A stretch of 64,000 nucleotides of DNA from an uncultured Bacteroidales bacterium (GTDB lineage Bacteria > Bacteroidota > Bacteroidia > Bacteroidales > UBA932). The notes under the pieces were generated by a model, which did not search any database, was not told where the DNA came from, and was given only the letters and a program-made list of their open reading frames with translations. A program made the position numbers and the translations under genes. Positions within the stretch are counted from its first letter, which is position 1. Every line of letters starts with the position of its first letter. Location: contig CASEOO010000016.1 in NCBI GenBank assembly GCA_949289565.1, positions 1 through 64,000 of the forward strand, in the 5' to 3' direction. Of this stretch, positions 1 through 64,000 are shown in pieces.

Positions 1-140
1 AACCTGCGCGGCCGGCTCAGGAAATAATATCGTCCAGACTCGGCCAGTTCATATACATATCGAGTCTTGTCTATATAATAATAATTATCTTTTCTCAGGC
101 TTTCGAAGTCCTGTATTCCTATCGGATATTTTTTTGGCAT
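1..140 (-). CDS. AAA-ATPase-like protein (PF09820/DUF1703 type), 5' fragment
   Basis: Only the first 46 codons are in the window; the gene runs off the left edge. Reading the minus strand from the ATG at 140 gives a protein beginning MPKKYPIGIQDFE, then a DNYYYIDKT stretch and YYFLSRPRRF at the edge. This is the characteristic N-terminus of the 'AAA-ATPase-like plus PD-(D/E)XK nuclease' family, where the arginine-rich SRPRRFGKS segment is the Walker A loop. These proteins are multicopy in Bacteroidales and their cellular role is not established. It lies on the same strand as the capsule genes, 76 bases past the last glycosyltransferase, and may mark the distal border of the polysaccharide locus. 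Confidence 0.8.
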   Translation of the reverse strand, partial: MPKKYPIGIQDFESLRKDNYYYIDKTRYVYELAESGRYYFLSRPRR

Positions 141-216
141 ATATATTTTATACTTTCCGATTCCTGTCATTACGCATGCCTGACATGAGCATTGTCAAGA
201 TCCCCAGTATTACTGG

Positions 217-1323
217 CTACTTTATCCTGTCGGTTATCTTCTTATACACTGCGATGACATTCCTGACATCAAATTCTCGTTCGGCCTTCTTTCTGGCATA
301 TTCACCCATCTCTTTGCGCTCATCATCTGATAAATGGATAAATTTTTCTATAGCTTCGACCAATGCTTCAATATTTTTAGGCGGGATAAGATATCCATTC
401 TTTCCGTCGTCTACAGTTTCCCTGCACCCTGGAATATCTGTCGTGATAATAGGCTTATGCATCGCCAGTCCCTCCATCAGAACACGGGACAGACCTTCAT
501 GATAAGAAGGAAGAACTATACAGTCGCTATTCCCGATAATCTCTCTGACATCAGATCTGAAACCTAAATAATTAATAATGCCCTTAGTCGCATCATGACG
601 AACTATTTCTGAAGGGACATGGTTTGGATAATCTTCATCGATACTGCCCAGCAACATAAATTCCATATCCGGATATTTTTTCTTAATTATTCTAGATGCT
701 TCTACATACTCTTTATATCCTTTGTCATATAGCACTCGCGCTACCATCAAGAAAACAAAATGTGTTCTTGACTTTCTGTCAGGGAAATAATTAAAAAGCG
801 AAAGATTAATTCCTTCTCCACCAGGGAGCATGATCATCTTTCTAGAATCCGTCATATGTTTTGCCATCAAAATATCCTTATTGCTCTTATTCAGAACTAT
901 AACAAATTTTGATGCCCTCATCGCACAGCGGTACAAGGTCCTTGCAATAATGCTGGCAAACTCTTTTGAATTAAATGTATATCCCAATCCTGTAACCATC
1001 AAGACTGACGGAATTCGCAAAAATTTAGCAACGAAAGTTCCATAAATATTCGGTTTTATTGTATAATGAAAAACATAGTCTGGATTTTCTGTCTTATAAA
1101 TCTTATACAAAGAACACAAATACTTAATATCAGTAAACGGATTTTTTTTCGACCTGTGCAAAACAACTGGAATGTATTTAACATTTTGCTTTTCAGGTCT
1201 CCAATCACTATCATCAGGAGTCACAAGTACTACGTCATGTCCGTCATCAGCATAACTGTTTATGACATCTCCTCTGAAGTTAATCAAAGAATACAAACTA
1301 TTGTCGCAAAATAAAATTTTCAT
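217..1323 (-). CDS. Glycosyltransferase family 4 (capsule assembly)
   Basis: A 368-residue GT-B fold retaining glycosyltransferase that would transfer a sugar from a nucleotide donor to the growing undecaprenyl-linked repeat unit at the cytoplasmic face of the inner membrane. The C-terminal donor-binding half carries the GT4 E-x7-E motif (E276 and E284, in HEGLSRVLME) followed by KPIITTDIPGC, and GGEGIN near residue 168 resembles the GGxG loop of the PglA/CapM subgroup. It is the last gene of the AT-rich cassette. The start is an ATG 63 bases after the preceding reading frame's stop. That gap contains a run of eight C and a 6-bp hairpin (ATGTTT at 1334-1339 with AAACAT at 1345-1350). Sugar specificity cannot be read from sequence. 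Confidence 0.88.
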   Translation of the reverse strand: MKILFCDNSLYSLINFRGDVINSYADDGHDVVLVTPDDSDWRPEKQNVKYIPVVLHRSKKNPFTDIKYLCSLYKIYKTENPDYVFHYTIKPNIYGTFVAKFLRIPSVLMVTGLGYTFNSKEFASIIARTLYRCAMRASKFVIVLNKSNKDILMAKHMTDSRKMIMLPGGEGINLSLFNYFPDRKSRTHFVFLMVARVLYDKGYKEYVEASRIIKKKYPDMEFMLLGSIDEDYPNHVPSEIVRHDATKGIINYLGFRSDVREIIGNSDCIVLPSYHEGLSRVLMEGLAMHKPIITTDIPGCRETVDDGKNGYLIPPKNIEALVEAIEKFIHLSDDERKEMGEYARKKAEREFDVRNVIAVYKKITDRIK

Positions 1324-1365
1324 ACTCTATACCATGTTTTTATGAAACATAGGATATGTATCATA

Positions 1366-1373
1366 CCCCCCCC
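1366..1373. repeat. C8/G8 homopolymer between capsule genes
   Basis: Eight consecutive C on the plus strand (G8 on the coding strand), about 43 bases upstream of the final GT4 start and 13 bases past the GT14 stop. Long C/G runs are otherwise rare here. It could be a slippage-prone tract affecting the intergenic leader; that is inference. Confidence 0.8.
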
Positions 1374-1386
1374 TGAAAAATTTTTA

Positions 1387-2298
1387 TTAATGATGTGTAT
1401 ACTGCAAGTTTTCCAATAATTTTTTCACTATCTCTGGATAATTTTCCATATCAAATTTCCGGGCAAATAGACACTTTGTATTCACTATCAAATCCAAGTC
1501 CTCATCAAATTTTCTCTTGTCACTACCCCATATATATGGAGTCCCCCCCCCACTACTCATATCGATTAGGCGGATAGAATGCTCATATGGGAAATCTTCT
1601 GTATTTCCTTGAAAAATCTTCGACCGAAAATCAGAATTCCATAGCAATGTCTGGACAAACAATTCGTCAGGACAATAAGTATGCTTGAATACATTCAATA
1701 TATAGTCTTCTTTGGAAATTAAATAATCACAACAATTCTTGGTAATGCTTACCCACTGTGAACCACATTTTATTTGTAAATCAGTCGGGAAATGGCGCGG
1801 AACGATATTAACAAAAAATTCGAACACCGACCTCAGCCCCTTCCAAAATATCTTGAGTAGAATATTCTTAGTTTTATAATAGCGCGTAAACAAATGAAAG
1901 CGTTTGCATCTGAAATAATAATTAGCATCTTAAGATGGAGCTATATATCCGACAAACTCCAGTCCTTTATAGTTTTCGAAAAAATCATGGATGTAGTCAT
2001 TTGGTTTTATCGGCAAATCTATTCCGGAAATCATATGAAAATATTCATATTGACCACTATTATATGCCGTCTTAAGTAATAGCAGCTCTGTTTCAACCAG
2101 ACTTATATCTCCCCACCGAGTATCTATTCTTTTATCTAAAATAGCAAGTTTTGAAAAATTTGGAGCAATAAGTTCCGGCAATTCTGACTTTTTATCTATA
2201 TGTACAAAAATATCATTCCTTGGATCGTCCAAAAGATTTATTAATAACTGCAATTGCGGATATTTATTGTGTGCAATAATTAAATACGCATGCTTCAT
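1387..2298 (-). pseudogene. GT14 core-2/I-branching beta-1,6-GlcNAc transferase-like gene with an in-frame stop
   Basis: Two adjacent open segments (2298-1933 and 1929-1387) read as one protein in a single frame, separated only by a TAA at 1930-1932. The N-terminal part (MKHAYLIIAHNKYPQL, FVHIDKKSE, FHMISGIDLPI) and the C-terminal part (KCGSQWVSIT, CPDELFVQTLLWN, LFARKFD) are consecutive blocks of GT14 'Branch' enzymes, and residues immediately beyond the stop (DANYYFRCKRFHLFTRYYK) continue the family pattern. So this is one nonsense mutation, not a frameshift; a single-base change from GAA, CAA or AAA would produce it. The ATG at 2298 is preferred over an upstream TTG. Intact, it would add a branching or side-chain sugar. 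A run of nine C at 1543-1551 lies within the coding sequence and keeps frame. Confidence 0.85.
1543..1551. repeat. C9/G9 homopolymer inside the GT14 gene
   Basis: Nine consecutive C on the plus strand encode Gly-Gly-Gly on the minus strand in the segment SSGGGTPY of the GT14 gene. At the present length the reading frame stays open to the natural stop at 1387; any one- or two-base slip would truncate the last ~55 residues. Such a tract is a classical slipped-strand contingency site in other phyla. Confidence 0.85.
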
Positions 2299-2346
2299 AT
2301 AATTTAAATTTTTCAACTGCCCTGAGATTGTTTTCCACCAGATAAA

Positions 2347-3306
2347 TTATCTATAAAAAAAACGATACAAATTTCTGAAAATATATTTAGACATGGGCAC
2401 AGGCAATATTTTCTCAATACATACCATTATCATTTTTAATGATATTCTGGCAGAGCGGAAATTTTTCCATTTCAATTCCGAAGAAATAAACCATTTAACA
2501 TAACTCTCTTGCAAATCATTAACACGCAAACATGCAAATGCAAGATCTATCGCACGCTGAGTCACTATTGGAGAATACTTTTCTTCTGCATAATTGCTTT
2601 TCAACCAAAAATACGTGTAAGCTAATTGGAATATATTATTCATTTTAATACAATTCGTATATGAATTCTCTCCTAATAACCTGCGGTAATGATATAAATT
2701 TTCTTTAATTTGAATTATCTTCGGCTCTCCCTTGAGCAATTTATATATTATCAATGAATCCTCACTAAGATTTATACCTTTGACATAGCACGAATTTGTC
2801 TTTGTAAATAAATCTTTTTTCACTAATTTGACCCACGACGAATTTGCGCCATATTGCAAAATGTCCTCATTGTCAACCACACCATCGTTCTCTTTATATT
2901 GCGCAGGATGAACAATACTGCTTCCGTTGCTGTACTCAGCATAATAACCGCAGACAACAATATCTGCTTCTTGATTTTTCGCGGCAGTATAAAGCAGTCG
3001 ATACATATCCGGTTCTACCCAATCATCAGAATCACAAACAATGACATACTCTCCTCTTGCATTATTAAGACCGCTCTGTCTGGCCACAGATGAACCTCCA
3101 TTATCCTGGTGTATTACTCTAAAACGAGAATCATTTCGAGCATACTCATCGCATATTCTGCCTGAATCATCCGAACTTCCATCATCAACTAAAATAAACT
3201 CTATCCCATCCATAGTCTGAGATGCTAATGAATCGAGACATTTTTGCAAATATTTTGATGTATTGTATATAGGCACAGTAACCGAAACGGCTATGTTATT
3301 TCCCAT
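2347..3306 (-). CDS. Glycosyltransferase family 2 (capsule assembly)
   Basis: A 319-residue GT-A fold inverting glycosyltransferase. The nucleotide-binding strand SVTVPIYNTSKYL is at the N-terminus, DDGSSD is at residues 41-46, and the metal-binding DXD-type motif CDSDDW sits at 91-96, all in the order expected for GT2. The C-terminal ~200 residues are family-typical and divergent, with no clear membrane segment, so the protein is probably cytoplasmic or peripheral. It lies between the broken GT14 and the sulfotransferase-like gene in the AT-rich cassette. Acceptor and donor are not deducible. Confidence 0.9.
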   Translation of the reverse strand: MGNNIAVSVTVPIYNTSKYLQKCLDSLASQTMDGIEFILVDDGSSDDSGRICDEYARNDSRFRVIHQDNGGSSVARQSGLNNARGEYVIVCDSDDWVEPDMYRLLYTAAKNQEADIVVCGYYAEYSNGSSIVHPAQYKENDGVVDNEDILQYGANSSWVKLVKKDLFTKTNSCYVKGINLSEDSLIIYKLLKGEPKIIQIKENLYHYRRLLGENSYTNCIKMNNIFQLAYTYFWLKSNYAEEKYSPIVTQRAIDLAFACLRVNDLQESYVKWFISSELKWKNFRSARISLKMIMVCIEKILPVPMSKYIFRNLYRFFYR

Positions 3307-3340
3307 ACGTTAAAAATAATTATAGAAATACTTTTCAAAT

Positions 3341-4354
3341 CTATTCCGGAAATGGATATAAATATTCAGATAAACCATGTTCTATACCTTCAATTATCCT
3401 AGGATCGACATGTATTGTTTTCCATAACCGTGTATTCTTGATTGATATACTCGGATTGAAATTCTTCATCGGCCGAATATGATTTTCTGGGTTAAGCTCA
3501 AGGAACTTCATAACATTTTCTTTGAATTCATCGTATTTGAAAACAGTATCCTCAAACCTTATCCTAAGAATATTATGGTTCTCACTCCCCTCATTGACTT
3601 TTTTCCTAATCCCTTTAAATAATGTAATGAATTTGTCTACATCTTTCGGAACCCAGCCTTCTCCACACTTGATTACATTGTCTACATAATAATCTCGCGG
3701 ATCTCTGTCTACCACTATGACATGCAAATCATCGAAATATTTAAAATACCTATCTATATTACTGGGAGGAAGGAGCTGATCAAAATACATGTATTTGTAT
3801 CTATTCTGAGGATCTATTACAGCACACAATCTATTAATATACCGATTCACAGCAGATACGAATTTACTTTCTGAAGGATTTGCAAAATACATTGTCCTGT
3901 GTGGCAGATAATGTGCTATATATTTCCTATTGCCAGACAAAAGTTGCTTCAAATGAGGTATAACACGGTACTTCAAAAGAGAAACAAGACGTGGAGATAT
4001 TATCTGATACTCTTCCCAATATCCAGGCCATTCCACTTCAATGATTTCATTCAGGAATTGCCTGCTTATTTCACCAAATTTCCCTTTAAAAAACTTATTA
4101 TATCTGGCATTTATAAAATCTCCACATTGAAAGTTTACATAGTTGATGAAATTCTGTATTGCAATGTCCGAATTCAACCTGTGATGAGATCTGACCAAAC
4201 AGTCTTCCAATGTTGTCACACCGCCATAATCTTGTAAAAATCTGAATTCATAATCCCCTGGATTATATATATTGTCAAATTCTGAAAGAAAATCAGTAAC
4301 TACTCCTGAACCTGAAGTGCCAAAACTTGCACATGAAACTACTGAGTAAGCCAT
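3341..4354 (-). CDS. Sulfotransferase-like protein (putative capsule sulfation)
   Basis: A 337-residue protein whose two recognisable motifs match PAPS-dependent sulfotransferases: a P-loop-like 5'-phosphosulfate site near the N-terminus (FGTSGSG, residues 11-17) and a 3'-phosphate site VDRDPRDYYVD (RDPRD at 217-221), followed by a glutamate/acidic patch FEDTVFKYDEF typical of the family. If correct, it would transfer sulfate from PAPS to a sugar of the repeat unit. It lies 34 bases upstream of the GT2 gene and 10 bases after a GT4 stop, so it belongs to the same transcription unit. The middle of the protein is unlike families I recognise, so a nucleotide-binding enzyme of other specificity is possible. 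No PAPS synthesis genes are visible in the window. Confidence 0.62.
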   Translation of the reverse strand: MAYSVVSCASFGTSGSGVVTDFLSEFDNIYNPGDYEFRFLQDYGGVTTLEDCLVRSHHRLNSDIAIQNFINYVNFQCGDFINARYNKFFKGKFGEISRQFLNEIIEVEWPGYWEEYQIISPRLVSLLKYRVIPHLKQLLSGNRKYIAHYLPHRTMYFANPSESKFVSAVNRYINRLCAVIDPQNRYKYMYFDQLLPPSNIDRYFKYFDDLHVIVVDRDPRDYYVDNVIKCGEGWVPKDVDKFITLFKGIRKKVNEGSENHNILRIRFEDTVFKYDEFKENVMKFLELNPENHIRPMKNFNPSISIKNTRLWKTIHVDPRIIEGIEHGLSEYLYPFPE

Positions 4355-4364
4355 ATTATACAGT

Positions 4365-5513
4365 CTATCTTAAATAATGTTCTACATTTTTCGCCCATGA
4401 CTCTTTACTATATTTTGACGTAAAATTTTGAATATAAAAAGGATCTAAAGGGCGATTCATTATCTGCATTATACCTTTTACAACGCCTTCCACTGACCAG
4501 TCAACTACTATGCCTGTATTTGAATTGATTAACTCATCTGTGCCCGCAACAGGCGTTGATATAACAGGTTTGCCCAAAGCCATAGCTTCTACAGCTACAG
4601 TAGGAAAACCTTCAGACTTGGAAGTAATAATTAATGCATCTGACGATCTTATAAAGGGGTATGGATTTGCCTGGAATCCCTCAAAAAAAATATTTTTATT
4701 CAATAACACACCTGCCTCTTGCTTTAATTCATTTATATATGGACCATCCCCCAGTATGTGCAATTCAATGTCTATGCCCTGAGAAACAATCTGGAGTAAA
4801 GCTAAAATTTGGAGTTCAAAATTTTTGGGTTTTTCCAGCCGTCCAATTGAAACTAAAGTAAAACGATTCTTTTCAAATCCAGGGCTCAACGCCATCGTCC
4901 TTATTTTCTGAATATCATATCCATTATAGATTATACACGTTTTATCTCTAACCTCTGGCATAAATTTCAATATAGAGTCATAAGTTCTCCTTGATATAGC
5001 AACTATGGTGTCAGCCATGCTAAATGCTCTGCGTTGCATTGTTTTCATAGCTATGGCTTTTAATCCTCTGACCCCGCAAGCGTATGGTTCACTCAACTCA
5101 AAAATATCGCCATGAATCCACATGATTTTTTTAGATTCCAAATTTGGAGAATAAGCGACTAGATATGATGGGTATAAATAATTAAATGAAATTTCGAAAT
5201 CATACTTCTCCCGAATATAATGTCTGTAAACATGCCTTGGCACAAGAAAAATTAAAAGCGACAAAAGCAAGCGCCACAGCCGTTGCAACAAAACACAAGA
5301 ACCAGTTGCAGCCGCCAACCTGTCTGATTTAGACATAGATGGGAGATGGCAGATATTCTTATTATTAGGAACAAATGGCAACACATTATCTTCCAGACGC
5401 TCTATGACATCTATTCGATAGTCTTTTGACAGTTCATTAACAAGAGTCATTAGAACTTTTTCTGCACCGCCTCCCATAGATGCAGTATGCGTTATGAACA
5501 AAATCCGCTTCAT
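4365..5513 (-). CDS. Glycosyltransferase family 4 (capsule assembly)
   Basis: A 382-residue GT-B glycosyltransferase. The N-terminal acceptor domain begins with ILFITHTASMGGGAEKV (the glycine-rich GGGAE loop near residues 14-18), and the C-terminal donor domain has the E-x7-E signature in SKSEGFPTVAVEAMALGKPVIST. A hydrophobic stretch around residues 75-95 (LLLSLLIFLVP) suggests membrane association. The start codon overlaps the end of the polymerase gene upstream (both at 5513), implying translational coupling. Specificity unknown. Confidence 0.9.
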   Translation of the reverse strand: MKRILFITHTASMGGGAEKVLMTLVNELSKDYRIDVIERLEDNVLPFVPNNKNICHLPSMSKSDRLAAATGSCVLLQRLWRLLLSLLIFLVPRHVYRHYIREKYDFEISFNYLYPSYLVAYSPNLESKKIMWIHGDIFELSEPYACGVRGLKAIAMKTMQRRAFSMADTIVAISRRTYDSILKFMPEVRDKTCIIYNGYDIQKIRTMALSPGFEKNRFTLVSIGRLEKPKNFELQILALLQIVSQGIDIELHILGDGPYINELKQEAGVLLNKNIFFEGFQANPYPFIRSSDALIITSKSEGFPTVAVEAMALGKPVISTPVAGTDELINSNTGIVVDWSVEGVVKGIMQIMNRPLDPFYIQNFTSKYSKESWAKNVEHYLR

Positions 5514-6652
5514 TATATAAATTTATATGGCATCAATCCATCAAGTATCAGATACTCATTCATATACAATATGAATCTGAGAAACAAGTAAATAACATAT
5601 ATAGAACTAAAGATAAAACCAGTCTTGATATTGTTGCGTTTGATTTTATTCAAGATGTACGGAATACATACAATATAAATTATATTGTAAAATACTAATG
5701 AGCGGCCTAACATACTTATTTTATAACTGAGCATACCTATCAATAAAGCTGATAAAGAATAGACAATCAGCATATTGACATATGTGCCACCATGCTTCTT
5801 TTTTCTAGCATAGAACCATAAAAGTAAATTAGGGATATTTAAAACGAACTGCATGTAACCAAAATCTGAACTAAGAGCGCCTTCTCTCAAATAATCCTCA
5901 TACCTGGCGAAGATTGGTATTTTCGAAAATATCAATACAGCAAATATTCCCATAAAGCATGCTATGATAAATGCTGGCAAAAAGATTTTTCGCTTCTTTT
6001 CATAAAGATAATACAAAACAAATGGAAGCAACACCAATATCGCCGAATAATGAAACAATATAGCGATAACAATACAAATCAAATATTTACCAAACTTCTG
6101 TTCTACTAAATATTTAGAATAATATAAAAGGAACGCGGCAACAAGATAAATTCTAACCAGACTGAAACTTTGGAAATAATATATAGCAACAAATGCCAAT
6201 ACACTTAATCCAACATCAATATTAGAGACATTCTCGCTAATTGTCTTAAATACAAAGAAAAGTGTAATAAAGGATATTAATGCGATAAATCCAACATCAT
6301 TGAAACCTAGCTTATTAAATATGAGATTTAATAGCATATAGCCTGGTTCCTGATAATTAAAATATGACGCACCTAAATAGGCCTGATTAAATATGTCCTT
6401 GTAAACAGGCAAATCTGTACCGACATCCCTGAATGCCGAGAAAACTAACAGGAAGAGAAAAAGCAACGTAAATGCAAACTTATTGATAATATTTATCTTA
6501 CATTTTTTATTATCAATAATTCTCGACCTTTTCCTATAGGAAATAATTCCTAGAAAATAAGAAATTATTACGATAGCCCAATACAGATATATAGTCTTAG
6601 GCTCCCATGCATTGATTATATAATTATTGTTCAATAATACTAAAAAATTCAT
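5513..6652 (-). CDS. wzy: EpsG/Wzy-family O-polysaccharide polymerase-like membrane protein
   Basis: A 379-residue, strongly hydrophobic protein with about ten predicted membrane segments. After the second segment it has FRDVGTDLPVYKDIF, the (R)xxGTDxxxY signature of the EpsG family (PF14897), and later ILFHYSAILVLLP, the conserved H-x-S/T patch. These proteins occupy the Wzy position in capsule loci and are thought to join lipid-linked repeat units in the periplasm. It overlaps the upstream GT4 (4 bases) and abuts the downstream one, so the three are translated as a block. Very AT-rich. The function is assigned by family and context; the linkage formed cannot be predicted. Confidence 0.82.
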   Translation of the reverse strand: MNFLVLLNNNYIINAWEPKTIYLYWAIVIISYFLGIISYRKRSRIIDNKKCKINIINKFAFTLLFLFLLVFSAFRDVGTDLPVYKDIFNQAYLGASYFNYQEPGYMLLNLIFNKLGFNDVGFIALISFITLFFVFKTISENVSNIDVGLSVLAFVAIYYFQSFSLVRIYLVAAFLLYYSKYLVEQKFGKYLICIVIAILFHYSAILVLLPFVLYYLYEKKRKIFLPAFIIACFMGIFAVLIFSKIPIFARYEDYLREGALSSDFGYMQFVLNIPNLLLWFYARKKKHGGTYVNMLIVYSLSALLIGMLSYKISMLGRSLVFYNIIYIVCIPYILNKIKRNNIKTGFIFSSIYVIYLFLRFILYMNEYLILDGLMPYKFI

Positions 6653-7746
6653 AATGAATTATAAAATATTGATATACTTTCAGCGACCGATTTCATATCA
6701 AATCCAGCCTCTTCTATCAAAGCATAACCATCAACTCGCGCAAGCGACATCAATGATATAGCCTTGGCTGCCCAATCTTTAGATGACAAAGATAGACCTA
6801 AAGTATATAAATTCGGAGAAATGATTGCCTCTTTTGCTATCGTGTCTATAGTTAAAACAGGGATACCATTAGCTTGAGCTTCGACAAGTACAACACCTAA
6901 TCCTTCAAATAAGGAAGGGAATAAAAATAAATCTGAAGACGAAAGAAGCGCAGGTATATCCTCTCTTACTCCCAGTAATTTAACGCTATCCTGAATGCCT
7001 AATTTAGATATCTGCTTGATTATATCAGATTCAAGCTCACCCCGACCCACGAGCAAAAGCTGTGCATCGGGTATTGAATGTAAAATTTCAGAAAAAATAT
7101 TTAATAGAAATTCATGATTTTTTTGATAACTGAATCTTCCCACATGAAGAATGACAGGCGCCTCGCCTATAGCCAATTCTTTACGGATTCTTATTCTGTC
7201 ATCGTTATTGAATTGAAATTTCAAGGGATCAATTCCATTCTTTACAATTCTACACTGCGCACTTTTTCTTCCAAACAACCAATGAGCGGCCAAATCGGAA
7301 CAGGCGAACCTTTGTATTTTAAAACAATTAAGCAAAGGAACAAACATCTTATTTATTAATGGGTGCGGAGCACTGTTGTTATGAGAATGAACTATTATAT
7401 TCCTCACTCCAGCCATTCTAGCAGGAAGAACCTGCAAGAAGGAACTATAGGCGTGACTGTTGTGAAAATGAACTATATTATACTCTTTATGCAACAATAA
7501 AAACCTGTAAAGTCTCAATGCTTGAACCCAAGGGTCTACATGTCGTATAGGCCTGCGAGATATCTTCAAACGATATATTGTTCCTCCCAAATCATGTATT
7601 TCCTCATCAAAGTCGCCTTTTTGGTCTGTGCTGACTAGAAAATCAAATTGAATCTGGCTGCGATCGATTTCTTTATACAGATTCATTATAAATGTTTCCA
7701 GTCCAGCTCTGTTCATTATTGTTACAACATGCAATACTCGTATCAT
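6649..7746 (-). CDS. Glycosyltransferase family 4, EpsF-like (capsule assembly)
   Basis: A 365-residue GT-B glycosyltransferase. The N-terminus RVLHVVTIMNRAGLETFIMN contains the acceptor-side glycine/glutamate loop of the EpsF subgroup, HFHNSHAYSS follows near residue 95, and the donor site has LFPSLFEGLGVVLVEAQANGIPVL with E-x7-E spacing. It ends four bases inside the polymerase start (overlap 6649-6652). A 50-base gap separates it from the aminotransferase gene. Sugar specificity unknown. Confidence 0.9.
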   Translation of the reverse strand: MIRVLHVVTIMNRAGLETFIMNLYKEIDRSQIQFDFLVSTDQKGDFDEEIHDLGGTIYRLKISRRPIRHVDPWVQALRLYRFLLLHKEYNIVHFHNSHAYSSFLQVLPARMAGVRNIIVHSHNNSAPHPLINKMFVPLLNCFKIQRFACSDLAAHWLFGRKSAQCRIVKNGIDPLKFQFNNDDRIRIRKELAIGEAPVILHVGRFSYQKNHEFLLNIFSEILHSIPDAQLLLVGRGELESDIIKQISKLGIQDSVKLLGVREDIPALLSSSDLFLFPSLFEGLGVVLVEAQANGIPVLTIDTIAKEAIISPNLYTLGLSLSSKDWAAKAISLMSLARVDGYALIEEAGFDMKSVAESISIFYNSL

Positions 7747-7796
7747 CTTGATAATATTTTCATCACTGTGACAACAGACAACGCAGAAGTGCCTCT

Positions 7797-8837
7797 TTAT
7801 AGCCTCTCTATACTGTGAATCTGCTCTGCAAGAGTTCGTAAATCGTCCTCAGACTGAATTCCCATATGCGACACTCTGAAGAAGCCTGGTTTTGAGCCTG
7901 GCATTATGAAAGTGTTATACATTTCAATCATTTTCCGGAAAATAATATCTCCATTCCGATTCACATCGAAACCTGAAATAGCATATGAAGGATTAGATGC
8001 TACAATATTCCAGCTGTATCTCTTGCACAATGTTCTGAAAAAGTGAGCTCGTTCATGAACTTTATTTATTACAGATGCGACACCCTGGGATTCAATTTGG
8101 TGCAAACGTTTATTGAGCATCATGTAAAGCATAGTAGCCGGACTATATGGAGTCTGGCCTCTTGTCAAATTGCGCAGGTTTTCACTGAAATCCCAGTAAA
8201 ATCCATTATTGTGGAATTGATAATCATTCAATCGCTTATTTAAAAATATAATAGACAAACCTGGAGGGATGTTCAATCCCTTTTGTGTTGATGTGATGCA
8301 TATATCAATACCAAGCTTATTCATGTCAAGTTCTTCTGCTAAAAAAGAACTAACCACATCCACAACCAGCGAAACGCCAAATCTCTGGCAGACAGTCGAC
8401 AAACGAAATAAATCATATAATTGTCCGCTGGATGTTTCATGGTGCTGGCAAAGCAAGACATCCGGACGTTCTTCAGAGATCTTAGCTTCTAATTCGTCAT
8501 AATCAATGTCTTTTCCGAAATCCAGCACTATATCCACATGATGGCATCCATAGTAATCACAAAGCTGACTCCAACGATGTCCAAATGTTCCACCATCAAT
8601 AACAATCGCCTTGTTCTTAGTCGAAACGTAATTTTCCACAACCGCAGACATTGCACCTGTACCAGAGCCTGTATATATTATAGTTCGGCCACCGGCACAG
8701 CCGATAAATTTTAAAAGGAGCTCTTCAGATTCTTTATTCATATCACCGAATTCTTTAGTTCTCATATATGGAATCTGTTCTGCTCCTATTTTCAAAATAT
8801 CTGAATCTATTATACCAGGAAATGCGTAGGTTTTCAT
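7797..8837 (-). CDS. Class V PLP-dependent aminotransferase (AEP-transaminase/AGT-like)
   Basis: A 346-residue fold-type I aminotransferase of the alanine-glyoxylate / 2-aminoethylphosphonate transaminase branch. YTGSGTGAMSA (phosphate-binding loop, early), CQHHETSSGQLYD, VVDVVSS (the aspartate that contacts the pyridine nitrogen) and ITSTQKGLNIPPGL (Schiff-base lysine) appear in order. The ATG at 8837 is preferred; the frame extends to a TTG at 8864 that would overlap the preceding gene. It lies directly after a cytidylyltransferase/oxidoreductase fusion, suggesting that the pair makes an activated amino-alcohol or aminoalkyl substituent for the polysaccharide. A phosphonate role is possible, but no PEP mutase is in the window. 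Confidence 0.82.
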   Translation of the reverse strand: MKTYAFPGIIDSDILKIGAEQIPYMRTKEFGDMNKESEELLLKFIGCAGGRTIIYTGSGTGAMSAVVENYVSTKNKAIVIDGGTFGHRWSQLCDYYGCHHVDIVLDFGKDIDYDELEAKISEERPDVLLCQHHETSSGQLYDLFRLSTVCQRFGVSLVVDVVSSFLAEELDMNKLGIDICITSTQKGLNIPPGLSIIFLNKRLNDYQFHNNGFYWDFSENLRNLTRGQTPYSPATMLYMMLNKRLHQIESQGVASVINKVHERAHFFRTLCKRYSWNIVASNPSYAISGFDVNRNGDIIFRKMIEMYNTFIMPGSKPGFFRVSHMGIQSEDDLRTLAEQIHSIERL

Positions 8838-8860
8838 TTTCTTGATTTTAATATAGCGAA

Positions 8861-10207
8861 TCAAATTTCTATAAAATTTTCATGCTCTCCAAATTTCTGC
8901 ATAATCTCGGCCATACTGATAGACTCCTTTGGCCTCAGACGTACAGATGCTCTATTGTTCAGTATACATGAAATAAATTCTTGAATTTCATATCTTAGGC
9001 CGAAGCCATCCCACTTATAAAAAAATTTCTTGTTGTCATTGATATCTTCATATCTCAGCTCAAAATAATCTGTTTTCCACCAAGGAGCCGGGACATAAAC
9101 GTACCCTTTAGTTCCTGAAATAATAAGACTGCCCTCTGTTTTTACACCAATTCCGACCTTAAAAGAACAGACTGCCTTTGGATAACATAGAGTTCCTTTT
9201 GTATATATATCGACACCATTTCTCATACGACTGTAGAATCTGACACTCCTATACTCGCACCCCATCAATTTAATTATTGGAAGTAAAGGATAACTGCCGT
9301 TTTCGTACATTGCACCTCCTGCTTGTTTGGAATCTAATTCTCTCAGATTCTGATCCATCGGCATTAACTGTGAAAGCGAGGCCTCTATATCAACTATTTC
9401 GCCTATGACCCCACTTTTAATCATTACTATAAGATGATTAAATGCGGGACAATGCGCGGTCTTGTTCGCTTCCATCAGCACGACTCCATTGGATTGGGCG
9501 ATTGAATACAATTCTTTTGCATGATCTCCATTCAATACCATGGGTGTCTCGCACAAGACATGCTTTCCTGCATACAACGCTTGTTTTATATTTTCATAAT
9601 GAGACAAATGAGGCGTAGCGACATATACGGCATCTACTGCATCTAACAATTCTTCATAACTGCTGTAAATGCTGATATCAGGAAACTTTGAAATAAATTC
9701 ATTCGCCTTTTCATTATCAATATCGAATGCTGCGCTAACATTGATTCCATTGACTAATCCTGCTTCAGCAGGAAATCTATTTGCCATACGGCCGCATCCC
9801 GTGATTCCGACTTTGACAATTTCTGTAGATTGTTCACGTAACAATGTTGATGATATTCCCTCTGTGCGTGGCAAATAAATAACTTTACAGAATTCGTTAA
9901 GATAATCAAATTTACCTGTCCAATCAGATCCTATAGCAAAAATGTCTATATCATATTTTTGAATATCATCTATTTTTTGACCGATATAATCTTCTATTAC
10001 GATTTCATCCGCCAATCCTGACTGTCTCACAGCTTCTACTCTCTCCAAAACATTATTGCGGACATTTAATTTACCCCTGTCATTATCAAAGCTGTCACTA
10101 GTGACTCCCACTACTAGATAATCGCCCAATTCTCTAGCTCTTTTCAACAAGTTATAGTGTCCTTCATGAAACATATCGAATGTTCCATATGTTATCACTT
10201 TTATCAT
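8861..10207 (-). CDS. Fusion: TagD-like cytidylyltransferase + Gfo/Idh/MocA oxidoreductase
   Basis: A 448-residue two-domain enzyme. Residues 1-~130 form a nucleotidyltransferase with the HxGH motif (H14-E-G-H17, in YGTFDMFHEGHYNLL) and the ISSTLLR motif at 118-124, as in glycerol-3-phosphate cytidylyltransferase. Residues ~131-448 form a Gfo/Idh/MocA dehydrogenase with the Rossmann loop GITGCGRMA (134-142), the CETPMV segment equivalent to the EKP motif (lysine replaced by threonine), and EANKTAHCP further on. The fusion would couple NAD(P)-dependent oxidation or reduction of a small polyol or keto compound to activation with CTP, presumably supplying a CDP-linked non-sugar substituent to the capsule. 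Product identity is inference. It is followed after 23 bases by an aminotransferase, which may act on the same substrate. Confidence 0.85.
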   Translation of the reverse strand: MIKVITYGTFDMFHEGHYNLLKRARELGDYLVVGVTSDSFDNDRGKLNVRNNVLERVEAVRQSGLADEIVIEDYIGQKIDDIQKYDIDIFAIGSDWTGKFDYLNEFCKVIYLPRTEGISSTLLREQSTEIVKVGITGCGRMANRFPAEAGLVNGINVSAAFDIDNEKANEFISKFPDISIYSSYEELLDAVDAVYVATPHLSHYENIKQALYAGKHVLCETPMVLNGDHAKELYSIAQSNGVVLMEANKTAHCPAFNHLIVMIKSGVIGEIVDIEASLSQLMPMDQNLRELDSKQAGGAMYENGSYPLLPIIKLMGCEYRSVRFYSRMRNGVDIYTKGTLCYPKAVCSFKVGIGVKTEGSLIISGTKGYVYVPAPWWKTDYFELRYEDINDNKKFFYKWDGFGLRYEIQEFISCILNNRASVRLRPKESISMAEIMQKFGEHENFIEI

Positions 10208-10283
10208 CTCTATAAATAATATGGAATTATATCTGTTTCGGCAATTTTCTGTAATACATCAATATATCCGAATATTATTCAAT

Positions 10284-11726
10284 TCAATTTTTTCTGAACA
10301 TTATAATATTATATAGTGTTTTCAAAAGATTCCTAGTAAAAATAAATGAGCTAATCATATATATAATAATTCCTGACAGAATCCCTGACACAAGTTGAAA
10401 CCATAGATTGTGAAACACATTAGAAACAACATACACCAATATCCCCATAATAAATGTCTGAATTAGAATTGGGAACAAATTCGTTATTATTTTTACAAAT
10501 GTTATTCTAGGCAAAATCTGTTTAATATAGTATGATACTATTAACAAATCTGCTATAGAATACAGAACTAGGCCAATGCACATAGCTTTCAAACCAAAAG
10601 GAATTGATAAAAACAATATAGCAAAAGCCACTATCTTTTTTATGATTTCTGATCTAAGCGATAAATCGCTTCTATGTTTAGCATTAAGCAAGTCCCATGA
10701 CAATCTCATAATAGGATTCCACATATAGGCAACGCACATAATCCGAAGATAAGGAATTGAAGATACCCATTTATCTGTCAGGACAAGCTTAATCAATGGA
10801 TCTGCGACAGCGGCAAGTCCTATCATCATTGGGAAAAAGACAAATGCTGTTAGTTTTATGAATTGAAAAAAACTATTCTCTAGACGCATATTGTCATCCT
10901 GCATCCTGCATTCAATGGGATAGGTTACTCTAGTCAAAATCGTAGTTACGCTCGTTGACGGCGTCTGCGTGATAGTAGCAGCCATATTGAAATGCCCTAA
11001 ATCCGATGAAGAATATGCTTTACCTATAACTAATGAATACATATTGGTATAAAGCGTATGAAGCAACCCTCCAATCAATAACTTCGAACCAAAACTAAAT
11101 AATTCTTTAAAAGACTGGATAGAGAAAACCAGACTTGGCAACCATTTGGCTGAAATCCATAGTAATATTGTGCTAATTCCATTATTCAGAAGTCCCTGGG
11201 CCACAAGAGCCCATACACCAAAGCCAGAATATGCCATCCAGACAGCAACAATGCCACTAAGAATTACCGATACTAAAGATATAATAGCTTGCTTCCTAAA
11301 ATCTAGATCTATAGTCAGTTTTGCCCTTTGGACTGTAGAAAATGCTGATATCACAAAATTCAAAGCAACCCATATGGCGATATTTTCCAATTCTGGCAAA
11401 TTATAAAACGATGCGATATACGGAGAGATAAAATAAAAAATTATGTAAATGACCGCCGCAACTCCAATATTAAAATAAAATACGGTTGAATAATCAACAT
11501 CTGTTCTGCCTTGCTTCTGAATTAATGCATTCGAAAAACCTGAATCTACAAAACTCTGTGCTATAGCCATAAATATACTTAGCATAGCGATCATTCCATA
11601 GTCAGAAGGCAGAAGTTGTCGTGCTATTACTAATGATAGAATAAATTGAATCCCTTGAACTGAGAATCTCTCTATTCCACTCCATATTACGCCTTTAATT
11701 GCAGAGTCCTTTAAAGAGTCCGACAT
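10284..11726 (-). CDS. wzx: Wzx-type polysaccharide flippase (MOP superfamily)
   Basis: A 480-residue polytopic membrane protein with about 12-14 hydrophobic segments. The N-terminus (GVIWSGIERFSVQGIQFILSL, then ARQLLPSDYGM) is typical of WzxC/RfbX-like flippases, which move the undecaprenyl-pyrophosphate-linked repeat unit to the periplasmic leaflet for Wzy. It is the first gene of the AT-rich cassette: composition changes abruptly between its start and the end of rfbA, 40 bases upstream in transcription order. Confidence 0.9.
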   Translation of the reverse strand: MSDSLKDSAIKGVIWSGIERFSVQGIQFILSLVIARQLLPSDYGMIAMLSIFMAIAQSFVDSGFSNALIQKQGRTDVDYSTVFYFNIGVAAVIYIIFYFISPYIASFYNLPELENIAIWVALNFVISAFSTVQRAKLTIDLDFRKQAIISLVSVILSGIVAVWMAYSGFGVWALVAQGLLNNGISTILLWISAKWLPSLVFSIQSFKELFSFGSKLLIGGLLHTLYTNMYSLVIGKAYSSSDLGHFNMAATITQTPSTSVTTILTRVTYPIECRMQDDNMRLENSFFQFIKLTAFVFFPMMIGLAAVADPLIKLVLTDKWVSSIPYLRIMCVAYMWNPIMRLSWDLLNAKHRSDLSLRSEIIKKIVAFAILFLSIPFGLKAMCIGLVLYSIADLLIVSYYIKQILPRITFVKIITNLFPILIQTFIMGILVYVVSNVFHNLWFQLVSGILSGIIIYMISSFIFTRNLLKTLYNIIMFRKN

Positions 11727-11766
11727 GAAACAGGGAAATTTTTAAATTCAGCAACAAAAATAATTA

Positions 11767-12642
11767 TTATTCTCCCGCCACCTTCATCAAATATTGCCCG
11801 TAAGGGTTCTTGAGCATTGGCTGGGCGAGAGCCCGCATCTGGTCAGCGGATATCCAGCCTTTAGTGTAGGCGATTTCTTCGAGGCAGGCGATTTTCAGGC
11901 CCTGGCGCTTCTCGATGACTTCGACATAGGTGCTGGCTTCGGCGAGAGAATCGTGGGTGCCGGTGTCGAGCCATGCGAAGCCTCTCTCCAAGGTCTGGAC
12001 TTTCAGCTGCCCGTCCTGCAGGAATCGCTGGTTCACTGATGTGATTTCAAGCTCGCCTCGTGCAGATGGCGCGATGTTCTTTGCTATGTCCACAACTCTG
12101 TTCGGGTAGAAATACAGACCTACCACAGCATAGTTGGACTTAGGCTTTGCCGGTTTTTCCTCTATGGAAAGGCAGTGGCCCTCAGAATCGAATTCTGCCA
12201 CGCCGTATCTCTCTGGATCGTTCACCCAGTAACCGAAAACTGTGGCATCGCCATCATTCTCAGCAGAACGCACGGCTTCGGAAAGCATCCGGTGGAATCC
12301 GTTCCCATGAAAAATATTGTCCCCCAGAACCAGGCAGACAGCATCGTCTCCGATAAATTCCTCACCGATGAGAAACGCCTGTGCCAGACCGTCAGGTGAA
12401 GGCTGCTCAGCATACTCGAACTTCACTCCGAAGTCGCCTCCATCGCCTAAAAGGCGTTTAAAGCCAGGCAAGTCTGCCGGTGTAGAGATGATAAGAATTT
12501 CCCTGATATCGGCCATCATCAGAACTGATATCGGATAATATATCATCGGCTTGTCGAAAACAGGCAAGAGCTGTTTGCTGACACCTTTCGTGATAGGATA
12601 CAGCCTGGTGCCTGAGCCTCCGGCCAATACGATTCCTTTCAT
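11767..12642 (-). CDS. rfbA: Glucose-1-phosphate thymidylyltransferase
   Basis: A 291-residue Rml[17 protein letters not shown] is the nucleotide-binding signature at the N-terminus, [17 protein letters not shown] follows, and [12 protein letters not shown] and [12 protein letters not shown] are diagnostic of the short, feedback-regulated RmlA type. It makes dTDP-glucose from glucose-1-phosphate and dTTP. No rfbB, C or D is present beside it, so dTDP-glucose must be converted elsewhere or the gene is a locus remnant. Composition is host-like and sharply different from the flippase next to it. Its ATG directly follows the stop of the WecA-like gene. Confidence 0.96.
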
Positions 12643-13812
12643 TTATTCCATGTAGTTATTTGCACATTCAGCGTGGCGCGACTGCAGGACACGTATCCTG
12701 CGGCTGATGACAACATGCATTATAGTCCATGCCGCGATGTCAGCCGCGAGGATGATGTTTATGTTCACATGGCCTGCCATAAGTATGTTCACAAGGAAGA
12801 ATATCAGCGAAATGCCGATAATCAAATGCCTGGTCTGGCCTATGGTGAGCCCCACAGCCAGAAACTTGTGGTGAATATGGCATCTGTCCGGCTCGAACGG
12901 GCTTCTTCTGTGCAAAAGCCTGTGGCAGAAAAGCCTCAGAACATCCAGGACAGGCACTATAAGCACCGCAAAAGCATATACAAAACCGAACTCCGGATCA
13001 GCGTTCAATTCAGGATGCCTGCCGGCAAATATAGCGGCCTTGATAGCAAACGCCGCCACTATATATCCCATGGTCAGAGAGCCGGCATCTCCCATAAATA
13101 TCTTCGTCCGGTTCTCGGATGTGCCGTAAACATTGTAAATATAGAAAGGCAGAAGGACACCGAGAGTGGCCACGGCAATGACAGCAAAGTGGAAAAGTCC
13201 GGCCCATATAAAGAGCACAGCGAATACGGTGGTCATCATTATGCACAGGCCCGAGGCAAGTCCGTCTATGCCGTCTATCAAGTTGATGGCATTTATAATC
13301 AGCACCACCAGCACGACAGAAAATGGTATGCCGATGGCCGGATGAAGCTGATGTATGCCAAATATCCCATGCAGATCATCTATCCACAGCCCAGAAGAGC
13401 ACAGAAGGAATGCCGCCACTATCTGTATCGGGAACTTGACCCTGTACGAGAGCCCCTCCAGGTCATCTGCCACCCCTGCCATATACAGGAAGAGAGCCCC
13501 GGCGGCGCCGAACAGTATCTCCGCCCTGGTGCTTGGAGGCAAAGGGATATCCATCAGGAAGCCGAATGCCAGAAAGACTGCGATCATGATGCCTGGAAGG
13601 AATGTGAATCCGCCCAGGCGAGGCACCTGCCCGTGATGCACCTTCCTGTAGTCAGGCACATCGAAAAGCTGTTTTTTAAAAGCTATCCTGATGACTTCAG
13701 GCAGTGCCACCACTGTCAGCAACACGCTAATGAAAAAAGTCACCGGAAGCACTGTCAGCACTAAATCCAGATTCATGCTTTCTAAAATTTGTGTAAACCA
13801 TTTTTCTATCAT
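12643..13812 (-). CDS. WecA/MraY-family undecaprenyl-phosphate sugar-1-phosphate transferase
   Basis: A 389-residue integral membrane enzyme with about ten membrane segments that attaches the first sugar-1-phosphate (GlcNAc-1-P type) to undecaprenyl phosphate and so starts each repeat unit. Visible family landmarks in order: GVADDLEGLSYRVKF (the DDxxD magnesium site), NAINLIDGIDGLASG, FMGDAGSLTMG, and the cytoplasmic RCHIHHKF loop carrying the WecA-type HIHH motif. It precedes rfbA with no gap and follows upxY after 157 bases. The sugar substrate is not certain. Confidence 0.92.
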   Translation of the reverse strand: MIEKWFTQILESMNLDLVLTVLPVTFFISVLLTVVALPEVIRIAFKKQLFDVPDYRKVHHGQVPRLGGFTFLPGIMIAVFLAFGFLMDIPLPPSTRAEILFGAAGALFLYMAGVADDLEGLSYRVKFPIQIVAAFLLCSSGLWIDDLHGIFGIHQLHPAIGIPFSVVLVVLIINAINLIDGIDGLASGLCIMMTTVFAVLFIWAGLFHFAVIAVATLGVLLPFYIYNVYGTSENRTKIFMGDAGSLTMGYIVAAFAIKAAIFAGRHPELNADPEFGFVYAFAVLIVPVLDVLRLFCHRLLHRRSPFEPDRCHIHHKFLAVGLTIGQTRHLIIGISLIFFLVNILMAGHVNINIILAADIAAWTIMHVVISRRIRVLQSRHAECANNYME

Positions 13813-13858
13813 AACACTGCATTTAACACTATTTCCATCAATATATAACTCAGGGTCA

Positions 13859-13876
13859 CTCGGACAATTGTCTGAG
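13859..13876. promoter_or_regulatory. 18-bp near-perfect palindrome in the upxY-wecA spacer
   Basis: CTCGGACAATTGTCTGAG: a perfect 10-bp core GACAATTGTC flanked by CTC and GAG, with one mismatched pair between. It lies in the only sizeable gap (13813-13969) of the promoter-proximal capsule genes. It is not followed by a T-run in either direction, so it is not an obvious terminator. An operator or an RNA element read by UpxY are both possible. Confidence 0.4.
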
Positions 13877-13969
13877 CGGACTACTCAAATATGCTTCACC
13901 AGCCGAAGCCGTCTTTTCTGCGCTATCCAGCAGCAAAATCGAACCGAGCATAGATATTTAATTTATCTG

Positions 13970-14581
13970 TTAGTCTAAGCTTTTTTCCTTTTCCGTCGCT
14001 ATCACTTCCAGATCTGTATCCGGGATATAGCTTGTAGCCACTGCAAGCATGCCAGGAAGCTCCACCATCACTCTGCGCGAGCGCTTCACTCTCACCACCG
14101 TTCCTTCCACCCCTTCAAAAGGCCCTGATTTCACCCTCACTCTCTGTCCGGCCCTGAGTTTTGAACTCACTTCGAGGAGATATACTATGTCCTCGTACCT
14201 GGTCTCCGACACCTTGATGAAATCATCCATGGCCTTGTCCGGCACTATCGCCGGCTTCCTCGTCGTCCGCTCCCAAATGAAACTTACACATGCCTTCAAA
14301 CCTCTGTCGCTGAATATGGACTCGAGCATCTTCCTGTTTCCTCTGGCGAAGCAGAGATTGTTCACAGCCGGCACAGTCTTTCTGATTTTTTCTCCATGCC
14401 GTGTTTCAGTCTTCACTGTCATGGGAATGAAGCATTCCACCCCGTCCTTTTCCAGTACAGACTTCACTTTCAGCTCCCTCGAGTATGTCACTCTCAGAGG
14501 ATACCATCTGAGCTTAGGAGCGCCGTTTGGCTTCGGAACTGTATCCGTACCCGTATCCATAGCCGTATCTGCCGTATCCAT
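13970..14581 (-). CDS. upxY: UpxY-type transcription antiterminator (NusG paralogue)
   Basis: A ~200-residue NusG-like protein: an NGN domain beginning LRWYPLRVTYSRELK and a C-terminal KOW motif (VRVKSGPFEGVEGTVVRVKR) near residues 150-170. UpxY proteins act in cis on Bacteroides capsule operons, helping RNA polymerase read through the 5' leader. Here the gene is third rather than first. Its 5' end overlaps wzc by up to 68 bases: the tandem repeat encoding the tyrosine tail of Wzc in one frame encodes the MDT/GTDT-rich leader of UpxY in another. The true start may be the ATG at 14581 or the one at 14560; the domain begins only at about residue 25, so neither is excluded. Confidence 0.85.
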   Translation of the reverse strand: MDTADTAMDTGTDTVPKPNGAPKLRWYPLRVTYSRELKVKSVLEKDGVECFIPMTVKTETRHGEKIRKTVPAVNNLCFARGNRKMLESIFSDRGLKACVSFIWERTTRKPAIVPDKAMDDFIKVSETRYEDIVYLLEVSSKLRAGQRVRVKSGPFEGVEGTVVRVKRSRRVMVELPGMLAVATSYIPDTDLEVIATEKEKSLD

Positions 14582-16925
14582 ATTTTCTGTTCTGCTCTAC
14601 TCCGTTCAGAACGACAGTCATCCTCGGATAAAGGCCGCCTTTTGCGATTTCCTCCACCATAGGAAGAGCACGCTTGTCCATCAGTCCGGCACGCATCACG
14701 AAGATAGTCAGGTCTGCCTCTCTCGCTATAATGGAAGTATCTGCCACTATGTCTATAGGAGGACAGTCGAGAAATACATAGTCATATTTCTTTCTGAGCT
14801 CGTCTATCAGTTTCTTGAATCTGTCAGACACCAGGAGTTCCGACGGATTAGGCGGAAGCGTGCCGGCAGGTATCACATCCATATTTTCTGCCAGATTCAC
14901 TGTGATGCGGTCTAAACTGTCTTCGTTTCCAGAAAGGTACATGGAAATGCCTTCTCTTTTCAAGTTAAGAGTCTTGCTCATCGTTCCCTTTCTGAGGTCA
15001 AGATCCAGCAGGACAGCTTTTGTTCCTTTTATAGCCAGCGAGGCGGCGAGATTCATCGTTATGAAAGTCTTTCCGCTGCCAGGATTGAAGGACGACACCA
15101 GTATCACTTTTGTGCCTGAATCTTTTCCAGCCATGAAATCCAGGTTCGTTCTCATCATGCGGAATGCCTCGTTCATGACATCTCTCTTCCCTTTTTCTAC
15201 CACAATGCCGGCACTGACAGCATTCTCGAATTTTGCTCTTCTTAAAGCAGGAAGAAGCGCCCTCCACCTTCTGGAGCCTGGTATCTGAGGTATTTCAGCC
15301 AGGAATGAAACTGAAAGTCTGCCGACATCATACCTGTTCCTCACAGTATTGTCTGCTCTTCGTATTACGAACACTGCCACAAAAGGCAGGCAGAGGCCAA
15401 GTATCATCGCGGCCAGCATGACTAGCGCAGAATTAGGCTCAGAAGGTGCATTCGACCCGTTTGGGGTAACTATCAGTCTGGTATTGCCTACATTCATCAG
15501 GGCGGCTATGTCATTTTCCTCCCTCTTCTGAAGCAGGTACAGGTACAGCGACTGCTTCACATGCTGCTGTCTTTCGATGGAAAGCAGCTCCATCTCCTGG
15601 CCTGAGCTGGACGCCATTCCCGACTTGATTTTATTTTCCTCATTCTCTATCTGGGACATCTGCATATGCAGAGTGCTGATAAGATTGTCTATGGAACGGA
15701 GGATAGCTGACTTGATGGCATCGAGCGCCATGGTCATATCCTCTATCAGGGGATTGCTTTCGCTGCTGTTCAGAACCAGCTTCTCTCTTTCAAGGAACAT
15801 CTGGTTATATTCTGCTATCTGGTTTTCCACGCTCGTATTCGATATTCCAGAATTTGAAGGCAGAAGAGAACGGGCATTTTGGGGATCGTTCAGATAGTCC
15901 CGGATGTAGCCGGCTATAGCCAACTGGTTCGACACTTCAAAATTTTTAGCCGAATAAACACCAAGCTCGTCCAGATATGACTGGCCCAGAGCCTGGATAT
16001 CAGTCAGATTGTGAGTCTCTTTATAGTTTTTAAGATCAGTCTCGATGCTGGACAGTTCTTTTTCTATGATCTTGATTCTGTCGCTTATAAATTCAGAAGT
16101 GCTTCTTGCCGCCCTGTTCTTGTCCTGAATCCATTCTTCATTGTAGATATCCACCAGTGAATTCAGCACCCTTTCAGCCCTGGCAGGAAAATGGTCAGTA
16201 AGTGTCAAGGCCAAGACTGTGGAATTCTTGCCGGTGACTGTCACGACCAAATTCGATGCATAATATTTTGCCCGGCTTCGAGGACATGCCCATGATATGT
16301 ACAAATCTCTGTCCCAGTCATCTATGTTCAAGGTAGGGTCTATCCTCAGTGTTCCTGCAGGAGTTTCGACCGGCTCTGACAGACGGCCTTCCACGCTTTG
16401 CTTGCCGACTGCTTCAGGGCCTATAACAAAACGGTCAAGCACAAAAGTATCCTCGCCTGTTTTCCTCATCCTGAAAGAAAATGAAGTCGATACCAATGAA
16501 TCAATCAATGCCATCTCCACAGGCGTGGACTTGTACAGGCTTACCCTGCGAAGCCACTGCTTTTCGACATATCTGGTCTCAAGGGAAAGCCTTTTCACCA
16601 CTTTTTCCATCAAATCCGGCGATGCGAAAGCTTCAGCCTCATTGTTCGCATTTGAACTGAATGAATCAGAGCCGGAAGCTCCCGCCATAGTGATCAGGTC
16701 CGACATCACGTTCGACTGTACGTCTTCATTTATGATTATCTTGGCTATCCGGACATATTTGGCTGGGGTCACATAAAGGTAAAGCGCCGCCAGCAGCAGG
16801 CACACTATGACGGAAAAGACATACCACCATTTATATCCCCACACCATGTTCCACATATCCGACAGTGTCAGCGGACTATTCTCCTGAGGTCTCTGAGGCA
16901 TATTGCCAATTTCATTCATTGCCAT
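14514..16925 (-). CDS. wzc: Wzc-type chain-length determinant and BY-kinase
   Basis: An 803-residue inner-membrane co-polymerase fused to a bacterial tyrosine kinase. It has an N-terminal Wzz domain with membrane segment 1 near residues 35-52, a long periplasmic coiled-coil region, a GNxR element (NVGNTRLIVTPN) near residue 480, a second membrane segment, and a cytoplasmic kinase with Walker A (NPGSGKT, ~610-616), Walker A' (LLDLDLRKG, ~637-645) and Walker B (VFLDCPP, ~716-722). The C-terminus is a tyrosine cluster (seven Tyr alternating with Gly), the autophosphorylated tail that controls oligomerisation and chain length. It follows wza after 7 bases. Confidence 0.95.
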   Translation of the reverse strand: MAMNEIGNMPQRPQENSPLTLSDMWNMVWGYKWWYVFSVIVCLLLAALYLYVTPAKYVRIAKIIINEDVQSNVMSDLITMAGASGSDSFSSNANNEAEAFASPDLMEKVVKRLSLETRYVEKQWLRRVSLYKSTPVEMALIDSLVSTSFSFRMRKTGEDTFVLDRFVIGPEAVGKQSVEGRLSEPVETPAGTLRIDPTLNIDDWDRDLYISWACPRSRAKYYASNLVVTVTGKNSTVLALTLTDHFPARAERVLNSLVDIYNEEWIQDKNRAARSTSEFISDRIKIIEKELSSIETDLKNYKETHNLTDIQALGQSYLDELGVYSAKNFEVSNQLAIAGYIRDYLNDPQNARSLLPSNSGISNTSVENQIAEYNQMFLEREKLVLNSSESNPLIEDMTMALDAIKSAILRSIDNLISTLHMQMSQIENEENKIKSGMASSSGQEMELLSIERQQHVKQSLYLYLLQKREENDIAALMNVGNTRLIVTPNGSNAPSEPNSALVMLAAMILGLCLPFVAVFVIRRADNTVRNRYDVGRLSVSFLAEIPQIPGSRRWRALLPALRRAKFENAVSAGIVVEKGKRDVMNEAFRMMRTNLDFMAGKDSGTKVILVSSFNPGSGKTFITMNLAASLAIKGTKAVLLDLDLRKGTMSKTLNLKREGISMYLSGNEDSLDRITVNLAENMDVIPAGTLPPNPSELLVSDRFKKLIDELRKKYDYVFLDCPPIDIVADTSIIAREADLTIFVMRAGLMDKRALPMVEEIAKGGLYPRMTVVLNGVEQNRKYGYGRYGYGYGYGYSSEAKRRS

Positions 16926-16932
16926 AAGGTCA

Positions 16933-17760
16933 TTAGTTAATCAGGTTCACTATCAGCACTGCCAGGGATGTCAGGAAAGAACCTATGCTCACCCACAGAC
17001 TTACAGACTTGATATTGTTCTCGTTTATGGTGGACTGGCCTGCACGCACCTTGTTCGGCTCGACATAAACTATGTCATTCTGCTGAAGGTAGTATGCCGG
17101 CGATTCGAAAAGAGACGCAGAGCGGAGGTCCACCTGGTATATTATGCGCTCATCCCCCTGCTCACGGATGACGGAAACATTGTCCCTGCGTCCGAATATT
17201 GTGAGGTCGCGGGCCAGGCTCAGAGCCTGAAGCAATGTGATTTTATCACCTTCGATATTGTATGTACCCGGAGATGTCACCTCCCCCATCACCGATATCT
17301 TGAAATTCATGAATTCGACGGTGACCACAGGATCTTTAATATAATTTCCGTCTATGATTCTGGATTTGATTTCTTTAGCCAGCTCCCATCTGGTAAGTCC
17401 TGCGGCATGCACCAGGCCAAGAACCGGGAAGTCTATGTTCCCGTCATTGTCCACCACATATCCCAGAAGCCTCTGCGAACCGCCATTGGCGACTACTTCC
17501 GAGCCGGCCTGATATGATATCACAGGGAGATTGAACATCATCGCCAGCTCCGGATTCCGGCTGGAGACCACTATGGATATCATGTCCTTCGGCTGGATGA
17601 GGATGCCCTTGTTTATGGCAATCCTTTCCTCCCGGTCAGGAACTACATCCTGCAGATAGTTTATCTTCTTGTATGTATTGCACGAAGTGACAGCCATGGC
17701 CAGAACTGCGAGAGCCCACATCATTTTCACACGAGAAAGCCTCGTTATCGTATTCAGCAT
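16933..17760 (-). CDS. wza: Wza-type polysaccharide export lipoprotein
   Basis: A 275-residue outer-membrane export protein of the Poly_export family. The signal peptide ends in the lipobox VTSC (cysteine near residue 28), followed by the export domain and SLBB-like repeats (FPVLGLVHAAGLT, ISVMGEVTSPGTYNIEG). The last ~20 residues are hydrophobic (SIGSFLTSLAVLIVNLIN), as in Bacteroidetes Wza proteins. It is the first gene of the capsule operon, with a Bacteroidetes-type promoter immediately upstream, and with Wzc it forms the trans-envelope export machine. Confidence 0.94.
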   Translation of the reverse strand: MLNTITRLSRVKMMWALAVLAMAVTSCNTYKKINYLQDVVPDREERIAINKGILIQPKDMISIVVSSRNPELAMMFNLPVISYQAGSEVVANGGSQRLLGYVVDNDGNIDFPVLGLVHAAGLTRWELAKEIKSRIIDGNYIKDPVVTVEFMNFKISVMGEVTSPGTYNIEGDKITLLQALSLARDLTIFGRRDNVSVIREQGDERIIYQVDLRSASLFESPAYYLQQNDIVYVEPNKVRAGQSTINENNIKSVSLWVSIGSFLTSLAVLIVNLIN

Positions 17761-17783
17761 AATATCTTCTTTTCAAAATTTTA

Positions 17784-17816
17784 GCAAAAATACGTATTTA
17801 TACTTATCAAAACAAG
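17784..17816 (-). promoter_or_regulatory. Capsule operon promoter (Bacteroidetes -33/-7)
   Basis: On the minus strand CTTG (17813-17816; one mismatch to TTTG), a 20-base spacer and TATTTTTGC (17784-17792), a full match to TAnnTTTG. Predicted transcription start is near 17777, leaving a leader of only about 17 bases before wza. No invertible-promoter inverted repeats are evident around it. Confidence 0.65.
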
Positions 17817-17854
17817 GATTTATCCTGAAACTTGACCATGAGCCGGAATATGGC

Positions 17855-17885
17855 TTTGGAGATGAAAATAATTGATTTAAATTTG
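17855..17885 (+). promoter_or_regulatory. Promoter of the nucleotidyltransferase gene (Bacteroidetes -33/-7)
   Basis: TTTG at 17855-17858, a 19-base spacer, and TAAATTTG at 17878-17885: a perfect consensus. It is divergent from the capsule promoter about 40 bases away. The predicted start near 17891 places the C9 tract at about +5 to +14 of the transcript. Confidence 0.75.
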
Positions 17886-17895
17886 TAGAAGATTA

Positions 17896-17904
17896 CCCCC
17901 CCCC
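17896..17904. repeat. C9/G9 homopolymer in a 5' leader next to the capsule promoter
   Basis: Nine C followed by GACAGGGG, so part of the tract can fold as CCCC-GACA-GGGG in the RNA. It sits just downstream of the predicted transcription start of the divergent nucleotidyltransferase gene and about 80 bases behind the capsule promoter -33 box. Confidence 0.8.
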
Positions 17905-17959
17905 GACAGGGGAAAGGACGAGACAAAACAGACATAACTATTTGAAAATCAGGATATAA

Positions 17960-19099
17960 ATGAAAAAAAACGACATACTGGGCAAGGTTGCTGTGCGGCA
18001 GTTTCTGGCTCTCCTGAGAGCCGGTCTCTGGGGCGCTTCATGCGAGACAGAATATTTTGAAAACGATGACAAGCCTGACTGGAAAGGGATACTGTATCTT
18101 GCCAAAACGCAGGCGGTGCTCCCGCTCGTCTACGACGGCATGCTCACTCTTCCGGAACACATGAGGCTGAACGGCCCGGCACTGCTTAAGCTGATAGCAT
18201 ACGTAGACCGTATAGAAGGGCTGAACCAGGCTCTTGACGAAGCCGCCGCGGAGATATCTTCCAGACTGGAAACAGAGGGCATAAGGTCCGTCCTTCTTAA
18301 AGGCCAGGGGCTCGCCACTCTCTACAGGATACCAGGGCACAGGCAGTGCGGGGATATAGACCTGTATGTGGGCGAAAAGAATTACAGAAAGGCGGCGGAT
18401 ATCATCAGGACATGGAAAGAAGTGCATGGCGAAATGACAGAAACGACTAAACACACGGGGTTCATGTTCGGGGAGCTGGAACTTGAACTGCACAAAACCG
18501 CCATGGAGCTTCCTTACAAAAAGATGAACGTTTCATACCGGCAATGGGAAAATGAATCCCTCGGGAGTCTCAGCACTGAAATCATTCTTGGGGAGAAGGA
18601 CAGCTTAGCTGTCAAAATACCGCCTGCGACATTTAATTTGTTTTATGTATTCTATCACGCATTCAATCACTTCATGCAATGCGGACTCGGACTTAGACAG
18701 CTTTGCGACATCTCCAGAATGCTGCATGAATATAGTCACGAACTGAATCTGGATGAATTGCAAAAAAGACTTGAAGAATTCAAACTAGACCGAGAATGGC
18801 AGCTTTTTCTCTGCCTTGCAGTCAACTTCCTGGGGCTTAAAGATGAAGAAGCACCTCTATATAACCCAGAACTGAAACCATTGTCCGAAAAGCTGCTTGA
18901 CACGATTCTCAGAGACGGAAATTTCGGCCAGTACAAAAGCCTTCCGAATTTTTCTGGCAAGCCTAAGTTTATCAGGCAGTTCGGCAGCATGGTCACTCAC
19001 CACATTCTGTTCGCCCAGAGATACAAGTTCTCACCCCGCCAAACTGTCATCCAGTACTGGGTGATGTGGAGGAACGGCTTGTTCAACGCCTCAAAATAG
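17960..19099 (+). CDS. Nucleotidyltransferase-fold protein (PF14907, NTP_transf_5 type)
   Basis: A 379-residue protein with a minimal nucleotidyltransferase core: SVLLKGQGLATLYRIPGHR followed by CGDIDLYV, i.e. the G-x-x-x-R then D-x-D pattern that binds metal and nucleotide. Flanks are mainly alpha-helical. Family members sit in or beside capsule and antibiotic loci in many bacteria, but their substrate is not established. Here it is divergent from wza, with its own consensus promoter and a C9 tract in the leader. A short intergenic region (19100-19159) separates it from the convergent GH13 gene. Confidence 0.8.
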   Translation: MKKNDILGKVAVRQFLALLRAGLWGASCETEYFENDDKPDWKGILYLAKTQAVLPLVYDGMLTLPEHMRLNGPALLKLIAYVDRIEGLNQALDEAAAEISSRLETEGIRSVLLKGQGLATLYRIPGHRQCGDIDLYVGEKNYRKAADIIRTWKEVHGEMTETTKHTGFMFGELELELHKTAMELPYKKMNVSYRQWENESLGSLSTEIILGEKDSLAVKIPPATFNLFYVFYHAFNHFMQCGLGLRQLCDISRMLHEYSHELNLDELQKRLEEFKLDREWQLFLCLAVNFLGLKDEEAPLYNPELKPLSEKLLDTILRDGNFGQYKSLPNFSGKPKFIRQFGSMVTHHILFAQRYKFSPRQTVIQYWVMWRNGLFNASK

Positions 19100-19159
19100 G
19101 ATAACCAGTCTGAACTAATCCGTCTCTGGACTGTCTCGCCTGATCAAATTCCGCCTGAG

Positions 19160-20965
19160 CTAATCCCGATTCCGGCTCAGCACCATCATGATCCCGTCCA
19201 TCGGAGGCACGGTCACTTCGATAGGAGTGTCAGGATTGATGGTGTCTGTATGCGCCAGCTCCAGCCACTCGAAAGCATGAGGCGGGATTTTCAGCTTCAG
19301 CTTCGCCTCCTGGGCCGAGAAATTCGCCACGAACAGCAGCGTCTCGTCCAGATGGTCCCGCAGGAAAGCGAAATGCCTGTCTATGTTGAAGCCGTCTGAA
19401 TTTGTATTGCAGTAGCACAGGTCGTAAGTCATCCCTTTCCGCACCGCTGGATCAGAAGCCGCAAACCTCACCATGGCAGTGAACTTCCTGAAAAAGCTCT
19501 CATATTGAGAAAATTCCCCAGGCCACGGCCCGTCAGTACTGTAAATGCCTGCGGCAATGATCTTCCTGAGAGCCTGGAGAGACGGCACTCCCCACCAATC
19601 GAAGATGGAGGTCCGCCCGTCGCGTCCGCTGAACCCTTCCTGCTCCATGCCCCTTTCACCCATCTCTTCACCGGCATATATCATGAACGGCGCCCTGTTC
19701 ATATACAGAGCCACTGTCAGCAAAGGCACAGAATTCTCAGGCTTTTTTCCGAAAAAGTCAGAAGCGAACCTCTGCTCATCATGATTCTCAATGAAATTCA
19801 GCATATATGGCTGCAGGTCACCCAGCGACTGCCAGCACCTGGTTATACCCCTGGCAGACTGCCACAGCTCTATCGGCATCCCGTAGCTGTTCAGATTCGC
19901 CTCTTCTATCACCCTGAGCGTGTCATAGAGCCCGGACTTGTCGTACAGATAGTCGAAGCCCACATCCCTGATATATTTTCTGTAGAGATCCTTTTTGTAC
20001 ACTTCCGCGATGAAAATGACTTCCGGATGAGAGGATTTGGCGCTGGCTATCAGCCACTGCATGAACTGCCACGGTACCAGCTCCACCATGTCGCACCGGA
20101 ATCCGTCCACACCTTTCGACATCCAGAACTCGATGACAGAAAGCATTTTATCCCAAGTCTGGGTATGAGAGTCACAGTAGTTGATCTTGACTGTTTCATA
20201 CCAGTCATTCACACCTGGGGTGGCTGTATATGTGTTCCCTGTGGCTTTTGCCGGCATTTCCTGGAAAGGAGAAAGCAAATGCTTATGCCGGGACAAAAAG
20301 TTCTGATATTCTGCTCCAGATACATTCCCAAACTGCTTCCGGCACTCCTCCACCAGCCAGACAGGGATGATTTCGTATTTTCTGTCGAAATCCCCGCACT
20401 CCAGACTTCTGGCCTCGTCTTTGAACGCCGCTTCATTGGGAAGCGAAAGCGGCTGGCCTGGATAATAGTAGAAATCATTGGACGGAGACCAGTGGACAGT
20501 CTTGTCATCATCTGCCCCCAGAGTAGTTTTCCCTGAACCGTCAGGCAGCATTCCATAGTCTCTGGAGACATGGTTCGGCACGAAATCGATGATGACTTTC
20601 AGCCCGGCATCATGTGTCCTTTTCACCAGTTCCTCGAACTCTTCCATCCTGCGGGAAGGGTCAGAGGCGAGATATGGATTCACATCGAAATAGTCCGCTA
20701 TGGCATACGGCGATCCGGCTTCGCCTTTTACAAACTGCGGATTTGAAGGTGTGCAGCCGCATGACGCTGTTTTCGTGGAATGCCTTATGATGCCTGTGTA
20801 CCAGATATGAGTACAGCCCAGCCATTTGAAATATTCAAGGGCCGGGCCGTCTATGTCTGCCAGCTTGCCGCTGCCGTTTTCTTCGAGCGAGCCTCCGCAT
20901 ACGCGTGACTCGCAGTCATTGCCCCACAGTCTCGGGAGCATCTGGTATATAATCGGTTTCTCCAT
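19160..20965 (-). CDS. GH13 alpha-amylase-family glycoside hydrolase
   Basis: A 601-residue (beta/alpha)8-barrel enzyme with the four GH13 regions in order: IIDFVPNH (region I), GFRCDMVE with the nucleophile aspartate (II), FIAEVY with the acid/base glutamate (III), and FIENHDEQR with the transition-state aspartate (IV). A C-terminal all-beta domain follows from ~residue 520. No signal peptide is visible, so it probably acts on alpha-glucan or maltodextrin in the cytoplasm. The ATG at 20965 (MEKPIIYQML) is chosen; an ATG at 21004 would leave only about 10 bases after the predicted transcription start and matches the family less well. Confidence 0.9.
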   Translation of the reverse strand: MEKPIIYQMLPRLWGNDCESRVCGGSLEENGSGKLADIDGPALEYFKWLGCTHIWYTGIIRHSTKTASCGCTPSNPQFVKGEAGSPYAIADYFDVNPYLASDPSRRMEEFEELVKRTHDAGLKVIIDFVPNHVSRDYGMLPDGSGKTTLGADDDKTVHWSPSNDFYYYPGQPLSLPNEAAFKDEARSLECGDFDRKYEIIPVWLVEECRKQFGNVSGAEYQNFLSRHKHLLSPFQEMPAKATGNTYTATPGVNDWYETVKINYCDSHTQTWDKMLSVIEFWMSKGVDGFRCDMVELVPWQFMQWLIASAKSSHPEVIFIAEVYKKDLYRKYIRDVGFDYLYDKSGLYDTLRVIEEANLNSYGMPIELWQSARGITRCWQSLGDLQPYMLNFIENHDEQRFASDFFGKKPENSVPLLTVALYMNRAPFMIYAGEEMGERGMEQEGFSGRDGRTSIFDWWGVPSLQALRKIIAAGIYSTDGPWPGEFSQYESFFRKFTAMVRFAASDPAVRKGMTYDLCYCNTNSDGFNIDRHFAFLRDHLDETLLFVANFSAQEAKLKLKIPPHAFEWLELAHTDTINPDTPIEVTVPPMDGIMMVLSRNRD

Positions 20966-21019
20966 CGTGATTCGTGTATATCTAGTCTCGCAGCGGTCAT
21001 TCATGCCGCAAAAATCTCA

Positions 21020-21051
21020 CAAATATACTATAATGAAAATTTCGGACCAAA
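21020..21051 (-). promoter_or_regulatory. Promoter of the GH13 gene
   Basis: Minus-strand TTTG (21048-21051), 20-base spacer, TATATTTG (21020-21027). The predicted start near 21014 supports the downstream ATG at 20965. Confidence 0.7.
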
Positions 21052-21070
21052 CTAATTTAAAAATTCTCTT

Positions 21071-21079
21071 TATCTTTGC
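21071..21079 (+). promoter_or_regulatory. -7 box of the DEAD-box helicase gene
   Basis: TATCTTTGC is a full match to the Bacteroidetes -7 element; the -33 element is weak. The predicted start (~21086) lies after the first possible ATG of the frame (21076) and so fixes the gene start at 21112. Confidence 0.6.
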
Positions 21080-21111
21080 AGCCGGTTTTTAATCAGAGAC
21101 ACTTAAATATT

Positions 21112-22797
21112 ATGGTACAAGACTTTCTTGAACTCGGACTATCGACACAGATATTGAACGCAGTGGCAGAATTGGGCTTCGAGAAGCCCACACCGGTACA
21201 GGGGACGGTCATTCCCAAACTTCTGGCAGAAGACGGAGACATTGTCTGCCTGGCTCAGACAGGCACAGGAAAAACCGCGGCATTCGGACTTCCTGCCCTG
21301 GAGTATCTGGACCTGAAGAACCCCCAGACCCAGGTGCTGGTGCTTTGCCCAACACGCGAGCTCTGCCGGCAGATTTCGCAAGACCTGGAGAATTACTCCA
21401 AATATCTGGAAGGCATACGGATAGTGTCAGTCTATGGAGGAGCGAACATTTCAGGGCAGATGAAAGACCTGAAGAGAGGCGCGCACATCATCGTCGCCAC
21501 GCCTGGAAGGCTGCTGGACCTGCTCAAACGCGAAGCCGCAGATATTTCCGCCATCACGACTCTCATTCTCGATGAAGCAGACGAGATGCTGAACATGGGC
21601 TTCAAGGACGAGCTGGACGCGATATTGGCGCAAGCCCCTGAACAGAGAAGGTCTCTGCTTTTCTCAGCGACACTGCCCAAGGAGGTGGAAGACATCGCCA
21701 GAAGCTACATGAAGAATCCGGAAGTCGTGACTGTGGGCCAGAGGAATGCCGGGTCTGAGAATGTCGAGCACTACTATTATATGGTGAAGGAGGATGACAG
21801 ATACGCCGCCCTGAAAAGAATAGCGGATTACAACCCTGACATTTACGCCATTGTATTCTGCAAGACGCGCGAGCAGACTCAGAAGATAGCCGATGCGCTG
21901 CAGAAGGACGGATACGATGCAGATGCGCTGCACGGAGACTTGTCGCAGGCTCAGAGAGACCATGTGATGGAACGTTTCAAGAGGCGCGCACTGCATATGC
22001 TTGTCGCTACCGACGTGGCAGCCAGGGGCATAGACGTGAACGACCTGACACACGTGATCAACTACAACCTTCCGCAGGAGATAGAACTGTACACCCACAG
22101 AAGCGGCAGGACAGGACGTGCAGACAAGAAAGGAGTGTCTGTAGCCATCATAAACCAGCGCGAACGAGGGAAAATCAGGAAAATAGAGTCCGTCATCAAG
22201 AAACAGTTCACCAGGCTGCCTGTGCCTGGAGCACGCGAAATCTGCGAGAGGCAGCTGGCCCACCTGATAGACGGGATAAACAGCGTAGAGGTACGTGAAG
22301 ACATATACTCCTTCATGCCTATGATCAACGAGCTCTGGGACGGAATTTCACGTGAAGAGCTGGTGAAAAAGATTCTTTCCTACGAATTCAACCGTTTCTT
22401 CGACTACTACCGGAAAGCCAAGGACCTGAACATCGCCGAAAAAGAGAAAAAGGGCCGGGGCAGGATGTCTGACGACAATGAATCTGGTGTCACCTCCGGT
22501 GACAATGCCGGAACTAAAGAGCGCAAGGCCAATGACGGTGATCCTGGCGTCTGTGAAAAAGGCTACATATGGCTGCGCCTGAACATGGGATACAGGAACA
22601 GAGTGATTCCACGTGACATCATTTCCATCATGAAAGCATGCGGAATAGGGAAAAAAGCCGTAGGTAAAATAGAGATTTTCAATGAGTTCCTCTATGTAGC
22701 ACTGAAAAAGGACGTAGCGGAATACGCGAAATCCCAGCTGAATGGAGCTACTTATGACCGGAGACGTCTCACAGCATCTCTCCTGCGTCAAGGCTGA
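21112..22797 (+). CDS. deaD: DEAD-box ATP-dependent RNA helicase with DbpA-type RNA-binding tail
   Basis: A 561-residue helicase: Q-motif GFEKPTPVQ, motif I AQTGTGKT, Ia PTRELCRQ, II DEAD (LDEADEML), III SAT, IV-V HGDLSQAQRD and ATDVAARGID, VI HRSGRTGR. A charged linker leads to a C-terminal ~75-residue DbpA/CsdA RNA-binding domain (YIWLRLNMGYRNRV to the end). It remodels structured RNA, probably in ribosome assembly or cold adaptation. The ATG at 21112 (MVQDFLELGLS) is chosen over 21076 because the -7 box lies across the latter. Confidence 0.92.
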   Translation: MVQDFLELGLSTQILNAVAELGFEKPTPVQGTVIPKLLAEDGDIVCLAQTGTGKTAAFGLPALEYLDLKNPQTQVLVLCPTRELCRQISQDLENYSKYLEGIRIVSVYGGANISGQMKDLKRGAHIIVATPGRLLDLLKREAADISAITTLILDEADEMLNMGFKDELDAILAQAPEQRRSLLFSATLPKEVEDIARSYMKNPEVVTVGQRNAGSENVEHYYYMVKEDDRYAALKRIADYNPDIYAIVFCKTREQTQKIADALQKDGYDADALHGDLSQAQRDHVMERFKRRALHMLVATDVAARGIDVNDLTHVINYNLPQEIELYTHRSGRTGRADKKGVSVAIINQRERGKIRKIESVIKKQFTRLPVPGAREICERQLAHLIDGINSVEVREDIYSFMPMINELWDGISREELVKKILSYEFNRFFDYYRKAKDLNIAEKEKKGRGRMSDDNESGVTSGDNAGTKERKANDGDPGVCEKGYIWLRLNMGYRNRVIPRDIISIMKACGIGKKAVGKIEIFNEFLYVALKKDVAEYAKSQLNGATYDRRRLTASLLRQG

Positions 22798-22810
22798 AAA
22801 ATTTCAAAAG

Positions 22811-23536
22811 CTAAACCTCAGGCATATTGCGGTCATCTCCAGGCATCGGGTCTCGGCGGTCATAGTCTATCGCATCCTTGATGATGGTTATAAGATATAT
22901 CGCCAGAAGCAGGCATAGTATGGCTAAAGCCACGACATCAAGAGCCGACAGGGCCGCGATATGGTTTGCGACGCTTACGTCCACACTGAAGCGCATCACA
23001 GGCTTGACATACATCAGCACGGCGCATACTATGATCATGATTATGCGGAATTCTGTAGGCCCCATCTTCGCATATGTGAGGCAGAATTCCTTCTTCAGAT
23101 GTGCATTGACGCTGACATTGATGGTCAGGAGCAGGTACACCACCAGAATAGATATGGCTATCTCGAAATGCACCAGCCCGGACAGGCCAGCGCCCATAAA
23201 CATGACAACTTCGTTGATAGCGTCTACAGTATGGTCGAGATAATACCCGTATATCGGCCGCTGGCGTTTTCTGACTCTGGCCAGCGTGCCGTCCAGGGAA
23301 TCTCCATACCAGTTTATGACAAAGCCCAGTATACTCAGCCACAGATAGTGAATATCCACGCGTCCAGCCAGCAAAAAGCCTGCGGCTATGATGACGGCTC
23401 CTGCCGAGCCTGTCATCGTCAGCATGTCCGATGTCATCCAGCGAGGCTGCCTTTCGGCAAGCCACACCAAAACTTTTTTCTCTACCCCGTTCAGGATCGA
23501 TGTCTGTATCCTGACGGATTCTGCTCTCTTCCTCAT
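22811..23536 (-). CDS. CDP-alcohol phosphatidyltransferase family membrane protein
   Basis: A 241-residue membrane enzyme with about six membrane segments carrying the complete CDP-alcohol phosphotransferase motif D-x2-D-G-x2-A-R-x8-G-x3-D-x3-D (GDSLDGTLAR, then GYYLDHTVD). The family transfers a phosphoalcohol or diacylglycerol-phosphate group from a CDP donor at the membrane. The substrate is not specified by the motif; the single-gene context gives no further clue. The ATG at 23536 is preferred to the upstream TTG. Confidence 0.87.
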   Translation of the reverse strand: MRKRAESVRIQTSILNGVEKKVLVWLAERQPRWMTSDMLTMTGSAGAVIIAAGFLLAGRVDIHYLWLSILGFVINWYGDSLDGTLARVRKRQRPIYGYYLDHTVDAINEVVMFMGAGLSGLVHFEIAISILVVYLLLTINVSVNAHLKKEFCLTYAKMGPTEFRIIMIIVCAVLMYVKPVMRFSVDVSVANHIAALSALDVVALAILCLLLAIYLITIIKDAIDYDRRDPMPGDDRNMPEV

Positions 23537-23735
23537 ATCTGTCAAAGTCTGTCAGGCGAATCAGAATGCCTCCGCCATACAAAATTGTTTAAAATTAGCA
23601 AAAATTCCATCAAACAAAGCTAAATAAAAGAAAAATTTGTTCCAATTGCGCCGCGTCTGGCAGTCATACAATGCAAAACTGTTGGAAGTGTGGCGGAAAA
23701 AATATATAATTGCCATCAATTCAAAGAAGGATGCC

Positions 23736-24347
23736 ATGCTTGTAAAACTCTATGAAAAGGACAATGATCCTGCTGCGCTGCAGAAAGTGGCCGAAGTGCT
23801 GGAGGAAGGCGGAATCGTCATTTATCCTACCGACACCATGTATGCCATAGGCTGCCACGCCATGAAAGAAAGGGCCGTGGAACGGATTTGCAGGATCAAG
23901 GGCATAGACCCGAAAAAAAACCGCCTGTCCATCATCTGCTATGACTTGAGCGAGATCAGCCGCTTCGCCAGAATGGACAATTCCACTTTCAAGCTGATGA
24001 AGAAAAACCTGCCCGGGCCTTTCACTTTCATTCTGGAAGGGACGTCAAAGCTGCCGAAAATATTCAGAAGCAGGAAAGAGGTAGGGGTCAGAATGCCAGG
24101 ACACCCTGTCATCCAGGAGATAGCCAAGGCCCTGGGGGCTCCAATCATGACAGCATCTATTCCTTATAATGAAGAAGAAGACCCTGGCTATGCCTCAGAA
24201 CCTGAACTGATAGATGAAAAGTGGGGAGGCATAGTCGACATGGTCATAGATGGAGGCCCGGGCTCCATGGACTTTTCCACTGTAGTGGACTGCACTGTTC
24301 CTGATTTCGAGATTGTCCGTCAGGGGGCGGGCATCCTGGAATACTGA
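23736..24347 (+). CDS. Sua5/YciO/YrdC family protein (YciO-like L-threonylcarbamoyl-AMP synthase)
   Basis: A 203-residue single-domain protein of the YrdC fold: GGIVIYPTDTMYAIGC at the N-terminus, KGIDPKKNRLSIIC (the KxR/SxxxN nucleotide site) and GVRMPGHP. This family makes threonylcarbamoyl-AMP for t6A modification of ANN-decoding tRNAs. It is the short YciO-type without a Sua5 C-terminal domain, so a second copy elsewhere may do the main job. The ATG at 23736 is chosen because the upstream extension (basic, non-conserved) is not family-like. It converges on the acyltransferase gene with 5 bases between. Confidence 0.88.
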   Translation: MLVKLYEKDNDPAALQKVAEVLEEGGIVIYPTDTMYAIGCHAMKERAVERICRIKGIDPKKNRLSIICYDLSEISRFARMDNSTFKLMKKNLPGPFTFILEGTSKLPKIFRSRKEVGVRMPGHPVIQEIAKALGAPIMTASIPYNEEEDPGYASEPELIDEKWGGIVDMVIDGGPGSMDFSTVVDCTVPDFEIVRQGAGILEY

Positions 24348-24352
24348 TTCAG

Positions 24353-25171
24353 TCAGGCTTCCAGACGATAAAGGGCCGTCCGCAGAAAATCCCTGAAATC
24401 TTCTGCTGTTTCATGGCCGCGCTGCTCTTCCGGCGTGATGATGTCCCCGCAGACCAGCCGTACAGGCTTTCCTCTTTTATTGAAAACCTCAGAGGGCAGG
24501 CGCAGCAAACGGACTCTCCAGTCTATCAGCCCCAGGCTGTAGTAGAGGCTGGAGTTTCTGTCCAGGAATTTCACAGGCAGGACAGGCACATTCAGTTTTT
24601 TTATCAGCTGTATGACAGGCATCTGCCACTCCCTGTCCCTTATGCACCTGTCTTTCAGGCTCAGGTCAGAAACGGCTCCGGCAGGAAAGATGCCCAGAGG
24701 ATGGCCATCCCTGACATGGCGCATAGCTTCTTTGATGCCGGCGATGCTGTCTTTAGTGGGCGCAGTATGCTCATTGCCCGCAGGAGTGACATTTATAAAG
24801 CAGGGGGACAGAGCCTCTATTCTGGAAAGTATCTTATTCACTATCAGCTTGTAGTCTCCCCTGATATGTCCGAAGAGGTCTGCCAGTATGATGCCGTCTA
24901 TGCTTCCATATGGATGATTGCTGACTGTAATGAACGGGCCGTCAGAAAGTGATTCCAGCTTCTCCTTGCCGTACACTGTGTATCTGACTCCGATGTCTTC
25001 AAGTATGGCTTTTGCGAATTCAGGTCCTCTGCAGCCGCAATTCCTGTCATATAGGTCATTGACTCTGTCCACTGCGAGTATTTTCATCAGATATCTGGCA
25101 AGCATGTTTCCAGACCGGCCGCTGAACAGCGGGGAGGCCTGCTCTATTTCATTCAGCGTTATAAGAGGCAT
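24353..25171 (-). CDS. PlsC-type 1-acyl-glycerol-3-phosphate acyltransferase (hemolysin-like)
   Basis: A 272-residue acyltransferase with NHPYGSIDG, the H-x4-D catalytic motif (near residue 90), and FPAGAVSD, the glycerol-phosphate binding block. Members of this subgroup in Bacteroidetes acylate lysophospholipids or ornithine/glycine lipids (OlsA/GlsA-related), so the precise acceptor is open. The ATG at 25171 is chosen since an upstream ATG (25192) would lie inside the predicted -7 box (25189-25197). Confidence 0.85.
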   Translation of the reverse strand: MPLITLNEIEQASPLFSGRSGNMLARYLMKILAVDRVNDLYDRNCGCRGPEFAKAILEDIGVRYTVYGKEKLESLSDGPFITVSNHPYGSIDGIILADLFGHIRGDYKLIVNKILSRIEALSPCFINVTPAGNEHTAPTKDSIAGIKEAMRHVRDGHPLGIFPAGAVSDLSLKDRCIRDREWQMPVIQLIKKLNVPVLPVKFLDRNSSLYYSLGLIDWRVRLLRLPSEVFNKRGKPVRLVCGDIITPEEQRGHETAEDFRDFLRTALYRLEA

Positions 25172-25188
25172 ATCGGGCAATTTTTCTT

Positions 25189-25197
25189 GCAAATATA
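25189..25197 (-). promoter_or_regulatory. -7 box of the acyltransferase gene
   Basis: Minus-strand TATATTTGC, full match to TAnnTTTG. No good -33 element is seen. It is divergent from the lipoprotein promoter about 90 bases away. Confidence 0.5.
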
Positions 25198-25283
25198 CTG
25201 CAGAGCATCCTGAATACGCGATATTTTTCTTTTTTTATGCATCAGTTTTTCTTTTTTTTGCTGTCTGCCAGCAATTCATGACA

Positions 25284-25292
25284 TATATTTGC
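25284..25292 (+). promoter_or_regulatory. -7 box of the fimbrillin-like lipoprotein gene
   Basis: TATATTTGC, full match to the Bacteroidetes -7 element. A TTTG occurs 23 bases upstream, slightly farther than usual. Confidence 0.5.
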
Positions 25293-25312
25293 CGATGCCC
25301 AGATGACCAGAT

Positions 25313-27208
25313 ATGCGTATTTCTAAAATGTGCATTAATATGAAGAATTGTAGAGAGCTGTTAATTGAAAATGTCCGGCAAAGATTCGCCGAATGGCAGA
25401 CACGGCCGGGAAGAAATGCCCTTTTTGCCGTCATGGCATGTCTGCTGACGGCGGCATGCACCGAGATTGTACCGGAAAGGACCATGGCAGAAGTCCATGA
25501 TGGCTGTCAGAGTACAGGGACTGTCATGTTTCAGGCGTACTGTCCTGAGGCTTCGCCAGGAATGGAAGGTACGAAAGCATCCGAAACTGCGCTGGAAGAT
25601 GTTTATGTGTACCTGTACTATGACGGGAAATTGTTGAAAAGGCTTGAGCTCGGAAGCGGCATGGAAAGCAGTACAGAACTGACCGTCGGGGAAAATTATA
25701 CATGGTACGCTGTGGCCAATATTCCTGATGTCGGCATTGAAGCCGCTGAAGAGGAGCTGAAGTCGAAACATATAAACGTCACCCCGGGAGAGCCGGAAGA
25801 AAACTTCCCGATGACTGCATCCGGAAATTTCACAATGACAGGCATGAACTGCACAGTGAACATCCATCTTGAAAGGCTGTATTCGAAAATACGGTTCAGC
25901 ATGGACAGGGAGATTCTGCCTGAAATGAAAATTACGTCCGTCTGCATCAAGCAGGCTTCCACTTCAGCGGCTTTGTTCAGCGAATCAGCGGCTATGGCGG
26001 TGGCAGACGGGGATGCAGCCTCGGAATCGGAGCTGGAGGTGCTTAACAGCGGCGGCGAGATAGAACTGTTCCTGCCGGAGAACTGCCAGGGAGTGCTGCT
26101 TCCCTCCAACCATGATTCATGGGACAAGACCCCTGAGAACATACCTGAAAAGGCACATTTATGCTCATATATGGAGGTGAAAGGAGAGCTTAACGGCTCG
26201 CAGCATATGTTCGGCGTTGTCACATACCGTTTCTATCTGGGACAGGATGCTGTATCGGATTTCAATGTCATCCGGAACACGGACTGCAAGGTGAAGCTGA
26301 AGGTGTCCAGAGAAGCTCTTGATACACCGGCTTGGCAGGTCGAGACATCTGACCTGTATTTCAATGCTCCGGCCTTAATTCTGGCTGCGAGGCAGCTTTG
26401 CTTTTTATGGGATACAAAGACCGCGGAGTCTAAATCATTGAATGCTTTTGCACGGTATGAGAAGGTTATACGCAGAGGCGGGTTGATTGCCGTCTTCGGT
26501 GATGATGAGATTCTATACTCATACGATGGTATACAATGGCATAGATATTCGACTTTGAACATCTTTCATTCAGGCATGGCATATGGAAACGGAACATACG
26601 TGACAATAAGTGAAGCTGGATACAGTTATTATTCAAAAGATGGAATAGATTGGGAACGGAACGCGGACTACATATTGGACTACTGCGCAGGAATGATGGA
26701 ATTCTGGAACGGCACCTTCGTAGCGCCTGCCAAAAGCGGCTTTGTCTATACATCCACAGACGGAATTGAATGGAAGAGATCAAATGGACTTCCTATCAGC
26801 TTGCCGGTAGTCACCGAATGCGGAGAAAATGGAGTTCTGATGATCAACAACGTGGGGAATGCCTGCATATACATGGGCGGAGAGATGTGGATGACCGGAA
26901 ACTGCACCTTCGATGAAATTAAGGATGAGTTAGTATATACGGATCTGGTGTACGGAAACGGCATATACCTGCTGTCCACAGGACACTCTATTTATAGAAG
27001 CGAGAACGGATTCATGTGGACGCTCACAAATGCTCCGGAAGACAGCAAGAACTTCCATATTGATTACAAGGACGGAGTGTTCATGACAGCGTACCAGACA
27101 CAGGGTAGGGTTACTCAATGGAGACTGGCAAGTTCCGGAGACGGAATGAACTGGACAAAACTCGTGAATGGCAGCACCAACGAACTTGCAGACATCTGCA
27201 TATTATAA
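25313..27208 (+). CDS. Lipoprotein with fimbrillin-like N-terminal half and Asp-box-like propeller repeats
   Basis: A 631-residue predicted surface lipoprotein; alternative ATG at 25340. Signal sequence AVMACLLTAAC has its lipobox cysteine near residue 49. Residues ~60-360 look like the beta-sandwich fimbrillin/DUF4906-type proteins of Bacteroidales (EDVYVYLYYDGKLLKRLE, YTWYAVANIP, RLYSKIRF). Residues ~380-631 hold tandem blades with an S-x-DG-x-x-W signature (SYDGIQW, SKDGIDW, STDGIEW, SENGFMW, SGDGMNW); their tryptophans fall at 409, 447, 487, 569 and 613, with a degenerate unit (GGEMW, W526) filling the gap, i.e. six blades of about 38-44 residues. These resemble BNR/Asp-box repeats of sialidase-like propellers but lack catalytic residues I can recognise. 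Function unknown; adhesion or glycan binding is a guess. Confidence 0.72.
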   Translation: MRISKMCINMKNCRELLIENVRQRFAEWQTRPGRNALFAVMACLLTAACTEIVPERTMAEVHDGCQSTGTVMFQAYCPEASPGMEGTKASETALEDVYVYLYYDGKLLKRLELGSGMESSTELTVGENYTWYAVANIPDVGIEAAEEELKSKHINVTPGEPEENFPMTASGNFTMTGMNCTVNIHLERLYSKIRFSMDREILPEMKITSVCIKQASTSAALFSESAAMAVADGDAASESELEVLNSGGEIELFLPENCQGVLLPSNHDSWDKTPENIPEKAHLCSYMEVKGELNGSQHMFGVVTYRFYLGQDAVSDFNVIRNTDCKVKLKVSREALDTPAWQVETSDLYFNAPALILAARQLCFLWDTKTAESKSLNAFARYEKVIRRGGLIAVFGDDEILYSYDGIQWHRYSTLNIFHSGMAYGNGTYVTISEAGYSYYSKDGIDWERNADYILDYCAGMMEFWNGTFVAPAKSGFVYTSTDGIEWKRSNGLPISLPVVTECGENGVLMINNVGNACIYMGGEMWMTGNCTFDEIKDELVYTDLVYGNGIYLLSTGHSIYRSENGFMWTLTNAPEDSKNFHIDYKDGVFMTAYQTQGRVTQWRLASSGDGMNWTKLVNGSTNELADICIL

Positions 27209-27233
27209 CTTTGCACTCACACTTTTTCCCAAT

Positions 27234-27273
27234 TGAAGGGGTGACCCGGATTTAATTTCGAATCACCCCTTCA
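27234..27273. terminator. Bidirectional intrinsic terminator
   Basis: Perfect 11-bp inverted repeat TGAAGGGGTGA (27234-27244) / TCACCCCTTCA (27263-27273) with an 18-base loop, between the convergent lipoprotein and carB genes. T-runs are weak on both sides. Confidence 0.7.
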
Positions 27274-27302
27274 TCACTATACTATATTGCAGAAACCAGC
27301 AG

Positions 27303-30300
27303 CTAGTACTGATCCCAAGACTTTATCTGTATATCGTCCATGCCCATACTGCAGAATGCGCGGATGAATGCTGTGGCGAGACGGGCATTCGTGATAAGCG
27401 GAATATTGAAATCTATCGCCGCACGCCTGATCTTGTATCCGTTCGCAAGCTCCATGCTGGTGAAGTTCTTCGGGATATTGACTACAAGGTCGATTTCCTT
27501 GTCCTGAAGCATTTTCAGAGCGGATTTGAACTGAGATGCCATCTGAGGATCTTCTGCTTCGCTTGGCCAGAGCACCCTCTCAGCGGCCACTTCATTCTCA
27601 ACGAGATACTTGTAAGTGCCTCCTGTAGCATATATGGTATAGCCATGTCCAGCCAGCAGACGGCACGCATTCAGCAGGTCGGCTTTCTGCAATGCATCTC
27701 CGGATGACACCAGGATATTCTTCTGAGGTATCTTGTAGCCAACTGAAAGCACCGACTTGAGAAGGGCCTCATTGAAGTCATCGCCCAGACAGCCTACCTC
27801 TCCGGTGGAAGCCATATCCACTCCGAGCACCGGATCCGCCTGATGAAGCCTTGAGAATGAGAACTGCGATGCCTTGATGCCCACATAATCCAGGTCGAAA
27901 GCACTCTTGTGCGGAGCCGAAGGCTTGAGGCCGAGCATCACCTTTGTGGCAAGCTCTATCAGGTTTATCTTCAGTATCTTGGACACGAACGGGAAACTTC
28001 TGGAAGCCCTCAGGTTGCATTCAATGACCTTGATTTCATTCTCTTTTGCAAGGAACTGGATATTGAACGGTCCCGAAATCTCCAGAGCCGCCGCGATCTT
28101 CTTCGCGATCTTCTTGATTCTGCGCACTGTCTCTATGTACAGCTTCTGAGGAGGGAACTGGATAGTAGCGTCTCCGGAATGCACACCGGCGAACTCGACA
28201 TGTTCTGAAATAGCGTATGCTATCACTTCCCCGTTGTCAGCTACGGCATCAAATTCTATCTCCTTGCACCTCTGCATGAATTCGCTCACCACTACAGGAT
28301 GCTTCTGGGAAACCTCGGCGGCGAGAGAGAGGAACCTGCGGAGCTCGTCCTCATTGTAGCACACATTCATGGCGGCGCCTGAGAGCACATATGACGGACG
28401 CACCAGAACCGGGTAGCCTACCTTGGTGACGAATTCGTGCAAGTCATCCAAGGTGGTAAGCTCCCTCCACTTAGGCTGGTCTATGCCGAGAGCATCCACG
28501 ATGGACGAGAACTTGTGCCTGTCTTCAGCCTTGTCGATGCTGGTGGCTTTAGTGCCGAGGATATTCACCCCGCTTCTGTCCAGACGCAGGGCCAGGTTGT
28601 TCGGTATCTGCCCACCGACAGACACCACCATGCCATGAGGCTGCTCCAACTCGTATATGTCCATCACCCTCTCGTATGTGAGTTCATCGAAATACAAGCG
28701 GTCGCTCATATCATAGTCTGTGGACACAGTTTCCGGATTGTAATTGATCATCACGCCTCTGTATCCCTCATTTCTGATAGTTTGAAGCGCATTCACCGAG
28801 CACCAGTCGAATTCCACTGAAGAGCCGATCCTGTAAGCGCCTGACCCTAAAACTATCACAGACCTGTGGTCATGAAGATATGCCACATCGTTGAAATCTC
28901 CGTTGTAGGTCAAATACAGATAATTGGTAGCCGCCGGGAACTCTGCCGCCAGCGTATCTATCTGCTTCACACAAGGCACGATGCCGTGAGCCTTCCTGAA
29001 CTCGCGCACTATGTTCTGCGCATCCTCGTTGTCGAGTTTGTCCTTGTACAGGGCACGTCCTATCTGGAAGTCCGAGAAACCCTGCCGCTTGGCTGTTTTC
29101 AGCAGCTCCAGAGGCATAGCTTCGCAATTTTCATACTTCATCATGTCGTGATATGTCTCCACAATACGGGCAAGCTTGCAGAGGAACCACTTGTCAATCT
29201 TCGTGAGGCCATGTATCTGATCCACAGTGTATCCAGCACGCATAGCCTTGGATATCACAAAAATACGATTGTCCGTAGGCTCTTTGAGCGCCTCATCTAT
29301 ATCATCGACTTTCAATTCCTTGTTTCCGACGAAGCCATGAGCTCCCTGCCCTATCATGCGCAGACCTTTCTGGATGGCCTCCTCGAAGCTCCGGCCAATG
29401 GACATGACCTCGCCCACGCTCTTCATGCTGGAGCCGATCTTCCTGGAAACTCCATGGAACTTCGAAAGATCCCAGCGCGGAATCTTGCATACAATATAGT
29501 CAATGGCAGGCTCGAAGAAAGCCGGCGTGTTCTTGGTCACGGAATTTTTCAAGTCGAACAGGCCATACCCGAGTCCGAGTTTGGCCGCCACAAATGCCAG
29601 CGGATAGCCTGTAGCCTTGGAAGCCAGGGCAGAAGAACGGCTCAGACGGGCATTCACCTCGATGACGCGGTACTCCATGGAGTTAGGGTCATAGGCGAAC
29701 TGGACGTTGCACTCACCCACTATGCCGACATGGCGGACAATCTTGATAGCAAGATCCCTCAGATACTCTACATCATCATTGTCCAGAGTCTGGCACGGAG
29801 CTACCACTATGCTCTCTCCCGTATGGATTCCGAGAGGGTCGAAATTCTCCATGTTGCAGACAGTGATGCAGTTGTCATAACGGTCACGCACCACCTCATA
29901 TTCAATTTCTTTCCAGCCTTTCAAAGATTTTTCCACCAGCACCTGCGGAGAAAAAGAGAATGCTTTCTCAGCTACATCGAAAAGCTGGGCCTCGTCATCG
30001 CAGAATCCTGAACCAAGGCCTCCCAGTGCATAAGCGGCACGCAATATCACAGGATAGCCGAGCTCCTGGGCCGCGGCGCGCGCCTGCTCTATGGTCTCTG
30101 TTGCGTGAGACTTGATGGTTTTCACGCCTATCTGGTCGAGCCTCTCGATGAAAAGCTCCCTGTCCTCAGTATCTATGATAGCCTGCACAGGAGTGCCGAG
30201 CACTTTTACATGATATTTCTCCAATATCCCTGATTTATAGAGCTCCACTCCGCAGTTCAATGCTGTCTGTCCTCCGAAAGCCAGGAGAATGCCCTGAGGG

Positions 30301-30542
30301 GCCTCTTTCTGGATCACTTTCTCCACAAAATACGGAGTCACAGGAAGAAAATAAATCTTGTCAGCCACCTTGTCAGAAGTCTGGACAGTGGCTATGTTCG
30401 GATTTATGAGCACAGTCTCTATGCCTTCCTCTTTCATCGCCTTCAGGGCCTGTGAACCTGAATAGTCGAACTCGCCGGCTTCACCGATTTTCAGCGCTCC
30501 TGAACCGAGCAGCAATACTTTCTTTATATCGTTGTCAATCAT
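27303..30542 (-). CDS. carB: Carbamoyl-phosphate synthase large subunit
   Basis: A 1079-residue enzyme with two homologous ATP-grasp halves: KKVLLLGSGALKIGEAGEFDYSGSQA at the start and VIVLGSGAYRIGSSVEFDW in the middle, each followed by ATP-grasp core motifs (VIEVNARLSRSSALASKATGYP; VIECNLRASRSFPFVSK). The C-terminal ~150 residues form the allosteric MGS-like domain (GYTIYATGGTYKYL). It makes carbamoyl phosphate from ammonia, bicarbonate and 2 ATP for pyrimidine and arginine synthesis. The ATG at 30542 gives normal family length. It follows carA after 34 bases. Confidence 0.97.
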   Translation of the reverse strand: MIDNDIKKVLLLGSGALKIGEAGEFDYSGSQALKAMKEEGIETVLINPNIATVQTSDKVADKIYFLPVTPYFVEKVIQKEAPQGILLAFGGQTALNCGVELYKSGILEKYHVKVLGTPVQAIIDTEDRELFIERLDQIGVKTIKSHATETIEQARAAAQELGYPVILRAAYALGGLGSGFCDDEAQLFDVAEKAFSFSPQVLVEKSLKGWKEIEYEVVRDRYDNCITVCNMENFDPLGIHTGESIVVAPCQTLDNDDVEYLRDLAIKIVRHVGIVGECNVQFAYDPNSMEYRVIEVNARLSRSSALASKATGYPLAFVAAKLGLGYGLFDLKNSVTKNTPAFFEPAIDYIVCKIPRWDLSKFHGVSRKIGSSMKSVGEVMSIGRSFEEAIQKGLRMIGQGAHGFVGNKELKVDDIDEALKEPTDNRIFVISKAMRAGYTVDQIHGLTKIDKWFLCKLARIVETYHDMMKYENCEAMPLELLKTAKRQGFSDFQIGRALYKDKLDNEDAQNIVREFRKAHGIVPCVKQIDTLAAEFPAATNYLYLTYNGDFNDVAYLHDHRSVIVLGSGAYRIGSSVEFDWCSVNALQTIRNEGYRGVMINYNPETVSTDYDMSDRLYFDELTYERVMDIYELEQPHGMVVSVGGQIPNNLALRLDRSGVNILGTKATSIDKAEDRHKFSSIVDALGIDQPKWRELTTLDDLHEFVTKVGYPVLVRPSYVLSGAAMNVCYNEDELRRFLSLAAEVSQKHPVVVSEFMQRCKEIEFDAVADNGEVIAYAISEHVEFAGVHSGDATIQFPPQKLYIETVRRIKKIAKKIAAALEISGPFNIQFLAKENEIKVIECNLRASRSFPFVSKILKINLIELATKVMLGLKPSAPHKSAFDLDYVGIKASQFSFSRLHQADPVLGVDMASTGEVGCLGDDFNEALLKSVLSVGYKIPQKNILVSSGDALQKADLLNACRLLAGHGYTIYATGGTYKYLVENEVAAERVLWPSEAEDPQMASQFKSALKMLQDKEIDLVVNIPKNFTSMELANGYKIRRAAIDFNIPLITNARLATAFIRAFCSMGMDDIQIKSWDQY

Positions 30543-30576
30543 CGTCGTGAATTTTAGTTTGTGTGGCACTCTGGAA

Positions 30577-31653
30577 TTAAAGTTTGCTTATGAACTCATC
30601 GAAGAGGAATTCCGTGTCGGTAGGGCCGCTGGAAGCCTCAGGATGGAACTGCGAAGAAAAGAACGGCTTCGATTTGTGCCTGATGCCTTCGTTCGTGCCG
30701 TCATTCATGTTCACGAAATATGGCTCCCAGTCAGGTCCAAGCGTGCTGGCATCCACAGCATAGCCATGGTTCTGAGATGTCACGAAACATTTGTTCGAGC
30801 CCACCATACGGACAGGCTGGTTGTGGCTGCGGTGTCCATATTTAAGCTTGAAAGTCCTCGCTCCCGCCGCACGGCTGAGAAGCTGGTTTCCCATGCAGAT
30901 GCCGAATATAGGCTTGTCTTTCTTCATAGCCTCCTGGATATGATGTACCGTGATGTCGCAGAACTCCGGATTTCCAGGGCCGTTGGATATGAACAGCCCG
31001 TCATACTCTATCTGGTTGAAATCATAGTCCCATGGCACACGTATAATCTCTACATCGCGATGCATGAAACATCTGAGAATATTATGCTTGACACCGCAGT
31101 CCACCAGCACCACCTTTTTCGAGCCATGGCCATATCTGACCACCTCCTTGCAGCTCACGGCGGCTACCTGATTCTGAAGATTCGGGTCAGGCACCGGGAA
31201 ATTCCTTTCCTGTCCCTCCGGGACAATGATGCCGAGCATCGCTCCATTTTCCCTGATCACCTTGGTCAGCTCTCTGGTGTCTATTCCGCAGATTCCCGGC
31301 ACTTTATGTTTTTTTAGCCATTCGCCCAGGCTCATGACAGCTTTCCAATGACTGTAATCTTCGGAATAGTCAGACACAACAAGCCCCCTGACATATATGC
31401 CGTCCGACTCCATATTCAGGGATATGCCGTTCTCGTCGAAACCCTCGGCAGGTACTCCGTAGTTTCCTACTATCGGATAAGTGATACAAAGGATCTGACC
31501 TGAATAAGAAGGGTCTGTGAGGCTTTCTGTATAGCCTACCATAGCAGTCGAAAAGACTACTTCACCATCGCAGGGGCCATCGTAACCGAATGAATATCCG
31601 TGGAATTCCATCCCGTTCTCCAGCTTGAGCGTAGCTCGAATTCTTTGCTCCAT
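30577..31653 (-). CDS. carA: Carbamoyl-phosphate synthase small subunit (glutamine amidotransferase)
   Basis: A 358-residue class I glutamine amidotransferase that delivers ammonia to CarB. The N-terminal CPSase_sm domain (TLKLENGMEFHGYSFGYDG, MVGYTESLTDPSYSGQIL) is followed by the GATase domain with the nucleophile cysteine in GICMGNQLL (~residue 250) and the catalytic His-Glu pair in FHPEASSGP. The ATG at 31653 (MEQRIRATLKLE) is chosen; the longer frame to 31743 adds a non-conserved polar extension. First gene of carAB. Confidence 0.95.
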   Translation of the reverse strand: MEQRIRATLKLENGMEFHGYSFGYDGPCDGEVVFSTAMVGYTESLTDPSYSGQILCITYPIVGNYGVPAEGFDENGISLNMESDGIYVRGLVVSDYSEDYSHWKAVMSLGEWLKKHKVPGICGIDTRELTKVIRENGAMLGIIVPEGQERNFPVPDPNLQNQVAAVSCKEVVRYGHGSKKVVLVDCGVKHNILRCFMHRDVEIIRVPWDYDFNQIEYDGLFISNGPGNPEFCDITVHHIQEAMKKDKPIFGICMGNQLLSRAAGARTFKLKYGHRSHNQPVRMVGSNKCFVTSQNHGYAVDASTLGPDWEPYFVNMNDGTNEGIRHKSKPFFSSQFHPEASSGPTDTEFLFDEFISKL

Positions 31654-31856
31654 TTTCTGTCTTGTATTAACGTCTGATGACGGATTACTATATTGTACCC
31701 GAGATTCCTTCGACGCGACGTCGCGATTTCTCTGAAATCTCATCCTTTTTTTCCAAAAAATCTGATGGGATGCATTCCTCTCACCCCACCAGACTTGTGC
31801 TCATCGCTTAAATCAGGCGAAAATAATACAATTCTGTCTAATTCCGCAAAACTTTT

Positions 31857-32528
31857 TTATTTTTTTATCATAAACGGCCTTGAGGATGCATCTCGCATGG
31901 AAGAAATCACAGATGCAGGATCCTCTGCCTTGAAAACTGCGCTTCCAGCCACCAGTATATCTGCACCCGCCTCCGCCAGAGCCGGGGCATTGGCGGCGGA
32001 AACACCGCCATCGACCTCTATCAGGCAGTCCAGACCGCGGCGGAGGATCTCCGCCTTCAGCACCCTGAGCCTTCCATAAGTGTCTTCTATGAATTTCTGG
32101 CCTCCGAATCCTGCAAAAACAGACATAAGAAGCAGATATTCGCATTTATCCAGATATGGGAAAAGACTTTCAACCGGTATGTCCGGATTTATAGCCATGC
32201 CTGCTTTCATGCCGCATCCGTGTATCAGGTCCACCGTCGATGCTGGATCATCGGAAGCATTCAGATGGAAGCTGAGCATGGAAACCCCCGATTTTGCGAA
32301 CCTCTCCACAAATTTTTCAGGCTTTATTATCATAAGATGGGCATCCATCGGCTTCTCAGCCCTGCAAGCCATGGCGTCCACGACAGGAAAGCCATACGAG
32401 ATATTCGGGACAAAGACGCCGTCCATAATGTCCAGGTGGAAGAGGTCTGCATGCATATTCACCAGTTCTACATCCTTCTCCAGATGAAGAAAGTCAGCTG
32501 AAAGCATAGATGGCGCTATCTGTATCAT
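31857..32528 (-). CDS. rpe: Ribulose-phosphate 3-epimerase
   Basis: A 223-residue TIM-barrel enzyme of the pentose phosphate pathway. It starts MIQIAPSMLSADF, carries HLDIMDGVFVPN (metal-binding His and catalytic Asp), AHLMI, MSVFAGFGGQKF and EVDGGVSAANAP in the expected order. It interconverts ribulose-5-phosphate and xylulose-5-phosphate. Upstream of carA on the same strand with a 203-base gap, so probably a separate transcription unit. Confidence 0.96.
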   Translation of the reverse strand: MIQIAPSMLSADFLHLEKDVELVNMHADLFHLDIMDGVFVPNISYGFPVVDAMACRAEKPMDAHLMIIKPEKFVERFAKSGVSMLSFHLNASDDPASTVDLIHGCGMKAGMAINPDIPVESLFPYLDKCEYLLLMSVFAGFGGQKFIEDTYGRLRVLKAEILRRGLDCLIEVDGGVSAANAPALAEAGADILVAGSAVFKAEDPASVISSMRDASSRPFMIKK

Positions 32529-32602
32529 TGCGTTACGATTTATGCGAAATCTCTTTCTTTTTAAAATAACTTAGAGATGAAATTTTTCAGATGAATGCAG
32601 TG

Positions 32603-34033
32603 TCACCTGATGTTCACTATGACATCTTCAAGCAAGGCCACGAACTTGTCCAGAGATGCAAGGTCAAGCCTCTCGCCCGGAGCATGAACTCCGCGGAGAG
32701 TCGGGCCGAAAGAAATCATGTCAAGCCCAGGGAATGTATCCAGAAACAAGCCGCACTCAAGCCCTGCATGAATCGCTCTCACCACAGGCTTTTTTCCGAA
32801 CAGCCTCATATACGACTCCTCGCAAACTTTCAGCAGCGCCGAATCCATATTCGGCTTCCAGCCTGGATACTCCGACTCATGTGTCACCTCGGCGCCCGCA
32901 AGGCGGAAAGCGGCCTCAACCTTCAGTCCTGCGGCCAGGCGTTCTGTATCCACAGAGCTCCGCTGGCTGGTGCCGACTCTTATCACACCCTTTTCCGGCA
33001 TTTTCACAGATGCCAGGTTTGTAGATGTCTCCACCAGGCCCGGGATATCCATGCTCATCGCCAGAACTCCGTGAGGAGCGGCGAAAAGGGAAGCCACCAA
33101 GGCAGACGCCACTCCTGACTCTATTGCCTGCAGGCCTGCAGGCATCTCCTCAACACTTGCCTCCACACATATGTCCGGGTCTGACGAGGCATACTCTGAC
33201 TTCAAATCAGTCCCGAATGCCATCACTGCGGTCTTCAGCGACTCCACATCCGCATCAGGCACTGCCACTGACGCTGCCGCCTCTCTGGCAATGGCGTTTC
33301 TTTTGTTTCCACCCTCTATTGAGCACAGACGCAGTTCTGGATGAGAATACAGAAACCTCGCAAGAAGCTGGACTGCATTCGCCCTGCCCTTGTCTATATC
33401 GTCTCCGCTATGTCCTCCGATTCCGCCTGAAACTTTGATTCTGGCCAGTTTCGTCCCTGCAGGCACCGGGACTTCTGAATAGCGGAAAACAGCTGTAGTG
33501 TCCACACCGCCGGCACATCCTACGAACAGCTCTCCTTCATCTTCAGAATCCAGGTTTATAAGGATGCCGCCGGTAATGAAGCCTGGCTTCAATGCCTTTG
33601 CGCCATAAAGGCCGGTCTCTTCTGACACTGTGAAAAGGCACTCTATCCGTCCCGTCTCCTCATTGCCGGTCAGCACAGCCAGCTGGGCCGCCATGCCTAT
33701 GCCGCAGTCAGCGCCTAAGGTAGTGTCCCTTGCTATCATCCAGCCATCCTCTATGACATAATTTATAGGATCCTTGGAAAAATCATGCTCCACTCCGGAA
33801 TTTTTCTCGCAGACCATATCAGAATGGCTCTGAAGCACTATAACAGGCCTGTTTTCACACCCCTTTGAAGCAGGCTTGATTATGACCACATTCCCGGCTT
33901 CATCCGTATGCGATTCGAGTGAATGCTCTCTGGCAAACTGCTGCAGATATGCTGTTATCTGCTCTTCATGACCAGACTCCCGGGGAATCCTGGTGATTTC
34001 CCGGAACCAGTCCAATACTATCTTTGAGTCCAT
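32603..34033 (-). CDS. pepD: Aminoacyl-histidine dipeptidase (PepD-type cytosolic dipeptidase)
   Basis: A 476-residue M20-family zinc dipeptidase: VLQSHSDMVCE (His and Asp of metal site 1), DGWMIARDTTLGADCGIGMA (bridging Asp), TVSEETGLYGAKAL (catalytic Glu and metal Glu), and HAGLECGLF near the C-terminus. It has the lid domain with GGHSGDDIDKGRANA. It cleaves dipeptides, including carnosine-like Xaa-His, in the cytoplasm. The ATG at 34033 is chosen; the extension to 34105 is hydrophobic/cysteine-rich and not conserved. Confidence 0.94.
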   Translation of the reverse strand: MDSKIVLDWFREITRIPRESGHEEQITAYLQQFAREHSLESHTDEAGNVVIIKPASKGCENRPVIVLQSHSDMVCEKNSGVEHDFSKDPINYVIEDGWMIARDTTLGADCGIGMAAQLAVLTGNEETGRIECLFTVSEETGLYGAKALKPGFITGGILINLDSEDEGELFVGCAGGVDTTAVFRYSEVPVPAGTKLARIKVSGGIGGHSGDDIDKGRANAVQLLARFLYSHPELRLCSIEGGNKRNAIAREAAASVAVPDADVESLKTAVMAFGTDLKSEYASSDPDICVEASVEEMPAGLQAIESGVASALVASLFAAPHGVLAMSMDIPGLVETSTNLASVKMPEKGVIRVGTSQRSSVDTERLAAGLKVEAAFRLAGAEVTHESEYPGWKPNMDSALLKVCEESYMRLFGKKPVVRAIHAGLECGLFLDTFPGLDMISFGPTLRGVHAPGERLDLASLDKFVALLEDVIVNIR

Positions 34034-34106
34034 CTTAATATAAATAACGATTCCTACGAAATCTACCCAGCTGATACAGCAGACGCTATTGCATGCATCT
34101 GCCACG

Positions 34107-35525
34107 CTAAGCGTGTACAGTCACAAGCATCTTCTCTATGTCAGTTACATACTGCTTGAACGTCTTGTCTATGCTCATCAGGTCCTGAACTGTCGCACAT
34201 GCATGGAGCACTGTCGAATGGTCCTTCCCGCCAATTTCTGAACCGATAGTAGAGAGGGAGCATTTCAGGAGATTTCTGCTCATGTACATGGCTATCTGCC
34301 TGGCCTGGACTATCTGGCGCTTTCTGGACTTAGAAAGGAGGCTGTCCATCGTGATATTGAAATACTGGCACACTGCCTCCTGGACTTTCCCGATGGTCAA
34401 GTCATTTTTCTGCTCCCCGACTATCTTTCCAGTGATACGCTCGGCCAGCTCCACCGAGATTTCCCTGTGCGCGAAAGTGGCATTCGCTATCAATGAGATC
34501 AAAGCGCCTTCCAGTTCTCTGAAATTCGATGTTATCCTGCTGGCCAGGAAATGCAGCACATCGTCTCTGAGCTTCACTCCCTCCCTGAAGCTGCGCGACT
34601 GGAGCATGGAAAGCCTCGTGGCGAAATCTGGCCTCTGAAGCTCCACAGACAGCCCCCACTTCAGCCTGGAAAGAAGCCTTTCCTCGAAATTCTGAAGCTC
34701 CACAGGCGGCCTGTCCGATGTAAATATCAGCTGCTTGCCTGACTGGTGCAGATGATTGAAAATCTGGAAGAAGGCATTCTGGGTGCCAGGCGAGGACATA
34801 TCCTGAATATCATCGACTATCAGCACATCGATTTTCATGTAGAATGCGAGGAAGTATGTGAGATTGTTCTTCGTCACTGCTTCCATGTACTGAGCCTTGA
34901 ACCTGCTGGCAGGTACATAAAGGACCACCAGCTCAGGATATTTTTCCTTGATGGCAATGCCGATGGCCTGTGCGAGATGCGTTTTTCCCAGCCCAGGACC
35001 TCCAAACAGGAAGAGAGGATTGAATGCTGTCTTTCCTGGATGCATGGCAATGCTCTCGCCGGCTGTCACGCCCATCTTGTTGCACTCCCCTTCAACGAGA
35101 TTTCCAAAGCAATAGTTAGGGTTCAGCTGTGTGTTCACCTTCACCTGCTGGAGACCTGGAATCACAAATGGATTCGGGCTTACCGCCCCTTTGAAGCTCG
35201 GGACGCTGACAGGCCTGTTCTCAGGCGTGTTGCAGTGGGCAGCCGGGTACTCCATAGGAGGCTGGACCTTCACCGGAGCCACTCGGTACACCAGCTTCGC
35301 ATCCGCACCTATCTCTTTTTTCAGAGTCTTTTTCAGAACGTCCAGATAGTACTCTTCCAAATACTCGCGGAAAAATTCCGAAGGCACATTGACAGTCAAA
35401 ACGCCATCATGAAATGACTCCGGGCGGATCGGCTTGAACCAGGTTTCGAAAGCTCTCTGGTTCACAATCTGCTCTATCATTTTAAGACAGCGATTCCATA
35501 TCAATATGTGAGTATCTTGCGACAT
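34107..35525 (-). CDS. dnaA: Chromosomal replication initiator protein
   Basis: A 472-residue DnaA with all four domains: N-terminal oligomerisation domain (RCLKMIEQIV to residue ~90), a variable linker, AAA+ core with Walker A (GGPGLGKTHLAQAIG, ~170-185), Walker B (VLIVDDIQDMS) and sensor motifs (IFTSDRPP, LSRLKWGL), and the C-terminal DNA-binding helix-turn-helix with DHSTVLHACATV. It binds DnaA boxes and melts the origin. A 320-base AT-rich region with inverted repeats lies upstream. Confidence 0.97.
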   Translation of the reverse strand: MSQDTHILIWNRCLKMIEQIVNQRAFETWFKPIRPESFHDGVLTVNVPSEFFREYLEEYYLDVLKKTLKKEIGADAKLVYRVAPVKVQPPMEYPAAHCNTPENRPVSVPSFKGAVSPNPFVIPGLQQVKVNTQLNPNYCFGNLVEGECNKMGVTAGESIAMHPGKTAFNPLFLFGGPGLGKTHLAQAIGIAIKEKYPELVVLYVPASRFKAQYMEAVTKNNLTYFLAFYMKIDVLIVDDIQDMSSPGTQNAFFQIFNHLHQSGKQLIFTSDRPPVELQNFEERLLSRLKWGLSVELQRPDFATRLSMLQSRSFREGVKLRDDVLHFLASRITSNFRELEGALISLIANATFAHREISVELAERITGKIVGEQKNDLTIGKVQEAVCQYFNITMDSLLSKSRKRQIVQARQIAMYMSRNLLKCSLSTIGSEIGGKDHSTVLHACATVQDLMSIDKTFKQYVTDIEKMLVTVHA

Positions 35526-35845
35526 TGTATTTCTTCGGATTATAAATTAAGGTGCATGCCGCCACTGGCGGCTTCCTTGAAAACCGAAGGCAAAGATGAG
35601 GAAAAAAAAGTTAGAAAAATTTCTTTTTTCTATTGTTTATAATGATTTTTTTACTTGTAAACGTTTAAGGAAACGCAAAACGGCATTCTCTATAAATCAT
35701 TATAATTCAAGATAATACATCTTAACAAAATCGCAACATTGTTGAATTATACCCATTTATCTATTTAGAATAATTCTAAAATAAAATATCGGACTCTGAA
35801 GGCCGCGAGAGCCTGAAAAACAAGGTACAGACTATGTATCGGCTA
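35526..35845. other. AT-rich region upstream of dnaA with three inverted repeats
   Basis: No gene is seen here. It contains a GC-rich hairpin in the dnaA leader (GCCGCC-ACT-GGCGGC, 35558-35572), a 10-bp inverted repeat TATAATTCAA (35701-35710) / TTGAATTATA (35742-35751), a 17-bp palindrome TTTAGAAT-A-ATTCTAAA (35764-35780), and a near-match to a DnaA box, TTATACCCA (35748-35756, one mismatch). The 35590-35790 stretch is very AT-rich. It could be the dnaA control region or part of oriC; clustered perfect DnaA boxes are absent. Confidence 0.5.
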
Positions 35846-36751
35846 TCAAAAAACCGAGATTTTAAGATACTTCTTCGGATTATCTTCTATTTTTCTCACA
35901 AGCCTGTCAAGACTGTTCATAAGCGAGTCCAAAGAGAGGTAGACAGAATCCTCGTTGATAAGCCTGCCGACAGTTCCGCCGCTTTGAATCTTGACAAGCA
36001 GGGAGTCCATGCCTGAAACTACGCCGGCGATATCCGACGCCGCCACCTGCGCGCTTACGCTGGTTATATCGGACATAGCAGAATCAGCCTTGTCCACAAT
36101 TCCGTTCAACCGCTCAGAGAGGCTGCTCAGATTCAAAATGAACGCTTCCACATCTTCAGTCCTGCCGTCAATCGTTCCAGCTATGCTTTCCACTTCAGCT
36201 ACAGTCCTGTCCAGGTTTGCCATTATGCTCCTCAGAGAAGCCCTGTTCTCTTCAGAGAGCGTAAGATTCAGGTTGATCAATGCGCTGTCCAGATTCGACA
36301 GGACATCCGACCCTTTGCTGATAAGAGGCTCGATGCCGGCCGCTATCGACGACAGCATGTCCGGAGAAACAGCCGGAGCGAGGGAGTCCCCGTCTTCAGC
36401 CATGATTTCCGACTGGCCCAAATCTATTCTGATAGCCTTCCCGCCCATCAGGTCGGCGCTGTATATGGTCATTTTCGAATCCTGAGGCACAGAGAACTCT
36501 CTGGACACAGTGCACACTACATTAAACCCTGCCCTGCCGGAGTCATAAGCCACTTCGGCCACTGTCCCGGCCTTATACCCTTTTATATATACTGCGGAAG
36601 ATGGCATGAGCCCCTGGACATCATCATAAAAAGACGTAAGTTCGTATTCCCGGTTAAAGAGATCCTTTCCTCTGAGAAAATTGATGACCAGAAACGCAGA
36701 TGCGAGGACCACCAATGCCAAAACCCCGATTTTAAACTCTTTTTTCATCAT
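35846..36751 (-). CDS. MlaD/MCE-domain lipid transport protein
   Basis: A 301-residue protein with an N-terminal membrane anchor (FKIGVLALVVLASAFLVINFL) and a single MCE domain (residues ~38-115: SFYDDVQGLMPSSAVYIKGYKAGTV region, LMGGKAIRIDLG), followed by a long helical tail with repeated NL/LD segments. MCE proteins bind phospholipid and form hexameric rings or tunnels between inner and outer membranes with an MlaE/MlaF transporter; those partners are not adjacent. A -7 box lies at 36842-36850. Confidence 0.9.
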   Translation of the reverse strand: MMKKEFKIGVLALVVLASAFLVINFLRGKDLFNREYELTSFYDDVQGLMPSSAVYIKGYKAGTVAEVAYDSGRAGFNVVCTVSREFSVPQDSKMTIYSADLMGGKAIRIDLGQSEIMAEDGDSLAPAVSPDMLSSIAAGIEPLISKGSDVLSNLDSALINLNLTLSEENRASLRSIMANLDRTVAEVESIAGTIDGRTEDVEAFILNLSSLSERLNGIVDKADSAMSDITSVSAQVAASDIAGVVSGMDSLLVKIQSGGTVGRLINEDSVYLSLDSLMNSLDRLVRKIEDNPKKYLKISVF

Positions 36752-36841
36752 AGTCCGATTTTCTAATATAGCGCCGCCCGACGAAACTGTCAGTTTCTTG
36801 AAACATCACTGTGTTCTTTTCATCGAATATACAGCGCACAA

Positions 36842-36850
36842 GCAAATATA
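36842..36850 (-). promoter_or_regulatory. -7 box of the MCE gene
   Basis: Minus-strand TATATTTGC, full -7 match; the -33 position is poor. A leader of ~85 bases would precede the MCE gene. Confidence 0.5.
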
Positions 36851-36901
36851 GCAAGAACTTGCATAATAATGGCAGAATGATGGCAAAATTTCTATAAACC
36901 G

Positions 36902-38005
36902 TCACAACGCAGATACCGTCCCGTCCTCAATCCTGACAGGGAATGAACCCGGGAATGTCTTTTTCACCTGGCGGGCCATGCGCCTGGCTTCATCGGCGGC
37001 AGGCATCTTTATAATATATTTATATACATTCCCCGCCTTGACTGCCGTCACATCATATCCCTTGAAAGACTTGTCCCCTGCCGGAAGCTTTTTGCTCAGG
37101 ACAAAAACCTGCACGCCATATCCATCTTCAGCAGGCATATTGGTGAGATTTGAAACATGATGCGCAGAAGGTTCCGCGGCATAATCCAGGCTGGCGTCAT
37201 ATTTCGCCTTGAAACTTTTGAATGCATTGAAAAGGCGCTGGGCTATCTCGCTTCTTCCTGCTGACGAAGTCAGGGTTTTCAGATCGGAGGCATTTGACAT
37301 AAACCCTACTTCCACCAGCACTGCCGGCATGGTGGTCTTCCACAAAACGAGGAACGGGTCCTGGGAAATTCCACGGCTGTGCCTCACTGGTCCTTTAAGC
37401 ATCTCCTTGTCAGCATCTGCGGCGAATGTCAGGCTCTGTTCGTAGTAGGCGTTCTGCATCAGATTGAAAAATATGAAAGATTCTGGATCATTCGGGTCAA
37501 AGCCCTGATAGTCTGTGGTATAGTCCTCCTCTAAAAGTATCACCGAATTCTCTCTCCTGCAGACATCCATGTTGGAAGAAATGCGGTCGTTTTTCCCGTC
37601 GCCCAAAATATGTGTGGAGAAGCCATGAGCCTGAGTCGACGCGGCGGCATTCACATGAATGGAGATAAACAGATTGGCATCATTTCTGTTAGCGATTTCG
37701 GCCCTGCTGTTCAGAGGGACGAAGACATCTGTAGACCGGGTGTATATGACTTTGACTTCCGGATAGGCGGATGAAATCTTGGCTCCAAGTTTCTTCGCTA
37801 TGTCGAGATTTATGTTCTTTTCGTATACTTTCCCGTCGCGGCTGACGCATCCCGGATCTTTCCCGCCATGGCCTGCATCAATGACTACAGTCTTGAGGCA
37901 GAGGGCATCATCGCCGGCGGCATTGGCCTGGAAGGCCATATGAAAAGAGAAGAAAAAAATGATGGCGGCGGCCTTCAGGATATGTTCGAGAGTTTTCATT
38001 CGCAT
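36902..38005 (-). CDS. N-acetylmuramoyl-L-alanine amidase (Amidase_3)
   Basis: A 367-residue secreted zinc amidase: signal peptide MRMKTLEHILKAAAIIFFFS ending near ANA, then VIDAGHGGKDPG (zinc His46), IYTRSTDVFVPLNSRAEIAN (zinc Glu), ISIHVNAA (zinc His), and VLVEVGFMSNASD (catalytic Glu). The C-terminal ~90 residues resemble a SPOR-type peptidoglycan-binding domain (YGVQVFVLSKKLP). It cleaves the stem peptide from muramic acid during division or turnover. Divergent from lptD with overlapping promoter elements. Confidence 0.92.
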   Translation of the reverse strand: MRMKTLEHILKAAAIIFFFSFHMAFQANAAGDDALCLKTVVIDAGHGGKDPGCVSRDGKVYEKNINLDIAKKLGAKISSAYPEVKVIYTRSTDVFVPLNSRAEIANRNDANLFISIHVNAAASTQAHGFSTHILGDGKNDRISSNMDVCRRENSVILLEEDYTTDYQGFDPNDPESFIFFNLMQNAYYEQSLTFAADADKEMLKGPVRHSRGISQDPFLVLWKTTMPAVLVEVGFMSNASDLKTLTSSAGRSEIAQRLFNAFKSFKAKYDASLDYAAEPSAHHVSNLTNMPAEDGYGVQVFVLSKKLPAGDKSFKGYDVTAVKAGNVYKYIIKMPAADEARRMARQVKKTFPGSFPVRIEDGTVSAL

Positions 38006-38012
38006 GGAAGCA

Positions 38013-38045
38013 TTTGGTAATAATTGAAAATAGTTTTAAATTTGC
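38013..38045 (+). promoter_or_regulatory. lptD promoter (Bacteroidetes -33/-7)
   Basis: TTTG at 38013-38016, 20-base spacer and TAAATTTGC at 38037-38045, a perfect consensus. The predicted start (~38051) falls within the opposing amidase -7 box. Confidence 0.75.
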
Positions 38046-38050
38046 AGGTT

Positions 38051-38059
38051 GCAAAATTA
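38051..38059 (-). promoter_or_regulatory. -7 box of the amidase gene
   Basis: Minus-strand TAATTTTGC, full -7 match, lying in an inverted repeat GCAAAATT-ACGA-AATTTTGC (38051-38070). No clear -33 element. Polymerase here and at the lptD promoter could not bind together. Confidence 0.5.
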
Positions 38060-38091
38060 CGAAATTTTGCTGATTATATAGAATATTTTTG

Positions 38092-40866
38092 ATGTCACAA
38101 TATAACTCAGGCCCATTGAAAAGGTTTAGGGACAAGCTGTTTTTTGCGATGATAGCCTTGCTGGTGCTCAGCTCGTTCACTGTCTCTTCCCAGGATGACA
38201 GGCGGTCTCGCCGGAGCAGGCAGAGGGCGGAGCGGATTGAGGCCAGGGCTCAGCAACGTGAAGCGGAGAAGGACTCGGTCCCGGCCATCAGCGACTCTAT
38301 GCAGGCGGTGCTCGACTCCACTGCCCTGGCAGACTCCATTGCCAGGCAGGATTCGCTGGATATGCTCAGCAAGAGCTCCCTGGACATGCCGGCTTTCACC
38401 ACTGCGAGGGATTCGATAGTCGAGGATTTCACCGAAGGAAAGAGGATGATTTACTATTACGGGGACGTAAAGGTGAAGTACGGAAACATGGAGCTGGCGG
38501 CAGACTACATGGAGTATGACATCCAGACGAAAACCGTCTTTGCCCGGGGCACGAAGGACACCACTGGGGTGATCACCGGAATGCCGACCATGACGCAGGG
38601 TGGCAAGACATACACCATGGAGGAGCTGAGGTATAATTTCGACACCGGGAAAGCCCGCATCACAAACATGGTGACTCAGGAACAGGACGGCATCCTGCAT
38701 GGAAAGAACATAAAGATGATGCCGGACAAGTCAATAAACATCACAAACGGCAAATATACCGTCTGCGATGCCGAGCACCCTCACTACTATCTTCACCTGA
38801 CAGCGGCGAAAGTGATGACCAAGCCGTCGCAGAAAACCGTGTTCGGCCCTGCCTATCCTGTCATCGAAGATGTGCCGCTGTTTCCTGTGATACTGCCGTT
38901 CGGATTCATTCCCAAAAGGCCAGACCGGGCTACCGGCCTGCTGATGCCGACATTCGGAGAGGAGGCGGCGCGAGGATTCTATCTGCGGGACGCCGGCATG
39001 TATTTCGTGATTGGAGATTATTTCGACATTTCGCTCACTGGAGACATCTACACTCTGGGGTCATGGAGCGCCCAGGTGGACTCAAGGTACAAGGTGAATT
39101 ACAAATGCACTGGAAATTTCTCCATCACATACTCAAATGACCAGACTGGAGAGAAAGGGAGCTCAGATTTCAACCAGATGAAAAACTTCGGCGTGAGATG
39201 GAGCCATTCGCAGGATGCAAAGGCCAGGCCCGGCACCTCATTCAGCGCTTCTGTGAACTTTTCCAGCCCGTCGAACAGCAGGTACAATTCCACATCGGTG
39301 ACAGAGGCCCTGCAGAACCAGATTTCATCTTCCATCTCGTATTCGAAGAACTGGAACGGGAAATTCAACCTGTCGATAAATGCCCTGCACAGCCAGAACT
39401 CGATAGACAGCTCGTATTCATTCACCCTGCCTAACCTCACATTCTCGGTGAGCCGGTTCTATCCGTTCAAGAGGAAGAACAGGGTCGGGAAAGAGAAGTT
39501 CTACGAGCAGTTTTCACTGGGTTACAACACGACTCTGCAGAACAAGATCAATTTCAAGGCTTCTGAATTCAACCAGCCCGGATTTCTGGACAAGTTCCAG
39601 AACGGAATGCAGCACAGCTTCCAGATAGGGCTGCCGAATTTCACCCTGTTCAAGTACATAAACTTCACTCCGAGCATCAGCTACGGCATGAACTGGTTCT
39701 TCCGCTCCACGGAACAGGTGTACAACCCTGACACCGACCGTGTGGAGGAGATTGAAGGAAAACAGTTCAGCACATTCGGAGCGACGCATACCTATTCGGG
39801 AAGCATCTCCGCCAACACCAGGCTTTACGGTCTGTTCAATTTCGGGAAACATCGCAAGATACAGGCTATCAGACATGTGATTTCGCCTTCGGTATCATTC
39901 TCGTTCAGCCCTGAAAAAGGGAAGTATTTCAACGGATGGAGGACTCTGAACTATGTCGACAGAAACGGGCAGGAGCAAAGTGTGGACTACAATATATATG
40001 CAGGACAGCTTTACTCTCCTCCTGGAAAAGGCAAGACGGCGTCGATGAACCTGTCCATAGGGAACAATCTCGAGGCCAAAGTCCGCGATCTGCGCGACAC
40101 CACCGGGAAAGGCGAGAAAAAGATAAAGCTCATAGACCAGCTGACACTGAATACGGGCTGGAATTTTCTGGCAGACTCTCTGAACATGAGCAATCTCCAG
40201 ATCAACATGTCGACATCTGTCTTCGGGAAAGTGGGCGTCAGCGCCAGCGTCAATCTCGACCCATATGCTATCGATGAAAACGGCCAGAGATACAATAAGT
40301 TCAATGTCCAGACACAGGGGTGGGCAAAACCGTTCCGCCTGACCAATGCCAGTGCATCGCTGTCATATTCGCTTTCAGGCGAAGGCAAGATAAACGGCAA
40401 CGACGGAAGCGCGCAGGCGGGAGGCAACCCTGCATCTGACTACACCAGAATATACTACCATCCTGTCACAGGCGAGTATATCCCTGGCGGATGGCTGTAC
40501 TACATGAATCCGAATGCTCCATGGTCGGTAAACTTCAACTATTCATACAGCTACAGCAGGTCATACCAGAGATCAAACGACCAGCTGATCACTAACCACA
40601 GGCACACCCAGACGCTGGGAGTGTCCGGCAATGTGAAGCTCACTCCTGCCCTGTCGATGCAGCTGACAACGAATTTCGACATCATGGCCTTCAGGATGAC
40701 AACCACCCAGCTGAGCGCGACATATGACCTGCACTGCTTCAACATTACATTCTCATGGATTCCGAATGGAAAATGGGAGTCTTGGTCATTTAAAATCGCG
40801 GCCAACGCCGCCGCCTTGTCTGACTTGCTGCGGTTCAAGAAGAGCACGAGCTACTGGGACAATTGA
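38092..40866 (+). CDS. lptD: LPS-assembly outer-membrane protein LptD
   Basis: A 924-residue outer-membrane beta-barrel of the Bacteroidetes LptD type. A signal peptide (FFAMIALLVLSSFTVSSQ) is followed by an Arg/Asp-rich linker, an OstA/LptA-like beta-jellyroll (YYGDVKVKYGNMELAADYMEYD, TKTVFARGTKD), then the conserved PVIEDVPLFPVILPFGFIP segment and a barrel rich in alternating aromatic strands to the C-terminus. It inserts LPS or lipid A-containing glycolipid in the outer leaflet. The ATG at 38092 is used in place of an adjacent TTG. Confidence 0.9.
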   Translation: MSQYNSGPLKRFRDKLFFAMIALLVLSSFTVSSQDDRRSRRSRQRAERIEARAQQREAEKDSVPAISDSMQAVLDSTALADSIARQDSLDMLSKSSLDMPAFTTARDSIVEDFTEGKRMIYYYGDVKVKYGNMELAADYMEYDIQTKTVFARGTKDTTGVITGMPTMTQGGKTYTMEELRYNFDTGKARITNMVTQEQDGILHGKNIKMMPDKSINITNGKYTVCDAEHPHYYLHLTAAKVMTKPSQKTVFGPAYPVIEDVPLFPVILPFGFIPKRPDRATGLLMPTFGEEAARGFYLRDAGMYFVIGDYFDISLTGDIYTLGSWSAQVDSRYKVNYKCTGNFSITYSNDQTGEKGSSDFNQMKNFGVRWSHSQDAKARPGTSFSASVNFSSPSNSRYNSTSVTEALQNQISSSISYSKNWNGKFNLSINALHSQNSIDSSYSFTLPNLTFSVSRFYPFKRKNRVGKEKFYEQFSLGYNTTLQNKINFKASEFNQPGFLDKFQNGMQHSFQIGLPNFTLFKYINFTPSISYGMNWFFRSTEQVYNPDTDRVEEIEGKQFSTFGATHTYSGSISANTRLYGLFNFGKHRKIQAIRHVISPSVSFSFSPEKGKYFNGWRTLNYVDRNGQEQSVDYNIYAGQLYSPPGKGKTASMNLSIGNNLEAKVRDLRDTTGKGEKKIKLIDQLTLNTGWNFLADSLNMSNLQINMSTSVFGKVGVSASVNLDPYAIDENGQRYNKFNVQTQGWAKPFRLTNASASLSYSLSGEGKINGNDGSAQAGGNPASDYTRIYYHPVTGEYIPGGWLYYMNPNAPWSVNFNYSYSYSRSYQRSNDQLITNHRHTQTLGVSGNVKLTPALSMQLTTNFDIMAFRMTTTQLSATYDLHCFNITFSWIPNGKWESWSFKIAANAAALSDLLRFKKSTSYWDN

Positions 40867-40873
40867 AAATAAT

Positions 40874-40904
40874 TTTGAAATTACGTCAGGATAGTGTATC
40901 TTCG
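40874..40904 (+). promoter_or_regulatory. rho promoter (Bacteroidetes -33/-7)
   Basis: TTTG at 40874-40877, 19-base spacer, TATCTTCG at 40897-40904 (one mismatch to TAnnTTTG). It gives rho a leader of about 85 bases. A long leader fits Rho autoregulation known in other bacteria, but no specific structure is claimed. Confidence 0.65.
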
Positions 40905-40997
40905 CGTAATCTTTGAAAAAACGTCTCACAGTCTGCTGAAAGCGGATTTCATTTCTGATTTTTTCATTTATTAAATTTATCAGGAAACTTTTTTTAT

Positions 40998-42860
40998 ATG
41001 CATAATATTTTTGATTTGAACGAGATGGATCTTGAGCAGGTCCGTGCCATAGCAAATGAGCTGGGCATTCATGTAGGTAAGAAGATGGAGAAAAAAGACA
41101 TAGCTTATATGATTCTGGACAAAGAAGCGGCTCTGAATGCCCAGAATGCACCTGAAAAGCCGAAAAGAGGAAGGCCGAAGAAGCAAAAAGCCCAGGCCGT
41201 GACAGAAGAAGAAGCAGGAAATCAAAAAGAAGCATCTGAAGATCAACAGAATACCATAAAAAAGAACAAAGGCAGAAAACCGGCTAAAACCGAGGCTGTA
41301 CAGGACGCTCCTGTCGCTGATGGACAGCCGGATGCGGATGCCTCGCAGATAATGACAGCTGAAAACACACAGAGCGGCAGAAAGAGAAAGAGCAGAAAGG
41401 CGCAGGTGGAAAATGCCTCGCCAGTTCCGGCAGAAAACATGGAGACCGAGGCCGTCTCTCAGGAGAAGGTGCAGGCTTCCGATTCCTCATACCAGCAGCG
41501 TCCTGAAGGAAAGAAAAAAAGGGCGCGCATCCAGAGACCTGCAGAAAATGCCGAGATGGTCAGCACCAGTTCCTCTGCTTTGGAAAATGATTCCAGAACA
41601 CCCGTTTCAGAAGCTGCAGAGAACTTCACCCCGGAAAAACCGCAAATACAGGATAGGCAGCAGAATCAGGACAGATATCAGGGACAGCCTCAGCAGCATC
41701 AATATCAGAAACCTCAGCCTCAGCCAAAGATCGAATTCGAAGGTGTCGTAGAGGCGACTGGTGTCCTGGAAATCATGCCTGACGGATATGGCTTCCTGCG
41801 GTCATCTGACTACAACTACCTGAATTCTCCGGACGACATCTACGTTTCGGTAAACCAGATCAAGACGAATGCCCTGAAAACCGGAGACACTGTGACCGGA
41901 GAAATAAAGCCGCCTCGCGAAGGTGACAAATATTTCCCTCTGGTGAAAATCAAATATGTCAACGGACGCACACCTGAGTTCATCAGGGACAGGATTCCTT
42001 TCGACTTCCTGACACCGCTTTTCCCTAACGAAAAATTCAACCTGCTCGGAAACGGGCACAACGACCTCTCCTGCAGGGTGGTGGATATGTTCACCCCTAT
42101 CGGCAAAGGGCAGAGGGGACTCATCGTTGCCCAGCCTAAGACAGGAAAGACCATGCTGCTCAAATCCATAGCCAACGCCATAGCAGACAATCATCCAGAA
42201 GTGTACATGATAGTGCTGCTGATTGACGAGCGTCCGGAAGAAGTGACCGACATGGCACGCAGCGTCAAGGCTGAAGTAGTGGCTTCCACTTTCGACGAGC
42301 CGGCGGAAAAGCATGTGAAAGTAGCGAACATGGTGCTTGAAAAAGCGAAGAGGCTCGTTGAATGCGGCCATGACGTAGTTATATTCCTGGACTCTATCAC
42401 ACGCCTCGCCCGTGCATACAACACTGTACAGCCGGCATCAGGAAAGGTGCTTTCCGGAGGTGTGGATGCGAATGCGCTGCACAAGCCTAAAAGATTTTTC
42501 GGCGCCGCCAGAAACATCGAGAACGGAGGCTCTCTCACCATATTGGCGACTGCCCTGACTGACACAGGATCTAAAATGGACGATGTGATATTCGAGGAAT
42601 TCAAGGGAACAGGAAACATGGAGCTCCAGCTCGACAGGAAGCTGGCGAACAAACGTATCTTCCCTGCTGTGGATGTGACCATGAGCAGCACCAGGCGTGA
42701 TGACCTGCTATATACTCAGGAACAGAACAACAGGATATGGATTCTGAGAAACTATCTCGCCGACATGAATTCAGTGGAGGCTATGGAATTCCTCAAGGAC
42801 AGACTTGAGAAAACAGTCTCCAACGAAGAGTTTTTCGCCACGATGAACGGCATCCAGTAG
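40998..42860 (+). CDS. rho: Transcription termination factor Rho with long disordered insertion
   Basis: A 620-residue Rho, about 200 longer than E. coli Rho. Residues 1-~48 are the Rho N-terminal helical domain ([17 protein letters not shown]). Residues ~50-245 are low-complexity, rich in Lys, Arg, Gln, Glu and Pro, with no predicted fold. Residues ~247-330 form the cold-shock RNA-binding domain ([14 protein letters not shown]), and the rest the hexameric ATPase with Walker A ([12 protein letters not shown]), Walker B ([16 protein letters not shown]) and Q/R-loop segments. In Bacteroides this kind of insertion is known to drive Rho condensation. It stops 16 bases before the MATE gene. Confidence 0.96.
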
Positions 42861-42879
42861 ACCGACATCTGCAAACGTG

Positions 42880-44229
42880 ATGCTCATTTCATCGAACTCA
42901 AGATATTTAAAACATTACGGACCGCTGGCAAGTCTCGGACTTCCTATCATAATCGGGCAGCTGGGCATCATCCTGGTAAGCTTCGCAGACACTATGATGG
43001 TGGGCCACTACAGGACTAGCGACTTGGCGGCGGCCAGTTTTGTGAACAATGTTTTCAACCTCGTCATCATCTTCTCGACGGGGTTTTCCTATGGTCTTAC
43101 CCCTATAGCCGGAAGGCTTTTCGGGAAATCAGACTTCCGCGGAGTGGGACGGCTTCTGAAAAACAGCCTTGCGGCCAATTCCTTGATAGCGGTGATTCTG
43201 ATGCTGTTCATGACTGCGGTGTATCTGAACGTCGGCAGACTGGGCCAGCCTGCGGAACTTCTGCCGCTGATCCGCCCTTACTTTCTGGTGCTGCTGGCTT
43301 CGCTTCTGCCGATATTGCTGTTCAACGCATTCAAGCAATTCGCTGACGGCATCACAGACACCGTCACACCTATGTGGATACTGCTGCTTAGCAACGTAGT
43401 GAATATCTTCGGGAACTGGTGCCTTATCTTCGGAAAGCTTGGATTTCCTGAAATGGGACTGCTCGGAGCAGGAATTTCCACACTCATATCCAGGATATTG
43501 ACTGTCGTGATATTCGCGGCCATCTTCTTTTTTTCGAAGAAATATGCTCCTTACCGCGAAGGATTCCTGTCCTCCAGGGTAAACAGCAGAGATTTCAGGA
43601 CTTTGAACCGTTTGGGATGGCCGGTGGGCCTGCAGATGGGGATGGAGACCGGCTCATTCAGCCTCGCCACCATCATGGTGGGATGGCTGGGAACACTGGC
43701 ACTGGCAGCTCATCAGGTGATGCTCACGGTGGGACAGCTTGGATTTATGCTTTATTATGGCATGGCGGCGGCCATTGCCGTCAGGACAAGCCATTTTCTC
43801 GGCCAGGGTGATATAAAGAATGTCAGCGATTCGTCATCTGCCGGATTCCAGCTGATTCTGATAATGGCGGCAGTGGTATCGTCATTAATTTTCGCATTCA
43901 GGCACAGCATAGGTGGACTGTTTTCAGAAAACCCTGAGGTAGCTTTGACAGTGGCGCAGCTGGTGATTCCTTTTATTATTTACCAGTTCGGAGACGGAAT
44001 GCAGTGCGCTTATTCGAATGCTTTACGGGGGATTTCCGATGTAAAGCCTGTGGTGCTGATAGCATTCATCGCCTATTTCGTGGTCTCGCTTCCGGCAGGA
44101 TACATTTTCGGTTTTGTCTGCAAATGGGGGCTGACAGGAATCTGGATGTCATTCCCGCTTGGACTCACAGCCGCAGGAGTGATGTATTACCTTCGGTTCC
44201 GCCATACCGTCAGGCAAATGAAACAGTAA
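42880..44229 (+). CDS. MATE family multidrug/cation antiporter
   Basis: A 449-residue, twelve-segment membrane transporter in two homologous halves. GLPIIIGQLGIILVSFADTMMVGHY at the N-terminus and GWPVGLQMGMETGSFSLATIMVG in the middle are the paired first helices of a MATE protein. It would export cationic compounds using H+ or Na+. It starts 19 bases after rho and probably shares its transcript. A GTG directly precedes the chosen ATG. Confidence 0.92.
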   Translation: MLISSNSRYLKHYGPLASLGLPIIIGQLGIILVSFADTMMVGHYRTSDLAAASFVNNVFNLVIIFSTGFSYGLTPIAGRLFGKSDFRGVGRLLKNSLAANSLIAVILMLFMTAVYLNVGRLGQPAELLPLIRPYFLVLLASLLPILLFNAFKQFADGITDTVTPMWILLLSNVVNIFGNWCLIFGKLGFPEMGLLGAGISTLISRILTVVIFAAIFFFSKKYAPYREGFLSSRVNSRDFRTLNRLGWPVGLQMGMETGSFSLATIMVGWLGTLALAAHQVMLTVGQLGFMLYYGMAAAIAVRTSHFLGQGDIKNVSDSSSAGFQLILIMAAVVSSLIFAFRHSIGGLFSENPEVALTVAQLVIPFIIYQFGDGMQCAYSNALRGISDVKPVVLIAFIAYFVVSLPAGYIFGFVCKWGLTGIWMSFPLGLTAAGVMYYLRFRHTVRQMKQ

Positions 44230-44241
44230 CCTTTTATATAT

Positions 44242-44358
44242 AAAAAAAATGAGAATCGACACTCACGTGCAGACCCTCATACTAACCACATAATTAATAA
44301 CACTAAAACTAATAACCAACATGCTGTAAGTGTCTTGGATCACACTTGACCAGCACGA
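44242..44358 (-). ncRNA. Candidate sigma-54-driven small RNA
   Basis: No protein frame fits this gap. On the minus strand, a sigma-54-like promoter (44369-44384) predicts a start near 44358. Downstream come a 6-bp hairpin (arms 44328-44333 and 44342-44347), a U/G-rich unpaired stretch, and a hairpin with 5-bp outer arms (ATGAG 44249-44253 / CTCAT 44276-44280) that runs into eight U (44242-44249). Together these describe an RNA of about 117 bases. This is an inference from motif order only; no family is recognised. Confidence 0.35.
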
Positions 44359-44368
44359 CTAAGAAATT

Positions 44369-44384
44369 AGCAACATCTGTGCCA
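44369..44384 (-). promoter_or_regulatory. Sigma-54-like -24/-12 promoter
   Basis: Minus-strand TGGCAC-AGATG-TTGC-T: full match to TGGCAC-N5-TTGCW, with GG and GC in the required spacing. It sits just downstream of the topB stop and points away from topB. Confidence 0.45.
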
Positions 44385-44430
44385 AAATCTGATTTTTTTC
44401 AAAAAACTCTCGATTTTATACAATTTTTCT

Positions 44431-46248
44431 TTAATTTTCGGACAGGACATTGATAACAATGGTTTTGACCATAGCCTTGAGCTCATCCAGAAATGCAGAG
44501 GCCTGATACGTCCCCGCCTCAATCATGCGAAGTTTTTTCTCCCACAGTCCTGTAAGTTCAGCGCTTTTCAGGAGTTCTTCATGGATAGTGGCCACCAGTT
44601 CCTTTCCGGTCTGAGTCGGATACAGGCTTTTACGCTCTTTCCTGATATAGTTTCTTTTATAAAGAGTCTCGATAATGGCCGCCCTGGTTGAAGGCCGGCC
44701 TATGCCGTTCTCTTTCAAAGCATCACGCAGTTCCTCATTCTCCACAGACTTGCCGGCAGTCTCCATGGCGCGCAGAAGGGTGGCCTCTGTAAATGGCTTC
44801 GGAGGCGTGGTCCATGTCTCCTTCAGGAACGGGTTGTGCGGCCCGCACTCCCCCGCCTTGAATTCAGGCAAGACTGTATTGGCGTCCTCTTTGGAATCCA
44901 CGGCGTCATTGTCCGGCGTCTGCCGGACATCCTGAATATCTCCCGTATTGGCCTGGCTCTGGCCGGAAACGAAAATGACCCTCCATCCCGGCTTGACAAT
45001 CCTCTTGCCAGTGGTCTTGAATTCGATTCCTGCGGCTTTTCCCAAGACAGTCGTGGTGGAGATCTCGCAATCAGGATAAAATGCGGCTATAAATCTTCTG
45101 GCCACCAGGTCAAAGACTTTCTTTTCATCCGGCGTCAATGACAGCGACGGCATTCCCGTAGGAATAATAGCATGATGGTCAGTGACTTTCGAATTGTCAA
45201 AAACCTTCTTGCTTTTCGGCAGCTTCCGGCCCGCAAGCGAAGATGTATATGCTTCATACCCTGTCAGGCCTTGAAGTATCTTGGGCACTTTCGGATAAAT
45301 GTCATCACTCAGGAAAGTGGTGTCGACCCTCGGGTAAGTCGTGATTTTCTTCTCGTACAGCGACTGGATGAGCTTCAGTGTCTCATCTGCGCTGAAGCCG
45401 TATTTCTTGTTGCATTCCACCTGCAGAGATGTCAGGTCGAAAAGGCGGGGAGGAGCTTCTTTCCCTTTCTTTTCAGCTACATCTGTAACTGTAAAATCCG
45501 TTCCGGATACCTCAGACAGAAACTTTTCACCGGCTTCCTTGTCATCAAACTTGCCTTTCGAAGCTGTGAATGTGACATCCCTGTAGACCGTCTTGAGCTC
45601 CCAGTAAGGTGCCGGCACAAAATGGTCTATTTCTTCCTGGCGGTTCACTATCATGGCCAGTGTGGGAGTCTGGACCCGGCCGATGGAAAGAACCTGCCTG
45701 TTCTGTGCATACCTCAGAGTATAAAGCCGCGTGGCATTGATACCGAGAACCCAGTCTCCTATGGCTCTGGCGAGACCGGCTTCGTACAGAAGCTTGAAAT
45801 CTGACTCGGGCTTCAGGTGCTGGAAGCCTTCCCTGATGGACTCCTCGGTCAAAGAAGATATCCAAAGCCTCTTGACCGGGCATTTAGCCCCAGCCTTGAG
45901 CATCACCCAGCGCTGGATAAGCTCCCCTTCCTGGCCCGCATCTCCGCAATTTATAATCTCGTCGGCATTCTGCATCAATGTCTTGATAACAGAAAACTGC
46001 TGGCTGTATACATCGTTGTCAATCAGCTTGATGCCAAACCGCGGCGGAATCATGGGCAGGGTGGAAAGCATCCACGGCTTCCATTGCGGGCTGTAATCGT
46101 GAGGTTCTTTCAGGGTGCACAGATGTCCGAAAGTCCAGGTAACTTGATAACCGTTCCCCTCAAGGTACCCCTGCCTCTTCGCAGTTGCCCCCAGCACCCC
46201 GGCTATTTCTTTCGCCACACTCGGCTTCTCCGCTATACAGACAATCAT
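44431..46248 (-). CDS. topB: DNA topoisomerase III (type IA)
   Basis: A 605-residue type IA topoisomerase: TOPRIM domain (IVCIAEKPSVAKEIAGVLGA, NCGDAGQEGELIQRW with the metal-binding DxxxxE), and the active-site tyrosine region KKITTYPRVDTTFLSDD. C-terminal to it come RPSTRAAIIETLYKRNYI and KELVATIHEE. It decatenates single-stranded DNA in recombination and replication. No C-terminal zinc fingers are present. The ATG at 46248 is used; the frame extends upstream but the family starts at MIVCIAEKPSVA. Confidence 0.93.
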   Translation of the reverse strand: MIVCIAEKPSVAKEIAGVLGATAKRQGYLEGNGYQVTWTFGHLCTLKEPHDYSPQWKPWMLSTLPMIPPRFGIKLIDNDVYSQQFSVIKTLMQNADEIINCGDAGQEGELIQRWVMLKAGAKCPVKRLWISSLTEESIREGFQHLKPESDFKLLYEAGLARAIGDWVLGINATRLYTLRYAQNRQVLSIGRVQTPTLAMIVNRQEEIDHFVPAPYWELKTVYRDVTFTASKGKFDDKEAGEKFLSEVSGTDFTVTDVAEKKGKEAPPRLFDLTSLQVECNKKYGFSADETLKLIQSLYEKKITTYPRVDTTFLSDDIYPKVPKILQGLTGYEAYTSSLAGRKLPKSKKVFDNSKVTDHHAIIPTGMPSLSLTPDEKKVFDLVARRFIAAFYPDCEISTTTVLGKAAGIEFKTTGKRIVKPGWRVIFVSGQSQANTGDIQDVRQTPDNDAVDSKEDANTVLPEFKAGECGPHNPFLKETWTTPPKPFTEATLLRAMETAGKSVENEELRDALKENGIGRPSTRAAIIETLYKRNYIRKERKSLYPTQTGKELVATIHEELLKSAELTGLWEKKLRMIEAGTYQASAFLDELKAMVKTIVINVLSEN

Positions 46249-46384
46249 ATCCTGTTGTTTCTTAATCCCCTGCCACGTGGCGCTCGTGCCTCGCAATGCC
46301 TGCGGGCCTTTCATGTTCTATATGGAAAAGGGGGTGGCAAAATTAATTCAATTTTGAAAATGGCCAAGCAAGATTCCTGAAAAT

Positions 46385-46393
46385 TTATCCACA
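46385..46393 (+). promoter_or_regulatory. Perfect DnaA box
   Basis: TTATCCACA, identical to the E. coli consensus DnaA box, alone in the topB / TlpA-like lipoprotein spacer. It lies about 57 bases before that lipoprotein's -7 box (TAAATTTG, 46450-46457). Confidence 0.4.
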
Positions 46394-46484
46394 CATGAAA
46401 AATATTGAAAATATTTCCAGATTTTGTGTTGATTCAAGCGAAATTTCCATAAATTTGAGAGATTGACAATTTTCAACAGGATAT

Positions 46485-47603
46485 ATGAAAAAATTTATGA
46501 AACCTGCCGCATCCGCGGCAATAGCAGTCTGCGGACTGATGGCCGTGTGCAGCTGCGGCCGTGAAGCCAGAATAGCGGGAACACTTGACACCGAAGGCCA
46601 AGATTCGCTGGAAGTGTATATCTATGACGCTGTGACCAATGACTTGGCGTTGAAAGACACTATAGTGGCCGTAAACGGAGCGGCGGACATTGACATACGG
46701 AGAGACGACGACAGAATGATGTTCGTTTATATCGTCCCGATGCATCAAGTGACTGCGCCTTCTCCTGTATTCCTTCTCCCGGGCGACAGAATACGGGTAT
46801 CCGGAAAGGCCGACTCCCCTGAATTCAGAGGTTCGGAAATTTATGACGGCCTGGCCGCGTTTGAAGAGCTGCAGGCACTCAACGCCCGCATGGACACTCT
46901 TTTCAAAAAAGCTGAAAAATTAGCTGAAAACGACATCATCGGCCAGCAGTCTGTAAATGCTGAATACAGCAGCCTGTCTGCCCAGATGGACAGCATCTGC
47001 GCACAATATGTCAAGGACAATCCAGACAATCTGACTTCAGGATACCTGACTGCCTTCATGACGCCTTCAACTGGTCTCGAATCATACAATCTGCTCAGTT
47101 CCACAGTGAAGGAAAGCGCCATGGGAGAGTTTCTGGACATGATAGCAGGGAGGTTGACTGACATAGTCGCCAGAGAAAGGAACAAAGAGAACATCCAGGC
47201 CGGGAAGCCTGCGCCTGACTTTCAGCTCAAAGGCCTGGACGGGAAAAAATACACCCTGGAATCATTCCGGGGAAAATATGCACTGCTCGATTTCTGGGGA
47301 GAATGGTGCTACTGGTGCATGAAAGGCATGCCCGATATGAAAAAATATTATGAGAAGTATCACAGCCAGATAGAATTTGTAGGCATAAACTGCCGCGACA
47401 GCGAAGAAACCTGGAGAAAGACTGTAGAAGAAGAAGGCCTGGCCTGGACAAACCTGTACAACGGAGACGAAACCGGCATTCTGAATGAATATGCAGTGGA
47501 AGGCTTCCCTACCAAAGTGCTGATCGACCCAGAAGGAAAAATAGTCCAAGTATTTGTAGGAGAAAGCGAAGAACTTTACACAGCGCTGGACGAGCTGTTC
47601 TAA
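46485..47603 (+). CDS. TlpA-like thioredoxin-fold lipoprotein (DUF4369-type N-terminus)
   Basis: A 372-residue periplasmic lipoprotein: the signal peptide ends VCSC (lipobox cysteine near residue 23), then a beta-rich N-terminal domain like DUF4369, a helical middle, and a C-terminal TlpA/ResA thioredoxin fold (GKPAPDFQLKGLDGKKYTL; active site WCYWC, C275 and C278; cis-Pro in EGFPTKVLIDP). It would reduce or isomerise disulfides of envelope proteins. The -7 box TAAATTTG at 46450-46457 is its likely promoter. Confidence 0.9.
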   Translation: MKKFMKPAASAAIAVCGLMAVCSCGREARIAGTLDTEGQDSLEVYIYDAVTNDLALKDTIVAVNGAADIDIRRDDDRMMFVYIVPMHQVTAPSPVFLLPGDRIRVSGKADSPEFRGSEIYDGLAAFEELQALNARMDTLFKKAEKLAENDIIGQQSVNAEYSSLSAQMDSICAQYVKDNPDNLTSGYLTAFMTPSTGLESYNLLSSTVKESAMGEFLDMIAGRLTDIVARERNKENIQAGKPAPDFQLKGLDGKKYTLESFRGKYALLDFWGEWCYWCMKGMPDMKKYYEKYHSQIEFVGINCRDSEETWRKTVEEEGLAWTNLYNGDETGILNEYAVEGFPTKVLIDPEGKIVQVFVGESEELYTALDELF

Positions 47604-47640
47604 GCCCCGGTGCTCTGCCAGGGCGGGGCACCTTCCTTTT
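47604..47640 (+). terminator. Intrinsic terminator with two alternative stems
   Basis: Immediately after the stop codon, GCCCC (47604-47608) can pair with GGGGC (47625-47629), or GGTGC (47609-47613) with GCACC (47628-47632); a C/T-rich tract ending in seven T follows. The two stems are mutually exclusive. A similar hairpin-pyrimidine unit recurs about 70 bases downstream. Confidence 0.5.
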
Positions 47641-47742
47641 TTATATTAATAGACACAAACTGGCGACAGCCTGCACGATGAATCCCTTCCGAAGGCGGGT
47701 CACTTTCCTTTTATCAATAAACAGACGCAAAACTTTTCGATA

Positions 47743-48879
47743 ATGGAGTCCAGAAACAGCAAGGGGCTGAACAAGGAGCTGATATGGGAGTATGCCCTGC
47801 TGCTCCTGATTTTTGCACTCGGGTTCATACTTTTCAGACAGGCTCAGCCATACATCAGCGGAGTTCTGGGAGCTATGACTCTGTATATACTGCTTCGCAA
47901 ACCATGCTTCAGGTTGACTGAAAAGACCGGGAAACCTGCGCTTGCAGCCAGCATTATCCTGATATGCACCATACTTTTCATAGTCGTCCCTCTGTCTCTG
48001 CTATGCTGGTTCATCATATCCAAGCTGCAGCAGGTAAACTGGAACACAAACGACATACTGGCTCCGGCAATGCAGACGATAGACATCGTCAAAGAAAAGT
48101 TCGGCATAGATCTCATATCTGAAAAAACCATCACCTTTCTCGCAGGAAAAGTGACGGCGCTCGGACAGTCCATCATAAACGGCATAGGCGATTTCTTCAT
48201 AAATATCGCGGCGGCGCTGATAGTGCTTTTCTTTCTGCTGACCGGGGGAAAAAAGATGGAAGACTATCTCTCGTCTCTCATCCCGATGAAAAACATAAAC
48301 AAGAAAGAGACTATCGAAAAGATAAACGTGATGGTGAAATCCAATGCGATAGGCATTCCTATGCTGGCACTCATCCAGGGACTGATAGCCTGGGTGGGAT
48401 ACATGCTTTTCGGAGTGCCCAACTCTTTTCTGGCGGCCTTCCTCACCGGCCTCTGCTCGATAGTGCCTATCGTAGGGACCACAGTGGTGTGGGTGCCTAT
48501 GGCAGTCTACTTCGCCGTTCTGGGCCTGTGGGGGAAAGCCATCGGGCTGCTGGTTTTCGGGACCATCTGCATCTCCCAGAGCGACAATCTGTTCCGTTTT
48601 ATTCTACAAAAGAAGCTGGCGGACACACACCCGCTTATCACTATATCTGGAGTGCTTATAGGGCTTCCTATGTTCGGCTTCATCGGCATCATCTTCGGAC
48701 CTCTTCTGATATCGCTGTTCCTGCTTTTTCTCGACATGTTCCGTAAAGAATACTTGTCTGATGAAAAGGAGGAAAGCGCCGTGCCTGCTTTGACTGAAAT
48801 CACCGGTTCTGCACGGCAGAAAGGTGCAGATGCAGAGAAAGAAAAACCCGGGAAAGAGCCCCAGGACAGAGAACAATGA
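47743..48879 (+). CDS. AI-2E family (PerM/YdiK-like) permease
   Basis: A 378-residue membrane protein with about eight hydrophobic segments in the AI-2E_transport arrangement (an N-terminal pair, a long soluble part at ~95-200, then the conserved C-terminal group with GLCSIVPIVGTTVVWVP and GFIGIIFGPLLI). Family members export small molecules or Na+; the AI-2 role is not general. The charged cytoplasmic tail (~330-378) is E/K-rich. Its TGA overlaps the following gene's ATG. Confidence 0.88.
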   Translation: MESRNSKGLNKELIWEYALLLLIFALGFILFRQAQPYISGVLGAMTLYILLRKPCFRLTEKTGKPALAASIILICTILFIVVPLSLLCWFIISKLQQVNWNTNDILAPAMQTIDIVKEKFGIDLISEKTITFLAGKVTALGQSIINGIGDFFINIAAALIVLFFLLTGGKKMEDYLSSLIPMKNINKKETIEKINVMVKSNAIGIPMLALIQGLIAWVGYMLFGVPNSFLAAFLTGLCSIVPIVGTTVVWVPMAVYFAVLGLWGKAIGLLVFGTICISQSDNLFRFILQKKLADTHPLITISGVLIGLPMFGFIGIIFGPLLISLFLLFLDMFRKEYLSDEKEESAVPALTEITGSARQKGADAEKEKPGKEPQDREQ

Positions 48880-49508
48880 TGGAGAGAACCAGCCGCATGC
48901 CTGCAGAACGCCATCCGCTTGAGCCTTTTCTGCCAGATGGAGCGAAGATTCTTATGCTCGGAAGCTTCCCTCCCAAGCGGGAAAGATGGTCCATGGACTT
49001 TTTCTACCCGAATTTCAACAATGACATGTGGAGAATCTTCGGTCTGGTTTTCTTCACCGACAAATCTCATTTCATCACATCTGACGGAAGACATTTCGAC
49101 AAAGAAAAAGTCATGGATTTCTGCGCGGGGAAAGGCATAGCCTTGTATGACACGGCTTGTGAAGTCATACGGCTGAAAGACAACGCCTCGGACAAGTTTC
49201 TCGAAATAGTTTCCCCGACAGATATCGCCGCCCTGCTGTCAGGAATTCCTTCCTGCAGGGCAATAGTGACGACAGGACAGAAAGCGGCAGAAACTGCCGC
49301 TTCAGCATTGGGATGCCAGGTGCCTGACACAGGGTCTTTTGAAAAGATTGCAGAATCCTGCCTGTCCGGAATGTCTGGGAACATGAAAAAAGACGGAAGT
49401 CCGCAGAGGCTGTGGAGACTTCCGTCCTCGTCTCGCGCCTATCCCCTGCCTCTCGAAAAGAAGGCTGAAGTTTACCGCAGAATGTTCGAAGCGGAAGGGC
49501 TCATTTAG
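48876..49508 (+). CDS. Uracil-DNA-glycosylase-fold protein (MUG/UDG superfamily)
   Basis: A 210-residue protein with the fold's first motif ILMLGSFPPKRERWSMDFFYPN (G-x-x-P-like active-site loop plus the aromatic pocket FYPNFNNDMWRI) and a second motif near the C-terminus (RLWRLPSSSRAYP; SxxxA pattern). It would excise uracil or mismatched bases, but residue choice differs from classical UDG, so the lesion is uncertain. It overlaps the permease by four bases (ATGA) and converges with lpdA with 4 bases of overlap. Confidence 0.82.
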   Translation: MMERTSRMPAERHPLEPFLPDGAKILMLGSFPPKRERWSMDFFYPNFNNDMWRIFGLVFFTDKSHFITSDGRHFDKEKVMDFCAGKGIALYDTACEVIRLKDNASDKFLEIVSPTDIAALLSGIPSCRAIVTTGQKAAETAASALGCQVPDTGSFEKIAESCLSGMSGNMKKDGSPQRLWRLPSSSRAYPLPLEKKAEVYRRMFEAEGLI

Positions 49509-50908
49509 CTCCGGGACTCAGCGGCGGACACGAGCACTTCACCCAAAGCAGGATGAATATGCACAGCGCCTCGCAAGTCGTCCAGCGAAGCTCCCGCAGA
49601 CATCAGAGACGAGACCTCCTGAACCAGATCTGCGGCATGAGGCCCAAGTATATGGCAGCCAAGCAGCCTCCCTTCCGGAGAAGCCAAAATCTTGCACATG
49701 CCCTCTGTCTCTCCCATGCAGACTGCTTTTCCATTCGCCCTGAAGAAAGATTTGTGCACCCTGCATTCAATTCCTTGAGACTTGCAGTCTTCTTCAGTAT
49801 ATCCCGTGGCCGCGGTTTCAGGCATAGTAAAAACTGCTGACGGCATCACTGACAGGTCTATCTCTGATCTGCGGCAGTGCTCATCCGCGAGATTTTCCAG
49901 TGCCCGGCAGGAAGATCCGGCCAGGATGGCTTCTATAGCTTTCTTGCCCTGGAAAGTGGCGGCATGGGCCAGCATGTGATGTCCGTTCACATCACCTATG
50001 GCAAATATATGAGGCACATTGGTCCTCATGTTTTGATCCACTGCGACCGCTCCCCTCTCCGTTCTGACACCGGCAGCCTCTATATTCAGCATGGAAACAT
50101 CAGGCTTGCGTCCCGCGGCCATAAGCACATAATCTGCCGCGCAGCTCTCTTCCTTTTCTTTTCTTTCCCAGTTGACTTTCAGGGCTCTGCGGCCTTCTCC
50201 GGAGACTGTCTCTTCGATAGATGAGACTCTGGACTGCAAACTGAAAACTACACCTTTTTTCGACAGGCTCTGCCTGAGCCTTTTGGCTATATCTTGGTCA
50301 AATCGAGGCAGGATCTCGCGGCAGAATTCCACGACCGTCACCTCAGATCCAAAGCTGCGGAAGATCGAAGCGAATTCAAGCCCGATTACTCCCCCGCCGA
50401 TGATGCACAGCCTGCCAGGTATATTCTCCAGCTCAAGCAATGCTGTGGAATCGAGCACTCCATCCAAATTCTTTCCCGGAATATCGAGGACTGCAGGCAC
50501 GGACCCTGTGGCTATGATGATCCAGTCTGCAGCATAGTCCGTCCCGGACACAGACACTGTCCTGGAATCCCTGAAAGATGCCACGCCTTTCACAAGCCGG
50601 ACTCCGGCGCTGTCCAGCATAGCCTCCATGCCGGATCTCAGGCTGTGGACTATCTCGTCTTTTCTCCGCTTCACCTGGGAGAAATCCAGAGAAGGCTCTT
50701 CAGCGGATATTCCGAAAAAGCCTGCACGGCGGATTTCCTCCAGGATCTCCGCAGTGCGGCAATATGACTTGGTCGGGATACATCCGGCATTGAGGCAAGT
50801 GCCTCCAATGAGCCCGGACTCTGCTAAAATCACGTCAAACCCATGTTTGCGAGCCTCCAGGGCGGCCTCGCAGCCGCCTGGCCCGGCGCCTATTATAATT
50901 ATTGTCAT
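49505..50908 (-). CDS. lpdA: Dihydrolipoyl dehydrogenase (glycine cleavage L-protein)
   Basis: A 467-residue FAD/NAD disulfide oxidoreductase: FAD loop IIIGAGPGGCEAAL, redox disulfide GGTCLNAGCIP (C38, C43), NAD-binding GGGVIGLEFASIFRSFG, FAIGDVNG and C-terminal HIHPALGE with the catalytic His-Glu dyad. It reoxidises the dihydrolipoyl arm of GcvH. Last gene of the glycine cleavage operon, 21 bases after gcvPB; it may also serve 2-oxoacid dehydrogenases if present elsewhere. Confidence 0.96.
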   Translation of the reverse strand: MTIIIIGAGPGGCEAALEARKHGFDVILAESGLIGGTCLNAGCIPTKSYCRTAEILEEIRRAGFFGISAEEPSLDFSQVKRRKDEIVHSLRSGMEAMLDSAGVRLVKGVASFRDSRTVSVSGTDYAADWIIIATGSVPAVLDIPGKNLDGVLDSTALLELENIPGRLCIIGGGVIGLEFASIFRSFGSEVTVVEFCREILPRFDQDIAKRLRQSLSKKGVVFSLQSRVSSIEETVSGEGRRALKVNWERKEKEESCAADYVLMAAGRKPDVSMLNIEAAGVRTERGAVAVDQNMRTNVPHIFAIGDVNGHHMLAHAATFQGKKAIEAILAGSSCRALENLADEHCRRSEIDLSVMPSAVFTMPETAATGYTEEDCKSQGIECRVHKSFFRANGKAVCMGETEGMCKILASPEGRLLGCHILGPHAADLVQEVSSLMSAGASLDDLRGAVHIHPALGEVLVSAAESRS

Positions 50909-50929
50909 AAAAACAGAGTGTCGGAAGCA

Positions 50930-52390
50930 TTAAAATTTAAGTTTTGGATGCGTAGCCGCGCATGTCTCGTCCGGCCGGCGCACAGGAGTATTGTGCGGAG
51001 CACTCCTAAGAAGTTCTGGCTCGGACTCAGCTTCGGCTGCGATTGTCCTCATTGCCTCGATGAAGGCATCCAGAGTCTCCTTTGACTCGGTCTCGCATGG
51101 CTCTATCATGATAGACTGATGGAAAAGGAGGGGAAAATATATGGTAGGTGCGTGAAAGCCAAGGTCCAGAAGGCGTTTGGCCACATCCAGCGTGGTTACT
51201 TCCCGATCCTGGTCGCCGGCATTGGCCTTTACGAGGCCATCGAAAACAAATTCATGCTTGCATAAGCCAGGGACTGGAAGCTTGTACAGGTCTTTCAGCG
51301 ATTCCTTCACATAATTCGCTGCCAGAACAGAATATGGCCCGATTTTACGGACATTTTCTTTTCCGATGGAAAGGATATATGTGTATGCTTTCATAAGCAC
51401 GCCGAAGTTCCCCATGAATCCGGAAATGCGGCCTGCGCCCTGCGGCTGGTCCACAATCTCATATTTGCCGGTAATCTCTGACTTTCGGACCACCGGAGAC
51501 GGCAGCAGATGCTTCAGATATTCAGCTGTGCCTACAGGGCCTGAGCCAGGTCCGCCGCCTCCATGCGGAGTGGAAAATGTTTTGTGCAGATTCAAATGCA
51601 TGATATCGAACCCCATGTCGCCCGGACGTACTTTTCCCAGGAGGGCATTCATATTTGCCCCGTCGTAGTACAGCAGCCCGCCTGCCGCATGCACCGAGTC
51701 TTCTATTTCGTGAATTTCCGTCTCGAAAAGTCCGAGTGTGTTCGGATTTGTCATCATAATGCCGGCCACAGTATCATCCAGAAGCGGTTTCAGATCTTCT
51801 GTATCTATGATGCCCTGCGGCGTGGACTTCACTTGCACCACCTGAAGCCCGCAGACTGCGGCGCTGGCTGGATTCGTCCCGTGCGCACTGTCCGGAACTA
51901 TGATTTTCGTGCGCTTGAGGTCTCCACGTGAAATATGGTATGAACGCATGATCATAAGGCCTGTCAATTCCCCATGCGCTCCGGCAAATGGATTCAGGGT
52001 GAAAGCTGACATCCCGGTCAGAGAACAGAGCCAGTCCGAGAGTTCTCCGTAAATCTGAAGCGCTCCCTGGACTGTGTCATCCGGCTGCAGGGGGTGCAGC
52101 TCTGAAAAGCCGGGATATGAGGCCATCTCCTCGTTAATTTTGGGGTTGTATTTCATAGTGCAGCTGCCCAGCGGATAGAAGCCGGTATCCACCCCGAAAT
52201 TCATGTTCGAGAGATTCACATAATGGCGCACGGCATCTGGTTCGCTCACCTGGGGAAGCTCTGCTGGAGTTCCTCGTCTCAAGCCGTCAGGGATGCTGTC
52301 TGCATTGTATGCCCAGCTTGATTCAGGAAGGGAGAAACCTGTGCGGCCCTTCTTCGAAAGTTCAAATATGAGTCTGTCGTAATATTTCAT
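50930..52390 (-). CDS. gcvPB: Glycine dehydrogenase (decarboxylating) subunit 2
   Basis: A 486-residue C-terminal half of the P-protein. The PLP lysine is in HLNLHKTFSTPHGGGGPG (~residue 267); LGSCTMKYNP and SAHGTNPASAA are family motifs. It binds glycine through PLP and, with subunit 1, releases CO2 while passing aminomethyl to GcvH. Starts 2 bases after the gcvPA stop, so the two halves remain in fused-protein order. Confidence 0.97.
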   Translation of the reverse strand: MKYYDRLIFELSKKGRTGFSLPESSWAYNADSIPDGLRRGTPAELPQVSEPDAVRHYVNLSNMNFGVDTGFYPLGSCTMKYNPKINEEMASYPGFSELHPLQPDDTVQGALQIYGELSDWLCSLTGMSAFTLNPFAGAHGELTGLMIMRSYHISRGDLKRTKIIVPDSAHGTNPASAAVCGLQVVQVKSTPQGIIDTEDLKPLLDDTVAGIMMTNPNTLGLFETEIHEIEDSVHAAGGLLYYDGANMNALLGKVRPGDMGFDIMHLNLHKTFSTPHGGGGPGSGPVGTAEYLKHLLPSPVVRKSEITGKYEIVDQPQGAGRISGFMGNFGVLMKAYTYILSIGKENVRKIGPYSVLAANYVKESLKDLYKLPVPGLCKHEFVFDGLVKANAGDQDREVTTLDVAKRLLDLGFHAPTIYFPLLFHQSIMIEPCETESKETLDAFIEAMRTIAAEAESEPELLRSAPHNTPVRRPDETCAATHPKLKF

Positions 52391-52392
52391 GG

Positions 52393-53763
52393 CTAAATAG
52401 AATTCAAATTCTCGTTCACTATGTCACGGCAGCGGTCGATGTGGCAGCGTACCGCCGCATTCACGACCTTGTCTATTTCTTTTTTTGTCCTTTTTTCTGT
52501 CACACAGAAAGACACCAGGCCGTCACCGCATGGAAGGGCGCCGAAAATTCCCGCCTCGAGAAGCGACTTCTGAAGCTGCTCCACAGGAAGTTTGGACTTG
52601 AGGGTGAATTCCTTCAGGAAAGGTTTGCTGAAAGCCTCGCTGAAAAGGCCTGTGCCCAGGAGTTCGTCATGCAGATAATGTGCACCTCCATATGACAAGT
52701 CATTCACACGCTTCATTCCTTCCGGACCCATAAGCGACAGATATACAGTCACATATAGAGCCATCAGCGACTGATTTGAACAGATGTTGCTGGTAGCTTT
52801 TTCCCTGCGGATATGCTGCTCCCGAGCCTGCAATGTAAGCACGTAGCATCTCTTGCCGTCAGCATCGACGGTCTCGCCGACAATCCTTCCGGGAAGCTTG
52901 CGCACGAATTCCTGCCTGCAGCACAGAAAACCGAGATATGGTCCTCCGAAATTCAAAGGTATGCCCAGAGGCTGCGCATCTCCGCAAGCGATATCTGCTC
53001 CCCATTCGCCTGGAGTCTTGATGACAGCCAATGCGGAAGGGTCGGAATACACTATGAGCATGGCCTTGACGGAATGTGCCGCATCGGCATACCCTGTCAA
53101 ATCCTCTATGATTCCGTATCTGTTTATGCCAGGCACCAGCACGCCAGCCACATCCCCTGTCTGAAGCTCTGCCTGGAAGGCCTCCAGATCAGATATCCCG
53201 TCTTTATGAGGAATTTCTGTCACTTCTATGCCATGGAAACCGCAGTACGTCTTCACGACTTGAAGGACATGAGGCAGCAAGGTGCCAGACAGCAGGACAC
53301 GGTTTTTCTTTTTCGTGCAATGGACAGCCATGATAACGGCCTCGGCGGCCGATGTCGGACCGTCGTACATGGATGCATTGGCGCAGTCCATGCACGTCAG
53401 CCTCGCCATCATGCTCTGGAACTCAAAAATATATCTCAACGTCCCTTGCGACACCTCCGCCTGATATGGTGTATATGAAGTCAAAAACTCGGAACGGGAT
53501 ATAATCTCAGGAATGACGGACGGGGAATAATGGTCGTATGCGCCCCCTCCGCAAAAGATGCTCAGGCGGACATTCTTTCCGGACAGCTCGGCAAAACGTC
53601 TTCTGACCTCCATCTCTGACATGGAGTCAGGGATGTCAAAATCACCTCTGAAAAGCACATCCTCCGGGACATCCGAATAAAGGCTGTCCAGAGAATCCAG
53701 TCCGGCCTTCCTGAGCATAGCCTTGACATCCTCCTCTGTATGAGGAAAATATGCAAATCCCAT
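52393..53763 (-). CDS. gcvPA: Glycine dehydrogenase (decarboxylating) subunit 1
   Basis: A 456-residue N-terminal half of the P-protein: FAYFPHTEEDVKAML at the start, GGGAYDHYSPSVI, YTPYQAEVSQG, and CANASMYDGPTSAAEA follow the family order. It forms the (alpha-beta)2 enzyme with gcvPB. Lies 2 bases after gcvH, whose stop it abuts. Many Bacteroides instead have one fused gcvP. Confidence 0.97.
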   Translation of the reverse strand: MGFAYFPHTEEDVKAMLRKAGLDSLDSLYSDVPEDVLFRGDFDIPDSMSEMEVRRRFAELSGKNVRLSIFCGGGAYDHYSPSVIPEIISRSEFLTSYTPYQAEVSQGTLRYIFEFQSMMARLTCMDCANASMYDGPTSAAEAVIMAVHCTKKKNRVLLSGTLLPHVLQVVKTYCGFHGIEVTEIPHKDGISDLEAFQAELQTGDVAGVLVPGINRYGIIEDLTGYADAAHSVKAMLIVYSDPSALAVIKTPGEWGADIACGDAQPLGIPLNFGGPYLGFLCCRQEFVRKLPGRIVGETVDADGKRCYVLTLQAREQHIRREKATSNICSNQSLMALYVTVYLSLMGPEGMKRVNDLSYGGAHYLHDELLGTGLFSEAFSKPFLKEFTLKSKLPVEQLQKSLLEAGIFGALPCGDGLVSFCVTEKRTKKEIDKVVNAAVRCHIDRCRDIVNENLNSI

Positions 53764-53765
53764 AG

Positions 53766-54152
53766 CTAAGCCTGTTTGTCAAGGAATTCCTTATACGCCA
53801 CGGCATCCATAAGAGATTCTGTCTCAGAGAGGTCGCTCATCTTCACCCTGATAATCCATGCACCATATGCATCCTGGTTCAAGAGGCCAGGCTCGCTATC
53901 CAGAGCTTCGTTTTTTTCCACGACTGTACCTGAAACCGGGGCATAGAGGTCGCTTGCCGCCTTGACACTCTCCACTGCCCCGAACTCTTCATCTTTCACC
54001 ACTTCGTCATCCTCTTCAGGCATATCGACATAGACTATGCTTCCCATGGATTTCTGTGCAAAATCCGAAATGCCTATGGTGGCTATAAGGCCGTCCACCT
54101 TCACCCATTCATGTGATTCACTGTACAGCAAACCTTCTGCTATCTTGCTCAT
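53766..54152 (-). CDS. gcvH: Glycine cleavage system H protein
   Basis: A 128-residue lipoyl carrier. The lipoylation lysine is K64 in ESVKAASDLYAPVSG, flanked by the expected SHEWVKVDG and GAVES motifs. It shuttles the aminomethyl group between P-, T- and L-proteins. LplA, encoded at the head of the cluster, is the likely enzyme that lipoylates it. Confidence 0.97.
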   Translation of the reverse strand: MSKIAEGLLYSESHEWVKVDGLIATIGISDFAQKSMGSIVYVDMPEEDDEVVKDEEFGAVESVKAASDLYAPVSGTVVEKNEALDSEPGLLNQDAYGAWIIRVKMSDLSETESLMDAVAYKEFLDKQA

Positions 54153-54206
54153 TGCGATTATATTTAATTGGTTATTGTTTCAAAGTAAGCTTCAATGATT
54201 TCTTAA

Positions 54207-55301
54207 TCATTTTTTATATTTCTTTTCATAAAAACGTTTCCGGCATACTGTACCATGGAAGACCTTTTTTCTGATACGTATATCGACGCCGGTGCCTAAA
54301 ACGCTGTATGGAGATTCCACGAAAGCCAGGCAAACGCTCCTGTCAGTGGAAATCGAATGGTAGCCAGTAGTCACCTCCCCTATCTGCCTGCCATCCGCCT
54401 CCACAGGATAGCCAGCACGGGGTATTGCCCTGTCAGAAAGTTCTATGCCTGCGAGCTTCCGTTTCAGACCTGCGGCCTTGAGCTCCTCGACAGCCTTTTT
54501 ACCGATGAAATCAGGCTTGTCCAGTTTAACAAACATGCCCAGGCCTGCCTCCAGAGGAGATATGTTCTCGGACAGCTCATGGCCGTAAAGCGGCAGGCCT
54601 GCCTCAAAGCGCAGAGTATCCCTGCAGCCAAGCCCGCATGGTTTGACCTCTGCCGCCAGCAGAACATCCCAGATTTTCCTGGTGACTTCAGGTGATGCAT
54701 AGAATTCGAATCCATCCTCCCCTGTATAGCCGCTGCGGCTGGCTATCACATATTCGCCATTCCAGGACACTTCCTTGAACGTGTAGAACACCTGGTCCGA
54801 AAGATCCATTCCCAGCGCTTCCGACACCGTCTTCTCCGCATCAGGGCCCTGCAGAGCTATCTGTCCGAATTTTTCTGATTCGTCAGATGCTTCGATATTC
54901 CACCCTGAAGCTTCACGGCAGATCCACTCATAGTCTTTAGCAATATTGGAAGCATTCACCACCAGCATCCACGTTCCGGGCTCAGGCATTCTGTAAACCA
55001 GAAGGTCATCCACCACCCCGCCTTCAGGATAAAGCATCATGCCGTACTGGATATGCCCTGCTTCGAGTTTCGTCACATCATTAGTGAAAACGTGGTTTAC
55101 GAAAGCCTCGGCGTCAGGCCCTGCAATGAAAATTTCTCCCATGTGCGATACATCGAACATTCCCCGGCTCTTCCTCACGGCGAGGTGCTCAGAAGCGATG
55201 TCCGAATACTGGATGGGCATCATGAAACCGCCGAAAGGACTCATTTGCGCGCCTAAGGATACATGGCTGTCATACAGACAGGTTTTCTTCAAATTCTCCA
55301 T
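54207..55301 (-). CDS. gcvT: Glycine cleavage system T protein (aminomethyltransferase)
   Basis: A 364-residue tetrahydrofolate-dependent enzyme: KSRGMFDVSHMGEIFI, SRSGYTGEDGFEF and GLGCRDTLRFEAGLPLYGHEL are diagnostic. It takes methylene from the H-protein arm to make 5,10-methylene-THF and ammonia. Follows lplA with a 28-base gap and precedes gcvH by 54 bases. Confidence 0.96.
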   Translation of the reverse strand: MENLKKTCLYDSHVSLGAQMSPFGGFMMPIQYSDIASEHLAVRKSRGMFDVSHMGEIFIAGPDAEAFVNHVFTNDVTKLEAGHIQYGMMLYPEGGVVDDLLVYRMPEPGTWMLVVNASNIAKDYEWICREASGWNIEASDESEKFGQIALQGPDAEKTVSEALGMDLSDQVFYTFKEVSWNGEYVIASRSGYTGEDGFEFYASPEVTRKIWDVLLAAEVKPCGLGCRDTLRFEAGLPLYGHELSENISPLEAGLGMFVKLDKPDFIGKKAVEELKAAGLKRKLAGIELSDRAIPRAGYPVEADGRQIGEVTTGYHSISTDRSVCLAFVESPYSVLGTGVDIRIRKKVFHGTVCRKRFYEKKYKK

Positions 55302-55329
55302 ATTGTCATTCTATAAAGTCATTGAAATT

Positions 55330-56049
55330 TCATGTTTTACGTATTCGTCCGGCTATGAATCGCGGGTCCAGGTAGGAAGCCATGACGGATTCTATCCGGG
55401 AAATGTCGCCTTCCGGCAATATCTTCTCTCCGTCGCAAAAAAACTTGACCAGTTCAGAGCGCAATGCGCCAATATCAATGTCAGAAAATTCAGAAAGATT
55501 CGCGACTCTCTGCCTCACAGATGCAATTCCCTTTGACCTTAGCTTCTCTGGCGAAGGTGTTATGGCCCTCTGCATTATGTCCAAATCCTCGTGGCAAAGA
55601 AGGGATGCGTGCATGACATTGCGGAATCCGGTGCTGTAAAAAGCGCTTCCGGACACTTTTCTCCCGCATATCATGATATCGTTCCTCCCTGAGGGCCACG
55701 CATCGAAGCCCTGCTGTCTGAGAAACAGGGCCAGCAATGATATGAAGCTGCTGAAAAGCCATGCTTTGTCATTCCCTCCTGACACTGCCGAAATCATGAG
55801 ATTCCCCCTGTCTGCGTAGACACAGCCTCCTCCGCTCTTCCTCCGGAATACGCCGATGCCGTGTTCACGGCAATATGGAAGATTCACCTCTGCTTCCATA
55901 TCCTGGTTTCTGCCGAAAATCACAGCAGGGTCTGTCTGCCAAAGCAAAAGATAGTCCCCGCTGAAATTTCGCGCCAGATACTCTTCAGCCGCGAGATAGA
56001 AGGCCGGAGGCCTGCCAGGCTCAGAAAACGGGAAAACGATGTTCTTCAT
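55330..56049 (-). CDS. lplA: Lipoate-protein ligase A (short form)
   Basis: A 239-residue lipoyl ligase fold: FGRNQDMEAEVN, GVFRRKSGGGCVYADRGNLMIS (the RRxSGGGxVxHDxGN-like motif, with Tyr-Ala instead of HD) and GRKVSGSAF containing the catalytic lysine. It lacks the ~90-residue C-terminal domain of E. coli LplA, whose function can be supplied by a partner. As first gene of the gcv cluster it most plausibly lipoylates GcvH using salvaged lipoate. Only 27 bases separate it from the choloylglycine hydrolase-like gene upstream. Confidence 0.88.
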   Translation of the reverse strand: MKNIVFPFSEPGRPPAFYLAAEEYLARNFSGDYLLLWQTDPAVIFGRNQDMEAEVNLPYCREHGIGVFRRKSGGGCVYADRGNLMISAVSGGNDKAWLFSSFISLLALFLRQQGFDAWPSGRNDIMICGRKVSGSAFYSTGFRNVMHASLLCHEDLDIMQRAITPSPEKLRSKGIASVRQRVANLSEFSDIDIGALRSELVKFFCDGEKILPEGDISRIESVMASYLDPRFIAGRIRKT

Positions 56050-56076
56050 ATAGACATCAGCGCGTCTCCTGACCTG

Positions 56077-57171
56077 CTATTTGACCTTTATGAACTCCAC
56101 CGGCTGTTCCTGCACCCGGTCAAGAGGGGCAGATGTGAATTTGACCTTGTCAAATCTGATGGCTTTGAGGTCAATGCACCTGATAGTGGAATTCCACGCC
56201 GTCCTGTAGTAGAACCTCAACGCTTTCAAATCCGACGAAGTGGTCCACTGAGTCGCACTCGGGACATTCTCAGGGAGAGGCCCGGATGAAGGCGCATGTT
56301 CAATGCCCACAGGGATGTCGAAATTGTTCAATATCTGGAAAGTTTCCTTCACGGTTTCAAAACCGGTGGCGTATTGCGGAGCAGTAGTCTGGTAGAATGC
56401 CGCGCGGACGAAGCGGGACGGAGGCGTGACATCTCCCGGAATTCCTCTGAAACCTGTGCCCGCCCCGAATGAAGAAAGCATGACACCCTCAGCGAGTTTC
56501 TGCGGCTGGGCATTCCCGGGGTAAAGGTTTACATAATTGTTCAAATTCGTCATCTGCCATTCATATCCAGGTGAATTGGTAAGCACTCCGAGCTTGTTCT
56601 CATAGAACTTCGGCTCTCCCCCGACTATTTCCAGTACTGCCTGGCGGCCTGATGCATCACCTATTCTCCAGTGGACTGTCTGCATCTGAGGGCTCAGGGA
56701 CACCACGTGCACCTTCTCTATGGATTCGATGACCTCGTCCACCGTGGAGAAGTTGCCGAGCATCCAAGCCACAAGCTGCATGTCAGTCAGAGTAGATGAA
56801 TTCAAAGTAGAATCATATTTTTCATACTGTCCGTATCCGGGAAAGAAGAACAGCCCGGCAGAAAGCCCGGCTTCATTCAATCCTTCAGTCACGAACTCGT
56901 CTTGCATCACGGATATGCCGGCATATCCATATTTTGAAGTGAATTTCATCCCGTTCACTCCAGACGGAGTGAATGCGGTCTGTGCATAGCCTCTCGGCAC
57001 CACGACATAGCGGCTCTGGAGAAAACTCCCGCCCCATTCGCAAGTTCTGGCCAGCACATAGCTGGAGTCTTTGGCTGTCAGAGTGATGCCTGTGCAGGCT
57101 TTCGATTCATAAGATGCCCCCGCGGCCATGATGGCTGCGGCAGACAGAATCAGTGCAGTTTTCAGATTCAT
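56077..57171 (-). CDS. Choloylglycine hydrolase-family (Ntn) amidase, exported
   Basis: A 364-residue linear-amide C-N hydrolase. A signal peptide precedes C26 (SKA-CTGITL), the N-terminal nucleophile exposed by cleavage. Conserved companions follow: Arg in VLARTCEWG (position 18 numbering), NEAGLSAGLFFFPGY, Asn in GVLTNSPGYEWQ, and Arg in PPSRFVRAAF. The family includes bile salt hydrolases and penicillin V acylases; the GLFFFPGY segment looks more acylase-like than BSH-like, but substrate cannot be settled. Lies between a DPP4-like peptidase and lplA on the same strand. Confidence 0.85.
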   Translation of the reverse strand: MNLKTALILSAAAIMAAGASYESKACTGITLTAKDSSYVLARTCEWGGSFLQSRYVVVPRGYAQTAFTPSGVNGMKFTSKYGYAGISVMQDEFVTEGLNEAGLSAGLFFFPGYGQYEKYDSTLNSSTLTDMQLVAWMLGNFSTVDEVIESIEKVHVVSLSPQMQTVHWRIGDASGRQAVLEIVGGEPKFYENKLGVLTNSPGYEWQMTNLNNYVNLYPGNAQPQKLAEGVMLSSFGAGTGFRGIPGDVTPPSRFVRAAFYQTTAPQYATGFETVKETFQILNNFDIPVGIEHAPSSGPLPENVPSATQWTTSSDLKALRFYYRTAWNSTIRCIDLKAIRFDKVKFTSAPLDRVQEQPVEFIKVK

Positions 57172-57250
57172 GATGGCTATCAGTTTACATTAACGTCAAT
57201 CTCAATAAATCCGGACAGGCAGTTCTGATTTTCCAATGTTCCCATAAATA

Positions 57251-57287
57251 AAATTTAACCTGCCTGTGCGGAAGGCAGGTTAAATTT
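57251..57287 (-). terminator. Strong intrinsic terminator after the S9 peptidase gene
   Basis: Perfect 15-bp inverted repeat: AAATTTAACCTGCCT (57251-57265) / AGGCAGGTTAAATTT (57273-57287) with loop GTGCGGA. The T-rich arm after the GC-rich part serves as U-tract in either direction. Confidence 0.8.
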
Positions 57288-57328
57288 ATGGAGTAATTAA
57301 TGAAAAAGCAACAAAAGGACGAGAAAAA

Positions 57329-59473
57329 TTACAGATAATCCTCGAAGTACATTGTCACTTTGTCCATCAGATGGATGCGGTCCCGCCCCATGACATTGTG
57401 CTGCGCACAAGGATATGGAAAATAGTCCACCTGAACATGGTTTTTGATGCATTCCCGTATGAAATTCAGGCTGTGCTGCCATACTACGACATTGTCCACC
57501 GCCCCTTGGCAGACAAGCAGCTTGCCTTTCAGGTCTGCGGCCTTGTTTATCAGGCTGGTGAGGGCATAGCCTTCAGGATTCATCTGCGGACTCTCCATAT
57601 ATCTCTCCCCGTACATGACCTCGTACCATTTCCAGTCTATCACCGGGCCTCCGGCCACGGCCACCTTGAAGACTTCCGGATAGTTCGTGATGAGTGATAT
57701 GGTCATGAATCCGCCATAGCTCCATCCATGCACGCCTATCCTGCCGCTGTCCACATACGGAAGGTTCATCAACATCCTGACCCCCTCCATCTGGTCAGCC
57801 ATTTCAGCCTGGCCGCACTGCCTGTGAATAGCCTTTTCGTACTCAGCCCCACGGTTCAGCGTGCCTCGGTTGTCCTGGACATATACGATGTATCCATGCT
57901 GCGCCATATACATTTCCCACCGTCTCAGCTCTCCGAGCCAGGTATTCTTCACCAGCTGCGAGTGCGGGCCTCCGTACACATACAATATTACAGGATATTT
58001 CTTTGACGGGTCAAAATCTCGCGGTTTTACAAGACGCCAGTAATTATCGTATTTCCCGTCTGCGCTTCTGACCGTGCCCAGCGATATTTCACAAAAGCCA
58101 TAATCAGCCACTGGATTCTGTGCTGTGAGAAGATTCACCCGGCGTCCTCCTGAAACTTGGCACAAGTCCACGACACGTGGCGTATAAAGATTGCTGTAAC
58201 TGTCAGTGAAATATTGTCCGTCAGGACTCAGGCTTATGTCATGCCATCCTTCTGTTTCTGTCAGCCGTATGGGCTTGCCTCCGCGGATGCCGACACAGAA
58301 AAGGTGGTTCTCTATAGGAGAAACTTCTGCTGAAGTATAATAAACTTTACTGCCGTCATTGCCGATGTAGGCGACATCGGCATCTGTCTTGGAAAGTCTG
58401 CGGATATTGCCTTCCAGGTCACAGAGGTATAGATTCTTGTAGCCGTCACGGTTGTCTGTCCTGTATATGAAGAGGTCGTTGCGCCCTTTCAGGAACCATA
58501 CCGGGTCCTGTGGCTCGACGAAGCGGTCATTGTCTTCAGACAATATAGTGCGGACAAAGCTCCCGGTGGATGCATCATAGGCATTCAGCCTCATGTGTTT
58601 CTGCGTTCTGTCGAGCACTTGCACCAGAACAAGACGGTCGTCGGGACTCCATGTAACGCCTGCCAGATACTGGTCATGGCCGAAATCGTCGCAGTCAAGC
58701 CATGCCGTGACGCCGGAAGAGAAGTCATAAACGCCGAGCCTGACATTTTCTGACGCCATTCCAGCCATGGGATACCGGATTTCAAACAGAGAGCCGGTGC
58801 GAGTGTTGATGTCCAGAAGAGGGAATGTCCCGACTGCACTTTCGTCTTTCCGGTAGAACGCCGTCTTTTTCCCTGACGGGGAAAGAAAAATCCCTTTTGT
58901 GATGCCGAACTCATTCCTGCTGACTATCTGCCCGTAGCTGACAGCCGGATCTTCTGAAACTGCGACTGGATAGGCATTGCCGAAGTCATCGCAGAAATAC
59001 AAGCTGTTTCCTTTCGTATATAGATGGAATCCAGCAGGGTTCAATGTCAGGTTCATGGCATCCTGAGGTATCGGGATTCTGGCTTCAAGTGCCTTGTCCA
59101 GAACATTCACCATATATACAGTATCTCTGCAAAAAAATGCGGCGAGGTCGCGGTTCACCCATTCAAGGAATTTTGCAGATGCTGTCCCTGTGGCGGCCTG
59201 CAGTTCTGAAGATGAGAGCAGGCTGGAGTTCTCTCCCGAAAGCGGGTTCATGGCGACGAGAGCCCCGTTCTCAAAGCGTGTCAAGGTTCTGCTGTCAGGC
59301 CTCCATATCGTCTGGTAATCTTCCGGGTACAGGTCATATCCCAGCACGGCATCCTCCATGGTCAGGAAACGGCCTGACCCGGCATCTTGCGACCTGGTCG
59401 CAATGACTCCAGGCTGTGCGAAGAGCTGCATCGCCATAAAGCAGCCCGCAATCAACAGTAAATTCTTTTTCAT
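57329..59473 (-). CDS. S9 family peptidase (dipeptidyl peptidase IV-like), exported
   Basis: A 714-residue periplasmic serine peptidase: signal peptide MKKNLLLIAGCFMAMQLFAQ, an N-terminal beta-propeller (residues ~40-450), and an alpha/beta hydrolase domain with GWSYGGFM (Ser near 586), GAVDNVV (Asp near 658) and PCAQHNVMG (His near 691). It removes Xaa-Pro or Xaa-Ala dipeptides in Bacteroidetes peptide catabolism. The start is the ATG at 59473; the TTG at 59482 is rejected. Confidence 0.93.
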   Translation of the reverse strand: MKKNLLLIAGCFMAMQLFAQPGVIATRSQDAGSGRFLTMEDAVLGYDLYPEDYQTIWRPDSRTLTRFENGALVAMNPLSGENSSLLSSSELQAATGTASAKFLEWVNRDLAAFFCRDTVYMVNVLDKALEARIPIPQDAMNLTLNPAGFHLYTKGNSLYFCDDFGNAYPVAVSEDPAVSYGQIVSRNEFGITKGIFLSPSGKKTAFYRKDESAVGTFPLLDINTRTGSLFEIRYPMAGMASENVRLGVYDFSSGVTAWLDCDDFGHDQYLAGVTWSPDDRLVLVQVLDRTQKHMRLNAYDASTGSFVRTILSEDNDRFVEPQDPVWFLKGRNDLFIYRTDNRDGYKNLYLCDLEGNIRRLSKTDADVAYIGNDGSKVYYTSAEVSPIENHLFCVGIRGGKPIRLTETEGWHDISLSPDGQYFTDSYSNLYTPRVVDLCQVSGGRRVNLLTAQNPVADYGFCEISLGTVRSADGKYDNYWRLVKPRDFDPSKKYPVILYVYGGPHSQLVKNTWLGELRRWEMYMAQHGYIVYVQDNRGTLNRGAEYEKAIHRQCGQAEMADQMEGVRMLMNLPYVDSGRIGVHGWSYGGFMTISLITNYPEVFKVAVAGGPVIDWKWYEVMYGERYMESPQMNPEGYALTSLINKAADLKGKLLVCQGAVDNVVVWQHSLNFIRECIKNHVQVDYFPYPCAQHNVMGRDRIHLMDKVTMYFEDYL

Positions 59474-59539
59474 GTTTTCCAAATTAACGTCTGTTCTGTC
59501 TCTGCACAGAATATGTCTGCGAAATTAATCAAAAAAGTC

Positions 59540-59547
59540 TATATTTG
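59540..59547 (+). promoter_or_regulatory. -7 box of the GSCFA gene
   Basis: TATATTTG, full -7 match. Its predicted start near 59554 excludes the upstream in-frame ATG at 59513 and supports 59573. Confidence 0.55.
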
Positions 59548-59572
59548 TGAATCAGCAGATAAATCAGGAAAA

Positions 59573-60466
59573 ATGAAACTACAGACTCCTGTGGAAGTGA
59601 AGGCAGGCCAAGTGACTTTCTCTCCTTCGGACAAGATCATGGTGCTGGGCAGCTGCTTCGCTGACAACATAGGGCAAAAGATGAAGAATATCGGCATGGA
59701 TGCGATGGTGAATCCTTTCGGGACTCTTTACAATCCAGCGTCCATTTCTTATGCTGTGGACAGGCTCAAGAGCGGAACTCCTTTTTCAGCTTCCGAATGC
59801 AGGATGATGGGAAGCGGGGCCGGGATGGTCTGTTCTTTCAGCCATCACACATCTTTCGCCAGAAAGTCGGAGGAGGAATTCCTGGCTCACGCCAATGCCG
59901 TACTGTCTGATGCATCTGATTTTTTCAGGTCGTGCAGCCTGTTGATCATCACCCTCGGCACCAGCTGGTGCTACAAGCATGTCGCAGATGACAGGATAGT
60001 GTCAAACTGCCTGAAAAGGGATGCGAAGGAATTCATCAGGCTAAGGCTCGGCGTGGAAGACTCCGCAGCCTTGATTGAGCAGGCTTTAAGCCTGGCCGGG
60101 AATGAAGATGTCCCGCCAGAGAATTTCCGTGAAAAGAGGGTCATATTCACTGTGAGCCCCATCAGGCATCTCAGAGACGGAGCACATGAAAACCAGCTGA
60201 GCAAGGCTGCCCTTCTGCTGGCTGTAGACGAAATCTGCCGGAAACATGATTTCTGCGGATATTTCCCAGCATATGAAATAGTCATGGATGAGCTTCGCGA
60301 CTACCGTTTCTACGCTGAAGACATGGTGCATCCTTCTGCCCAGGCTGTAGAATACATATGGGAAAGATTCTGCGAGGCCGCTGTTTCAGAAAAGGACAGA
60401 GAAACCATACGGAAAATGGAAAAGACATTCCGCCAGTCCTGCCACAGGCCGAATCTGGCATTATAA
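59573..60466 (+). CDS. GSCFA domain-containing protein
   Basis: A 297-residue protein with the family signature near its start (MVLGSCFADNIGQKMK) and later LIITLGTSWCYKH, FTVSPIRHLRDGAHENQLSKA and DMVHPSAQAVEYIWERF. These blocks resemble SGNH-type esterase motifs (GSC/F, G-T-S, and a D-x-x-H), so an esterase activity is likely, but the substrate of GSCFA proteins is not known. Divergent from the S9 peptidase gene. Confidence 0.9.
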   Translation: MKLQTPVEVKAGQVTFSPSDKIMVLGSCFADNIGQKMKNIGMDAMVNPFGTLYNPASISYAVDRLKSGTPFSASECRMMGSGAGMVCSFSHHTSFARKSEEEFLAHANAVLSDASDFFRSCSLLIITLGTSWCYKHVADDRIVSNCLKRDAKEFIRLRLGVEDSAALIEQALSLAGNEDVPPENFREKRVIFTVSPIRHLRDGAHENQLSKAALLLAVDEICRKHDFCGYFPAYEIVMDELRDYRFYAEDMVHPSAQAVEYIWERFCEAAVSEKDRETIRKMEKTFRQSCHRPNLAL

Positions 60467-60502
60467 TTCTACTGCAGTCTCAATTTATAACAGTCTCTAA
60501 TC

Positions 60503-61456
60503 ATGAAAATCAAAAAGATTCATATCCTGGCATTGCTTAATATTGCGGCGGCCGCCGCAATCGGCATATCGGCAGGAATGCTGTACAAATATTATATGAA
60601 AGACAGGGCGGCAGAAAAGCTGAGGGACAAGATCGAGGAGATAGTCGATTCCGTGGACGCCCGCATCGGCGTGGGAGCGGTTTTGCCAGACGGAGATTCG
60701 CTGGCGGTATACGGAGGTTTGCGGAATGGCAATTCTACCTGCGATTCTGAAAGGTTTCCGATGCTGAGCGTCTTCAAGTTCCATCAAGCATTGGCCGTGT
60801 GCGGCTGGCTTCGTGAAGGCAGGATTCCTCTTTCCGCAAAAATTAAGGTTGACAAAAGTGAACTGCATGACGGGACATGGAGCCCTCTGCGTGAAGATTA
60901 TCCTTCAGGAGGTGATTTTTCCTGGGGAGACCTGCTGGAATATACCCTGGCGTTCAGTGACAACAACGCCTGTGACATTCTTTTCAGCCGGACTTGCGGA
61001 CCGTCCTGGACTGATTCTTATATAAAGTCTCTCGGAGAGACAGGATTCAGCATAGAATGTACAGAGAATATGATGCATGAGGATTTGAGCAAGTGCCTGC
61101 TGAACTGGAGCACTCCCCTTTCGGCGGCGAGGATTCTGGAAAAGTTCTATGAATGCAGAAAAGTTGACGAGTATTCGGAATTTGTGTGGAAAACTATGGC
61201 TGGATGCCGAACAGGTGAAGGCAGGATTCCTGAATATATCCATGGCGATGCCGCGGAAATAGCGCACAAGACCGGGACAGGCGACACAGGTGCGGATGGC
61301 AGAATAATGGCTGTCAATGACATAGGAACTGTAGTGCTGAAGGATGGACGGCATTTTTCCCTGGCGGTGTTTATCTCTGATGCTGGATGCAGCATGGAGG
61401 AGTGCGAGGAGACAATAGCCCGCATAGCCCTGGCAGTAATGGATGCCGTCAGATGA
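60503..61456 (+). CDS. Class A beta-lactamase (subclass A2, CfxA/CepA/CblA-like)
   Basis: A 317-residue serine beta-lactamase: N-terminal signal/anchor (ILALLNIAAAAAIGISAGML), active-site S89-V-F-K92, S152-D-N loop (FSDNNACD), an omega-loop glutamate in TENMMHED (E188) with NWSTP, and K256-T-G. The insertion WSPLREDYPSGG before the SDN motif and the NNACDIL context are typical of the Bacteroidetes A2 group. It would hydrolyse penicillins and cephalosporins in the periplasm. No mobile-element sequence is next to it, so it seems chromosomal. Confidence 0.92.
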   Translation: MKIKKIHILALLNIAAAAAIGISAGMLYKYYMKDRAAEKLRDKIEEIVDSVDARIGVGAVLPDGDSLAVYGGLRNGNSTCDSERFPMLSVFKFHQALAVCGWLREGRIPLSAKIKVDKSELHDGTWSPLREDYPSGGDFSWGDLLEYTLAFSDNNACDILFSRTCGPSWTDSYIKSLGETGFSIECTENMMHEDLSKCLLNWSTPLSAARILEKFYECRKVDEYSEFVWKTMAGCRTGEGRIPEYIHGDAAEIAHKTGTGDTGADGRIMAVNDIGTVVLKDGRHFSLAVFISDAGCSMEECEETIARIALAVMDAVR

Positions 61457-61490
61457 TTTTCCAATTTTTTTGCGTTTTTTGCAAAAAAAA

Positions 61491-61522
61491 TTTGCAGGCA
61501 AAGAAATGTTGACTATCTTTGC
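61491..61522 (+). promoter_or_regulatory. tRNA-Phe promoter
   Basis: TTTG at 61491-61494, 19-base spacer, TATCTTTGC at 61514-61522: perfect consensus, 20 bases before the tRNA. Confidence 0.75.
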
Positions 61523-61541
61523 AATCCCAAAACAAAAGAAT

Positions 61542-61614
61542 GGTGTCATAGCTCAGTTGGTAGAGCAAAGGACTGAAAATCCTTGTGTCCCTGGTTCGAT
61601 TCCCGGTGACACCA
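61542..61614 (+). tRNA. tRNA-Phe (anticodon GAA)
   Basis: Full cloverleaf: acceptor GGTGTCA / TGACACC, D-arm with AGCTCAGTTGGTAGAGC, anticodon arm AAGGA-CTGAAAA-TCCTT (anticodon GAA), T-arm GGTTCGATTCC, discriminator A. The 3' CCA is not encoded. Confidence 0.97.
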
Positions 61615-61620
61615 CAGCAG

Positions 61621-61652
61621 AAAAGAGAGTTGCAGAAATGTGGCTCTCTTTT
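61621..61652 (+). terminator. Intrinsic terminator of tRNA-Phe
   Basis: AAAAGAGAG (61621-61629) pairs with CTCTCTTTT (61644-61652), followed by further T. Confidence 0.75.
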
Positions 61653-61669
61653 TATTTCCCCAACATCCG

Positions 61670-61701
61670 TTTTAGTTGTCCTGATAAAACACTAAATTTG
61701 C
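61670..61701 (+). promoter_or_regulatory. Nitroreductase gene promoter
   Basis: Perfect -7 TAAATTTGC (61693-61701); at 19 bases upstream the -33 is TTTT (61670-61673), one mismatch. The predicted start (~61707) excludes the ATG at 61703 and favours 61727. Confidence 0.55.
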
Positions 61702-61726
61702 AATGAATTCGAAAAAAATTGCAGAA

Positions 61727-62260
61727 ATGGATTTTCAGGAACTGATATTGAAGAGACAGAGCACCAGGAAATATCTGGCAAAAGATGTCGACAAGGCTCT
61801 GGTGACCAAATGTCTGGAAGCTGCCAGATTCGCCCCGTCAGCATGCAATTCCCAGCCATGGCATTTCATAGTCATGGATGACAAGGACAAAATCAAGGAA
61901 ATAGGGGAAGCCGCGGCCAGTCTCGGCATGAACAAATTCGCCTCCAGTGTTCCGGTCATGATTGCTGTCGTACTCGAAAAGATGAACTTCACGGCGAAAG
62001 TAGGCAGCATATTGAAAAACAAGGACTACTGCATGCTGGACTTAGGCATAGCAGTCGAACATTTCTGCCTGCAGGCGGCAGAAGAAGGACTCGGCACCTG
62101 CATCCTGGGCTGGTTCGACGAAAAGAAAACCGCCAGACTGCTTGGAGTGCCTAAAGGCAAAAGGATCCCTCTTCTGATCACCCTCGGCTGGCCTGACTGC
62201 GAGATCAGGAACAAAATAAGAAAACCCCTCGAAGAAATATCCTCCTGGAACAGCTACTGA
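61727..62260 (+). CDS. Nitroreductase family FMN oxidoreductase
   Basis: A 177-residue FMN-dependent NAD(P)H oxidoreductase: LKRQSTRKY (FMN phosphate site), [17 protein letters not shown], and [14 protein letters not shown]. It reduces nitro compounds or quinones; natural substrate unknown. The ATG at 61727 ([11 protein letters not shown]) is chosen on promoter position. Ends overlapping queF by 7 bases in convergent orientation. Confidence 0.9.
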
Positions 62261-62709
62261 TGCATTTCGAAACGTCTGACCGCCAGGTCCTCATATTTCG
62301 TCCCGGGCCGTCCGTAGTTTGCATACGGATGGATTGATATGCCGCCACGGGGAGTGAACATCCCGGTGACCTCGATATATTTCGGGTCCATCAGCCGTAC
62401 CAGATCCTTCATGATGATATTGACGCAGTCTTCATGAAAATCTCCATGGTTTCTGAAACTGAAAAGATATAGTTTCAGGCTCTTGCTCTCCACCATCCTG
62501 ATGTCGGGAATATAGCTGATGACAATTTCCGCAAAATCCGGCTGTCCTGTGATCGGACAAAGGCTCGTGAATTCCGGGCAGTTGAATTTAACCCAGTAAT
62601 CGTTGTCCCGATGCTTGTTCTCGAAAGTTTCAAGCACCTCAGGCGCATAATCGCCCCTGTAAACAGTCTTAGCTCCGAGAGCTTGCAAATGATCATTTTC
62701 CCTGTTCAT
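62254..62709 (-). CDS. queF: NADPH-dependent 7-cyano-7-deazaguanine reductase
   Basis: A 151-residue unimodular QueF: catalytic C51 in [12 protein letters not shown] with Asp58, and the QueF motif [20 protein letters not shown]. It reduces preQ0 to preQ1 in queuosine synthesis. Follows queC after 5 bases, thus co-transcribed. Confidence 0.96.
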
Positions 62710-62714
62710 AAAAT

Positions 62715-63404
62715 TCAGATATTAAAATTCCCCAATGATTCAAGAGCCATATCCCTGTCCTCCAGGTATTTATGAAGTCCTGCGTTCCTCAACCGGCACG
62801 CAGGACAATGTCCGCACCCGTCTCCCGGAATCCCGTTATAGCATGTCAGTGTCTCATTCCTGACAATGCCGAATACTCCCAGGCTGTCGGCCAATGCCCA
62901 GGTCTGAGCCTTGTCAAGCCACATCAGCGGAGTATGAATGACAAACTGCTCATCCATTGCAAGATTGAGAGAAACATTCAATGATCTGATAAACGAATCC
63001 CTGCAGTCAGGATAGCCGCTGAAATCAGTCTGGGAGACTCCTGTAACCAGGTCGAAAATTCCTTTTTCACGAGCGTACACAGCCGCTATGCTCAGGAAAA
63101 ACAGATTTCTGCCGGGCACAAAAGTGTTCGGGACAGAATGTTCAGGCTTCTCCTGGTCCATAACCATGCCTCTGTCAGTCAGAGAATTTTTACCGATGGA
63201 CGCTATCTGCCCGATATCCACCAGATGAAAATCCACACCGGCCATGCCGGCAATCTTTTTTGCGGCCGCCACTTCGAGGCTATGTTTCTGTCCATATGCA
63301 AATGTAATGGTATGGACCTCTCTGAAACGTTTCAAGGCCCAATATAAACATGTTGCAGAGTCCTGGCCGCCGCTGAAGACCACCAATGCTTTTTCTCGTT
63401 TCAT
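62715..63404 (-). CDS. queC: 7-cyano-7-deazaguanine synthase
   Basis: A 229-residue ATP-dependent preQ0 synthase: PP-loop [15 protein letters not shown] (SGGQDS at 10-15), GRNLFFLS, and the C-terminal zinc site [19 protein letters not shown]. It converts 7-carboxy-7-deazaguanine to preQ0. Between the YhhQ transporter and queF. Confidence 0.97.
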
Positions 63405-63481
63405 ATTGAAAATAATTTAACTTTTTACTATGTGCCTGACGGCACAATGAAATAAGAACAAGACTTCATGAATGAGCCTTG

Positions 63482-64000
63482 TCAGATATCCAGAATCTTG
63501 AAGGGATTGTATGAAATGTTTTCATCGAAAGTGTCAGTTTTTTCGAACTTTTTCAGATTCCGCACCACCAAGGACGTCACTGGCAGGATAATGACTTCAT
63601 ACAATGTTTTCAGAATCACCTGCGAAGCCATGAGTGAAAGCATCTCGCCGGCGCCAAGTCCCCAGAAAGCTATCGGAAAGAAAATAAGGGAGTCCACCAT
63701 CTCGCCGCCGAGCGAAGACACGACAGCCCTGACAGAAAATCTCCGGCCATGAGAAGCAACCTTCATCCGGCTCATTATCCAGGCATTGACAGTAGAACCG
63801 CAAAAGAATGCCAGCATTGAAGCCATAGTGACACGCGGCGCCATGGCGAATACATAGTCGAAATGCGGGCCTCCATCCCAGAACGGAGCGGCCGGCAAGA
63901 TCCTGACAATCTGAGCCATGGCCACTACGAAAAAATTCATCAGGAAACCTGTCCAAATCACCAGTCTGGCTTTTCTGTAGCCATAAACTTCCACCAGGCA
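63482..64000 (-). CDS. Queuosine precursor transporter (YhhQ/VUT family), 5' end beyond window
   Basis: The reading frame is open to the window edge (CLVEVYGYRKARLVIW at the edge), so the start lies outside; family members carry the same (T/V)EVYGY segment internally. About 170 residues remain, with five or six membrane segments, the VUT-family GGEMVDSLIFFPIAFWG and VTMASMLAFFCGSTVNAWIMS. It imports preQ0/preQ1-type bases. Clustered with queC and queF. Confidence 0.9.
   Translation of the reverse strand, partial: CLVEVYGYRKARLVIWTGFLMNFFVVAMAQIVRILPAAPFWDGGPHFDYVFAMAPRVTMASMLAFFCGSTVNAWIMSRMKVASHGRRFSVRAVVSSLGGEMVDSLIFFPIAFWGLGAGEMLSLMASQVILKTLYEVIILPVTSLVVRNLKKFEKTDTFDENISYNPFKILDI

Follow-up and report, generated by a model that had tools for sequence, protein, structure and literature searches.

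A predicted sigma-54-dependent small RNA of a repeated family between the MATE and topB genes of a Cryptobacteroides genome

The gap between a MATE-family transporter gene and a topB-like gene in the window analyzed here (the whole stretch of DNA under study, 64 kb of a Cryptobacteroides genome) quite probably harbors the gene of a trans-acting small RNA (sRNA) that would be transcribed from an RpoN (sigma-54) -24/-12 promoter, end at its own terminator, and repress SusC start regions through its core. Sequence comparisons make the predicted gene, its promoter, structure, and family, and its link to sigma-54 well supported. For expression, the activator used, the signal, and the repression of SusC, we infer the following course. 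RNA polymerase carrying RpoN would transcribe the RNA from the -24/-12 promoter, fired by one of the two sigma-54 activator ATPases of the genome, and the intrinsic terminator would end it. The exposed U/G-rich core would then pair with translation-initiation regions of mRNAs for SusC-type outer-membrane transporters, which would be repressed while the activator's signal is on. The window RNA would be the sigma-54-driven member of a paralogous family (family A), most other members of which would depend on sigma-ABfr, and the sigma-54 output set would include, besides family A, the sRNA families B and C and a gene for a DUF4783 protein. A sigma-54-controlled sRNA at this place had been proposed from the letters of the window, and that reading, still a prediction, gains support from the presence of rpoN, from the conservation of promoter, hairpins, and core in relatives, and from a +1 that fits the 5' end set by homology. 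The original prediction treated the RNA singly and missed its membership in a repeated family.

The MATE gene (42877..44229, plus strand; PF01554, E 2.4e-53) is the convergent neighbor of the predicted RNA, and the topB-like DNA topoisomerase gene (44431..46314, minus strand; PF01131, E 2.1e-115) is its upstream neighbor on the same strand. Between their ends no credible gene was found, in agreement with the gene-free gap originally described; the sole listed open reading frame of at least 40 aa on the RNA strand of the gap is a chance frame of 51 aa (44367-44522) that spans the promoter and not the RNA. The RNA is predicted to extend from 44358 to 44242 on the minus strand, 117 nt, in line with the roughly 117 bases first estimated, with a minimum free energy of -32.9 kcal/mol (z = -3.4; 1 of 200 shuffles was equally good). 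It begins with a 5' hairpin of two stacked stems (44320..44357), an outer one of 7 bp and an inner one of 6 bp. This is followed by the U/G-rich core GGTTATTAGTTTTAGTGTTATTAATTATGTGGTTA (44283..44317), presumed to be a base-pairing seed from its conservation and its SusC pairing relative to shuffles, and by an intrinsic terminator (44242..44279) composed of a hairpin with a GUGA tetraloop (44279-44250) and eight U (44249-44242). The 6-bp hairpin noted earlier corresponds to the inner stem, its outer 7-bp part having been overlooked; the U/G-rich stretch, the second hairpin, and the eight U were all found in the proposed order. A simple terminator scan did not list the terminator at 44242-44279, probably because of a 1x1 internal loop.

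Both hairpins show compensatory changes among related copies. In 11 gap-poor family-A copies, selected for the hairpin type of the window copy (a choice that favors this structure), two-sided compensatory changes occur in 12 of 25 pairs, namely in 8 of the 13 pairs of the 5' hairpin and 4 of the 12 pairs of the terminator stem; shuffles gave 5.0 ± 1.5 such pairs and slid controls 0 to 3. The core is predicted to be partly paired in many copies, and this pairing is beyond the reach of covariation because the core never varies. RNAalifold, run on 33 family-A copies (7 of 40 distinct copies were excluded on visual inspection for an odd shape or repeats: L008, two of L017, L040, L053, L057, and L058), returned weak pairs in the invariant core, where covariation is blind, and the 11-copy count was used instead.

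The putative promoter, TGGCACAGATGTTGCT (44384-44369, minus strand; TGGCAC-N5-TTGCT), matches TGGCAC-N5-TTGCW with no mismatch, as originally claimed, and no second exact match occurs in the 64 kb. Its assignment to sigma-54 draws on the exact motif, its conservation in six copies, and the rpoN gene of the genome. Shuffled windows held a mean of 0.10 exact matches and at least one was present in 10 of 100 shuffles, so the motif taken alone is only moderately unusual; when up to two mismatches are allowed, the 33 matches in the window are at the chance level (36.7 expected). A chance match, called possible but unlikely at the outset, was rejected as an explanation: the motif alone is not decisive, but its conservation and the equivalent sites before families B and C are. 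With C44370 set as -12, the +1 is predicted at 44358, the position at which the 5' end of the RNA was set independently through homology to sigma-ABfr-driven paralogs; the -24/-12 element is thus correctly spaced from the 5' end. In an alignment of six sigma-54-type family-A copies, TTTGGCA and TTGC are invariant and the flanks variable, and the distance from the element to the hairpin matches across the six genomes. Upstream, the region from -55 to -29 showed little conservation over 20 sigma-54 sites, and no upstream activator site was identified within it; an activator without a detected DNA-binding domain may need none.

The earlier suggestion to look for rpoN in the genome led to a complete gene, encoding one 470-aa protein with all three domains (PF00309, PF04963, and PF04552; AID, CBD, and DBD). 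It should be noted that rpoN was present in all 26 genus genomes tested, and its presence alone therefore cannot tell which copies use RpoN. Seven matches to PF00158 were found in the window's genome, two of which are full sigma-54 activators. One combines a receiver (REC) and an AAA+ domain, has no detected helix-turn-helix (HTH), and adjoins a 1204-aa histidine kinase; the other combines an AAA+ domain with a Fis-type HTH (HTH_8). At L132/L139, the NtrC-like response regulator with no detected HTH (L139:2278-3426) beside the 1204-aa histidine kinase lies about 5 kb from the family-B sRNA.

A looser-pattern search of the window's genome included four exact TGGCAC-N5-TTGCW sites, and eight further genomes held 18, compared to 5 for the backwards pattern. 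Three of the eight had been chosen because a sigma-54-type family-A copy is present in them, the other five for quality (94-100% complete, outside the sigma-54-type set); the nine exact sites of the latter five comprise seven at families B or C and two before tRNA-Cys/core chimeras. Over all nine genomes, 18 of the 22 exact sites precede sRNA families (4 A, 6 B, and 8 C), and a terminator follows precisely these 18. For comparison, 3 of 26 TGGC-but-not-TGGCAC sites in the window's genome have one, as do 134 of 1560 random positions. The remaining four exact sites are two upstream of a tRNA-Cys and a family-A core, one in a coding region (L115), and one that is intergenic and assigned to no family (L089). 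The last (G000:C21:74674) is the fourth exact site of the window's genome (TGGCAC-N5-TTGCT), directly after a gene that by eye is esterase-like; it is followed by a U-run and a hairpin of longer loop, which the terminator filter missed, and no counterpart was found in the eight other genomes.

The core of family B is CGGTTAGTTTAGTTGTTAATAATAGGGTTATAG, with small variants, and that of family C is GAATAGTTTTTTCATAGGTTAAGTTTTAGGTTAG. A TGGC-N8-TGC element stands shortly before the start codon of the preceding gene in all six family-B loci, this gene being DUF4783 by Pfam in the window's genome and by similarity and position elsewhere. At L077, L110, L111, L119, L121, and L125, the DUF4783-like gene and the family-B sRNA are arranged in tandem, and a separate -24/-12 element belongs to each of the two. 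The family C core was found with up to two mismatches in 6 of 295 genomes of the order: the window's, G245, G524, and three of another family. Control of family C by sigma-54 is thus predicted in more than one genus: G524, of another genus in the same family, keeps the exact -24/-12 motif (TGGCACAGCATTTGCT; locus L126) at the matching place upstream. In the three genomes of the other family, TACCTTTG, which resembles sigma-ABfr promoters, is found upstream of the core instead; a core similar to that of family C thus sits under a predicted sigma-ABfr promoter in another family.

Pairing of the cores with SusC mRNAs was evaluated over 23 start regions. These derive from 39 SusC matches in the window's genome, 30 of them with loci; the first in-frame ATG was taken as the start, and L148, L156, L162, L168, L169, L172, and L174 were excluded, before energies were calculated, for an unclear start or a cut gene. 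Mean duplex energies were -17.5, -14.3, and -14.2 kcal/mol for cores A, B, and C, values that 0, 1, and 1 of 150 dinucleotide-shuffled sRNAs reached; when 44 start regions of the window served as controls, the energies of the respective cores were reached by 124, 137, and 30 of 150 shuffles. Relative to shuffled mRNAs, mean z was -1.07, -0.78, and -0.60, compared to +0.26, -0.08, and -0.21 for the reversed cores. The preference of the cores for SusC is a weak signal at the level of the set and no proof for any single target; it suggests that SusC transporters are repressed in the manner of FopS, with sigma-54 in control. No near-perfect target emerged when complements of the family C core, the only core so searched, were sought at start codons, a search in which the backwards control also gave one hit; the family C complements recovered were its own gene and, with two mismatches, the start of a non-SusC open reading frame (C27:53580), neither a clear target.

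A sigma-54-dependent RNA could instead be a sponge that titrates a protein or other RNAs, a reading that is unlikely but retains a real chance. In length and conservation the core far exceeds what a short seed requires, and the FopS sRNAs of Bacteroides are reported to bind the protein RbpB (PMC11697453). Two results weigh against a sponge: families A, B, and C differ in sequence yet each prefers SusC start regions, and no RRM_1 protein (PF00076, a family that includes RbpB) was found in the window's genome, which is 96% complete, in a search whose Bacteroides control was positive. If base pairing with SusC mRNAs is the function, another helper, or none, would therefore serve.

Family A is widespread in Cryptobacteroides. 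When the spacer was used as a BLAST query, 23 of the 41 genomes searched gave matches; one of these is the window's own genome, where another copy aligns at 91% over 97 nt of the spacer. The 33-nt inner core is present exactly in 318 of 400 genus genomes and in 131 of the 150 good ones, with no occurrence of the backwards pattern; there are 0 to 4 exact cores per genome and two in the window's. These exact-pattern counts are lower bounds. The genus genomes are fragmented, and those with names, at least, are assemblies of uncultured bacteria. In most copies, a 5' hairpin whose sequence changes precedes the invariant core, and a terminator comes after it; the core columns are invariant in alignment A1, the copies of which were selected by this core. 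Conservation of promoter and hairpins, a check proposed with the original prediction, was found in relatives and extends to the core. Sigma-54-type copies are rare: the -24/-12 element followed by the core was found in 5 of 400 genus genomes (the window's, G276, G057, G068, and G262; none for the backwards control), and a scan of genome contigs gave five loci, four in genomes already found and one (L103) in a sixth genome.

The surroundings of these copies bear on the possibility that the predicted RNA is simply the topB terminator with a long 3' UTR, which processing might turn into an RNA, and that the -24/-12 match is accidental. On the same strand, just 73 nt separate the topB stop codon from the predicted +1 downstream of it, and one Bacteroides FopS member is described as derived from a 3' UTR (PMC11697453). 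In G276 and G057, topB and MATE, named by similarity to the window's proteins, again flank the copy. However, the copies are not always downstream of topB: the same RNA, motif, and spacing occur behind another gene (epimerase-like by eye) in G068 and L103, with MATE still near, and at an unrelated genomic place, behind yet another gene, in G262. The promoter is thus conserved with the RNA and not with topB. As the motif is invariant and its flanks are not, and as families B and C have the same layout of promoter and RNA, an origin from topB is very improbable.

It is similarly improbable, and if anything a little more so, that a genuine family-A sRNA is driven here by sigma-ABfr or another sigma factor. 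The sigma-ABfr element TAnnTTTG stands shortly upstream of most other family-A copies read, including the paralog in the window's genome (L022; TACCTTTG), and FopS genes are reported to use sigma-ABfr (PMC11697453). Against this, the 115 nt that precede the inner core contain no TAnnTTTG, either in the window copy or in the copies of G276, G057, G068, and G262, and the conserved -24/-12 element stands exactly where needed. Five family-A copies without a 5' hairpin (L038, L041, L044, L046, and L049) have a sigma-ABfr -7 element that starts 15 nt before the inner core.

Family-A cores were also encountered in other surroundings. At L042, L043, L047, L051, L116, and L124, a tRNA-Cys(GCA) ends a few bases before a family-A core and terminator, and at L048 the tRNA is cut, with just its end present; this arrangement suggests that the sRNA is released from the tRNA 3' trailer. 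A TGGCAC-N5-TTGCW site lies upstream of the tRNA-Cys at L116 and L124. One viral contig (L175) carries core A and four (L176-L179) carry core C, with no recognized promoter just upstream, and two family-A copies at a contig end (L017; G015:C17) face each other across one common terminator hairpin, possibly an assembly effect. These cores after tRNA-Cys, on viral contigs, and in facing copies would suit a conserved DNA element such as an integration site or mobile repeat, a reading that is scarcely credible given the compensatory changes in both hairpins, the two promoter classes at fixed upstream places, and the terminator U-runs in most copies.

To the best of our knowledge, the role of RpoN in gut Bacteroidota is poorly understood. 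The terms sRNA and small RNA are absent from the available sections of a survey of sigma-54 regulons (PMC12316311), and the literature covered, which did not extend to most subscription journals or to any bioRxiv preprints, yielded no description of an sRNA in Bacteroidota that depends on sigma-54. The strongest -24/-12 sites of the genus point at sRNAs, which would give RpoN a concrete output and add a level of regulation above the control of SusC. Further, the sRNA families would seem to change hands between promoters, a given core being preceded by a sigma-ABfr promoter, a sigma-54 promoter, or a tRNA; since family C is preceded by a sigma-ABfr promoter in another Bacteroidales family and by a sigma-54 promoter here, the switch is directly testable. 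A bolder proposal, which we hold only tentatively, is that RpoN in Cryptobacteroides is mainly an sRNA sigma factor, whose best promoters would drive families A, B, and C and the DUF4783 gene in a joint shutdown of SusC synthesis, and whose activator may act from solution because no DNA-binding domain was detected in it.

Among known systems, family A is closest in character to the FopS sRNAs (Rfam RF04319; relative GibS), which in Bacteroides thetaiotaomicron are reported to bind SusC start regions (PMC11697453). Both are multicopy, carry an exposed U-rich seed directed at SusC start regions (for the core studied here, a complementarity seen in silico and for the set as a whole), and end in a terminator; further, UUUUUCAU and AGGUUA of the FopS consensus recur in the family C core. 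Family A differs in its 5' hairpin and in the sigma-54 promoter of the window copy, in place of sigma-ABfr. Rfam scores against RF04319 are 16.8 bits for the window and 26.5 for family C, below the gathering threshold of 56, and copy numbers are well short of the 12-15 FopS paralogs per Bacteroides genome. At gathering, Rfam finds one tRNA in the whole window and tRNAs only at nine A, B, C, or other loci, the rest being below it. Family A works like FopS in these respects but, because of the Rfam score, the promoter, the failure to find the protein partner, and the low copy number, is not filed as FopS. A second B. thetaiotaomicron promoter motif, PM2, drives GibS and is near-palindromic with -10 and -30 elements (PMC7366714); the available part of its description, which was compared as described rather than letter by letter, does not mention RpoN, and no link to PM2 was shown.

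The other likeness is to the sigma-54-dependent sRNAs of Proteobacteria, which also depend on RpoN and an activator and which, as with Qrr of Vibrio, can occur as several paralogs. GlmY of Escherichia coli, which we take to be sigma-54-dependent, and CrcZ/CrcY of Azotobacter, presumably so too, belong with Qrr to another phylum and are unrelated in sequence (no Rfam match at gathering); in contrast to these, family A swaps its promoter with sigma-ABfr inside one family. In enterobacteria, the sigma-E-dependent sRNAs RybB and MicA repress porins, and the logic, an alternative sigma factor that directs sRNAs to shut down outer-membrane protein synthesis, is alike, although by analogy only: sigma-54 with activators would take the place of an ECF sigma factor, and SusC transporters that of porins. 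If the bolder proposal were true, this circuit would be a sigma-54-based counterpart, in Bacteroidota, of the sigma-E/RybB/MicA envelope circuit, reached through promoters swapped onto FopS-like RNAs. The RNA of the window would combine two known kinds, a FopS-like sRNA and a sigma-54-dependent sRNA.
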